Origin: a virus
Length of the DNA stretch: 32,669 bases
Direction: 5' to 3' (one strand)
Virus record (IMG/VR): IMGVR_UViG_3300043464_002720
Location: 1-32,669 of that record
Translations under genes and position numbers: made by a program
Part shown: positions 1 to 32,669 of the stretch, piece after piece
Position numbering within the stretch: the first letter of the stretch is position 1
How the letters are laid out: each line of letters begins with the position of its first letter
Notes under the pieces: generated by a model
Databases searched by the model: none
Seen by the model: the letters and a program-made list of their open reading frames with translations, nothing else
What the model was told of the DNA's origin: nothing

Positions 1-1
1 C

Positions 2-202
2 GAGCGCACCGAGGAGGCTTTCTCCACAGAGCACTGGTCTCAAATATCCTCTGTTGGCATTCCTTGGCGGCACACTGCTTCGTGGAATCCGCAGCAGGCT
101 GATCGCATCGCCGCCCTGGAGCAGCGTGTATCAGAGTTGGAAAAAGTTGTCAGTCAAATAATCAAGGGTCCGAACAAACGTCATTCCTTGGGGGCTTTAT
201 GA
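2..202 (+). CDS. C-terminal end of an unidentified protein (5' end outside window)
   Basis: An open frame runs from the window edge to a TGA at 200-202, giving the last 66 residues of a protein whose start lies upstream. The end of the product contains a short heptad-like stretch (ALEQRVSELEKVV), suggesting a C-terminal coiled coil, followed by a basic tail. The next gene starts at 199 with an ATGA overlap, which supports this frame being translated. The family is not recognised. Confidence 0.7.
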   Translation, partial: ERTEEAFSTEHWSQISSVGIPWRHTASWNPQQADRIAALEQRVSELEKVVSQIIKGPNKRHSLGAL

Positions 203-471
203 CATATAGCAGTAGCACCACTGGGGCTATTCGTTGCAGGTATTGCGGGCGCCCAATAGCCAGTCATGACCACATGGACAAGCTGACTTGGGTCAATGGA
301 GAGCCCTTTCACTACCAATGCACGCTTCCTCCGTCTGTTGACAGTACAAGAAGTAGAACGTACACACTAGGCGGCTCAGATCAGTTTGGTTTCTCTCAAA
401 ACATTTCAAAACTTCAACCATGGAAAACCTCCTTTCTCGTCTTTTCTCACGAATTAAGCCAAAGCCTTTGA
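199..471 (+). CDS. Small zinc-finger-like hypothetical protein
   Basis: A 90-residue protein with a Cys-X2-Cys pair near residue 13 (CRYCGRPI), histidines, and a second His/Cys group (FHYQC) near residue 40, which is the pattern of a single small zinc-binding module. Phages often carry such single-finger proteins of unknown role. The second half has no motif I recognise and overlaps the next gene by 52 bases, so its last part may be less constrained. The ATG overlaps the upstream stop (ATGA), consistent with translational coupling. Function unknown. Confidence 0.6.
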   Translation: MTYSSSTTGAIRCRYCGRPIASHDHMDKLTWVNGEPFHYQCTLPPSVDSTRSRTYTLGGSDQFGFSQNISKLQPWKTSFLVFSHELSQSL

Positions 472-716
472 AGGGCGAGCCAAATGACGTCATTACTTTT
501 GGTATTGCTGCTTTTCAAATCAAGAAACCAGTTCTACTTTCAGAGGAAAAGCCTGGGCCGAATGATGTGGACGCCAATGGGTACTGTCTTTATGGTTTCT
601 GGAACAAAGAAGATGATGCCTGGGAGTTCGGCTTACAGAATTGTCCTTATGACGAAGACACTCATTGGCTTCCAGCTTCTTCCGAGGTGACGCCACACAA
701 ACTTTTTAGACCATAG
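420..716 (+). CDS. Hypothetical protein with a DUF551-like C-terminal end
   Basis: A 98-residue soluble protein. The C-terminal THWLPASSEV resembles the conserved end of DUF551-type phage proteins, whose typical ending is HW-x-P-L/P. A similar ending (THWLPHHALP) occurs in the gene at 11665-12162, so this protein probably belongs to the same shuffled phage family. The start ATG at 420 lies inside the previous gene; no better start follows. Role unknown. Confidence 0.6.
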   Translation: MENLLSRLFSRIKPKPLKGEPNDVITFGIAAFQIKKPVLLSEEKPGPNDVDANGYCLYGFWNKEDDAWEFGLQNCPYDEDTHWLPASSEVTPHKLFRP

Positions 717-746
717 ATTTCACTTTGTTTTTTAACGGCTAAACTC

Positions 747-1142
747 ATGAACACAGAGCAACTGATCGTATCTGAGGAACTAAAAGCAAAATGGCGAGAA
801 GAGGCGCCTCGTTACAGAGATGGGGGCGCTGGTCGAGAATCGTGGTTGATTGACAAGGCTGCGAATCAAGGGTTTGAGTGGGGGCGAGAAAGTGTAAGCG
901 AATCCCTAGCTGTAAAGCTCACCTACTTCAAGCGGGGTGGCAAGTTTTACGACAAGGGTGAGTTCAGAGTTCACAAAAGTGTGTCTCTTCTTCAGGTTTG
1001 GGATGACGTGATTCAAAGGAGGGACAGCGGGAATCTGCCTGGGCTGATTGAGGGGGCGGGCAAAGAATTTATCATCTTGGTGAACGTGCCTGGGCATGAT
1101 CACGAGCACCCTCGCTTAATTATGCCAGACGCTAACCACTAA
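747..1142 (+). CDS. Hypothetical phage protein, apparently two-part
   Basis: A 131-residue protein with two apparent parts. Residues about 8-45 (acidic and Trp-containing, with WREEAPRY and GFEWGRES) look like a helical segment common in small phage proteins. Residues about 55-125 contain KLTYFKRGGKFYDKGEF and end in a region rich in hydrophobic strands and histidines (ILVNVPGHDHEHPRL). I recognise the style as phage-typical but cannot name a family. It lies 30 nt after the preceding stop, in a run of small plus-strand genes. Confidence 0.65.
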   Translation: MNTEQLIVSEELKAKWREEAPRYRDGGAGRESWLIDKAANQGFEWGRESVSESLAVKLTYFKRGGKFYDKGEFRVHKSVSLLQVWDDVIQRRDSGNLPGLIEGAGKEFIILVNVPGHDHEHPRLIMPDANH

Positions 1143-1154
1143 GGCAAAATAAAC

Positions 1155-1388
1155 ATGACCGATCCAAGAGAATTGCAAACGATACGGTTTGCTGGCGATT
1201 ATTCGGGTCTAATCAAAGTAATTGGTCCTGACAAAATGTGCTTTGCCGTTGACCCTCAAACACTTGAGCCAGTTTCTCGCAGTGTTTATGATCCATACGC
1301 ATCGCGTTTTCGAGATGGTGCGATAGAGGTGATCAGCACAGCGGAGTGGAGTCGCAGGCGATGGGATATTTCAGAAAATCAACCTTAA
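1155..1388 (+). CDS. Hypothetical protein
   Basis: A 77-residue soluble protein, mixed strand/helix by eye, 12 nt after the upstream stop in the same operon-like run. It has no Cys cluster, membrane segment or recognisable motif. Aromatic and charged residues are spread evenly, as in a small folded domain. Function unknown. Confidence 0.6.
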   Translation: MTDPRELQTIRFAGDYSGLIKVIGPDKMCFAVDPQTLEPVSRSVYDPYASRFRDGAIEVISTAEWSRRRWDISENQP

Positions 1389-1404
1389 TGCTTCAAGAAA
1401 CTCA

Positions 1405-1563
1405 ATGAGTATTTATTTTTACACAAGCAGTTGCATTGCCATGTGGATGCTACTTTCAGTAGCCGACAGGTTTACAACTCATTCTACTGCACTCGTCTTT
1501 TTGTGGCCACTCGTCTGGCCTGTTTATGTGATTCCTGCATTGCTTGAAAATGTCCCAAGTTGA
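1405..1563 (+). CDS. Small membrane protein
   Basis: A 52-residue frame with ATG at 1405. It is strongly hydrophobic, with one segment around residues 9-20 (CIAMWMLLSVA) and a longer one around 29-46 (ALVFLWPLVWPVYVIPAL), so one or two membrane passes are likely. It begins 16 nt after the previous stop and overlaps the following gene, whose ATG is at 1550. A small inner-membrane phage protein (holin-like or superinfection type) is possible, but nothing identifies it. Confidence 0.5.
   Translation: MSIYFYTSSCIAMWMLLSVADRFTTHSTALVFLWPLVWPVYVIPALLENVPS
1544..1563 (+). repeat. Direct repeat covering a translation start, copy 1
   Basis: The 20-nt string TTGAAAATGTyyCAAGyTGA occurs here and again at 1767-1786, with three mismatches. 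Each copy contains the ATG of a gene (1550 and 1773), so the initiation regions of two adjacent genes look duplicated. Confidence 0.6.
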
Positions 1564-1759
1564 TCCGTTTATCAAGGTTTTACTTGTCGGCGGCCCTTGC
1601 GATGGCCTCTCTCTGAGGGCAACACCGTCACACTGGATTTGCGTTCCCGAGTTTAATTGCTTTGGGGAGCTTGAACATGTTTACGAGCGCGTCGCACCTA
1701 ACAGATTTGAATACTGGAAAGTGCGCAGATGCTGCGATCCCCTACCTCCCGTTTATTAG
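1550..1759 (+). CDS. Hypothetical protein, GGPCDG motif
   Basis: A 69-residue protein. The N-terminal hydrophobic strand followed by VGGPCDGLSL resembles a small phage protein family that begins with a (L/V)GGP-x-DG motif; a role is not known for it. I chose the ATG at 1550 over the in-frame TTG at 1544, because ATG is commoner and the same TTGAAAATG context marks the next gene start. It overlaps the 3' end of the small membrane gene by 14 nt. Confidence 0.6.
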   Translation: MSQVDPFIKVLLVGGPCDGLSLRATPSHWICVPEFNCFGELEHVYERVAPNRFEYWKVRRCCDPLPPVY

Positions 1760-1766
1760 AAAGTAT

Positions 1767-1786
1767 TTGAAAATGTTTCAAGCTGA
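1767..1786 (+). repeat. Direct repeat covering a translation start, copy 2
   Basis: Second copy of the repeat at 1544-1563, placed over the ATG of the nucleotidyltransferase gene. Confidence 0.6.
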
Positions 1787-2561
1787 CACTTCCGATTACT
1801 GCACTAAGATAATCACGCGATTGTCCGAAATAGAGCAAGAACATTCTGTTGAAATTCTTTATGCAGCAGAATCTGGCTCAAGGGCCTGGGGTTTTGAATC
1901 CCCCGACTCGGATTACGATGTGCGGTTTATCTACAGACACAAAGAGGAATGGTATCTAAAGGTCATACCAGACAGAGATGTTGTCGAGTATCCAATTGTT
2001 GACGAGTTTGACTACTCTGGCTGGGATGTTAGAAAAGCTCTGTTTTTGCTAAATAAAGGCAATCCAGTGCTTATGGAATGGCTTAGATCCCCAATGATCT
2101 ACAAAGTTAATCTTGATTTCTATCAAGAGCTGTACGAGTTAAGCAAGTCCTGCTTCTCAGAGATAGCATCTGTGTATCATTATATTCACATGGCTAAAAA
2201 GAACTTCAAGGAGTACCTGAAGAGTGATTTGGTCAGAACGAAGAAATACTTTTACGTTCTCCGCCCCGTGCTTGCTTGTATGTGGATCGAGAAGTATCAT
2301 AAATCCCCGCCTATGCCGTTTGCGCAATTGCTGCACGAATGCGATGTGCCAGAAGCGGTACTGAAAGAGATCTTGGTCTTGCTCGAAAGAAAGAAAAGTC
2401 AGAAGGAGCTTGGCAGAGGGATGAGAATTCAAGTAATCAATGATTTCCTTGATGAGAAAATTGCATACTTTGAAACCACTGCTCACGGTTTCAGTCCGGG
2501 GCAAAAAAGAACAATTGAGCCTATCGATCGATTGCTGTGCAAAACTGTAAAAGCTAGATAA
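1773..2561 (+). CDS. Pol-beta-superfamily nucleotidyltransferase (COG3541/RlaP-like)
   Basis: A 262-residue protein. The nucleotidyltransferase active-site pattern is clear: G35-S36-R-A-W-G-F followed by D47-S-D-Y-D49, i.e. GS...DxD, the metal and nucleotide binding core. The GSRAWGF form is typical of the COG3541/RlaP group, found in phages and linked in part to RNA repair. The C-terminal half is helical and rich in aromatic and basic residues, as in this family. A longer frame opens at 1662, but it would overlap the previous gene by 98 nt; the ATG at 1773 begins 13 nt after that gene and sits in the repeated start context. A strong hairpin terminator follows. Substrate unknown; a nucleotide-signal role is possible because a SLOG gene lies convergently downstream. 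Confidence 0.85.
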   Translation: MFQADTSDYCTKIITRLSEIEQEHSVEILYAAESGSRAWGFESPDSDYDVRFIYRHKEEWYLKVIPDRDVVEYPIVDEFDYSGWDVRKALFLLNKGNPVLMEWLRSPMIYKVNLDFYQELYELSKSCFSEIASVYHYIHMAKKNFKEYLKSDLVRTKKYFYVLRPVLACMWIEKYHKSPPMPFAQLLHECDVPEAVLKEILVLLERKKSQKELGRGMRIQVINDFLDEKIAYFETTAHGFSPGQKRTIEPIDRLLCKTVKAR

Positions 2562-2574
2562 CTGCAAACACAAG

Positions 2575-2605
2575 AAAGACCCGAGGGCCGAAGCTCCGGG
2601 TCTTT
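2575..2605 (+). terminator. Rho-independent terminator after the nucleotidyltransferase
   Basis: AAAGACCCG pairs with CGGGTCTTT with a 13-nt interior. The hairpin starts 13 nt after the stop codon of the nucleotidyltransferase. The A-rich left arm and T-rich right arm make it usable in both directions. Confidence 0.75.
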
Positions 2606-2973
2606 CCGTGATTGGCGGAAGTGATCAGCTCCCGGCCCGCCGAAGCAGGACTTAGCCCGATGCAGCGACTAGAAATTTCCGGTCCATGCAGAGCGGGGGT
2701 CACAACCCGGAGATTCCTACTGCCGCGTCTAGCACGGGGTCAGAACCAAAGAAAGGGTTGTGTCGAAGACGGGTAGCTCGAAGTTGGTGAACGAATGCCA
2801 TGGCTAATGACAAACTTTGAATTCACCGGGCGAACATCCGTCTCCATTTCCAGTATTTGCTAGTTTTTCCGGTTGCAACGCTGGCAAACTCCCCGGAAGC
2901 CGCCCAGCCGCCAGGCCAGGTCTTTGTTGCGGCCTACGGCCCAGTAGGGGCTTTGAGTCGCTTTGAGATTCTA
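2606..2973. other. Gene-poor gap with inverted repeats
   Basis: About 370 bases without a convincing gene. It holds an 8-bp perfect inverted repeat, CACAACCC (2701-2708) and GGGTTGTG (2755-2762), enclosing 46 nt that can fold further (CCGCGT/ACGGGG with one mismatch). On the minus strand, beyond the SLOG gene's TGA and an adjacent TAG, the same frame stays open for 36 codons (2863-2970). Open frames covering the gap on either strand look like shadows. It may hold a structured RNA or decayed sequence. Confidence 0.5.
2701..2762. repeat. 8-bp perfect inverted repeat, possible RNA stem
   Basis: Arms CACAACCC and GGGTTGTG pair without mismatch around a 46-nt centre which itself contains complementary segments. 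No T-run follows on either strand, so it is not a simple terminator. Confidence 0.5.
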
Positions 2974-3573
2974 TCACGGATGCTGCCAGCACTGCTCCAT
3001 CACTCTCTGCATGACAACATATTCTCCGTTGATTCCTGACTGCACACCTTGAATTAAATTGCTGTAAAATGAAGAACCAAGATTTATGATTGGCACGCCG
3101 TACTCTTCTGCGATTCTTAAAGCCTGTCCTGTCCCACCTTTTCTCAAACCCATCTCGGTCCATGTAATAACTAAGTCAGCTGGATGATTCAGTTTTGGCC
3201 CAAGTATCTGCATCGCATTTCTTGCCATCAGTTTGCGAGCAAACGGGCTGAGATTGTTGGAGGCGGGATGGAAGCGATCCACGGTCTCCAGGGCCATCTC
3301 CCAGCCTGGAAGCTTCGTGCTGTCGTAGAAGCCGCCAGGGCCCGCTTTGCGCTCGTTGAACCAGTCTCCAGGGAGGAAGATGGCTCGATGCCTGGCGTCC
3401 ATAACGCCCTGCTCGAAGGCGGTGTCTGCCCCATCTGCGCCCCCACTGCGGAGCAGCCAGCCCTCTCGCTCCAGCAGTCCCGCCAGCTTCTTGATGATTG
3501 CAAGTGTCTCGGGGGGCGTCTTTCTTGAACCTATCCCCGCGTAGATCCTTTTGTTATTCATCGCTCCGCTCAT
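2974..3573 (-). CDS. SLOG-fold (DprA/Rossmann-like) nucleotide-binding protein
   Basis: A 199-residue protein with the SLOG/DprA-like Rossmann pattern: an N-terminal strand followed by GIGSRKTP, then LLRSGGADGADTAFE, a central RNAMQILG helix, and a C-terminal GGTGQALRIAEEYGVPIINL segment. Glycine-rich loops of this kind bind nucleotides or nucleotide-derived ligands. Phages often encode such proteins without a proven role. I chose the start at 3573, which makes an ATGA overlap with the upstream membrane gene; ATGs at 3582 and 3561 are alternatives. It forms a minus-strand pair with the 2-TM gene and may work with it as sensor and effector (inference). Confidence 0.8.
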   Translation of the reverse strand: MSGAMNNKRIYAGIGSRKTPPETLAIIKKLAGLLEREGWLLRSGGADGADTAFEQGVMDARHRAIFLPGDWFNERKAGPGGFYDSTKLPGWEMALETVDRFHPASNNLSPFARKLMARNAMQILGPKLNHPADLVITWTEMGLRKGGTGQALRIAEEYGVPIINLGSSFYSNLIQGVQSGINGEYVVMQRVMEQCWQHP

Positions 3574-3860
3574 CGCCCCCACTGACTAAGAAAAAACAGC
3601 CCAGGCAGAGCAAGGACTGTAAAAACAACACCCGTCCATCCCCCTAGTCCATAACTTGCAAGTAGTAGGCCGCCTATTGCAATGATTACAAGACAAAGAA
3701 CTGCAAATATTGCAGCAGCCATGCAAATTGCTTTGAACACATTCACAGCAATAAAAAGAAACTTGTTCGCGTGAGGCCGTAGCTTCATAAGAAATCGCTC
3801 AAGTCCTCGCAGTCTATCAGATTGCGACTTGCTTGCAACAGTTTGAAGATTTTCTGACAT
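3570..3860 (-). CDS. Two-pass membrane protein upstream of the SLOG gene
   Basis: A 96-residue protein: about 38 hydrophilic, basic N-terminal residues, then long hydrophobic stretches around residues 43-69 (AAAIFAVLCLVIIAIGGLLL) and 72-92 (GGWTGVVFTVLALPGLFFL), read as two membrane helices with a short loop. It ends within the start of the SLOG gene (ATGA), so the two are co-translated. The size and topology resemble compact 2-TM effectors that accompany SLOG proteins (SLATT type), but sequence identity to that family cannot be shown here. Its start is divergent from the plus-strand promoter at 3866-3894. Confidence 0.65.
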   Translation of the reverse strand: MSENLQTVASKSQSDRLRGLERFLMKLRPHANKFLFIAVNVFKAICMAAAIFAVLCLVIIAIGGLLLASYGLGGWTGVVFTVLALPGLFFLSQWGR

Positions 3861-3865
3861 GGGGG

Positions 3866-3894
3866 TTGCGCTATGGGACTGTCGGTGCTAGTGT
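3866..3894 (+). promoter_or_regulatory. Sigma70-like promoter for the 3946-9964 operon
   Basis: TTGCGC (3866-3871), an exact 17-nt spacer, and TAGTGT (3889-3894). Transcription would start near 3901, 45 nt before the ATG at 3946. The spacer length and -10 type match other candidate promoters in this window. Confidence 0.6.
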
Positions 3895-3945
3895 TGCGGA
3901 CAGGTCAGGCCACCAGTGGCCCCCTTCCTTCGCAAACACCCCTCG

Positions 3946-4959
3946 ATGAGTCAAATTGTATTAGCAGATACAGAGGTAACAGCTTTAAGCAAATGGGATG
4001 CCATTGCTGCAAACATCGCTATCGCAACGGAAGAGTCTCAAGAGAAAATCTTTGATTACCGCGACAAAAAGCAAAACAAGGAAGCTCGCAGCTGGGTTGC
4101 CAGTCTGCGCAAGCTCAAGGGCGACATTGAACGTGCTCGCAAAGACGCCAAGGCGGTTCACATTCAGCGAGGCAAGGCTGTAGATGAAACAGCGAAACTG
4201 CTTGAAGCTTCTGTTCAGGGGCTGATTGAGCCTCACGAGCAGGAGATCAAAGCCCTGGAGGCAGAAGAAGAGGCTCGCATCAGTATCCACAAGGCCATGC
4301 TTGGCAGAATTGCAACTCTTGCCGAAGGCGTCTCCACTTCCCAAGAGGCGCAGGCTCGGATCAAAGAGCTGAAGGCCATTGATACCTCTAATCTGGAGGA
4401 GTTCTCCACTGCTGGCACCAATCGCAAGCAGGAGGCCCTGGAGAAACTGCAAGCGGCTTTTGACATGCTGCTGGTTCAAGAAGAGCAGCAAGCTGAGCTT
4501 GAAAAGCTTCGCGCTGAAAAAGCTGCTCGCGATGAAGCGGATCGACTTGAGCGAATCAAGCAAGAGGCCATTGAGGCTGATCGTAAAGCTCGTGAGGTCG
4601 AAGCGGCGCGGCAACGCCTTGAGGCCGAGGAGCTTGCAGCAAAAGAGCGAGAGCGCACTCAGGCTGCCTTAATTGCACAGCAAAGGGCCGAAGAGGAGGC
4701 TGAAAGAGCCAAGTTGCTTCTACAGCAGAAAGAGCAGGAAGAGAAAGATCGCGAGGAAGAGCAAGCTCGAATTGAGTGGGAGCGAATTGAAAAAGAGGAA
4801 GCCGATGCTCGTGCTCGTCAAGAGAAAAGAAATCAGCTGATTTCTGAAATAGCTTCTTTTATCGAAAAGATCCCGTCTCCTACGCCCGTGTCAATCGCTA
4901 CTGCAATTGTTGATGAAAGCATTCACGATGCTGTTTTCATCGACTGGTCATTCGCTTAA
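3946..4959 (+). CDS. Long coiled-coil protein
   Basis: A 337-residue, highly charged protein. Residues about 20-150 are helical with scattered hydrophobics. Residues about 175-300 are an almost pure Glu/Arg/Lys/Ala coiled coil (for example RLEAEELAAKERERTQAALI), and the last 35 residues form a small non-coiled tail. Phages often place such proteins (DUF1351-like and similar) near recombination and replication genes, but no catalytic motif is seen. The ATG at 3946 is preferred; a GTG at 3916 is possible. First gene after the promoter at 3866-3894, divergent from the SLOG pair. Confidence 0.75.
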   Translation: MSQIVLADTEVTALSKWDAIAANIAIATEESQEKIFDYRDKKQNKEARSWVASLRKLKGDIERARKDAKAVHIQRGKAVDETAKLLEASVQGLIEPHEQEIKALEAEEEARISIHKAMLGRIATLAEGVSTSQEAQARIKELKAIDTSNLEEFSTAGTNRKQEALEKLQAAFDMLLVQEEQQAELEKLRAEKAARDEADRLERIKQEAIEADRKAREVEAARQRLEAEELAAKERERTQAALIAQQRAEEEAERAKLLLQQKEQEEKDREEEQARIEWERIEKEEADARARQEKRNQLISEIASFIEKIPSPTPVSIATAIVDESIHDAVFIDWSFA

Positions 4960-4995
4960 TTCCATTCAAACCAGTCACACGAATCAACCAATCAA

Positions 4996-7017
4996 ATGAC
5001 AGTCTCCATCGACCGCCCCACGTCTTCTGTTTCCGCCATGCCCGTTGCTGGTGGTTTCCGAGAGTTTGCCATTGCCGTCAACCAGCGGCTCCAGCAACTT
5101 GAGGGCAGCTTTGCCGAGTTCTATAAAGTTGATTGCCCCGAAATCTTTGATTACTATCTGAACGCTTTCCCCGAGGGCACGAACCCCATTTTCCGCGAGC
5201 GTACTGAACACGACTGCCAGTGCTGCAAGCAGTTCATTCGCAATCTAGGGGCGATCATCGCAATCAAGGACGGTCAGATCTACACGGTCTGGCAGGGGCT
5301 GACTGGTATCTCCGACACCTACGCCACTGTTGCAGGGGAGATGGATCGCATTGTGCGAAGCAGCCCCATTCTTTCTGTTTTCCGTACCGGAGAAATAAAC
5401 TTTGGGCACGAGAAAAACTTTGATTCTTATGATGCGATTATTTGGTATCACTTCTACGGCAATACTCCCAGTCGCTGTATCTCTCGTTCGCCGGGCGAAG
5501 ATATTGGCAAGGTCAATTCTGTTCACGATGTATTCAAGCGGGGGCTTGAAATCATCAAGTCTTCTGATCTTGATGAAATCATCACTCTAATTGATGACAA
5601 CCAAATCTATCGGGGCGAAGAGCATCGCAAGTCTGTTGCTGAGTTTCGCTCTCTGAAGCGAGGCTACGAAAGGGCGGAAAACAAAGAGCTTTACGTTTGG
5701 GAGCATGTTGGCAATCCCGCTGCTCGTTTCAAGAACACGGTGATCGGCACACTTGCTGTTGATCTTTCTGAGGGGGCGGAACAAGAGAAAGCCATCAAGA
5801 GCTTTGAAAGTAAAGTTGCCCCGGCAAATTACAAGCGCCCCAAAGCTTTGATCACGCCCCGCATGATCGAAGATGCTGTTGCAACACTCAAGCGCCTTGA
5901 CCTGGAGGATTCAATCAGCCGTCGCTTCGCTTCGATTGAAGACATCAGTGTCAATGACATTATCTTCATCGACAACGATGTGCGGGGCAAGGCAAAGGGC
6001 GGCCTGACCGATCTCTTGATGGAAGAGGTGCGCCCCACCGCTTCTGCACGCAAGGGTGAGGAGATTGGGATTGAGCAGTTCATCGCAATGCGTAGCAAGC
6101 GCATCGAGCTAGTTCTTGAAAACCGTCACCTAAATAACTTTGTAAGTATTACCGCCCCAGCCATTCCTGACTCGCCCTCACTGTTTAAGTGGGACAACGC
6201 TTTTGGTTGGTCTTATGACGGTGATGTTGCTGACTCGATTAAAGAGCGTGTGAAAACTGCTGGTGGCAACATCAATGCACTGCTGCGCTGTTCTCTCGCT
6301 TGGTTCAATTACGACGATCTTGACATTCATTGCATTGATCCTCGCGGAACTCATATTTACTACGGCGCCACAAGAGGTATTCTTGATGTTGACATGAACG
6401 CTGGCTTTAGTCGTTCACGGGAACCTGTCGAGAATTTGAGCTGGAATCAGATTACCGATGGCGAATACAAGATTTACGTCAATAACTTCTGTCGCCGTGA
6501 AACCGCCGATCCAGGTTTTCAGCTTCAGGTTGAATTTGCCGGCAGCATCCATGAATTTTCTTGCGACGCCTCGCCCATGCCTGGTGAGGGGCATCCTGGG
6601 GTTCACTGTCTGACACTTATTGTTGAGGGCGGGGAGCTTGCAGAAATCAAGACTCATGGTAAACTTAGTGGAAGTGCAGCCATTGCACGGGAGAAGTGGG
6701 GCGTAAAAACCAACATGCCAACGAAGGTCAATGTCCTGATGCTCTCCCCCAATCACTGGGAGAATTCAAGCAAGACGGGCAACCGGCACTACTTCTTCAT
6801 TCTCGACAAGTGCCTCAATCCAGAACCTGCAAGGGGGATTTTCAATGAATTTCTGATGAGTTCACTTGAGCAGCATCGCAGAGTGTTCGAGGTGCTTGGA
6901 AACAAAACCAAGTGCCAGCCGAGCAACAATCAACTCTCTGGTGTTGGCTTCTCTTCCACTCGCTCTGACTCCGTGAACGTGATTGCGGATGGGCGACCGT
7001 TTACAATCAAGTTCTGA
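4996..7017 (+). CDS. 673-residue phage protein with a DUF2135 (YfaP-like) domain
   Basis: The largest gene in the window. Residues about 430-530 contain the YfaP/DUF2135 signature: LAWFNYDDLDIHC, then GTHIYYG, LDVDMNAG, PVENLSW, and GEYKIYVNNF, a beta-sandwich module of unknown biochemical role. The N-terminal part has a Cys group (EHDCQCCKQFIRN, about residue 74) inside a motif (FPEGTNPIFRERTEHD) I associate with this phage family. The C-terminal third (KVNVLMLSPNHW, RHYFFIL) is also conserved in such proteins. It is followed by two small genes (7055, 7527) with similar leaders, probably a unit. The leader CAACCAATCAAATGAC resembles that at 20058. Confidence 0.8.
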   Translation: MTVSIDRPTSSVSAMPVAGGFREFAIAVNQRLQQLEGSFAEFYKVDCPEIFDYYLNAFPEGTNPIFRERTEHDCQCCKQFIRNLGAIIAIKDGQIYTVWQGLTGISDTYATVAGEMDRIVRSSPILSVFRTGEINFGHEKNFDSYDAIIWYHFYGNTPSRCISRSPGEDIGKVNSVHDVFKRGLEIIKSSDLDEIITLIDDNQIYRGEEHRKSVAEFRSLKRGYERAENKELYVWEHVGNPAARFKNTVIGTLAVDLSEGAEQEKAIKSFESKVAPANYKRPKALITPRMIEDAVATLKRLDLEDSISRRFASIEDISVNDIIFIDNDVRGKAKGGLTDLLMEEVRPTASARKGEEIGIEQFIAMRSKRIELVLENRHLNNFVSITAPAIPDSPSLFKWDNAFGWSYDGDVADSIKERVKTAGGNINALLRCSLAWFNYDDLDIHCIDPRGTHIYYGATRGILDVDMNAGFSRSREPVENLSWNQITDGEYKIYVNNFCRRETADPGFQLQVEFAGSIHEFSCDASPMPGEGHPGVHCLTLIVEGGELAEIKTHGKLSGSAAIAREKWGVKTNMPTKVNVLMLSPNHWENSSKTGNRHYFFILDKCLNPEPARGIFNEFLMSSLEQHRRVFEVLGNKTKCQPSNNQLSGVGFSSTRSDSVNVIADGRPFTIKF

Positions 7018-7054
7018 TCATCATTCTCAAACACACACCACTCTTTTACGCATC

Positions 7055-7468
7055 ATGTCTGAAGTCAATCTGTTTCTTCTCGCCTCGCGCAAAAAGTTTC
7101 GCTTTTCTTCTGAGCGGGGCGAGCTGACCGTTGAACAGCTCTGGGATATTCCTCTTGCCTCTCGCAGCGGTTTCAGTGTCAACAACATCGCCATCGAGGT
7201 GAACCGCGAGCTGAAGTCCCTGGAGGAGGAGAGCTTCGTGGAGACCTCCAAGAACCCCAGGAGAGACACGCTGAGGGCCATGCTTGAGCTTCTGAAGACC
7301 GTGATCTCCGTGCGCCAGGAAGAGGCTCAGAAGGCCTCTGAGGCTACTGAGCGTGCCACCAAGCGCCAGGCGATCATGGCGGCGATCGAGGCCAAGGAGC
7401 AAGAGGGGCTGCAGTCTGCTTCGCTCGATGATTTGAAGCTGCAGTTGGCTGCTCTTGAGGCTGCCTGA
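7055..7468 (+). CDS. Conserved phage partner of the DUF2135 protein
   Basis: A 137-residue protein. The N-terminal section (KKFRFSSERGELTVEQLWDIPL) is a recognisable conserved phage pattern (K-F-R-F...G-x-LTVE-x-LWD-x-PL) often found beside DUF2135-type proteins. The rest is helical with a likely coiled coil and an EAKEQE-rich end. A longer frame opens at 6983 but would overlap the upstream gene; the ATG at 7055 follows a leader containing CACTCTTTTA. Function unknown; context suggests it works with the 673-residue protein. Confidence 0.75.
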   Translation: MSEVNLFLLASRKKFRFSSERGELTVEQLWDIPLASRSGFSVNNIAIEVNRELKSLEEESFVETSKNPRRDTLRAMLELLKTVISVRQEEAQKASEATERATKRQAIMAAIEAKEQEGLQSASLDDLKLQLAALEAA

Positions 7469-7483
7469 TCTGCGTCACGGCCC

Positions 7484-7506
7484 GCCGGAGCTGCTCTCAA
7501 TCCGGC
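7484..7506 (+). other. Intergenic hairpin, copy 1
   Basis: GCCGGA pairs with TCCGGC around an 11-nt loop, between the 7055 and 7527 genes. A diverged copy with the same flanks (GGCCCGCyGGAGC ... ATCCGGCA) lies at 7914-7930. There is no T-run, so it is more likely a processing or stability element than a terminator. Confidence 0.45.
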
Positions 7507-7526
7507 AATCATCCACTCTTTTAGCT

Positions 7527-7892
7527 ATGACCAACCTCACTCTTCAGTTAGAAGGCGACGCTCTGCGCGAAGCCATTGCTCAGTCCATTATTGGCCAGCT
7601 CACTCCTGAAGCCCAGCGCGAGCTGCTGGATAAAGCCGTTCAGGCTGTTCTTGCGCCTAGTACCAGTAGCTATGACCGTAACAGGTCTCCTTTACAAATG
7701 GCGTTTGAGAATGCTGTCCAACGTGTTGCACAAGAGCAAGCTGTGCGTTTGGTGCAAGAAGATGAAAGCATGAAAACTAAGCTCCAGCAACTTCTTAGAG
7801 ATACTGCCGATAAAGTATTGGCAGCTGATACAGAAAAGCTGTCAGAGCGCATGGCCGACGCTTTTGTTGCATCAATGCGAAAGGACTATTAA
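7527..7892 (+). CDS. Helical hypothetical protein
   Basis: A 121-residue protein, almost entirely helix-forming and acidic/polar, with no Cys or membrane segment (ALREAIAQSIIGQL, KLQQLLRDTADKVL). The ATG at 7527 is chosen over an in-frame TTG-type start at 7455, which would overlap the previous gene; it follows a leader with CACTCTTTTAGCT close to that of the 7055 gene. No family recognised; the position suggests it belongs to the DUF2135 unit. Confidence 0.65.
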   Translation: MTNLTLQLEGDALREAIAQSIIGQLTPEAQRELLDKAVQAVLAPSTSSYDRNRSPLQMAFENAVQRVAQEQAVRLVQEDESMKTKLQQLLRDTADKVLAADTEKLSERMADAFVASMRKDY

Positions 7893-7913
7893 ACTCCCAC
7901 TCCCCCATGGCCC

Positions 7914-7930
7914 GCTGGAGCCCATCCGGC
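7914..7930 (+). other. Intergenic hairpin, copy 2
   Basis: GCTGGA pairs with TCCGGC (one G-T pair) around a 5-nt loop. It sits at the same place relative to the upstream stop as the hairpin at 7484-7506. The C-to-T change in the left arm keeps pairing as a wobble. Confidence 0.45.
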
Positions 7931-8017
7931 ACATCGTTTCATCGCCCCTTTCTTATGACGGTTCTTTCTGCTGGTAAAACACACACCGGAGACAACATTC
8001 GCAAAACAAAAATCATC

Positions 8018-8236
8018 ATGCACTCCACGCCCTCAACCGATTCACTGCTCAGTCGCCTGCGTTTTTCACAGTTTGATTGGGGTAAAATGCTTCGTTCGGA
8101 ACGTCGTTCCCTGGCGCGTAAATGGTGGCAGTCTTGCACTCGCCCCTGTTCTACATGGAATGAGGCGTGGCAGTATATCAATCAACGAGATGGAATGATT
8201 GAGCCCGAGTTTCTGCGGTATCGTGTGAAGAAATAA
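8018..8236 (+). CDS. Small basic hypothetical protein
   Basis: A 72-residue basic protein from ATG 8018 (RFSQFDWGKMLRSERRSLAR, then a Trp-rich part). The frame is open from 7907, with ATGs at 7907 and 7955 as alternatives; the first lies beside the 7914 hairpin and is less likely. Trp and Arg content suggests a small folded, possibly nucleic-acid-binding protein. No family recognised. Confidence 0.5.
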   Translation: MHSTPSTDSLLSRLRFSQFDWGKMLRSERRSLARKWWQSCTRPCSTWNEAWQYINQRDGMIEPEFLRYRVKK

Positions 8237-8267
8237 AAATGAAACCATTGAAAACACAAAAAAAGTC

Positions 8268-8408
8268 ATGGAATTGTTTGAAGAATGGTGGCACAAAGAA
8301 ATACCAGATCTACCGCCACAGCCAGGTGAAAAACCGGAGGCGTATATCAAGCGAATTTGTGCCATTGCCTGGAGTAACGGAGCTTATTGTGCGGGGGTGG
8401 TGGAATGA
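8268..8408 (+). CDS. Very small hypothetical protein
   Basis: A 46-residue frame (MELFEEWWHKEIPDLPPQPG, then a helix ending AWSNGAYCAG). The sequence has a protein-like aromatic and proline pattern and ends by overlapping the next gene (ATGA at 8405), supporting translation. An overlapping frame from 8239 is more basic and less plausible. Unknown function. Confidence 0.5.
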   Translation: MELFEEWWHKEIPDLPPQPGEKPEAYIKRICAIAWSNGAYCAGVVE

Positions 8409-8623
8409 TAAAAAGTAGCAAGACCAGGCCTGAGTACATCAAGTGCATTCAGCACACGCACGCTGACAGGCAGAAAACCTCTTGGTGCGGACAAAGGCTA
8501 TCCAGCTTCGATTGGTGCTTTCAGAACATAGATCACGCTGCTTACTCGATAGAAAATCAAAACCTACAGGTTCCGTGCCCCGAGTGTTTACTGGTCGTTA
8601 AATCAGCCTTGTTTGACAGATGA
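8405..8623 (+). CDS. Small Cys/His-rich hypothetical protein
   Basis: A 72-residue protein with C-x2-H-x-H (CIQHTH), CGQ, a mid-chain Cys and a C-terminal CPEC, enough ligands for one zinc site. The ATG at 8405 overlaps the upstream stop (a longer in-frame GTG start at 8387 is possible), and its own stop overlaps the next ATG at 8620, so three genes are coupled. Unknown role. Confidence 0.6.
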   Translation: MIKSSKTRPEYIKCIQHTHADRQKTSWCGQRLSSFDWCFQNIDHAAYSIENQNLQVPCPECLLVVKSALFDR

Positions 8624-9111
8624 GAAACTCACCTCGCCCCATCGAATCTATTTCCGAGATACTAGAGCGAATCTCTTCTTTTGATGAGCGTATTTTTAGT
8701 GACGCCTACAAAAACTGTGCAAGGCCAGGTTTTATTTGGAGGCTGAATTCAGATCCACTCAAGATGTGCAAGATTGAAGAGGCGTGCGACAATCGCATCT
8801 CTGCGTTCTGGCTTAGATATAATGACCTTGGAGATAGATGTGTTAGAAAATATGAGGATGACTTTACATCCAGCACAGGTGTCTTTCTTCGTCAGTTTTC
8901 CCCAGAAAGTGAAATTCAAACTCTTACTACGCTTGTTTCTTCTGTTAAGTCAGTTGCTCTTGCATCGCAGAACAGAGCTGTGAACTCTTGCAAAAGCATT
9001 ATTGAAAAAAGAATCGATGCCTTGTGCGAGGTTCTTGATGGGGGCGAAAAAGATTTGCTGTTAAAAACGAAACAAATTATTCTTACTGATATTAAAAACT
9101 TTCACTTTTGA
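8620..9111 (+). CDS. Hypothetical protein, helical C-terminus
   Basis: A 163-residue protein with no motif I recognise. The central part is mixed with several aromatic residues; residues about 100-160 look like long amphipathic helices (KSIIEKRIDALCEVLDGG). Start ATGA-coupled to the previous gene. Cytoplasmic; function unknown. Confidence 0.6.
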   Translation: MRNSPRPIESISEILERISSFDERIFSDAYKNCARPGFIWRLNSDPLKMCKIEEACDNRISAFWLRYNDLGDRCVRKYEDDFTSSTGVFLRQFSPESEIQTLTTLVSSVKSVALASQNRAVNSCKSIIEKRIDALCEVLDGGEKDLLLKTKQIILTDIKNFHF

Positions 9112-9113
9112 CT

Positions 9114-9350
9114 ATGACAAGCCATTCAACTTCTCGCAATTCACCTCGCTTTACAGCAGAAGATGCTGGGGAGTTTTATTTAACCTCGCCCCTCGCTAAT
9201 CGCTGTGTCCGAGCCGGTCTCGATCAGCTAGGGACAATTCACATTCTTTTGCACGAGATCGAGCTTTTGCAAAATCAATGTGCTAAGCTCTTAGCTGAAA
9301 AGCCGCCCGTGCTTTTTGACAGCTACTCCGATTCTGCTAATTTCAAATGA
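9114..9350 (+). CDS. Small hypothetical protein
   Basis: A 78-residue protein starting 2 nt after the previous stop and ending in an ATGA overlap with the next gene. The middle (HILLHEIELLQNQCAKLL) is a leucine-rich amphipathic helix that could dimerise; the ends look disordered. No family recognised. Confidence 0.6.
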   Translation: MTSHSTSRNSPRFTAEDAGEFYLTSPLANRCVRAGLDQLGTIHILLHEIELLQNQCAKLLAEKPPVLFDSYSDSANFK

Positions 9351-9619
9351 AACACTACGAAAAAACAATCATCCCACAACAGGTCAAAGAAGTTTTGACT
9401 TCAACAACTTGCGATCTTTGCAAAGAAAAGATTGAAACAAAAGAATATTACGCCACTCAGGACGTAAAAGTCGAGTGCCGTACAGGCATGTCGTATCCAG
9501 AGGGTGGATTTGGTGAGTACACAGAAGTTGATTTATGTCCCGATTGCTTCAATTCAAAGCTTTTGCCCTGGCTTCGCTCTCAAGGCGCTGAGCCACGTCA
9601 AACAGAGTGGGACTACTAA
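9347..9619 (+). CDS. Zinc-binding small protein with two CxxC pairs
   Basis: A 90-residue protein with CDLCKEKI near residue 21 and CPDCFNSKLLPWL near residue 64, giving a four-Cys zinc site separated by about 43 residues that carry beta-rich, Gly/Tyr sequence. The layout resembles small rubredoxin-like or zinc-ribbon phage proteins that recognise nucleic acid or protein partners. ATGA coupling with the upstream gene. Function unknown. Confidence 0.65.
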   Translation: MKHYEKTIIPQQVKEVLTSTTCDLCKEKIETKEYYATQDVKVECRTGMSYPEGGFGEYTEVDLCPDCFNSKLLPWLRSQGAEPRQTEWDY

Positions 9620-9631
9620 ACCCGTATAACA

Positions 9632-9964
9632 ATGAAAAAAGATTTTTTCTTCAGATTTAGAGTAAAGGCTTTTCGCCAAATCTGCGATTTTTTCTCTTTG
9701 CCGGAGGGCCAGATACTTCCCTGGTGGGCTCGTTGTATCAGATTTGCTCTCTTTCCGGTTGAAATGCTCGGCTGGGCGCTAACAAGACCCAATCATTACG
9801 ATTTGCTCACCGATAGTTATACGATTTATGGCATCAAATACCATGGGCCGTTTTTTAGGTGTCTTGCCGCTGATGCCGCTGAGGGCGAGTGCGTTTACAG
9901 GTTCAGAAGGGAGGGCGATCTGGTGATTGCAGAGCGAATTTCTTTTCCAAAACCAGAGGGCTAG
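9632..9964 (+). CDS. Hypothetical protein, aromatic-rich
   Basis: A 110-residue protein with many Phe and Arg in the first 25 residues, a hydrophobic segment around residues 34-50 (CIRFALFPVEMLGWAL) that might touch the membrane, and a C-terminal part with YGIKYHGPFFRC and a beta-rich end. It is the last gene before the promoter at 9968. Not recognised. Confidence 0.6.
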   Translation: MKKDFFFRFRVKAFRQICDFFSLPEGQILPWWARCIRFALFPVEMLGWALTRPNHYDLLTDSYTIYGIKYHGPFFRCLAADAAEGECVYRFRREGDLVIAERISFPKPEG

Positions 9965-9967
9965 GGG

Positions 9968-9996
9968 TTGCTGCCTGGGACCAACGGTGCTAAGAT
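9968..9996 (+). promoter_or_regulatory. Sigma70-like promoter with extended downstream element
   Basis: TTGCTG (9968-9973), 17-nt spacer, TAAGAT (9991-9996), followed at once by TAGCAGGTA. The promoter at 28094-28122 has TACGAT followed by the same TAGCAGGTA, and both -10 boxes end exactly 24 nt before an ATG (10021 and 28147). Confidence 0.7.
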
Positions 9997-10020
9997 TAGC
10001 AGGTAGTTCACGGGGGCGGC

Positions 10021-10218
10021 ATGGGCAATCACTTCTTCCGCATAACCAGTGAAGGCGGCTTCCTTGGGCGGTGGTTCTGGGGAAATACCGGCGGAACTGG
10101 TTGTGATGGTTGGGGCGGGAATCACTGGATTACTGACAAGGTGCTGAAGGATTTTGATTCTGCCTGGGCCGGATCAATTCCTATTTTGCGTTACTTGACA
10201 TTGCCTACTAGACAGTAA
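10021..10218 (+). CDS. Gly/Trp-rich small protein
   Basis: A 65-residue protein. The middle (GRWFWGNTGGTGCDGWGG) is unusually rich in Gly and Trp; the C-terminus is helical then basic. First gene behind the promoter at 9968-9996, so its mRNA leader is about 18 nt. The family is not recognised; the composition suggests surface contacts rather than catalysis. Confidence 0.55.
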   Translation: MGNHFFRITSEGGFLGRWFWGNTGGTGCDGWGGNHWITDKVLKDFDSAWAGSIPILRYLTLPTRQ

Positions 10219-10223
10219 GACTA

Positions 10224-10388
10224 ATGGAACTCACGAAAGAAAATCTCGCCTGGGCGCTTTGCTCAATCATGGATGGCATGAAACAACACGAAATCCATGA
10301 GATAACTGGCCTCCCTAACGAAGCCTGCGAGATGATCTGGACTATTTACCGCCAGGCATTGAGCGAACCACTTACTCGCCCCTATTAG
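10224..10388 (+). CDS. Very small hypothetical protein
   Basis: A 54-residue frame 5 nt after the previous stop (MELTKENLAWALCSIMDGMK, then EIHEITGLPNEACEMIW). The pattern looks like a small helix-turn-helix-sized helical domain (helix, EITGLP turn, helix). DNA binding is possible but unproven. Ends by touching the next frame. Confidence 0.5.
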   Translation: MELTKENLAWALCSIMDGMKQHEIHEITGLPNEACEMIWTIYRQALSEPLTRPY

Positions 10389-10402
10389 TGACCACCTTTT
10401 CT

Positions 10403-11092
10403 ATGACTGAAATGACTACCTTTACTGCCCGCGAGCTTCTCACGCTGCTACTGGACGACCTCGATGCTTTAATTGATGACTCAGAAGGTGTTGCCGGGTT
10501 GCATCTCAATGGCGACATAGCTTGCTGGGAGTCGCTACGCCAAGGCGGCAGGTTCGAGACATGGCTAATGCGAATGGACGAGGCCCGTGCCTTTTTGGCC
10601 CAGCCCGAGCCGGAGGGGCCGAGCGATGGAGAAATTCTGTCTCTGATGGTTAAGCATAATGTCGCCTACCTTCGGGACAGCAAGTATGATGGGCCTCGCT
10701 ATTTGCGGTCTAGGACAGAAGAGCGTCAAGTATTTGAAGTTGTTCGGGAATCCCTGGCTCTCTACGCCAGCCCCACCATTGAGCCGGTGGGGGTGACGGA
10801 TGAGGAGATTGAACGGGAAGCCCTTAAAAATGCAGACTCCGATGATGAATACAGAGCCTTTAAGAGTGGTGCTTTTTTCGTGCAAGAACGCATAAGCCGC
10901 CCCACCATCGAGGACGTGCCGGTGGCGGAGCGGTTGTCGGAACTGCGCGGAATGTTCGAGCGCATCCTGTGTGTTGCTCGCTCATCTGGTGGCCTGACAG
11001 TCGGAAACATCCAGCTGGCCGACCGGTTGATTGATGCCGTGGTGAGCTGGTCTGGTGACGCCCTGCCGGTGCCCGGTGCGGAGGTGGGGTGA
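10403..11092 (+). CDS. Modular cyanophage-type hypothetical protein with two linker repeats
   Basis: A 229-residue acidic, helical protein. It carries the module ARAFLAQPEPEGPSDGE (about residue 60), also found at 11665-12162, and two copies of a short linker, SPTIEPVGV (about 126) and RPTIEDVPVAERL (about 167). It ends in PVPGAEVG, like the end of the 11665 product. I start it at the ATG at 10403; an in-frame GTG at 10388 and ATG at 10412 are alternatives. The repeated linkers suggest assembly by recombination between related genes. Function unknown. Confidence 0.65.
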   Translation: MTEMTTFTARELLTLLLDDLDALIDDSEGVAGLHLNGDIACWESLRQGGRFETWLMRMDEARAFLAQPEPEGPSDGEILSLMVKHNVAYLRDSKYDGPRYLRSRTEERQVFEVVRESLALYASPTIEPVGVTDEEIEREALKNADSDDEYRAFKSGAFFVQERISRPTIEDVPVAERLSELRGMFERILCVARSSGGLTVGNIQLADRLIDAVVSWSGDALPVPGAEVG

Positions 11093-11307
11093 TGGCTGAG
11101 CCTTTCATGTTCAGAATTGAAAATCCATTCCCAGGAGGTAGTACGTTTTCTCTTATAGAAATCTATAAGTATGACGATGGAGAGTGGTATTGGCGCGATT
11201 ATATGGATCATCACATGGGTCCGTGGCCTTCGTTCTCAGTCGCTAAGGCAGATGCCGAACAGACTTACCAGCGTGGCTGGCATTGCATCAACAATCCCCA
11301 CAAGTGA
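11092..11307 (+). CDS. Small aromatic hypothetical protein
   Basis: A 71-residue protein with a beta-rich start (FRIENPFPGG), an acidic/aromatic middle (YDDGEWYWRDYMDHHMGPW) and a helical end. The ATG at 11092 shares one base with the preceding TGA; a GTG three bases earlier is possible. Not recognised. Confidence 0.6.
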   Translation: MAEPFMFRIENPFPGGSTFSLIEIYKYDDGEWYWRDYMDHHMGPWPSFSVAKADAEQTYQRGWHCINNPHK

Positions 11308-11329
11308 CCACCACTACCCCCGATGAATC

Positions 11330-11668
11330 ATGAGCACCAGCATTCGCCACACACCAAGCAACACCCATCTCTACGGGCTTTACGATCCCGAAGGTGATGG
11401 AATCACGTTTTACGAAAGCGCCAAAGAGCGCGACGAAGCAGCCGAAAAGACAATCCAAGCCTATCTTGATGATAACGTATGGTTTGAAGAAGTAACCAGC
11501 GTTTTTGCGTTCATGGTCACTCACCGCGCTACAGAAATTGACGTAGTTCGGCCAGTGGGCGAAATTGACGAAGATGGTTACGACGAAGTGGGCGAGTATT
11601 GGCCGGATACAGATTGTCAATCTAAATGCAATTACGCTCTAAAAACGTTCCCCGAGATTGAATCATGA
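11330..11668 (+). CDS. Conserved phage hypothetical protein (DPEGDGITFY type)
   Basis: A 112-residue acidic protein. YDPEGDGITFYESAKERDEA at the start, a VTHR segment in the middle and DEDGYDEVGEYWPD with a closing CNYAL near the end form a pattern I know from many small phage proteins of unknown role. Overlaps the next gene by four nt (ATGA). Confidence 0.65.
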   Translation: MSTSIRHTPSNTHLYGLYDPEGDGITFYESAKERDEAAEKTIQAYLDDNVWFEEVTSVFAFMVTHRATEIDVVRPVGEIDEDGYDEVGEYWPDTDCQSKCNYALKTFPEIES

Positions 11669-12162
11669 CTACCCCAACCGACTTTCGCGCTTTGTGCTCT
11701 GAGGTAATCTTCGTCTGGAGTAGATCAACAAACCCCGATGATCTGCATGAAAACATGATTCCCTTGGTAGACCGCGCCCGCGCCGCCCTAGCCGAGCCGG
11801 AGCCGGAGGGGCCGACGGATGAGGAGTGGGACGCGATAAAAGATCGCCTGTGGGAGCAGTACGAAACCGTTGGCTATCAGGGTGAGCGCTTTATGTACGA
11901 CGCCGATTTCTACACGGCGCTTGATGTTGCCCGCCAAGAGATCACCCGCTACGCCCGCCCCGCCATCGAGCCGGTGCCGGTGAGTGAGCGGCTGCCGGGG
12001 GAGGGGGATTGCACGGCACAAGGATGGTGCTGGGTGCTCTACCGAAACTTTGCCACCTGGACCTTGGAGCCACCGTTGGGCCAAGACGGAAAGCACACTG
12101 GCTACACCCACTGGCTCCCCCACCACGCCCTGCCGATACCCAGCGCGGAGGTGTCGCAATGA
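11665..12162 (+). CDS. Modular hypothetical protein, DUF551-like C-terminus
   Basis: A 165-residue protein made of recognisable modules: MTTPTDFRAL at the start, RARAALAEPEPEGPTDEE (about residue 33), RPAIEPVPVSERLPGEGD (about 94), and a DUF551-like end with GWCWVLYRN and THWLPHHALPIP. The linker and acidic modules are shared with 10403-11092. Coupled by ATGA overlaps on both sides. Function unknown; the DUF551-like part is common in phages. Confidence 0.7.
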   Translation: MTTPTDFRALCSEVIFVWSRSTNPDDLHENMIPLVDRARAALAEPEPEGPTDEEWDAIKDRLWEQYETVGYQGERFMYDADFYTALDVARQEITRYARPAIEPVPVSERLPGEGDCTAQGWCWVLYRNFATWTLEPPLGQDGKHTGYTHWLPHHALPIPSAEVSQ

Positions 12163-12335
12163 AGACCACGAAAGGAGAGTATCTCACTGTGCAGATTGAG
12201 GCAGCCGAGAACGGATGGATTGTTAAGCAGGTTCCACCCAGGGGAACACCGCCAAAGGTGTTTGTGAGGTGGGAAAACGTCATCCAATATGCTGCCTCTT
12301 TGTTGACCACTAGGCCACCAGGATTCAGCCCATAG
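12159..12335 (+). CDS. Small hypothetical protein
   Basis: A 58-residue protein from ATG 12159, which overlaps the upstream stop (ATGA); the frame is open further upstream, but that part shadows the 11665 gene. Beta-strand pattern (EYLTVQIEAAENGWIVKQV), then a basic, proline-containing end. Not recognised. Confidence 0.55.
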   Translation: MKTTKGEYLTVQIEAAENGWIVKQVPPRGTPPKVFVRWENVIQYAASLLTTRPPGFSP

Positions 12336-12379
12336 CTCATTCATCCCACCCACTAGAGATTTCATCTACGAGAACCACC

Positions 12380-12733
12380 ATGACTTCGCAACACCCCATT
12401 CATCCACCCACTGAGCTAGTTCAAGAACTCTGGGACAGGCTTCGCAAAGCCCCCGAGTCCGGCGCCAGCGCAGCCATTGCGTGGACGGAGGCAGTAGCTC
12501 GCGCCGCCCAATGGGGCGCTGACAGGCAACTGGATGAGTGCTGCGAACGACTTCTCTCTGTCGCCATGGCCGAGGAACTCCGCGCCGCCTGCCGCCCCAA
12601 GCCGCCGAGCCTGAAAGAGCAGGCGTTAACGCAGCTCTCGTCCGTCGAGACTGTTCTACGGCGTCACGGCGTTATCAACACCGAACACATCCGCTGCGCC
12701 CTGGAACTACTCCCTGACGACACCACCCCCTAG
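12380..12733 (+). CDS. Hypothetical helical protein (RPKPPSLKEQAL motif)
   Basis: A 117-residue, Ala/Arg/Glu-rich helical protein. RAACRPKPPSLKEQAL followed by a helical end is a pattern I associate with small proteins of cyanobacterial phages. The 5' leader (CTAGAG ... CTACGAG, from 12353) is related to the leaders of the 12754 and 13090 genes. Unknown role; probably one of the shuffled accessory genes. Confidence 0.65.
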   Translation: MTSQHPIHPPTELVQELWDRLRKAPESGASAAIAWTEAVARAAQWGADRQLDECCERLLSVAMAEELRAACRPKPPSLKEQALTQLSSVETVLRRHGVINTEHIRCALELLPDDTTP

Positions 12734-12753
12734 ACACTTTCACTACGAGGATC

Positions 12754-13071
12754 ATGCCACGCATTCCTGACAACAGCAGATTTGGCGCCCAGCTCTTTGT
12801 TTCTAAGCAAATGCTGGCCACTACTAAAATTGAAGCTGATCAGCTTCTTTTTCAATCTCAAAGGCAAGTAGCTGATGAGATGGCTCGAAAAGTCTTTCGT
12901 GAGATGACCATAACAGAAACCGAGCCAAGCTATCGAGATCAAATAGCAATCAGAATCGAATGCGTAGTTCTTACACCCGAGCAACTGAGGCAGATCATTG
13001 CCGAGTCCAGGCAAGAAGGTGCCGATGAAGCAATGCGCTGGAATTCGGCCAACCTTCGCCCCACCTCCTAG
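12754..13071 (+). CDS. Hypothetical protein
   Basis: A 105-residue, mostly helical protein, charged, with one central beta-like stretch (IAIRIECVVLTPEQL). It lies between two genes with related leaders; its own leader CTAGAC...CACTACGAGG begins in the previous stop codon. No family recognised. Confidence 0.6.
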   Translation: MPRIPDNSRFGAQLFVSKQMLATTKIEADQLLFQSQRQVADEMARKVFREMTITETEPSYRDQIAIRIECVVLTPEQLRQIIAESRQEGADEAMRWNSANLRPTS

Positions 13072-13089
13072 ACATTCGCACTACTACTC

Positions 13090-14004
13090 ATGAGCCAAGA
13101 ATCTCAACAACATCGCATCACGCCTGAACAAATTCCAATGTGCGCCTACCCAGGCGATAGCGTTGCAAGTCCCGAAAAGGTGGTCGCTGAAATTAACAAG
13201 CTTTACGCCCATGTAGAAGCATTAAAAGCCTCTCTACTGTCGCTAGTCGGCACAGTTGCGAAAGCCGGCAACGATCACAAAAGCCGCATCGAGGCGCTGG
13301 GGTTGGCGCAACGAGTCACAGATGCCTACATTGTCACAGCGGCCACTCTCTCCCCCGAGGAACGAAAAGAGCTGGGCGTCGTTACTGTCCCTGAGTTCAA
13401 GGCTGCTATGGCCCGTGCTGCACGCCAGGGGGCCGAAAACGCCATGGCGCAGATCCGAACTGGTGCCCCAGTGGTCAAGGAGTTCGACAAGGAATTTGAG
13501 CCACCGGCAAATTGCAGGCAAAGATTGCAGCGCAATGGAATGCCTTATCTAAAGTCTGGCTGTGACGCCTGTGGCAATATGTCGCCCAAATGGCGGCAGT
13601 GTGACGCTGCCTTGGCGCGTTCTGCCACCATCGAGCCGCCGCCGATTGCCTCAGATCAAGATCTAATGAAGGCCTGGAACTCCGTCCCCGGCGAAGGCTT
13701 CATTGCCGCCCTCCGCGCCGTCTACAGCCTTGGCCGCCAGCACGGTTCTGATGCGAAACAAGGGGCACCAGACCCTGCCATGGACAAACTCCGCGCCGCC
13801 AGCGCCGGGGCCCAGCCCGCTGGGGGGTTGGTGGAGAGGGTTGCCACGATTATCACCCTTGCCAAGACAAGCAGGGGGGCCGCCGAAGACGTGCTTAGTG
13901 AAGTGGCGGCGGCAGCTCGGCTGCGTGATCTGAATGGGCAGAGCGTTGCCGTGATGACCTGGGAGATGGTGGCCCGATGGCTTGAGGAGGAGGCCAGCCA
14001 ATGA
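13090..14004 (+). CDS. Modular hypothetical protein with Cys group
   Basis: A 304-residue protein. Residues 1-140 are helical; a Cys group follows (NCRQRL, then CDACGNMSPKWRQC, about residue 158), enough for a zinc site. Then comes a TIEPPPIASD linker like those at 10403 and 11665, and a GC-rich C-terminal half (GEGFIAALRAVYSLGRQHG and a helical end). The change in base composition between the halves suggests a gene fusion. The stop overlaps the next ATG after GAGGAGGAGG, a strong ribosome-binding region. Function unknown. Confidence 0.65.
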   Translation: MSQESQQHRITPEQIPMCAYPGDSVASPEKVVAEINKLYAHVEALKASLLSLVGTVAKAGNDHKSRIEALGLAQRVTDAYIVTAATLSPEERKELGVVTVPEFKAAMARAARQGAENAMAQIRTGAPVVKEFDKEFEPPANCRQRLQRNGMPYLKSGCDACGNMSPKWRQCDAALARSATIEPPPIASDQDLMKAWNSVPGEGFIAALRAVYSLGRQHGSDAKQGAPDPAMDKLRAASAGAQPAGGLVERVATIITLAKTSRGAAEDVLSEVAAAARLRDLNGQSVAVMTWEMVARWLEEEASQ

Positions 14005-14318
14005 GCCTTGACCTACACAATCTGCCTGCCTGGCCTCAAAGCCAAGAGTCAGTGACAGACCAACTGGCCAGCCTTGTGCTTATAGCCAATCGGCTGGGCT
14101 TGTATGACGCCGCTGATGCTGTTAAGCAAATGAGCGGAAATATACCGCAGCTAAAGTATGGCTGCCATGTAGACCTAGAGCCACATCAAGAGCCAGACGG
14201 GTGCGTAATTGACGATGGCAATTTTCATAACTGTGTCTACGCAAAACCAGGCATGAGAAAAGAGCAATGCAAGTATTGGAGGATCGTTTCGCCATCTCAA
14301 CAGGAGGCCAGCCAATGA
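14001..14318 (+). CDS. Hypothetical protein with C-terminal Cys residues
   Basis: A 105-residue protein. The N-terminal half is helical (TDQLASLVLIANRLGLYDAA); the C-terminal half has CHVDLEPH, NCVYAKPG and a final CKYW, a pattern that could bind a metal. ATGA-coupled at both ends, and the sequence AGGAGGCCAGCCAATGA before its end repeats the one before its own start. Unknown role. Confidence 0.6.
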   Translation: MSLDLHNLPAWPQSQESVTDQLASLVLIANRLGLYDAADAVKQMSGNIPQLKYGCHVDLEPHQEPDGCVIDDGNFHNCVYAKPGMRKEQCKYWRIVSPSQQEASQ

Positions 14319-14347
14319 CCACACCACCCTCCCCAGCGGCTCAGGCG
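14315..14347 (+). repeat. 33-nt direct repeat at gene start, copy 1
   Basis: The first 33 nt of this gene and of the gene at 14560 are identical except for one base. The copies are 245 nt apart. Confidence 0.85.
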
Positions 14348-14563
14348 GTGATGGATGCCTATCACCGAAAAGCGCTAAACAGTCGCGAATGGGCCAATGG
14401 AGACGGCCCACGATTAAAAGTTGCTGCTGCTGTTAAAGAACTGGTAGATCAACTTCTACCAGAAACAGTAACCCCATGGAATTCAGTAATAACAATATCT
14501 ATTTCAGCGGCAGAAATGCGAATGAAAATGCTTTCGGTAGTCAAAGAGCTAGGAAATCAATGA
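14315..14563 (+). CDS. MTTPPSPAAQAV-type hypothetical protein, copy 1
   Basis: An 82-residue helical protein starting MTTPPSPAAQAVMDAYH. Its first 33 nt match the start of the next gene with one difference, showing a recent tandem duplication or recombination. The good AGGAGG 11 nt upstream and the ATGA overlap fix the start at 14315 rather than 14267. This N-terminus is common among small proteins of cyanobacteria and their phages; role unknown. Confidence 0.65.
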   Translation: MTTPPSPAAQAVMDAYHRKALNSREWANGDGPRLKVAAAVKELVDQLLPETVTPWNSVITISISAAEMRMKMLSVVKELGNQ

Positions 14564-14592
14564 CCACACCACTCTCCCCAGCGGCTCAGGCG
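14560..14592 (+). repeat. 33-nt direct repeat at gene start, copy 2
   Basis: Second copy of the repeat at 14315-14347; after it the two coding sequences diverge sharply. Confidence 0.85.
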
Positions 14593-14850
14593 ATCTGGGA
14601 CGCCTATCAGCAGGGCGGCCTCACCGCCGCGCTGAGTGCTGCTGCAGATCAAGCAGTGCCGGAAACCGACACGATTGACGAAGAGGAGTGGATCGGCCAG
14701 AGCGCATGGCAGCAAGCCGAGCAGCGAGTGAGGTTTCGCTTTCTCGCCCTCGCCGCTGAGCTGAAAGGCGCTGATCCATGCCTAAATGGCTCTCCTTATC
14801 TGTTTGACACATCCACCAAAGACCAAAAGCCGCCACCGCGACTTGTTTGA
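14560..14850 (+). CDS. MTTPLSPAAQAI-type hypothetical protein, copy 2
   Basis: A 96-residue protein starting MTTPLSPAAQAIWDAYQQGG, with ADQAVPE and RFRFLALAAELKG segments that I recognise as a recurrent small-protein family in cyanobacteria and cyanophages. The ATG overlaps the stop of its paralogue (ATGA). Function unknown. It closes the modular block that began at 10403. Confidence 0.65.
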   Translation: MTTPLSPAAQAIWDAYQQGGLTAALSAAADQAVPETDTIDEEEWIGQSAWQQAEQRVRFRFLALAAELKGADPCLNGSPYLFDTSTKDQKPPPRLV

Positions 14851-14949
14851 CTACTTCTTCTTCCCACCATTCTTGTAATCTTTGCCTTTGCCCTTACTTT
14901 TCCCGCCCTTGCCGTTCTTGCTGGTCTTGTAGCCTTTGCCGTTCATCAT
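14851..14949 (-). CDS. Tiny Lys/Gly-rich basic protein
   Basis: A 32-residue minus-strand frame made almost only of Lys, Gly, Asn, Tyr and Ser (for example SKNGKGGKSKGKGKDYKNGG), starting with a double Met and ending one base after the convergent plus-strand gene. A repetitive basic peptide of this kind would bind nucleic acid. Its leader (GGTTGCACAAA) and end (GGGAAGAAGAAGTAG) resemble those of the basic HNH-like gene at 21645-21908, so it may be a deleted relative of that gene. Translation is not proven. Confidence 0.4.
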   Translation of the reverse strand: MMNGKGYKTSKNGKGGKSKGKGKDYKNGGKKK

Positions 14950-15013
14950 GGCTTTTGTGCAACCAATCCAATTCTAGTCACCAAACCGCGCTGGCTATCA
15001 TCACTGTTTTAGC

Positions 15014-15352
15014 ATGAAAAAATTTCGCGTCAAGCTACGCTCTATCGTCTACGAGTGGGTCAACGGGGAAGTGGAGCCAGAGCACGCTCTTCACGAGATT
15101 GTAAAGCTTGTCGATGGGCGATCTGTTAAGCAGTTAAATCTTTGCACCAGGACTTTGCACGCCCTGCTCAGAGCGGGCTATGAAACAATTGAAGACCTGA
15201 CTGAAGCCAGTGAAAAAGAGCTTAGGACTATTCCGCTTATAGGATTTGGCTCTCTTGTTGAAATCGCAGCCGCACTTGATGAGTTCGAGAGGGGCGGTAC
15301 AGAGCTTAATTGTATAGCTGTTAGAACAGATCTGCTTGAGGGGGATGACTGA
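15014..15352 (+). CDS. RNA polymerase alpha-CTD-like protein
   Basis: A 112-residue protein whose residues about 37-92 match the alpha subunit C-terminal domain of bacterial RNA polymerase (two helix-hairpin-helix units): VKQLNLCTRTLHALLRAG, then TIEDLTEASEKELRTIP and IGFGSLVEIAAAL. Aligned by eye with E. coli RpoA, R46 falls at R265 (the main UP-element contact), G77 at G296 and S80 at S299, while the N294 and K298 positions differ. The amino-terminal assembly domain of alpha is absent; residues 1-36 are a short basic/acidic leader. It could bind promoter DNA or replace alpha-CTD contacts. First of a run of overlapping genes leading into replication functions. Confidence 0.75.
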   Translation: MKKFRVKLRSIVYEWVNGEVEPEHALHEIVKLVDGRSVKQLNLCTRTLHALLRAGYETIEDLTEASEKELRTIPLIGFGSLVEIAAALDEFERGGTELNCIAVRTDLLEGDD

Positions 15353-15677
15353 TTTGCTTAAACAGCTTGTTGAACTGCATCAATCTGTCAAGTTAAAAAA
15401 AGAAAACCACAAGAAGAAAATTGCTGACATTGATGACGAGCGTGCAAATCTTTTCTACAAGGCAGCTCAGCTAGAAGAAGATACGCCAGCAATGGATGAA
15501 GTTTACCGACAATTAGATTTACTTGACAGCAAAGAGTTTTCATGCTACTGTCAACTTAGAAATTTTCTTTCACTTGCTGATGAACAGATCGACAAAACAA
15601 TCAAGTCAGTTGTTCAGCGAAGATTTGAATCCATCGGACCCCTTCTTCCATATATTGGTAGCGATGCGTTTGAGTGA
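15345..15677 (+). CDS. Helical hypothetical protein
   Basis: A 110-residue, highly helical protein with a likely coiled coil in the first 50 residues (KKENHKKKIADIDDERANLF). The ATG at 15345 overlaps the alpha-CTD-like gene by 8 nt. No enzyme motif. Co-translation with the neighbouring DNA-binding proteins suggests a helper or structural role, which is inference. Confidence 0.6.
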   Translation: MTDLLKQLVELHQSVKLKKENHKKKIADIDDERANLFYKAAQLEEDTPAMDEVYRQLDLLDSKEFSCYCQLRNFLSLADEQIDKTIKSVVQRRFESIGPLLPYIGSDAFE

Positions 15678-15891
15678 GCTAAATCCGCTCATGACAGTTG
15701 ACCAAGCTAGGAGGGCAGATGAAATATCAGACAAGCTTTGTAGGTTTGCCGTCAGAAAAATCAAAGCCTCTGACCAGGGCAGTAGAGTAAACCATATTCA
15801 CAAACAGCAACTTGAGCTTGCAGTGCTTGGGCGTGATCTGATAGTTGAACTTGAGAGCGAAATCCAAGAGCGTGGGGGCGAAAATGAGTAA
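15664..15891 (+). CDS. Small helical hypothetical protein
   Basis: A 75-residue helical protein (RADEISDKLCRFAVRKIKAS ... LAVLGRDLIVELESEIQERG) starting at an ATG inside the end of the previous gene and overlapping the following start. The frame is open from 15523, but that part only shadows the upstream gene. No recognisable family. Confidence 0.6.
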   Translation: MRLSELNPLMTVDQARRADEISDKLCRFAVRKIKASDQGSRVNHIHKQQLELAVLGRDLIVELESEIQERGGENE

Positions 15892-16630
15892 CAAAACAGT
15901 GCCCGTTGTATCTGATAGATTTCTCGTCGCCCCAGCAAATCTTCTTCAGCAAAACAGAAATTATATCTGGGTGTTCTTGATATTGATGAACAAAGCGAAC
16001 AGTCAGAGGTCTACTGTGATTTCCGGCGATGAACTCATTGAGCTGTCGGGCCTTTCTCCGACTGAGCTAAGAGACGCTTTGTACTGGTTAATGCTAAACG
16101 GTTATGTCAGAAAGACATATTCCGAGGAAAAAGCAAAAAGTGTCTATCTTCTAAGCGTGGAGGGGGCGCTGCCTCATGAGGTTTCCAATAGTCTTCGCCC
16201 CTCATCCAGTCAACTGCCTCGCCCCACACGTTCAACAGAGCCCATCAAGGCAAAAAACAAAAAGTTTGTTGCAACTCTCTCGGGGAGCGAGGGTGTCACA
16301 ATCCCTCCACAGTTATCAACGGTTGCTTCAGGTATTTGCGACTTTTTCAACAATCACAAGGGGGGCGCAAAAACAAAAAGATCTTTTTACAGCCTGCTTG
16401 ATTCTCTGGTTCGGATACTTGAAGACCCAGGGGGCGGCATCGAAGCAGTAAGGAAGCAGCTCGACTCTGCCATTGAGAAATCGAAGTCGGGCGAGAAAAA
16501 GTGGGACTCGATTACTTATCAGAATTGGGACAAATTTGGCAGAGAGAAGAAGCCTCACTGGGAGCAAAATACTAGGCCTTCCACTCAGCAAATAGTTAGC
16601 ACTTTTGAAGAGGACATCGCAGGTTTCTGA
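15884..16630 (+). CDS. Winged-helix protein, putative replication initiator or helicase loader
   Basis: A 248-residue protein. Residues about 20-92 look like a winged helix-turn-helix: ISGDELIELSGLSPTELRDA as the helix-turn-helix, then YWLMLNGYVRKTY and a YLLS wing strand. A disordered Ser/Pro/Lys linker follows (about 105-150), then a helical C-terminal domain ending in acidic residues. It lies directly before a DnaB-type helicase, the usual place of phage replication initiators (O/DnaD-like) that bring the helicase to origin DNA. Exact family not assigned. Confidence 0.6.
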   Translation: MSNKTVPVVSDRFLVAPANLLQQNRNYIWVFLILMNKANSQRSTVISGDELIELSGLSPTELRDALYWLMLNGYVRKTYSEEKAKSVYLLSVEGALPHEVSNSLRPSSSQLPRPTRSTEPIKAKNKKFVATLSGSEGVTIPPQLSTVASGICDFFNNHKGGAKTKRSFYSLLDSLVRILEDPGGGIEAVRKQLDSAIEKSKSGEKKWDSITYQNWDKFGREKKPHWEQNTRPSTQQIVSTFEEDIAGF

Positions 16631-16631
16631 C

Positions 16632-18053
16632 ATGAGCATCATCAATCTCGAAGAATTTGAATCACAGCAGGACTCCTGCGAAATTGAAAAGCACTTTCTC
16701 GCTGCTGCTTACAATCATTTCTGTTTTGCTTTTGGAGAGCAGGAATGGGCGGATAAATTCATGGAAATGTTGAAAGGGCGAGAGCTGTTTTCGGACCCAT
16801 TCAACAGATACATGTTTGACTGCCTTGAAGAAGAGTACGGCACCTTTCATCAATCTCCGACAAACGACATTACTCTTGCCGCTCGTCTGAGAGATGCTTC
16901 GGGCTGCGAAATAAAAGCTGCTGAAGATTACATTGAGCAAGTCGCCTCTTATCCCATAGAGAAAGACTTGGACGTGTGGGCGGAAAAAATAATGCCCATC
17001 TGGTACTTTCATTATTCTCGCTCAAGAGTCAAGGACTATATTCAGAACTCAGCTGATATTGTCAGCAAGAGCTGCAACATCAAAGAATCAAAGGTTGCAA
17101 CCTCTTATCTACTGCAAGCGGTTGACTTGATTGAGGGGGCGGAAGTTTACAAGAAGGAGGTTCACCCTTTGATTGCAGCCAAAGAGATGTTCCTGGGGCC
17201 AAAAATCAACAATCGAGTGATCAGAACTCGCTTCACTGGGCTCAATGCCTCACTCGGGGGCGGGCTGAATCACCCCGACATGGGCAAAGGGGGGCGACTG
17301 ATCGTTGTTGCAGGGCGCCCTGGCAGTGGTAAATCGACCTGGGCGATGAATCTTGCACTTGACGTTGCGATCAAGAATTACAAGGTTTTGTATTACACCT
17401 TGGAAATGCCAGATAGTGAGGTGTGCCAGAGAATGCTGTCTTGCATGGACTACCTCAGGTGCTTAGAGGAAGGGGGGAGCCCCTTGACTTATGGCCATGT
17501 CATCAGGCAGGCCAAGGACGAGAAACAAGAACAGCGAATTCTTGATACGGAAGTTGAACCGATAGCTCAAAACCTTATATTCACTAACACTTTTGAAACG
17601 ACCGCCTCTCAGGTTGTTAGTAAAATCAAGTCTGAAAAAAGAAAGCATCCAGACCTGGCCTTGGTGGTGATCGACTATCTGACACTGATGGACATGGACT
17701 CTGACACCACAAAGGCTGAGAACAGAGCTTTGGCAGTGGGGGCGGCAACAAGAAAGTTCAAGATAGCTGCAACACGTACCGGTGTTGACATTTTGCTTGT
17801 CTGTCAGCTAAATAGAGGGGTTGAAAGTCGTGCAGATAAGCGCCCCATGCTCTCGGACCTCAGAGAGTCGGGCAAGATCGAAGAAGACGCCGACATGGTT
17901 GTTTTCAATTACTGGCCGTATTACTACGACAAAACGCAGGATCAGATGATTTATGAGTACGCTATTGCCAAAAACAGAAAGGGGGCGACGGGAACATGCA
18001 ATATCAATTTTGCAGCTGAGTGCTATGCAATGTTTGAAGCCCCGAAGTGGTAA
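16632..18053 (+). CDS. dnaB: DnaB-type replicative helicase
   Basis: A 473-residue protein. The C-terminal RecA-like domain has Walker A GRPGSGKST (residues 228-236), an LEMPDSEVCQRM segment typical of DnaB H1a, Walker B LALVVIDYLTLMD with D348, and the later RADKRPMLSDLRESGKIEEDADMV region containing the conserved Q-L-N-R-G and arginine-rich stretch of DnaB proteins. The first 180 residues form the helical N-terminal region. It unwinds DNA at the phage fork using ATP. The ATG at 16632 is chosen because it follows the upstream stop; an earlier in-frame start at 16605 overlaps it. Together with the winged-helix and zinc proteins it forms the replication block. Confidence 0.9.
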   Translation: MSIINLEEFESQQDSCEIEKHFLAAAYNHFCFAFGEQEWADKFMEMLKGRELFSDPFNRYMFDCLEEEYGTFHQSPTNDITLAARLRDASGCEIKAAEDYIEQVASYPIEKDLDVWAEKIMPIWYFHYSRSRVKDYIQNSADIVSKSCNIKESKVATSYLLQAVDLIEGAEVYKKEVHPLIAAKEMFLGPKINNRVIRTRFTGLNASLGGGLNHPDMGKGGRLIVVAGRPGSGKSTWAMNLALDVAIKNYKVLYYTLEMPDSEVCQRMLSCMDYLRCLEEGGSPLTYGHVIRQAKDEKQEQRILDTEVEPIAQNLIFTNTFETTASQVVSKIKSEKRKHPDLALVVIDYLTLMDMDSDTTKAENRALAVGAATRKFKIAATRTGVDILLVCQLNRGVESRADKRPMLSDLRESGKIEEDADMVVFNYWPYYYDKTQDQMIYEYAIAKNRKGATGTCNINFAAECYAMFEAPKW

Positions 18054-18680
18054 ATGAAAGCTTCATCGAAAAAATCCCCATGTCCTATATGCGGCCGGCA
18101 CACCGATGACAAGTGCCGGTCCAACGACGAAAGCATATTGTGTTATTCTGGTGATAAATTTGGCCCCAGCGCCAACCTAAGGAAGGGCGATAGCATCCAA
18201 GCCCTTGGCAAGACCTGGATACTCATCTCCTATAACGCGGGCTTCTCGGCAACCTCGTATCTGTTTGTTATAGATGACGGAAGATACAAAAAGCTATCGC
18301 CCCAAGAAAAAAGCCAGCTCAACCGAAAGAAAGTCGCTCTGGCAAGAAAAGCAATATTTGCCTTCAGAGAGATTGAAGATAACTTCTTTCTATTTCTCGC
18401 CCCACGAGATTTATTTTCTCTCGCCCCCGACGAGATTGATTACGTCGAAGCCTTTGGCAGCAAGTTAATCGAGCTGTGTGAAAACCTGGAAGACTTCCTC
18501 TCTCTCAACAGGATTCACATCAAGCAGTTGGGGGCGATCAGGGGCAGGCTGCAGCAGATGAGGGGGCTCCTGGAGGGCCTGCGGGGAGACTTGAGGCACT
18601 TCGGGGAGCAGTTCCTGGGCCAGCCAGTCCAGGCGCCTTCGCGAGGCACGGAGGGGGCGCAAGCTCAGTCTTCCTCTTGA
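18054..18680 (+). CDS. Zinc-finger protein of the replication block
   Basis: A 208-residue protein starting directly after the helicase stop. The N-terminus holds C10-P-I-C13-G-R and C21 and C30 (CPICGR ... KCRSND ... LCYSG), a zinc ribbon like those of primases and primase-like proteins. The middle is mixed (LFLAPRDLFSLAPDEIDYV), and the last 70 residues are helical then disordered (PVQAPSRGTEGAQAQ). No primase catalytic motif (TOPRIM or EGYMD-like) is visible. It may be a primase-accessory or DNA-recognition protein. Its 3' end overlaps the convergent RHH gene by 16 nt. Confidence 0.6.
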   Translation: MKASSKKSPCPICGRHTDDKCRSNDESILCYSGDKFGPSANLRKGDSIQALGKTWILISYNAGFSATSYLFVIDDGRYKKLSPQEKSQLNRKKVALARKAIFAFREIEDNFFLFLAPRDLFSLAPDEIDYVEAFGSKLIELCENLEDFLSLNRIHIKQLGAIRGRLQQMRGLLEGLRGDLRHFGEQFLGQPVQAPSRGTEGAQAQSSS

Positions 18681-18874
18681 CCAACCAGGTTCGCTTTCGC
18701 CCACCTCTCGAATCCGTACTCGACAAGCAGAGCGCAAAAGGTACTCATTGAAAGAGTGCGTGGTTTCATCGCTGCGACTTTTACAGCGGTCTCCTCTTCA
18801 ATCCGCATTTTCACGGTCATTAGGGAGTGCCTCTTGGTCTCCACTTTGGTTTTGTTTGCTTCTTCTGTCATCAT
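18665..18874 (-). CDS. Ribbon-helix-helix DNA-binding regulator
   Basis: A 69-residue protein. Residues about 19-27 (MTVKMRIEE) form the DNA-contacting beta-strand, followed by two helices (ETAVKVAAMKP, then TLSMSTFCALLVEYGFERWAKA), the layout of Arc/MetJ-type RHH repressors, which act as dimers. The MKP...S..TFCA..VE.G.. pattern resembles RHH proteins I know from cyanobacteria. It has its own minus-strand promoter (18914-18942), which lies over the start of the divergent gene at 18925, so the protein could regulate both itself and that operon. Confidence 0.75.
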   Translation of the reverse strand: MMTEEANKTKVETKRHSLMTVKMRIEEETAVKVAAMKPRTLSMSTFCALLVEYGFERWAKANLVGQEED

Positions 18875-18913
18875 GCTAGGATTTGGCTCGAAAGGGGAAC
18901 CAACGGGGACTCT

Positions 18914-18942
18914 ACACTAAACCAATGCCAGGGCAAAGTCAA
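18914..18942 (-). promoter_or_regulatory. Minus-strand sigma70-like promoter for the RHH gene
   Basis: On the minus strand, TTGACT (18942-18937), exactly 17 nt, then TAGTGT (18919-18914). Transcription would begin near 18907, about 33 nt before the RHH ATG. The -10 is identical to that at 3889-3894. Confidence 0.65.
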
Positions 18943-19134
18943 GAGCCGTCGAAGATCTCGCCCGCCCCAAATTGGACGGCAATCTTCAGCGTCCGATATG
19001 ATTTATCGCCCCCAGGCTATGATGAAATTTTTCTTGATTGCATCAATAACCCCAAAAAGAGAAAAAAAGAGCTAATGTGGGAGGCCAGCCTTGAGAAAAA
19101 GAAAAAGAAGGGGCTGGGGCGCAACCAAAAGTAA
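18925..19134 (+). CDS. Basic hypothetical protein
   Basis: A 69-residue protein. Residues 1-35 are Pro/Ser-rich with a short beta stretch (AIFSVRYDLSPPGYDEIF), and the end is very basic (KKRKKELMW, EKKKKKGLGRNQK), likely nucleic-acid-binding. The frame is open from TTG 18883; ATG 18925 is preferred. A weak extended -10 (TGCTAGGAT, 18873-18881) lies upstream, without a good -35. Confidence 0.55.
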   Translation: MPGQSQEPSKISPAPNWTAIFSVRYDLSPPGYDEIFLDCINNPKKRKKELMWEASLEKKKKKGLGRNQK

Positions 19135-19154
19135 TTCATTTGCATCTTAAAATC

Positions 19155-19343
19155 ATGAGCAAAATTAAACTTTTCCGAGGCGACCAAATTCTTATACCTG
19201 GCATAGAAGTGGTTTTCTCCGTCGAAGCCCCAAGAATTGATGGGGGCGAGAAAAAGAAAACTAAAGCTCGAAAACCAAGACCGCAAAAGCCGATTCAGCT
19301 TTCACTGCTCGCCCCCGAACGGAGCCTGGTCGCCAAGGGTTGA
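19155..19343 (+). CDS. Small basic hypothetical protein
   Basis: A 62-residue protein with a short beta-rich N-terminus (IKLFRGDQILIPGIEVVFSV) and a Lys/Arg/Pro-rich C-terminal half (KKKTKARKPRPQKP). Suggests RNA or DNA contact; no family recognised. Confidence 0.5.
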   Translation: MSKIKLFRGDQILIPGIEVVFSVEAPRIDGGEKKKTKARKPRPQKPIQLSLLAPERSLVAKG

Positions 19344-19393
19344 CAGAAGGGGCTGATGGTGCCATTATTCATTGGTCCACCACCCGCCTTGTT

Positions 19394-19684
19394 ATGGGCA
19401 AAGACAAAGCAAACCGACTGATCGATTCTCTGATTGTTGAGTGCCTTTCTCGCGAAGGCCTCTCTTTTGACGACGTTTTTCTTTATGTTGGGCGCAATTT
19501 CCCCATCAACACTCGACAGCCAGGAGAAGGCTGTGTGCCGCCCCGCTTTTACTTTCTTGTTGAAAGTCGCATGAAGGCACTTAAGCGCAAGGGGCTGGTT
19601 TCTTACGATCGGAAGCTGTCTTGCTGGTGCTACAACGAAGAAGCCGCTAAGGGGATCAATGCAGAAGCCGCTGTTCCGGCCTGA
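19394..19684 (+). CDS. Hypothetical protein, possible winged-helix
   Basis: A 96-residue protein from ATG 19394 (MGKDKANRLIDSLIVECLSR). The frame opens at a TTG at 19340 that overlaps the previous stop (TTGA), so the protein may be 18 residues longer. The helix-rich first half followed by RFYFLVESRMKALKRKGLVS and a short YDRKLSCWCYN strand pair looks like a winged-helix end (helix-helix-wing). DNA binding is a guess. Confidence 0.55.
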   Translation: MGKDKANRLIDSLIVECLSREGLSFDDVFLYVGRNFPINTRQPGEGCVPPRFYFLVESRMKALKRKGLVSYDRKLSCWCYNEEAAKGINAEAAVPA

Positions 19685-19874
19685 TAGTGCCGCTTTTGTT
19701 ACGACTGATGACGGCGAAGAAGAGATCGCTTCTGTCAAGTCCAGGCTTGGCAATTACGTGATTCTCGACAACGGCGTCAGGTTTCATGTTCTTGACGATC
19801 GCAAGAAAAGCACCATGATTTGGAGACTGCCAGATCATGGTATTACCATCAAACCAATTCTGGGAAAAGAATGA
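19659..19874 (+). CDS. Small beta-rich hypothetical protein
   Basis: A 71-residue protein of alternating strands (EEEIASVKSRLGNYVILDNG, VRFHVLDD) with a TMIWRLPDHG end. It starts 26 nt inside the preceding gene and ends with an ATGA overlap to the next. Compact beta-barrel size. Not recognised. Confidence 0.55.
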   Translation: MQKPLFRPDSAAFVTTDDGEEEIASVKSRLGNYVILDNGVRFHVLDDRKKSTMIWRLPDHGITIKPILGKE

Positions 19875-20041
19875 GAGTCGAAGAGGTGCCACCGGACCAG
19901 CAAAATTGTCTCAACTGCTATTACAAACGCGAACATCCAACCAGCCTGATCCGACTTTGCTGTCTTGACAATCAGCCACTTCCACTGCCAGCAACTAATT
20001 GGTGTGGGCAGTGGGTAAAGCATCCCGACCGCTTTAAGTAA
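19871..20041 (+). CDS. Small four-cysteine zinc protein
   Basis: A 56-residue protein with C-x2-C (QNCLNCYYKRE), CC, and a C-terminal NWCGQW. This Cys order (NC-x2-CxY ... CC ... WCG-x-W) is a common pattern in tiny phage proteins that fold around one zinc. The ATG at 19871 overlaps the previous stop (ATGA). Its role is not known. Confidence 0.65.
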   Translation: MRVEEVPPDQQNCLNCYYKREHPTSLIRLCCLDNQPLPLPATNWCGQWVKHPDRFK

Positions 20042-20057
20042 CCAATCAATCAATCAA

Positions 20058-20300
20058 ATGACTCCCATTTCCTCTATTACCGAAGTCCAAAGCACGCTTT
20101 CTCTTTCGCCTGAATCTCAGCAGCTTCTTGATGAAGCTCTTGCTGAATTCGAGTCTGCCGAGCGCAACAAAGCAAAGCTGATCATTCAAGAACGACTTCG
20201 CGAGATTCGCCGCCTTGAGGTTCTCCTGGAGAAGGCCAAAGCCGATCTTGCCTCTCTTGTTCAGAAAGGCGAGCAGGAAATCCTGATGCTTGATTACTGA
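20058..20300 (+). CDS. Coiled-coil small protein
   Basis: An 80-residue protein that is almost wholly helical: LLDEALAEFESAERNKAKL, then a heptad-like RLREIRRLEVLLEKAKADLA. It probably forms a dimeric coiled coil. The AATCAATCAAATGAC leader resembles that of the 4996 gene. No recognised family. Confidence 0.6.
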   Translation: MTPISSITEVQSTLSLSPESQQLLDEALAEFESAERNKAKLIIQERLREIRRLEVLLEKAKADLASLVQKGEQEILMLDY

Positions 20301-20653
20301 TGACCGTGCTTTGCAGTTCTTCCAGTGACAAAAGCCTGTTGCTTTCTGATGGCAGCAGGCTTGCCATTGAATGGCCGAGCTGGGATCAGTGTTTGTTTTT
20401 CGATGGCTTCCATGTTACCGAGCTTCAGTGCGAAATGCACCAAAATATTGTTGACGTAATGGCCTACGGGGATCGCTATCCGGTTTCCATGTCAACGGGC
20501 AGATCAATAACTCTCGATCTTCGCATTCGATGCGGGCAGATGGAGCAACTGCCCCTGAAAGAAGCTCACAAACTATTCAGAACAGCGGAATCAATGTCTG
20601 TGAACGATTTACTGGCTGTAGCTTTTCAAAAAATGAACGAGAGAGATCAATGA
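20300..20653 (+). CDS. Beta-rich hypothetical protein
   Basis: A 117-residue protein sharing one base with the previous stop. N-terminal two-thirds is beta-rich (SRLAIEWPSWDQCLFFDGF, ITLDLRIRCG), and the C-terminal third is helical (EAHKLFRTAESMSVNDLLAV). No motif recognised. Coupled by ATGA to the next gene. Confidence 0.55.
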   Translation: MTVLCSSSSDKSLLLSDGSRLAIEWPSWDQCLFFDGFHVTELQCEMHQNIVDVMAYGDRYPVSMSTGRSITLDLRIRCGQMEQLPLKEAHKLFRTAESMSVNDLLAVAFQKMNERDQ

Positions 20654-21066
20654 ACAACAAGCTAAGGGCCTTGGTTGAAGAACTGGCTCAAGCAGGTAAG
20701 CGCTCTCATCGCGAGTGTGAAGACTCTTGGTATTCTTGCCCCAAGTCTCCAGATGGATGTTCAAACGAGAGCGAGGGAGAGGATTGCAACTGTGGAGCGG
20801 ACAGCTGTAACGCCAGGATTGACAACCTCTCCTGCTCATTGTTGACAGAGATGGAAGCCCATGAATCTGGAATCAGGGCGGAGATAAGGTTGTATCACGA
20901 AACCGCCAGTGCTGCTCTTGAGAAAGTAAATAAAGACGCTGCTCGGATTGGCGTTGACACAAGAATTAAGGCCGTAGCCAAAACGTTCAGAGACCTTCAC
21001 GAGAAAGGTCTTAAACAGGCATCTCCATTGCTACTTGCTGAAATAATTGAGGACTGTTTCAAGTGA
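20650..21066 (+). CDS. Conserved phage Cys-rich protein (CEDSWYSCPKS type)
   Basis: A 138-residue protein. Residues about 20-58 carry ECEDSWYSCPKSPDGCSNES and then EDCNCGADSCNARI, a pattern found in many phages (CEDxWYSCPK...C...CNCGA), very likely a metal-binding site. The rest is helical and acidic. ATG 20650 makes an ATGA overlap; an earlier frame start at 20530 only shadows the preceding gene. Role unknown. Confidence 0.7.
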   Translation: MNNKLRALVEELAQAGKRSHRECEDSWYSCPKSPDGCSNESEGEDCNCGADSCNARIDNLSCSLLTEMEAHESGIRAEIRLYHETASAALEKVNKDAARIGVDTRIKAVAKTFRDLHEKGLKQASPLLLAEIIEDCFK

Positions 21067-21278
21067 GTATCTGGATCAACGACAGACTGCCAACCCTTGA
21101 AGATGCAGACCTTCACGGGATGGTGCGCTGGGGCAAGAATCAGCCTGGGATGCTCATGAATTGGAGAGGAGTGAGGGCTAATGAGTTCTGGTCGCATAGC
21201 TCTGCATGGAAGCAACCTGTCGCCTGTTACACTGAAAGTGCAACTTGCGTTTCGCAAGATGAACAGCTATCTCAGTGA
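21063..21278 (+). CDS. DUF551-like small protein
   Basis: A 71-residue protein starting at a GTG that overlaps the previous TGA. WINDRLPTLEDADLHGMVRW at the start resembles the beginning of DUF551-type phage proteins (W-x-x-x-x-x-x-LP), and a Trp-rich segment follows. Short for that family, so possibly a truncated relative. Its 3' end overlaps the next gene by 20 nt. Confidence 0.55.
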   Translation: MSIWINDRLPTLEDADLHGMVRWGKNQPGMLMNWRGVRANEFWSHSSAWKQPVACYTESATCVSQDEQLSQ

Positions 21279-21603
21279 CGACGATGAGTTCAAGGAACAA
21301 TTAGACGACCCAGAAATTTTTGAAGCAACTGCTTCATTGAGTTTGGTCGTAAGCATGATGGAGAACCTGGATCTCTCTTTTGCCGAAACACTAAAGCTCG
21401 GTCAGGTTGCTCTTCTCCGATGCGAAAGAAGGCTTGCCAGATTTCTGGACAGTCTTGAGGGCAAGGAAGACGGCAACTTTATCGAGCAAAAAGAGGCAAT
21501 ACGCTCCCTCTCTGCTTATTGGTCAACGATCTTTGATTCTATAGAAGCACTGTCAAGCATAAGCCTAACGGAAACAGATCACTACCTGGAAAATCCCCCC
21601 TAA
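21259..21603 (+). CDS. Helical hypothetical protein
   Basis: A 114-residue acidic helical protein (LSLVVSMMENLDLSFAETLK, ALLRCERRLARFLDSLEGKE). I start it at the ATG at 21259; 21181 is an alternative that would overlap more of the previous gene. No motif recognised. Last plus-strand gene before a hairpin and the convergent minus-strand group. Confidence 0.55.
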   Translation: MNSYLSDDDEFKEQLDDPEIFEATASLSLVVSMMENLDLSFAETLKLGQVALLRCERRLARFLDSLEGKEDGNFIEQKEAIRSLSAYWSTIFDSIEALSSISLTETDHYLENPP

Positions 21604-21610
21604 GCCCCTC

Positions 21611-21642
21611 GCGAGTCTACCTATCTGGTGAAAGAGACTCGC
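21611..21642. terminator. Hairpin between convergent genes
   Basis: GCGAGTCT pairs perfectly with AGACTCGC around a 16-nt loop, in the 41-nt gap between convergent genes. No T-run follows directly on either strand, so termination is likely but not certain. Confidence 0.55.
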
Positions 21643-21644
21643 AT

Positions 21645-21908
21645 CTACTTCTTTTTGGGTTTACCCCCACTCCCATTTCTCGCCCTATTGGTCCGGGGGT
21701 TCTCAAGTACCATGCGCCCATCCTTGGTATGGCTGAGATCTTTCCCACCCTTGCCAGCGATCCCCCGCTTCTTCCTTTCGCTCCACCTTTCCTCAGAAGC
21801 CTTTTTGACGGAAGGCTTTTTGTTGTACTTGCGCTGATACGCATTCCTCTTACGCTTGGCCTCTGGATTCTCAGAGTAGTAGCGAGACGTCCTGCTCTGA
21901 CCAGCCAT
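21645..21908 (-). CDS. Very basic HNH-like small protein
   Basis: An 87-residue protein rich in Lys and Arg: SRYYSENPEAKRKRNAYQRK, then KKRGIAGKGGKDLSHTKDG, then LENPRTNRARNGSGGKPKKK. The order (basic helix, KD-x-x-H, then a N-x2-R...N segment) recalls small HNH-like phage proteins of the KDVDHKDGNP...N family, but a full HNH catalytic triad is not certain. The most basic product in the window; likely binds DNA or RNA. Last gene of a minus-strand trio. Confidence 0.6.
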   Translation of the reverse strand: MAGQSRTSRYYSENPEAKRKRNAYQRKYNKKPSVKKASEERWSERKKRGIAGKGGKDLSHTKDGRMVLENPRTNRARNGSGGKPKKK

Positions 21909-21913
21909 GTCGA

Positions 21914-22168
21914 TTACGTTTGTGCAGCCCAGAGCTGCCTAATGTGAACTTCGGCCTTGACTAAGGAGGGGGCGATCAGAGGAAGAATTTGGGGCGACTC
22001 AACGAGTGCAACCCTTCTGATTTCAGCGAGATCCCTGAAAAGCTCTTTGATGGTTGGGGGAATCGTATTGCTTACCCTCTTTTCCTTTTCTTCGCCCTGG
22101 TTGCTGTAGCTGTCAAGAGCGAGGGCTGATGCCATGACTGGGGCTAGCGGGTCGGCATTCCTCACCAT
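21914..22168 (-). CDS. Hypothetical helical protein
   Basis: An 84-residue protein with an Asp/Ala/Pro-rich start and a helical C-terminal two-thirds (TIKELFRDLAEIRRVALVES). No recognised motif. Five nt before the basic HNH-like gene and 15 nt after the previous gene on the minus strand, so part of one transcription unit. Confidence 0.55.
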   Translation of the reverse strand: MVRNADPLAPVMASALALDSYSNQGEEKEKRVSNTIPPTIKELFRDLAEIRRVALVESPQILPLIAPSLVKAEVHIRQLWAAQT

Positions 22169-22183
22169 AGCTGGGGGCGTGGC

Positions 22184-22471
22184 TCAGAGCCAATCGACGT
22201 GAGACTGTGTTCGCTCTTCAAGGGCCTCTACCGTGATGTCGTCCCAGTTGATGGGCGGCATGGGGAGGCGGTACTTGTTTTTGCTTCTGTTCACATCGTT
22301 TGGCAGGCCGTTGTGCGAGCAGTAGGCCTCATACCATTTCTGCAGCATTGACCTGTCAACAAAACCCTGCATCAATCCATGCACCTCGCTCACGTCCTGC
22401 CCCTTCTCGTAAAGCAGGTGGGCGGTAACACGAAGGATTCGATTCAGGTTGGTGCTTCCTCTTGTGTGCAT
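22184..22471 (-). CDS. Hypothetical protein
   Basis: A 95-residue protein, helical, with basic and aromatic residues (RILRVTAHLLYEKGQDVSEV, MLQKWYEAYCSHNGLPNDV) and an acidic end (NWDDITVEALEERTQSHVDW). First gene of the minus-strand trio, divergent from the promoter at 22483-22511. No family recognised. Confidence 0.55.
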   Translation of the reverse strand: MHTRGSTNLNRILRVTAHLLYEKGQDVSEVHGLMQGFVDRSMLQKWYEAYCSHNGLPNDVNRSKNKYRLPMPPINWDDITVEALEERTQSHVDWL

Positions 22472-22482
22472 ATCTCTTGCCC

Positions 22483-22511
22483 TTGACAGATGGGGCTAAT
22501 GGTCCTAGTTT
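22483..22511 (+). promoter_or_regulatory. Sigma70-like promoter for the recombination block
   Basis: A consensus -35 TTGACA (22483-22488), exactly 17 nt, then TAGTTT (22506-22511). Transcription would begin near 22518, so the ERF start at 22566 is preferred over the upstream in-frame start at 22512. Leader about 48 nt. Confidence 0.7.
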
Positions 22512-22565
22512 GTGGATCAGGAGGGGGCGCCATCATCCTATAGTCCCTCGGTCACCCAAAAACCT

Positions 22566-23339
22566 ATGGCCAACGTCTACTCGAAACTCAACCAGGCCCG
22601 CACCGAGCTTCAGCGGCGTGAGCTGAAAAAGACCGGGCACAACAAGTTTGCAGGTTACAAATACTTTGAGCTTGGCGACTTCCTGCCAACGGTGCAAGAA
22701 ATCTTTGCCCAGACTGGTTTGTGCGGAATTGTGAGCTATGGGGCGGAAGCTGCAACTCTCACGATTATTGATGTAGAAGCCCCCGGCGACGCAAATGTTG
22801 TAATTAGTAGTCCCATGAGTTCTGCTGCCCTCAAAGGGGCTCATGACATTCAGAACCTGGGCGCGGTACAAACGTATCTGCGTCGCTATCTCTGGGTGAC
22901 GGCCATGGAGATCGTTGAGCACGACGAGCTGGACGCCACGCTTGGGGCACCCAAGGAGGCTTCCACCGCCCCCGAGAAGGCCGCCCCCGCCCCGAAGAAG
23001 CAGCGCACCTACTCCCCTGGGGATTCGGTCGCCCCGGCCCGCCAGGCGCCCATCCAGCAGGATCTGGAGATGAAGATGAAGGAGCTGGGTCTTACGGCTT
23101 TCGGCGAGAAGACATTCCTGCAGCTCTGCAAGGCTGAATCCTTCAGCGCTATTGCTGACTCGAAGGCTGCTCAAGCATACAAGATTACGAATGAAGAGCT
23201 TGTTGCCAAGCTCAATGCTGGCAAGAACAGCAAAAATGAGCAGATTCTGCAGCCTCCCACTACTGCCAAGCCTAAGGACAAAATTGAAGATCTGGAGCGT
23301 GCAGCCTCCGCTTTGTTCAAAGGCGATGAGGAGGAGTGA
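22566..23339 (+). CDS. erf: ERF-type single-strand annealing protein
   Basis: A 257-residue protein. The N-terminal domain has ERF landmarks: KFAGYKYFELGDFLPTV (residues 27-43) and QNLGAVQTYLRRYLWVTA (about 94-111), followed by EIVEHDELDA. The next part (about 125-165) is an Ala/Pro-rich linker and the C-terminus is helical and acidic. ERF proteins anneal complementary single strands and work with a nuclease and SSB; all three lie here (22566, 24651, 25444). First gene after the 22483 promoter. Confidence 0.85.
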   Translation: MANVYSKLNQARTELQRRELKKTGHNKFAGYKYFELGDFLPTVQEIFAQTGLCGIVSYGAEAATLTIIDVEAPGDANVVISSPMSSAALKGAHDIQNLGAVQTYLRRYLWVTAMEIVEHDELDATLGAPKEASTAPEKAAPAPKKQRTYSPGDSVAPARQAPIQQDLEMKMKELGLTAFGEKTFLQLCKAESFSAIADSKAAQAYKITNEELVAKLNAGKNSKNEQILQPPTTAKPKDKIEDLERAASALFKGDEEE

Positions 23340-23650
23340 TGACTGATACCTTTCAGTATGCGATTTGCTGCCTAGCTCTTACTCTTCCTGCGCTTATTGC
23401 AATTCAATTTACCTACGCCCCCAAGAAATACAAGTCCCGCCCCGAGAATACTTTTGTTACGGGGCATGGCGACTTTGCGGAGGGCCTGGTCAAAGCCCTT
23501 GGACTTGGTTGGGGCGTGACAAATATTCACATCATGGTTGATGCGGGCGAGGTCGTAAAAGTACGAGTAGAGCAGTATCTCAACGAAGAGCAGGCAACGA
23601 AAATCCTTGGCCTTGTCGAAAAACACAAAGCCGTGGAGATGGGGTTATGA
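23339..23650 (+). CDS. Membrane-anchored hypothetical protein
   Basis: A 103-residue protein with one hydrophobic N-terminal segment (YAICCLALTLPALIAIQFTY, residues 7-26), then a soluble alpha/beta part (TNIHIMVDAGEVVKVRVEQY, then ATKILGLVEKHK). It shares one base with the ERF stop and couples by ATGA to the next gene. Unknown role; likely anchored with the soluble part facing the cytoplasm or periplasm. Confidence 0.55.
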   Translation: MTDTFQYAICCLALTLPALIAIQFTYAPKKYKSRPENTFVTGHGDFAEGLVKALGLGWGVTNIHIMVDAGEVVKVRVEQYLNEEQATKILGLVEKHKAVEMGL

Positions 23651-23892
23651 CATTTGCTAGGTATGTCTTGCACCCAGGCTACATACGCAGTAAGAACGAT
23701 GGCGATGAGCACTTTATTGGTGGTCCCCAGCTAGCTCGTCTTTATGGCGTAAGGCTTCGGGATTGCGTTTATGGAGATGTTCGCACTTATACGCCCAAGG
23801 AGGGCGACATTCACCTTCGCCCACGCTTTGACGGAGACTATCGATTGCCGGGGCTCCCTCCGCCCCGGCTTACGTCAACTCCAGCAACCTAA
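23647..23892 (+). CDS. Conserved small phage protein (HPGYIRSKNDGD type)
   Basis: An 81-residue protein. HPGYIRSKNDGDEHFIGGPQ followed by LARLYGVRLRDCVYGD and PKEGDIHLRPRFDGDY is a pattern seen in many tailed phages without a known function; it reads as a compact alpha/beta fold. The end (LPPPRLTSTPAT) is disordered. Confidence 0.7.
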   Translation: MTFARYVLHPGYIRSKNDGDEHFIGGPQLARLYGVRLRDCVYGDVRTYTPKEGDIHLRPRFDGDYRLPGLPPPRLTSTPAT

Positions 23893-23903
23893 AACTTTAA
23901 GCA

Positions 23904-24302
23904 ATGAATCGAACTACTGTTATTTTGTCCAGCGCTGGCATTGCAGCTGCATTGGCTTTTGTTCTGTGGGGGGTTCCCCAGCTCGGCGTCTACAATCGCA
24001 CCCTCTCTGGTCGTGCCGCCCTGATGGAAGCCGAGAGCACTCGCCAGGTTCGAGTGCTCGAAGCCAAGGCCAAGCAGGAGTCCGCCACCTTGGAAGCTCA
24101 GGCAGAAGTTACAAAAGCCGAAGGTAGTGCCAAGGCTATCGCCGCCCTGAAGACTGAATTAGGTAGCAGCGATGCTTACCTTCGCTGGCTCTATATTCAG
24201 GGCCTGCAAGAGCAGAACGGTCAAGGCGAGAAAACTGTGGTCTACATTCCCACGGATGGACTGGTTCCGCTGCCTATATCGGAGGCCGGCAGAGTGAAGT
24301 GA
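23904..24302 (+). CDS. Single-TM protein with coiled-coil (band-7/SPFH-tail-like)
   Basis: A 132-residue protein: an N-terminal membrane anchor (VILSSAGIAAALAFVLWGV), then an Ala/Glu/Lys/Gln coiled coil (VRVLEAKAKQESATLEAQAE) and a C-terminal segment SDAYLRWLYIQGLQ ... KTVVYIPTDGLVPLPISEAGR. This order is known in many phages and resembles the tail of SPFH/band-7 proteins. It probably sits in the inner membrane as an oligomer. It ends at the base before the convergent HNH gene. Confidence 0.7.
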   Translation: MNRTTVILSSAGIAAALAFVLWGVPQLGVYNRTLSGRAALMEAESTRQVRVLEAKAKQESATLEAQAEVTKAEGSAKAIAALKTELGSSDAYLRWLYIQGLQEQNGQGEKTVVYIPTDGLVPLPISEAGRVK

Positions 24303-24608
24303 TCAATTTCTACCAGTAAGCCAATCGATCAACTTGGCTTGCCCAATCTCAGACCAATAGGGCTGTTCTCGCCACCAGCTAAACACCTCTCGATGCCCCT
24401 TCTTCCTGTTACAAGAAAGGCAGGCGGGTGCTAGGTTTTTGGCAATGGTCAGCCCTCCTTTCATTTTTGGCTGAACGTGATCAAGGCTTTTTGCGGGCTC
24501 GCCACAGTAAGCGCATTCGTAATTCCAATTCTGAAAAATGCTTTGTCTGAATCGAGAGCGAAGAGTGCGAGAATCGACAAGAACCGTTTCCTCGATCGTG
24601 GACTGCAT
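24303..24608 (-). CDS. HNH endonuclease
   Basis: A 101-residue protein with a full small HNH motif: C32-A-Y-C35, D43-H44, N58, and C63-L-S-C66-N67. The Cys residues hold a structural zinc and H44/N58/N67 form the metal-binding cleavage site. It is on the opposite strand, directly abutting the SPFH-like gene (23904) and dividing the erf and exonuclease genes, as free-standing homing-type HNH genes often do. Confidence 0.85.
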   Translation of the reverse strand: MQSTIEETVLVDSRTLRSRFRQSIFQNWNYECAYCGEPAKSLDHVQPKMKGGLTIAKNLAPACLSCNRKKGHREVFSWWREQPYWSEIGQAKLIDWLTGRN

Positions 24609-24650
24609 TTGAATCAGTCATTTGCTTAAACCCTAGCCGATTTTTCAGAG

Positions 24651-25424
24651 ATGGTTCACCCCGCTTCAGGTTTTTACGTCAAAGACAACCAGGAGTACGC
24701 CTCCGTCAGTCTTGTGTTGGGGGCGACAAGTCAAATGTTCGACCCCTCCAAGGAGAAGGGGCTTCAATTTTGGCGAAGGAATGAACCGGACTGGGAAGAG
24801 ATAGTTATCAGGGCCCAGAGGAGGGGTAAAATTATTCATGCTGAGGTAGAGGCAACTCTTCTTGGTATTTCGACAGCGGGCCATGAAGACGAGGGAACCT
24901 ATGAGGAGATAGTAAAATACAATGTCAATGAATATTTGATGTACTTAGGGCCTTTGCTGGAAGAGATAAAAACAGAAAACGAGGGCAGAAAAGACATACA
25001 GCTTGAGCAGGTTGTTTTTTGCCCACACGGATACGCAGGGACAAAAGACGCAAATTTCATGTTCAGAAAGAAATATTCCATGTGGGACTGGAAGTCGGTA
25101 AGATCTTACAAAGAGTACGAGAGCGAGGAAAAGGGCAAGAAAACCAAGCCGAAATCCAAGTACAAAGATGCCTTCCTTCAGATCGGGGCCTATGCCTTGG
25201 CTCACAACATTGGGGTCAGGAATGGCGAACTTGACACCTTGATTGAGCGTGGTGTAATCTGTGTCTGTTACGACTGGAGGGAACCTCAGCTCCACATCCT
25301 GGACGGAGACGATCTGAAGAAGGCAGTGCTTGGATTCGTTGAGCGATTTGCCGCTTACTGCGAACTCATCGGCTGTAGTCTCCCTCGCCCCGTACGAGAA
25401 GAAGCTGAAGAGCTTTCTATCTAA
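24651..25424 (+). CDS. PD-(D/E)XK nuclease (RecB/Cas4-like), recombination exonuclease
   Basis: A 257-residue protein. The core is visible: GKIIHAEVEATLLG (residues 59-72), E119 in LEQVVF, GTKD with D133, and WDWKS with D146-x-K148, then a helix containing KDAFLQIGAYALAHN, the Q-x3-Y motif of RecB-like nucleases. Such exonucleases chew double-stranded ends to make single strands for an annealing protein, matching the nearby ERF and SSB genes. The start ATG at 24651 lies 42 nt from the divergent HNH start. Confidence 0.8.
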   Translation: MVHPASGFYVKDNQEYASVSLVLGATSQMFDPSKEKGLQFWRRNEPDWEEIVIRAQRRGKIIHAEVEATLLGISTAGHEDEGTYEEIVKYNVNEYLMYLGPLLEEIKTENEGRKDIQLEQVVFCPHGYAGTKDANFMFRKKYSMWDWKSVRSYKEYESEEKGKKTKPKSKYKDAFLQIGAYALAHNIGVRNGELDTLIERGVICVCYDWREPQLHILDGDDLKKAVLGFVERFAAYCELIGCSLPRPVREEAEELSI

Positions 25425-25443
25425 CATTCTCGCAAAACACACG

Positions 25444-25818
25444 ATGCTCTCTCTCACCGCTACCGGATATGTTTCCGGTAAGCCCAAAATCGAAAACAGC
25501 GACTACGGAGACTCCATCTCCATCGGCATTCGCTGCAAAGGTGAAGGCGGCAAAAACGTTTTCTACGTTAATGCCAAATTCTATGGCAAGAAGATGGGCG
25601 TCATCGAAAAGTACATCAATGACGGCGATCAGGTAACGGTTGCTGGCATGATTTCGATGGCAACCGAAAAGACCAAGCGGGACGGCACCAAGTACGCCCA
25701 GGTTTACATGACGGGATCGAGTTTTTCCATCCCGCCCAACCCCGCTCTGAAGGATGCTGCAGCCCCTCTGCGCCCTCTGCCGCCTTCCGACGAGGAAGAC
25801 GAGGACTCGCCCTTCTGA
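25444..25818 (+). CDS. ssb: Single-stranded DNA-binding protein
   Basis: A 124-residue protein. An OB-fold pattern is visible (LTATGYVSGKPKI, ISIGIRCKGEGG, YINDGDQVTVAGMISM), and the C-terminus is strongly acidic and ends in EEDEDSPF, the classic SSB tail that recruits partner proteins. ATG 25444 is chosen over an earlier frame start that shadows the exonuclease gene. A hairpin terminator follows. It covers single strands during replication and recombination. Confidence 0.85.
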   Translation: MLSLTATGYVSGKPKIENSDYGDSISIGIRCKGEGGKNVFYVNAKFYGKKMGVIEKYINDGDQVTVAGMISMATEKTKRDGTKYAQVYMTGSSFSIPPNPALKDAAAPLRPLPPSDEEDEDSPF

Positions 25819-25839
25819 TCCGCTCCTGGCATAGCGAAC

Positions 25840-25876
25840 GCCCCCTGGAGCATGGAGGTCCGACGAGGGGCTTTTT
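25840..25876 (+). terminator. Rho-independent terminator after ssb
   Basis: GCCCC (25840-25844) pairs with GGGGC (25867-25871), with a further GGA/TCC pairing inside, followed by TTTTT (25872-25876). A clear plus-strand terminator 22 nt after the ssb stop. Confidence 0.8.
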
Positions 25877-26052
25877 CTCCGCGCACCAACGCCTCTACTG
25901 CTCGGGCTAAGCGGTAGATCGACAGGCCAAAGTGCAAGCTAGCGGTCTCTTCCGAGAGTGTCGCAGTTCCAAGCCTGGTTGGGCTCACTTGGCGACATGA
26001 AGAAAATAAGCTTAGAAGTCCAGGAGGAGCCCTCTGTAACAGGAGGGCTTTC
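25877..26052 (+). ncRNA. Candidate structured non-coding RNA
   Basis: The 193 nt between the ssb terminator and the next gene contain no plausible gene but several hairpins on the plus strand: a 9-bp stem with a 7-nt loop (TCTACTGCT at 25894-25902, AGCGGTAGA at 25910-25918), CTCT-TCCG-AGAG (25947-25958), a 6-bp stem TGTCGC/GCGACA (25959-25964 and 25992-25997) enclosing AGCC/GGCT, and a terminal hairpin (26028-26049). It is not a tRNA by cloverleaf inspection. No promoter is obvious; a weak -35/-10-like pair (TTGGCG 25989, TTAGAA 26012) exists. It could be a small RNA or a structured leader of the next operon. Confidence 0.5.
26028..26052 (+). terminator. Terminator-like hairpin before the 26070 gene
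   Basis: AGCCCTC pairs with GAGGGCT around an 8-nt loop, followed by a short T-run (TTTC). Could end the candidate RNA, or act as an attenuator or stabiliser for the downstream genes. Confidence 0.6.
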
Positions 26053-26069
26053 AAATACTTTTTACTTGC

Positions 26070-26297
26070 ATGGAAGATTTTAATCCAATTCGCCTTGCGA
26101 CAGAAGAGCTTGAGTTCAAACAAAAACTCTGCCTTAAGCCTAGCGGCTGGGTGCTTGGCTGCGGAGCCTTTAGCGAAATCGCTCCATCGGGCATGGTATT
26201 ACGCGATTTAGCGCATGTAGGCTTCTTTTTGGGTCTTCCAGTAACTGTAGATCCTGACGCAAACCCCTGGACGGTTAAACTTATCACAGAAGAGTAA
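26070..26297 (+). CDS. Small hypothetical protein
   Basis: A 75-residue protein, helical start (ATEELEFKQKLCLKPSGWVL) and hydrophobic middle (HVGFFLGLPVTVD). It lies between the structured region and the dNMP kinase gene. Not recognised. Confidence 0.55.
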   Translation: MEDFNPIRLATEELEFKQKLCLKPSGWVLGCGAFSEIAPSGMVLRDLAHVGFFLGLPVTVDPDANPWTVKLITEE

Positions 26298-26301
26298 TCT
26301 C

Positions 26302-26856
26302 ATGGCCATCAAAATCATCGGTCTTTACAGCCCCGCCCCCGGCTCTGGCAAGTCAACCATTGCCACATGCCTGGAAGATTACAACTACAGCGTTGTTCCA
26401 TTTGCTTGCTTCCTGAAGGGGATGATCAGAACGCTATTGGTTGAGCTTGGATATACACCAGCACGGGCGACCGAAATGATCAAGCAAAAAGACTTGGTTG
26501 TCTCAGGCATCAATATCAGAATGAGAACTCTGATGCAGACACTTGGTACTGAGTGGGGGCGGAATACGCTAGATCAAGATTTCTGGATTAACTGTTGGAA
26601 GGAAAAAGTGAAATCTTGCGGGAGCCTCGTAGTTGCAGACGATGTAAGATTCCCAAACGAGGCAGCTGCCATCAGGGAAATGGGCGGGGAAATGTGGAAG
26701 GTTGTTCGCCCCGGCGTAGAAAATAGCGAAAATCACTCTTCTGAAGGGCAGCTTGATCATTGGGATGGCTTCTCTCGTGTTATCGTAAACGATGGATCGC
26801 TCGATGATCTGTATTGCAAGCTTGATCTGATCCTGGGCGGCGATGCTAAAGGATAA
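26302..26856 (+). CDS. Deoxynucleoside monophosphate kinase
   Basis: A 184-residue protein with a P-loop YSPAPGSGKST (K17, S18) and features of phage dNMP kinases (T4 gp1 type): RTLMQTLGTEWGR, QDFWINCW, VVADDVRFPNEAAAIREMGG and VRPGVEN. It phosphorylates dNMPs to dNDPs with ATP, raising the dNTP supply. The next gene starts 14 nt before its end. Confidence 0.85.
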   Translation: MAIKIIGLYSPAPGSGKSTIATCLEDYNYSVVPFACFLKGMIRTLLVELGYTPARATEMIKQKDLVVSGINIRMRTLMQTLGTEWGRNTLDQDFWINCWKEKVKSCGSLVVADDVRFPNEAAAIREMGGEMWKVVRPGVENSENHSSEGQLDHWDGFSRVIVNDGSLDDLYCKLDLILGGDAKG

Positions 26857-27589
26857 AAATGACGACTTCTATGGGGCAAGGCTTGTAGCAACCGCAAGGT
26901 TGCATTTGCCGTCTGTAATGGCAAAGCAAAAATCCCCATTCTTTTTTGAAGTGATGGGCGAGATAATAGAAAAGAGAATCTATAGGGGCTACAAAAGCAT
27001 TAAGGGCAAAGACGTTAAGCTGAGCGGGATAAAAGATTTCTTTTTCAATTATCACTATGGGCTTGGCATTAGAGATTTGCCAGACTTTCTGGGTTGTTGC
27101 GCCCACCTGGAGTCAAGAGATAACTCAAAACAGAAGCACGCCAGAAGGTTTGTTGACTGGCTCAGGAAAGAAGACCCGGAATCCTTTGCTTTTCCCGCCC
27201 CCTACTGGGAATATAGGCGCTTAATGACAGCGCTAAACGAGATGAAGTGGGCAGCTGATAAAAAGAATAGATACTACGGGATGATGAAAAAGATGTATGA
27301 TACGCACCCCGAAATCCTGCAAGAAATAGGGCCGGGGCGCAAATACGAATCAATTCCAGAAGCCTACAAAAAAGAAGGATACATCATAGAGCCCAAAAGA
27401 ATTAAATCAATAAGACTTTCTCAATACCCCACATACAAAGAAGTTGAAAGACTGGCCAGAGAGCTGAACTCCAGGCTGGACAAGCTCAAAAATCGTGTTT
27501 TGATTGCTAAACTGATTGAGGTCTACAAGATCAACGAAGCGCTCGAACACCATGTTGTCATCAACCCTTCTCAAGACGGCGACGAGTAG
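26843..27589 (+). CDS. Large basic hypothetical protein
   Basis: A 248-residue, basic, aromatic-rich protein between the dNMP kinase and RusA genes. It shows alternating helices with many Lys/Arg (KSPFFFEVMGEIIEKRIYRG, YRRLMTALNEMKWAADKKNR) and no Cys cluster or nucleotide motif. The start at 26843 overlaps the kinase by 14 nt; an internal ATG at 26918 is possible. It may bind nucleic acid, given charge and context. No family recognised. Confidence 0.6.
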   Translation: MLKDKNDDFYGARLVATARLHLPSVMAKQKSPFFFEVMGEIIEKRIYRGYKSIKGKDVKLSGIKDFFFNYHYGLGIRDLPDFLGCCAHLESRDNSKQKHARRFVDWLRKEDPESFAFPAPYWEYRRLMTALNEMKWAADKKNRYYGMMKKMYDTHPEILQEIGPGRKYESIPEAYKKEGYIIEPKRIKSIRLSQYPTYKEVERLARELNSRLDKLKNRVLIAKLIEVYKINEALEHHVVINPSQDGDE

Positions 27590-28085
27590 CTTCGAGTTTT
27601 TCGTTGCTGGCTCCCCAGCCGTCCAGGGCAGCAAGACAGCGTTCGGGCGAGTAGTCAAAGGTCAGGATGGCAAGCCCAGGGCCATCGTCAATATGGTCGA
27701 GCAGGACAAGGGGCTGGGCGAGTGGAGGTATTCGGTGTCTCAGATGGGGCGCCTGATGAGGCCCAGGGATTGGTCGAGGCAGGGGATTTTTATGCTTCGG
27801 GCAATCTTTTACCTGCCACGCCCCAAAAGCCACTTTGACAGCAGGGGTGGACTCAGGTCCGGCGCCCCACTCTTTCATTCAAAACGCAAGGACTGTGATA
27901 AAATGATACGCGCTGTTGGTGATGCGCTGACAGAAGTCTGCTACGAGGACGACTGCTTGCTGGTTCTTGACGAAGGCCTCAAGCTCTACTGCAATCCCGA
28001 GGGCGATGGCGAGGGGGCGAGAATCCTTGTCGCCCGTCTTGATGAAGCGAAAGCCGTGGCCGCCATCAAATCACTGGGTCTGTAG
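27552..28085 (+). CDS. rusA: RusA-type Holliday junction resolvase
   Basis: A 177-residue protein with the RusA signature: FVAGSPAVQGSK near the start, FYLPRPKSH in the middle, then KDCDKMIRAVGDAL (D114, D116) and YEDDCLL (D133/D134), the acidic residues that hold the catalytic metal. RusA dimers cut four-way junctions and prepare recombined phage DNA for packaging. ATG 27552 lies inside the end of the previous gene; an earlier frame start at 27516 is less likely. It completes the annealing protein-nuclease-SSB set. Confidence 0.85.
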   Translation: MLSSTLLKTATSSFEFFVAGSPAVQGSKTAFGRVVKGQDGKPRAIVNMVEQDKGLGEWRYSVSQMGRLMRPRDWSRQGIFMLRAIFYLPRPKSHFDSRGGLRSGAPLFHSKRKDCDKMIRAVGDALTEVCYEDDCLLVLDEGLKLYCNPEGDGEGARILVARLDEAKAVAAIKSLGL

Positions 28086-28093
28086 TCGAACAC

Positions 28094-28122
28094 TTGCAAG
28101 GTCTCGCCCCATGCTGTACGAT
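28094..28122 (+). promoter_or_regulatory. Sigma70-like promoter of the cyAbrB-like gene
   Basis: TTGCAA (28094-28099), 17 nt, TACGAT (28117-28122), followed by TAGCAGGTA exactly as at 9997-10005. The RNA would start near 28129; the ATG is at 28147, with GAAAGG as a possible ribosome-binding region. Confidence 0.75.
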
Positions 28123-28146
28123 TAGCAGGTAACCAACGAAAGGCAA

Positions 28147-28692
28147 ATGCCTCGTCGCAAACCCGCCCAAGAAGAAACCGACCAAACCCCTTCTGCTAAC
28201 ACCGAAATGCCTACCGCCGAAATCGAAGCCCCTGAAACCTCTGAAGTCACCGAGGCTGCACCCAAAGCCACCGTCATCAAGGGCGAGCGTCTGACTGGTC
28301 AAGCCCTGCTCGACTTCGTGCTTGCTAACCGCGAGCGCCCCGTCAACGAACTGGCCTTCGAGGCTGGTTATTACACCAAGAAGGTTGATCCTGAAACGGG
28401 TGAAGAAAAGATCACCTATCAGAAGCCTGCGTTCCACGAGGCCATCAACCGCGCCAACGGCATCGAGCTGGCTCCGGCTACTCGCACCTACGCCCCCCGC
28501 AAGAACCGCGCCCCCGTGGTGAAGCTGGGCAAGAACGGCAACATCGTGGTCGGTGGCCGCCACAGCGGCGTGGCCGGCTTTGAACCCGGCAGCAAGGTCA
28601 AGGTGGAGTCTGAGCCTGGCCGCATCACCATCGTTGCGTGGGCGGATGAAGACGATGACGCCAGCGATACTGATGACCAGATGGACCTCTGA
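28147..28692 (+). CDS. cyAbrB-like transcription regulator
   Basis: A 181-residue protein. Residues about 49-106 match the cyAbrB domain of cyanobacteria: LTGQALLDFVLANRERPVNE, EAGYYTKKVD and FHEAINRANGIEL. Residues about 123-164 look like an AbrB-type swapped hairpin (KLGKNGNIVVGGRHSG, FEPGSKVKVESEPGRITIVA). The N-terminal 45 residues are acidic, disordered; the C-terminus is a strong acidic tail (DEDDDASDTDDQMD). Codon choice is more biased (CTG, ACC, GGC) than in the neighbours, hinting at high expression. It has its own promoter and terminator. It probably binds DNA to reset phage or host transcription. Confidence 0.8.
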   Translation: MPRRKPAQEETDQTPSANTEMPTAEIEAPETSEVTEAAPKATVIKGERLTGQALLDFVLANRERPVNELAFEAGYYTKKVDPETGEEKITYQKPAFHEAINRANGIELAPATRTYAPRKNRAPVVKLGKNGNIVVGGRHSGVAGFEPGSKVKVESEPGRITIVAWADEDDDASDTDDQMDL

Positions 28693-28719
28693 TACAACAG
28701 AGGAGTCATGAGAATCTCG

Positions 28720-28745
28720 GGCCCGATTCGTCGGGCCTTTTCTTT
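28720..28745 (+). terminator. Rho-independent terminator after the cyAbrB-like gene
   Basis: GGCCCG (28720-28725) and CGGGCC (28732-28737) form a perfect 6-bp GC stem with a 6-nt loop (ATTCGT), followed by TTTTCTTT. It closes a one-gene transcription unit. Confidence 0.85.
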
Positions 28746-28759
28746 ATCCGTTTTTAACC

Positions 28760-29158
28760 ATGTCACTTATTGAACAGGCTCACGCATTCAGAGAGGCTTT
28801 TGATTTTAGCGATAATTTTAATGTTGCTGGCTTCCAGCTGCAAAAGCGTCTGATCAGCGAAGAGTATTACGAAGTGATGTCCGCATGTGAAGAATGCGAT
28901 GTCAAGAGCTTCAACATTGGTAGCAGCATCGAACTGCTGAAAGAACTCAGCGATCTTGTTTTTGTTTGCTATCAAATGGCTGCGTATCTTGGACTCGATC
29001 TGGACGAGGCAATGAGGCGAGTGTTTGAAAGCAACATGAGCAAGTTGGGAGAGGATGGAAAACCCCTTCGCCGAGAAGATGGAAAAGTGTTAAAGGGGCC
29101 AAACTATCAACCCCCGGATCTGTCAGACTTGGTAATCGACGCCCATCTTTCACAATGA
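28760..29158 (+). CDS. MazG-like NTP pyrophosphohydrolase
   Basis: A 132-residue all-alpha protein. The metal-binding pattern of the MazG/HisE superfamily is visible: E34-E35-Y-Y-E38 and, on the next helix, E62-L-S-D65. The end GKVLKGPNYQPPDL is typical of phage members of this group. It hydrolyses (d)NTPs to monophosphates and may clear unwanted or alarmone-like nucleotides. It is followed by an ATGA-coupled gene and the dCTP deaminase. Confidence 0.8.
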   Translation: MSLIEQAHAFREAFDFSDNFNVAGFQLQKRLISEEYYEVMSACEECDVKSFNIGSSIELLKELSDLVFVCYQMAAYLGLDLDEAMRRVFESNMSKLGEDGKPLRREDGKVLKGPNYQPPDLSDLVIDAHLSQ

Positions 29159-29346
29159 GCAATCAAAGCCTCCCTACGGAACAGCAGCTGTCAGACTTTT
29201 TCTACGAATGGTTTCTTGATAGCTTTCCCAGGATCACCCCTTCTAGTCGCACGGTTCAGTCACACGTTGCGTTTGCCCAGGAAGCGTTGAAGCAGTTTAC
29301 CCCTCTCGATACCGATACTTCACTCGATTACGACGACAGAGCTTGA
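29155..29346 (+). CDS. Small acidic hypothetical protein
   Basis: A 63-residue acidic protein with aromatic residues (SDFFYEWFLDSFPRITPS) and an acidic tail. ATGA overlap at its start, and TTGA overlap with the next gene. Not recognised. Confidence 0.55.
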   Translation: MSNQSLPTEQQLSDFFYEWFLDSFPRITPSSRTVQSHVAFAQEALKQFTPLDTDTSLDYDDRA

Positions 29347-29702
29347 TCGAAGACACTAGCAAATTTGAAAGAGCCGCAAAGTGCCCCAAGTGCGGCCAGT
29401 ATCTTTTTCGGGTTATAGAAAGTCGAAATGTTAATGGAGTCAAACGAAGGCGAAGGTCGTGCAAGGGCAGTGACTGCGGGCATCGCGAGACGACCTACGA
29501 GGTAAGCTCTGCTGACTATCAGTTCCTGAAGAAGGCAAGGGCGGTCGAGAAGATTTTCTCTACCGGCGGGAAAAACGCATCTCAAGGGCAGCTCACCTGC
29601 CAAGAGTCCTGTGCTCTTTGGAGAAATGGGGGCTGTCAATTTGAGTTCCCAGAAGCCGGTGGCAGATTCGCGGAAGAATGCACTTTGTTTGAACAACGCT
29701 AA
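29343..29702 (+). CDS. NrdR-like zinc-ribbon protein lacking the ATP-cone
   Basis: A 119-residue protein. Residues 14-53 match the NrdR zinc ribbon: C14-P-K-C17, RVIESRNVNGVKRRRR, C40 and C45 and HRETTYE. True NrdR repressors continue with an ATP-cone; here a second Cys-rich part follows instead (CQESCALW ... GGCQFEF ... ECTLF). NrdR controls ribonucleotide reductase genes, and this gene sits beside dCTP deaminase, so regulation of nucleotide genes is plausible. The frame has no ATG before the ribbon; TTG 29343, which overlaps the previous TGA, is the likely start. Confidence 0.7.
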   Translation: MIEDTSKFERAAKCPKCGQYLFRVIESRNVNGVKRRRRSCKGSDCGHRETTYEVSSADYQFLKKARAVEKIFSTGGKNASQGQLTCQESCALWRNGGCQFEFPEAGGRFAEECTLFEQR

Positions 29703-29707
29703 ATCCA

Positions 29708-30226
29708 ATGGCTTTTCTCAGTGACACCCAGATCAGAAAACATTGCCAAGAGGGCAAGCTTGTCGAAGACTACCTCGAAGAGCTTATTGGCCCCTGTTCC
29801 ATCGATGTCCGTCTTGGGGCGGAAATTATGGTGGAAACACCGCATTCGCCAGACCTTAAAAGAGTCTCTATTGCTGGCACAGACAAAGAAAGTCCATACT
29901 TGCTAGTGCCTCAACAGTTCATATTGGCTCACACTGTTGAGCTGTTCAATATACCGGATACACTTTGCGCTTTCTTCGCACTAAAAAGCAGTCGGGGGCG
30001 TGAAGGAATATCTCACGTTCTCGCCGGATTTTGTGATGCGGGCTGGAACAACAGTCGCCTTACACTTGAGCTTCATTCTGTTCGCCAGTATCACTCAATT
30101 CCTATTTGGCACGGTATGTCGATTGGACAGATGATCTTTGGTGACATGTCTGAGCCCCCAGAAAAAAGCTATTCTCTTGTGGGGCGATACAACAATTGCC
30201 CCACAGTTGAGCCGAGCAAGGGCTAG
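29708..30226 (+). CDS. dcd: dCTP deaminase
   Basis: A 172-residue protein, the usual Dcd length. It has IGPCSIDVRLG (residues 27-37), SSRGREGISHVLAGFCDAGW (94-113) and RLTLELHSV with E121, the position of the catalytic Glu, then GMSIGQMIFGDM. Enzymes of this trimeric dUTPase-like fold turn dCTP into dUTP (or dUMP in bifunctional members) on the way to dTTP. Its TAG stop shares the palindrome CTAG with the stop of the convergent gene at 30223. Confidence 0.85.
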   Translation: MAFLSDTQIRKHCQEGKLVEDYLEELIGPCSIDVRLGAEIMVETPHSPDLKRVSIAGTDKESPYLLVPQQFILAHTVELFNIPDTLCAFFALKSSRGREGISHVLAGFCDAGWNNSRLTLELHSVRQYHSIPIWHGMSIGQMIFGDMSEPPEKSYSLVGRYNNCPTVEPSKG

Positions 30227-30486
30227 TCCTCTCTCCAGCCCATCGACTCAAGATCCTCTTTCAGCTCCTTTGGCATTTGATAGCCAGTATTGCCAGGCCT
30301 TGTTGCGTCAAGAACCTCTTTCATCATCCACCTGACTTTGCTGTTGCCGGAACAGGCTTGATGATTCAACAGCAATGCAAACTCCAGCAGTCCCGTGTAA
30401 TCTCCACTGCGGTGGAGCTGCCTCAATTTCATTGAGTTGCTCGCCTCGGTGAACTGGTCCTCCTGGCGATAATGAAGCTGGTTCAT
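30223..30486 (-). CDS. Hypothetical helical protein
   Basis: An 87-residue protein from the ATG at 30486 (MNQLHYRQEDQFTEASNSMK), with an earlier in-frame ATG at 30549. It is helical with basic/acidic alternation (GLLEFALLLNHQACSGNSKV, ELKEDLESMGWRED). No motif recognised. It is divergent from the sigma factor; the 161 nt between the two starts hold no promoter that fits the window's consensus. Confidence 0.55.
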   Translation of the reverse strand: MNQLHYRQEDQFTEASNSMKLRQLHRSGDYTGLLEFALLLNHQACSGNSKVRWMMKEVLDATRPGNTGYQMPKELKEDLESMGWRED

Positions 30487-30647
30487 TGATGGCAAGCGTG
30501 TGTCCAACAATACTCGCGTTTGGCTGGAGGCGCCATGTCTTGCGAACAATTGGCAATGGATGTGTTACGGTCTTGGCATGGTGTTCACCCATCGCCACCA
30601 ATGGCAGGCCGAGTGGAAAATTCACTGGCTACAGCTAGCATCCGGCT

Positions 30648-31556
30648 GTGAAGCAGAACGATCCGAGTCTCAAGGCCTACCTCAATGAGGTGGGCAAGTA
30701 CCCTCTCCTGGGGGCGGATGAGGAGCTTGCGTTGGGGCGACTGGTTCAAAGGCTTGTCGAGCTGGAGGAAAGGCTGGGCTCGGGGCAGGTTCTTGGCATA
30801 GAGGAGGAGATCGAAGTTTTCAATGGGCAAAAAGCAAAGAAAAAGTTTATCAATTCCAACCTGAGATTAGTTGTTGACATTGCCAAGAAGTATCATCATC
30901 AATGCCAGAGTCTTGACCTTCTGGATTTGATACAAGAGGGCAACTTTGCACTGATAAGAGCGGTAGAGAAATTCGATTACACCAGAGGATATAGATTTTC
31001 AACTTACTGCTATTGGTGGATACGTCAAGCAATGCAACGGGCTATTGGCTCACTTGATTCGCCCATCAGGCTGCCCACGAGCTTTCGAGATATTGTTTTC
31101 AGAGTCAACAAAGCAGTTGAAAGACTGTCAAAAGAGCTAAACCGTCGCCCCACTGCAAAAGAGCTGGCAGAAGAGCTTGGGGTATCGGCAGAAATTCTCG
31201 ATCTGGCGAATCAAAGGTCTCAGGGAGTGCTGAGCTTGGATGTTCAGGTCGAGTGCGATACGTCAAGAGTCTCAATCATTGACAACATAGAAGATGCTGT
31301 CAACCTGAACACGGTGGAAAGCCTTGAAGACGACTTAATGCTTCAAGAGCTATTCTTTGCCCTCGAAAACTTTCTTGATGATACTACGAGGCTCATCCTT
31401 TCTGAAAGATCTCGCCCCACCCCAACGCCATGGAAGGAACTCGAAGCCCTGACGGGATTTAGCAGACCGAAGCTGAAGCAAATAGAGAGAAACGCAATAA
31501 ATAAATGCAGAGTAATGATTGAGACTCACAGGGCCATGGGCCTTGATTTTTGTTAA
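30648..31556 (+). CDS. Sigma70-family sigma factor
   Basis: A 302-residue protein starting at GTG 30648. It begins at region 1.2 (DPSLKAYLNEVGKYPLL), lacks region 1.1, and has a clear region 2 (NSNLRLVVDIAKKYHH, LDLIQEGNFALIRAVEKFDY, TRGYRFSTYCYWWIRQAMQR) and region 3 (RPTAKELAEELGVSAE). Region 4 is recognisable but diverged: LSERSRPTPTPWKELEALTG, then RPKLKQIERNAINKCR. It should direct RNA polymerase to promoters, probably with relaxed or altered -35 reading. Its stop shares TTAA with the stop of the convergent metallophosphoesterase. Confidence 0.92.
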   Translation: MKQNDPSLKAYLNEVGKYPLLGADEELALGRLVQRLVELEERLGSGQVLGIEEEIEVFNGQKAKKKFINSNLRLVVDIAKKYHHQCQSLDLLDLIQEGNFALIRAVEKFDYTRGYRFSTYCYWWIRQAMQRAIGSLDSPIRLPTSFRDIVFRVNKAVERLSKELNRRPTAKELAEELGVSAEILDLANQRSQGVLSLDVQVECDTSRVSIIDNIEDAVNLNTVESLEDDLMLQELFFALENFLDDTTRLILSERSRPTPTPWKELEALTGFSRPKLKQIERNAINKCRVMIETHRAMGLDFC

Positions 31557-32422
31557 TCTACCTCAGAGCTTGCGGGGGTTGCAATAATTTCCACCCCAGC
31601 ACTCTGTTTTGGCCTAAGTGTCAGCCAGATGCCACCAAGAGATTTTGGCATTACGATCCTTTCTACTGCCCATCCGCCCCCATCCTCAAACTCTTGCTTG
31701 TAGGTTCCGCATTGAACATGAAGTCGCTGCTCAATTGAAACCTCGCCGTTCTCGCTAACTCGATAACAAGGGTGCGTAACGATAGTTTTTTCGTGATTAT
31801 GACCAGAACAAATTATATTTGCACTTGGGGCCATGGCTGAGTATCTCAGTCCGCCCATTACCCCTTTTGTTACAATCCCGCCCCACGCTCCATGATGCCA
31901 AAATAGTGTGCAGCGCCTTACCTTGCCTCCATCTTTTTTGTGGAATACAAATCTAACAAACCCCTGGTATCCCATGTGCTCAACGGGCGAACCGTTTCCA
32001 CGCATTATCCGAGCAACGTTGCCAAGTGGATTAACTTCTTGATTTGATATAACAGCCGTTTCATGGTTTCCGTCGCCCATCATCAATATTCGATCGCCCC
32101 ACGGTTTCAACCATTCCGCAGACTCCTGAAAAACAAGATCAAAATAGTTTGACCCCAAGTGCTCAGGCCTGATACTCCCCTTGCTTCCCCTGCGGTCCTT
32201 TTTCCCCTGCATCAGGCACAAAATATCACCCATAAAAATAGCGTAACCATTGCGGTCACGCATTTGGTTCATGTGTTTTGCAAATAGCGCTCGATCACAT
32301 TTGGGGTTGTCGAGATGAATATCGCTCGCAAGAAAAAAAGTGGTTGTTTCGCTGCTGCTGGAATACGGTATCCGTATTTCGAGAAGCTGCTTTGAAAGTT
32401 TTGAGACTGTCAGGTTTGTCAT
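31553..32422 (-). CDS. Calcineurin-like metallophosphoesterase
   Basis: A 289-residue protein with the motif order of the metallophosphatase superfamily: D34-I-H36-L-D, G65-D66-I, MGDGNHE (GNH motif), FWHHGAWGG and CSGHNH. Two metal ions are held by these Asp, His and Asn residues. Targets in phages range from RNA or DNA ends to protein phosphates; the substrate cannot be read from sequence. It is ATGA-coupled to the L,D-transpeptidase-like gene upstream on the minus strand. Confidence 0.85.
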   Translation of the reverse strand: MTNLTVSKLSKQLLEIRIPYSSSSETTTFFLASDIHLDNPKCDRALFAKHMNQMRDRNGYAIFMGDILCLMQGKKDRRGSKGSIRPEHLGSNYFDLVFQESAEWLKPWGDRILMMGDGNHETAVISNQEVNPLGNVARIMRGNGSPVEHMGYQGFVRFVFHKKDGGKVRRCTLFWHHGAWGGIVTKGVMGGLRYSAMAPSANIICSGHNHEKTIVTHPCYRVSENGEVSIEQRLHVQCGTYKQEFEDGGGWAVERIVMPKSLGGIWLTLRPKQSAGVEIIATPASSEVD

Positions 32423-32669
32423 GGGGATTCCTGATAGACGCTCACAAACACCTTACCGGCTTTCGTCAGAGGCAGGAGCTTGTCTCGAAGATCGATGTTG
32501 TGCATACGAATGCAACCATGAGTTGGGAAGAGTTGCTGTTTCGCTGTCCAGGCTCCCGGCCAGCCACATGCACTGCCGCCCCCATGGATCATGATTCCAG
32601 CTCGCCCATACCTACTTTCCTGGCCTTCCAGATCGATCAGATCGAAGCTATACCAGCCATAGGACATGA
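32419..32669 (-). CDS. L,D-transpeptidase (YkuD)-like enzyme, cut by the window edge
   Basis: At least 82 residues ending at 32419; an ATG lies at 32667, but the frame may continue off the window. The YkuD active site is visible: H28 in IMIHGGG, then PTHGCIRMHN with H50, catalytic C52 and R54. Such enzymes cleave or form peptidoglycan cross-links. In a phage this suggests cell-wall change during entry or lysis. The chain seems short for a complete YkuD domain, supporting a missing N-terminal part. Confidence 0.75.
   Translation of the reverse strand, partial: MSYGWYSFDLIDLEGQESRYGRAGIMIHGGGSACGWPGAWTAKQQLFPTHGCIRMHNIDLRDKLLPLTKAGKVFVSVYQESP

Follow-up and report, generated by a model that had tools for sequence, protein, structure and literature searches.

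The gene at 15014-15352 of the window (the whole of an IMG/VR virus record of 32,669 bases) encodes a phage protein with a domain of the RNA polymerase alpha-CTD fold and family and without the assembly domain of the alpha subunit. The main platform on which bacterial activators dock is the alpha-CTD, which also reads UP-elements and is modified by phage T4; by making a free alpha-CTD, a phage would have a further means of retuning host transcription. As the likeliest role, we tentatively propose that the protein uses its alpha-CTD to bind DNA and contributes to reprogramming transcription at phage promoters. The gene and its parts were delimited as follows.

15014..15352, plus strand: gene for the alpha-CTD-like protein (112 aa; ATG at 15014, TGA at 15350-15352), with a PF03118 match of 43 bits, five relatives and purifying selection.
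15119..15283, plus strand: alpha-CTD domain, residues 36-90, identified by Pfam, profile-profile alignment, AlphaFold2/Foldseek and alignment of contact residues.
15014..15118, plus strand: N-terminal extension, residues 1-35, modelled by AlphaFold2 as a two-helix hairpin (2-16 and 22-34), with an intragenic recombination site between relatives.
15287..15349, plus strand: tail, residues 92-112, with a pLDDT of about 50 and, being conserved, a single amino-acid change among relatives.

The open reading frame and the alpha-CTD in its C-terminal part, both noted in a preliminary description of this DNA, were recovered with Pfam, in which PF03118 (RNA_pol_A_CTD) matched residues 36-90 with 43 bits (E=3.8e-11, cut-off 23.8) and the five relatives with 43.5-46.2 bits. 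Generic helix-hairpin-helix families stayed below their cut-offs (HHH_5, 23 bits against 27; HHH_2, 14 bits). A phmmer search of PDB sequences returned RNA polymerase alpha chains only at E <= 0.05, the best being the Thermus alpha-CTD (1doq, E=1.7e-5), and profile-profile alignment with full-length alpha gave a probability of 95% (E=2.7e-8) over residues 36-91 only. The NCBIfam matches were nearly all to alpha-subunit models, each far under the whole-protein cut-off, as expected because the assembly domain is missing; the best rpoA score was 43.1 bits where 277 are needed, so that the protein is not a whole RpoA. The short 'hypothetical protein' family NF005841/PRK07758, which also resembles the alpha-CTD, aligned over residues 45-90, but at 18.2 bits against a cut-off of 115 the protein is not a member. 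An unrelated helix-hairpin-helix or ligase/UvrC domain, the outcome named beforehand as contradicting an alpha-CTD, did not come out on top in any search, as Pfam, PDB, NCBIfam and Foldseek all ranked the alpha-CTD first.

The assembly domain (PF01193), which the preliminary description had rightly taken to be absent, gave no match in the record or in four related contigs, with 13 of 14 control genomes positive. Residues 1-35, which are predicted to be helical, are too short for the N-terminal assembly/dimerisation domain of RpoA. A beta-subunit gene was not found in the record, and two scans of genome contigs, able to reveal close relatives only, returned no cellular relatives. The protein thus combines the features of an informal group of phage stand-alone alpha-CTD proteins, namely a phage gene, a C-terminal alpha-CTD, no RpoA NTD and a retained equivalent of R265.

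The structure was predicted using AlphaFold2 without templates from an alignment of 20 phage alpha-CTD sequences, yielding a model with a pLDDT of 82 and helices at residues 2-16, 22-34, 45-53, 59-64, 67-71 and 78-92; with four near-identical sequences only, the pLDDT was 53 and the model was unusable. Since the alignment includes alpha-CTDs, the predicted fold is only partly independent as a test. Foldseek matches in the PDB were overwhelmingly RNA polymerase alpha (TMt up to 0.91), with modest E-values (best 3.9e-3) because the domain has only about 55 residues. The model aligned with the S. coelicolor alpha-CTD at a TMt of 0.91 (rmsd 0.7 Å), with that of Synechococcus at 0.85 (0.8 Å) and with the Spx-bound B. 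subtilis domain at 0.79 (1.1 Å), giving the overlay on alpha-CTDs that had been suggested as a check; isolated solved alpha-CTDs superposed at 0.7-2.0 Å overall. Cellular alpha-CTDs (PF03118; Thermus 1doq, E. coli 1lb2, Synechococcus 9dvt) and the phage domain are therefore of the same family, above cut-off, and the same fold, whereas the phage protein carries a short helical hairpin where alpha has its NTD.

An origin of this N-terminal part from a truncated RpoA was considered and left as unproven. A likeness between residues 10-33 (VYEWVNGEVEPEHALHEIVKLV) and the end of the alpha NTD (IEIWTNGTISPxEAxxxAxKIL) was picked up unprompted by phmmer, and a small HMM scored these residues at 7.2 bits, a value reached by 4 of 20,000 shuffles and compared with a best background of 6.5 among 3,801 real windows. 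However, profile-profile alignment with alpha did not extend into residues 10-33, and AlphaFold2 predicted a helix at residues 2-16, where alpha has a strand.

Four of the eight positions in the E. coli DNA-contact set (R265, N268, C269, N294, G296, K298, S299 and E302) are kept in the phage protein, as R46, G77 (G296), S80 (S299) and E83 (E302); the first three of these assignments had been made correctly in the preliminary description. The other four are replaced (N268 by H49, C269 by A50, N294 by L75 and K298 by G79). Only the changes at N294 and K298 had been reported before; both stand, but those at N268 and C269 had been missed, as had the absence of the acidic pair D259/E261, replaced here by Q40/N42. 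Acidic 261-type residues of the E. coli alpha-CTD contact sigma. The equivalent of R265 was invariant across the 20 aligned phage sequences, with those of G296 and E302 nearly so, and R46 itself was found in each of the five close relatives; the arginine was present in the distant phage copies as well, without exception among those examined, including those of Mithril, Zenteno07, Goe8 and Morrill, so that the loss of R46 in homologues that had been named as counter-evidence was not seen. In E. coli, R265 is critical for DNA binding by the alpha-CTD, with other residues including N268 (PMC11434276). The cellular alpha-CTD of Thermus, which is likewise substituted at N294, has a histidine in place of N268 too, as do two unrelated phage copies (L052 and L057); the change to histidine therefore need not abolish binding and is not alone a sign of lost function. 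Over the domain, identity was 22/53 to Thermus (among the closest), 15-17 of 52-53 to cyanobacterial alpha-CTDs and 20-22 of 48-54 to other phage copies (37-44% for the copies aligned).

The gene is real and under purifying selection. It was found in five related viral contigs at 88-100% amino-acid identity, the most divergent pair having a dN of 0.061, a dS of 0.526 and a dN/dS of about 0.12. The window and contig G003 are identical past codon 35 and strongly different over the first 35 codons (dS 0.75), and a sixth relative, G006, has only the last 31 codons left, with downstream operon genes 86-99% identical. Two recombination or deletion borders thus fall inside the gene, one between the window and G003 before codon 36 (15014-15118) and one in G006 before codon 82 (L007/G006, about 31222). 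These borders make it the edge gene where a variable region upstream meets the conserved replication block, and G006 shows at least one loss of the gene.

The alpha-CTD gene is the first of a replication operon containing an initiator-like gene, a DnaB helicase and more genes, with synteny in five related contigs. The operon genes that follow it are listed below.

15345..15677, plus strand: second operon gene, whose ATG overlaps the alpha-CTD gene around its stop codon (ATGACTGA); without a family match that passes its cut-off.
15664..15891, plus strand: third operon gene, no assigned function, conserved in 6/6 relatives.
15884..16630, plus strand: fourth operon gene, weakly matching phage replication-initiation proteins (phrog_270, E=0.0034).
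16605..18053, plus strand: DnaB-like replicative helicase (PF03796, 1.5e-55; phrog_19, 1.4e-58).

Further along the conserved block come an ERF annealing protein, an exonuclease, a dNMP kinase, a RusA resolvase, a sub-threshold AbrB-like protein, an NrdR-type zinc ribbon, a dCTP deaminase and, about 15 kb from the alpha-CTD gene, a sigma factor.

30648..31556, plus strand: cyanobacterial-type sigma-70 factor, a possible functional partner, with regions 1.2, 2 and 3 clear and region 4 divergent.

The best NCBIfam model for this sigma factor was TIGR02997 (Sig70-cyanoRpoD, the cyanobacterial RpoD/SigA family), at 3e-63 and under the whole-protein cut-off, and its top phage matches included Microcystis phage MaAM05 (top-listed) and Synechococcus phage S-CBS3. 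Region 4 scored 15.4 bits against a cut-off of 24.1, its 4.2 helix reading SRPKLKQIERNAINKCR. In G006, which is without the alpha-CTD gene, the sigma factor is only 74% identical, most neighbouring proteins being about 90% or more. As G006 keeps a related sigma factor without the alpha-CTD gene, the latter is not indispensable. Having a sigma factor of cyanobacterial type among its own genes, the phage probably infects a cyanobacterium. The gene order near the sigma and RusA genes resembles that of S-CBS3, and the freshwater cyanosiphovirus S-LBS1 is of comparable size and modules (PMC6157547). A related contig, G005, carries portal, terminase, major head and tail genes, so the record is that of a tailed phage.

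The placing of an alpha-CTD in a phage by the preliminary description was correct, the record being a phage, but the finding is less novel than was implied there, as several phage proteins in BFVD are already titled 'RNA polymerase alpha subunit C-terminal domain-containing protein' and genes of this kind are present in isolated phages (Mithril gp57, Zenteno07 gp68, Goe8 gp5 and Morrill gp24). The named examples (Mithril gp57/A0A5Q2WLP1, uncultured Caudovirales phage entries, Rhodococcus phage Finch, and Bacillus phage Goe8 gp5, named 'RNA polymerase subunit alpha') share with the 112-residue protein a stand-alone gene and a C-terminal alpha-CTD and differ from it in their N-terminal parts. 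In INPHARED, the only true phage match was Zenteno07 gp68, and no cyanophage alpha-CTD protein was found. The other three matches (MT835508, MT837142 and MT837710, each 'Bacteriophage sp.') were rejected as bacterial rpoA contamination and left uncounted; that of MT835508 sits between ribosomal-protein genes, and full-length alpha was seen among these contaminant matches. The mycobacteriophage genes Zenteno07 gp68 (L009, 2662-3162) and Mithril gp57 (L076, 2995-3444) encode proteins annotated as 'hypothetical' in which the alpha-CTD is C-terminal.

When broader alignments were used, scans of viral contigs identified many alpha-CTD proteins outside RpoA, some of them stand-alone (L045, 82 aa; L054; L057, 73 aa; L064), some behind other N-terminal parts (L042, L046, L048, L049, L051 and L073) and some fused to sigma-70 region 4, at the following positions.

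L043, 2572-3195: sigma region 4/alpha-CTD fusion, Pfam-confirmed.
L044, 2281-3192: sigma region 4/alpha-CTD fusion.
L047, 2122-3195: sigma region 4/alpha-CTD fusion.
L050, 2335-3198: sigma region 4/alpha-CTD fusion, with an apparent Cro/C1-type HTH in front.
L055, 2329-3201: sigma region 4/alpha-CTD fusion, Pfam-confirmed, with an apparent Cro/C1-type HTH in front.
L056, 2602-3267: sigma region 4/alpha-CTD fusion.
L058, 2602-3267: sigma region 4/alpha-CTD fusion.

Like the window's protein, these fusions have an alpha-CTD outside RpoA with the key arginine; they hold sigma region 4 and alpha-CTD in one polypeptide, whereas the window has separate sigma and alpha-CTD genes. Judged from their sequences, they would be one-chain factors uniting a -35 reader with a reader of upstream DNA, and they tie phage alpha-CTDs to transcription. 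Sigma region 4 was above cut-off in 12 of the 23 contigs tested, a proportion that, lacking a background rate, is only suggestive. Phage alpha-CTDs outside RpoA, often fused to sigma region 4, thus recur across unrelated phages, and the 112-residue protein joins an existing, apparently uncharacterised group: no functional study of a phage stand-alone alpha-CTD was found in the open-access literature searched, many subscription papers lying outside that scope. Its size makes it a tractable target and a lead on how phages redirect host transcription, though not an unprecedented one.

Under the promoter role proposed above, the gene product would be a two-part protein, made together with the replication genes, in which a helical hairpin accompanies an alpha-CTD gripping the DNA minor groove via R46. 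It would serve as a separate promoter-upstream DNA-binding part that aids host RNA polymerase, probably under the direction of the sigma factor that the phage encodes, on phage promoters; contact with sigma or polymerase may be made via the hairpin, and the effect would be activating, not inhibiting. Speaking for this role are the family and fold of the domain, the invariant arginine, the low dN/dS, the phage sigma gene within the same conserved block and the sigma region 4 fusions of other phages. The functions suggested in the preliminary description, namely binding of UP-elements, competition with the host domain or bridging to an activator, are hypothetical. Several findings speak against this promoter role, namely the four replaced contact residues, Q40/N42 in place of the 261-type acidic residues, the location of the gene beside replication genes and not beside sigma, its loss in G006 and a promoter scan in which no sigma-70-like pattern rose above chance near the gene.

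We consider it unlikely that the protein is instead a decoy of the host alpha-CTD, occupying UP-elements or host activators unjoined to polymerase and thereby lowering host transcription during infection. A protein with R46 and without an assembly domain could attach to the DNA or activator surfaces that the host domain uses without bringing in polymerase, and stand-alone copies as short as those of L045 and L057 exist; yet the domain is no closer to cyanobacterial host alpha-CTDs than to Thermus or other phage copies, a poor fit for a mimic, several contact residues are unlike the host's, and the sigma region 4 fusions point to active use in other phages. A replication-linked DNA-binding protein, using the alpha-CTD fold at the origin of the phage or together with the operon's initiator and helicase, is doubtful as well. 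The syntenic first place in the operon ahead of these two genes and the ATGACTGA overlap would suit it, as would the Zenteno07 and Mithril copies, which lie a few genes from DNA polymerase I, but operon membership may reflect early expression only, no iteron-like repeats above chance were found near the operon, G006 retains the operon without the alpha-CTD gene, and the links of this domain family are otherwise to transcription.

Returning to the promoter role, the weak region 4 of the sigma factor would make a supplementary reader of upstream DNA attractive, on hypothetical grounds. A split promoter-recognition apparatus, in which a phage sigma factor with an eroded region 4 and weak -35 reading is joined by a free alpha-CTD that docks via its hairpin on sigma or host polymerase and contacts upstream DNA in trans, is speculative and rather improbable; if true, the alpha-CTD would have become a diffusible promoter factor, no longer a domain tethered to its subunit. 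A helix-hairpin-helix module for protein interaction that has lost DNA binding would agree with the changes at half of the E. coli contact positions but is very unlikely, given that R46, G77, S80 and E83 do not vary within the family and that the cellular Thermus domain is likewise substituted at N268 and N294.

Elsewhere in the window, positions 1662-2561 encode an RNA-repair nucleotidyltransferase of the RlaP family (PF10127, 295 bits), downstream of which lies a 673-aa phrog_1735 protein (4996-7017) common to hundreds of phages. Divergent from the alpha-CTD gene, a tiny unannotated open reading frame was observed on the minus strand at 14851-14949 (MMNGKGYKTSKNGKGGKSKGKGKDYKNGGKKK), which is retained in the related contigs with in-frame gaps and third-position changes that suggest a real Lys/Gly-rich micro-protein.
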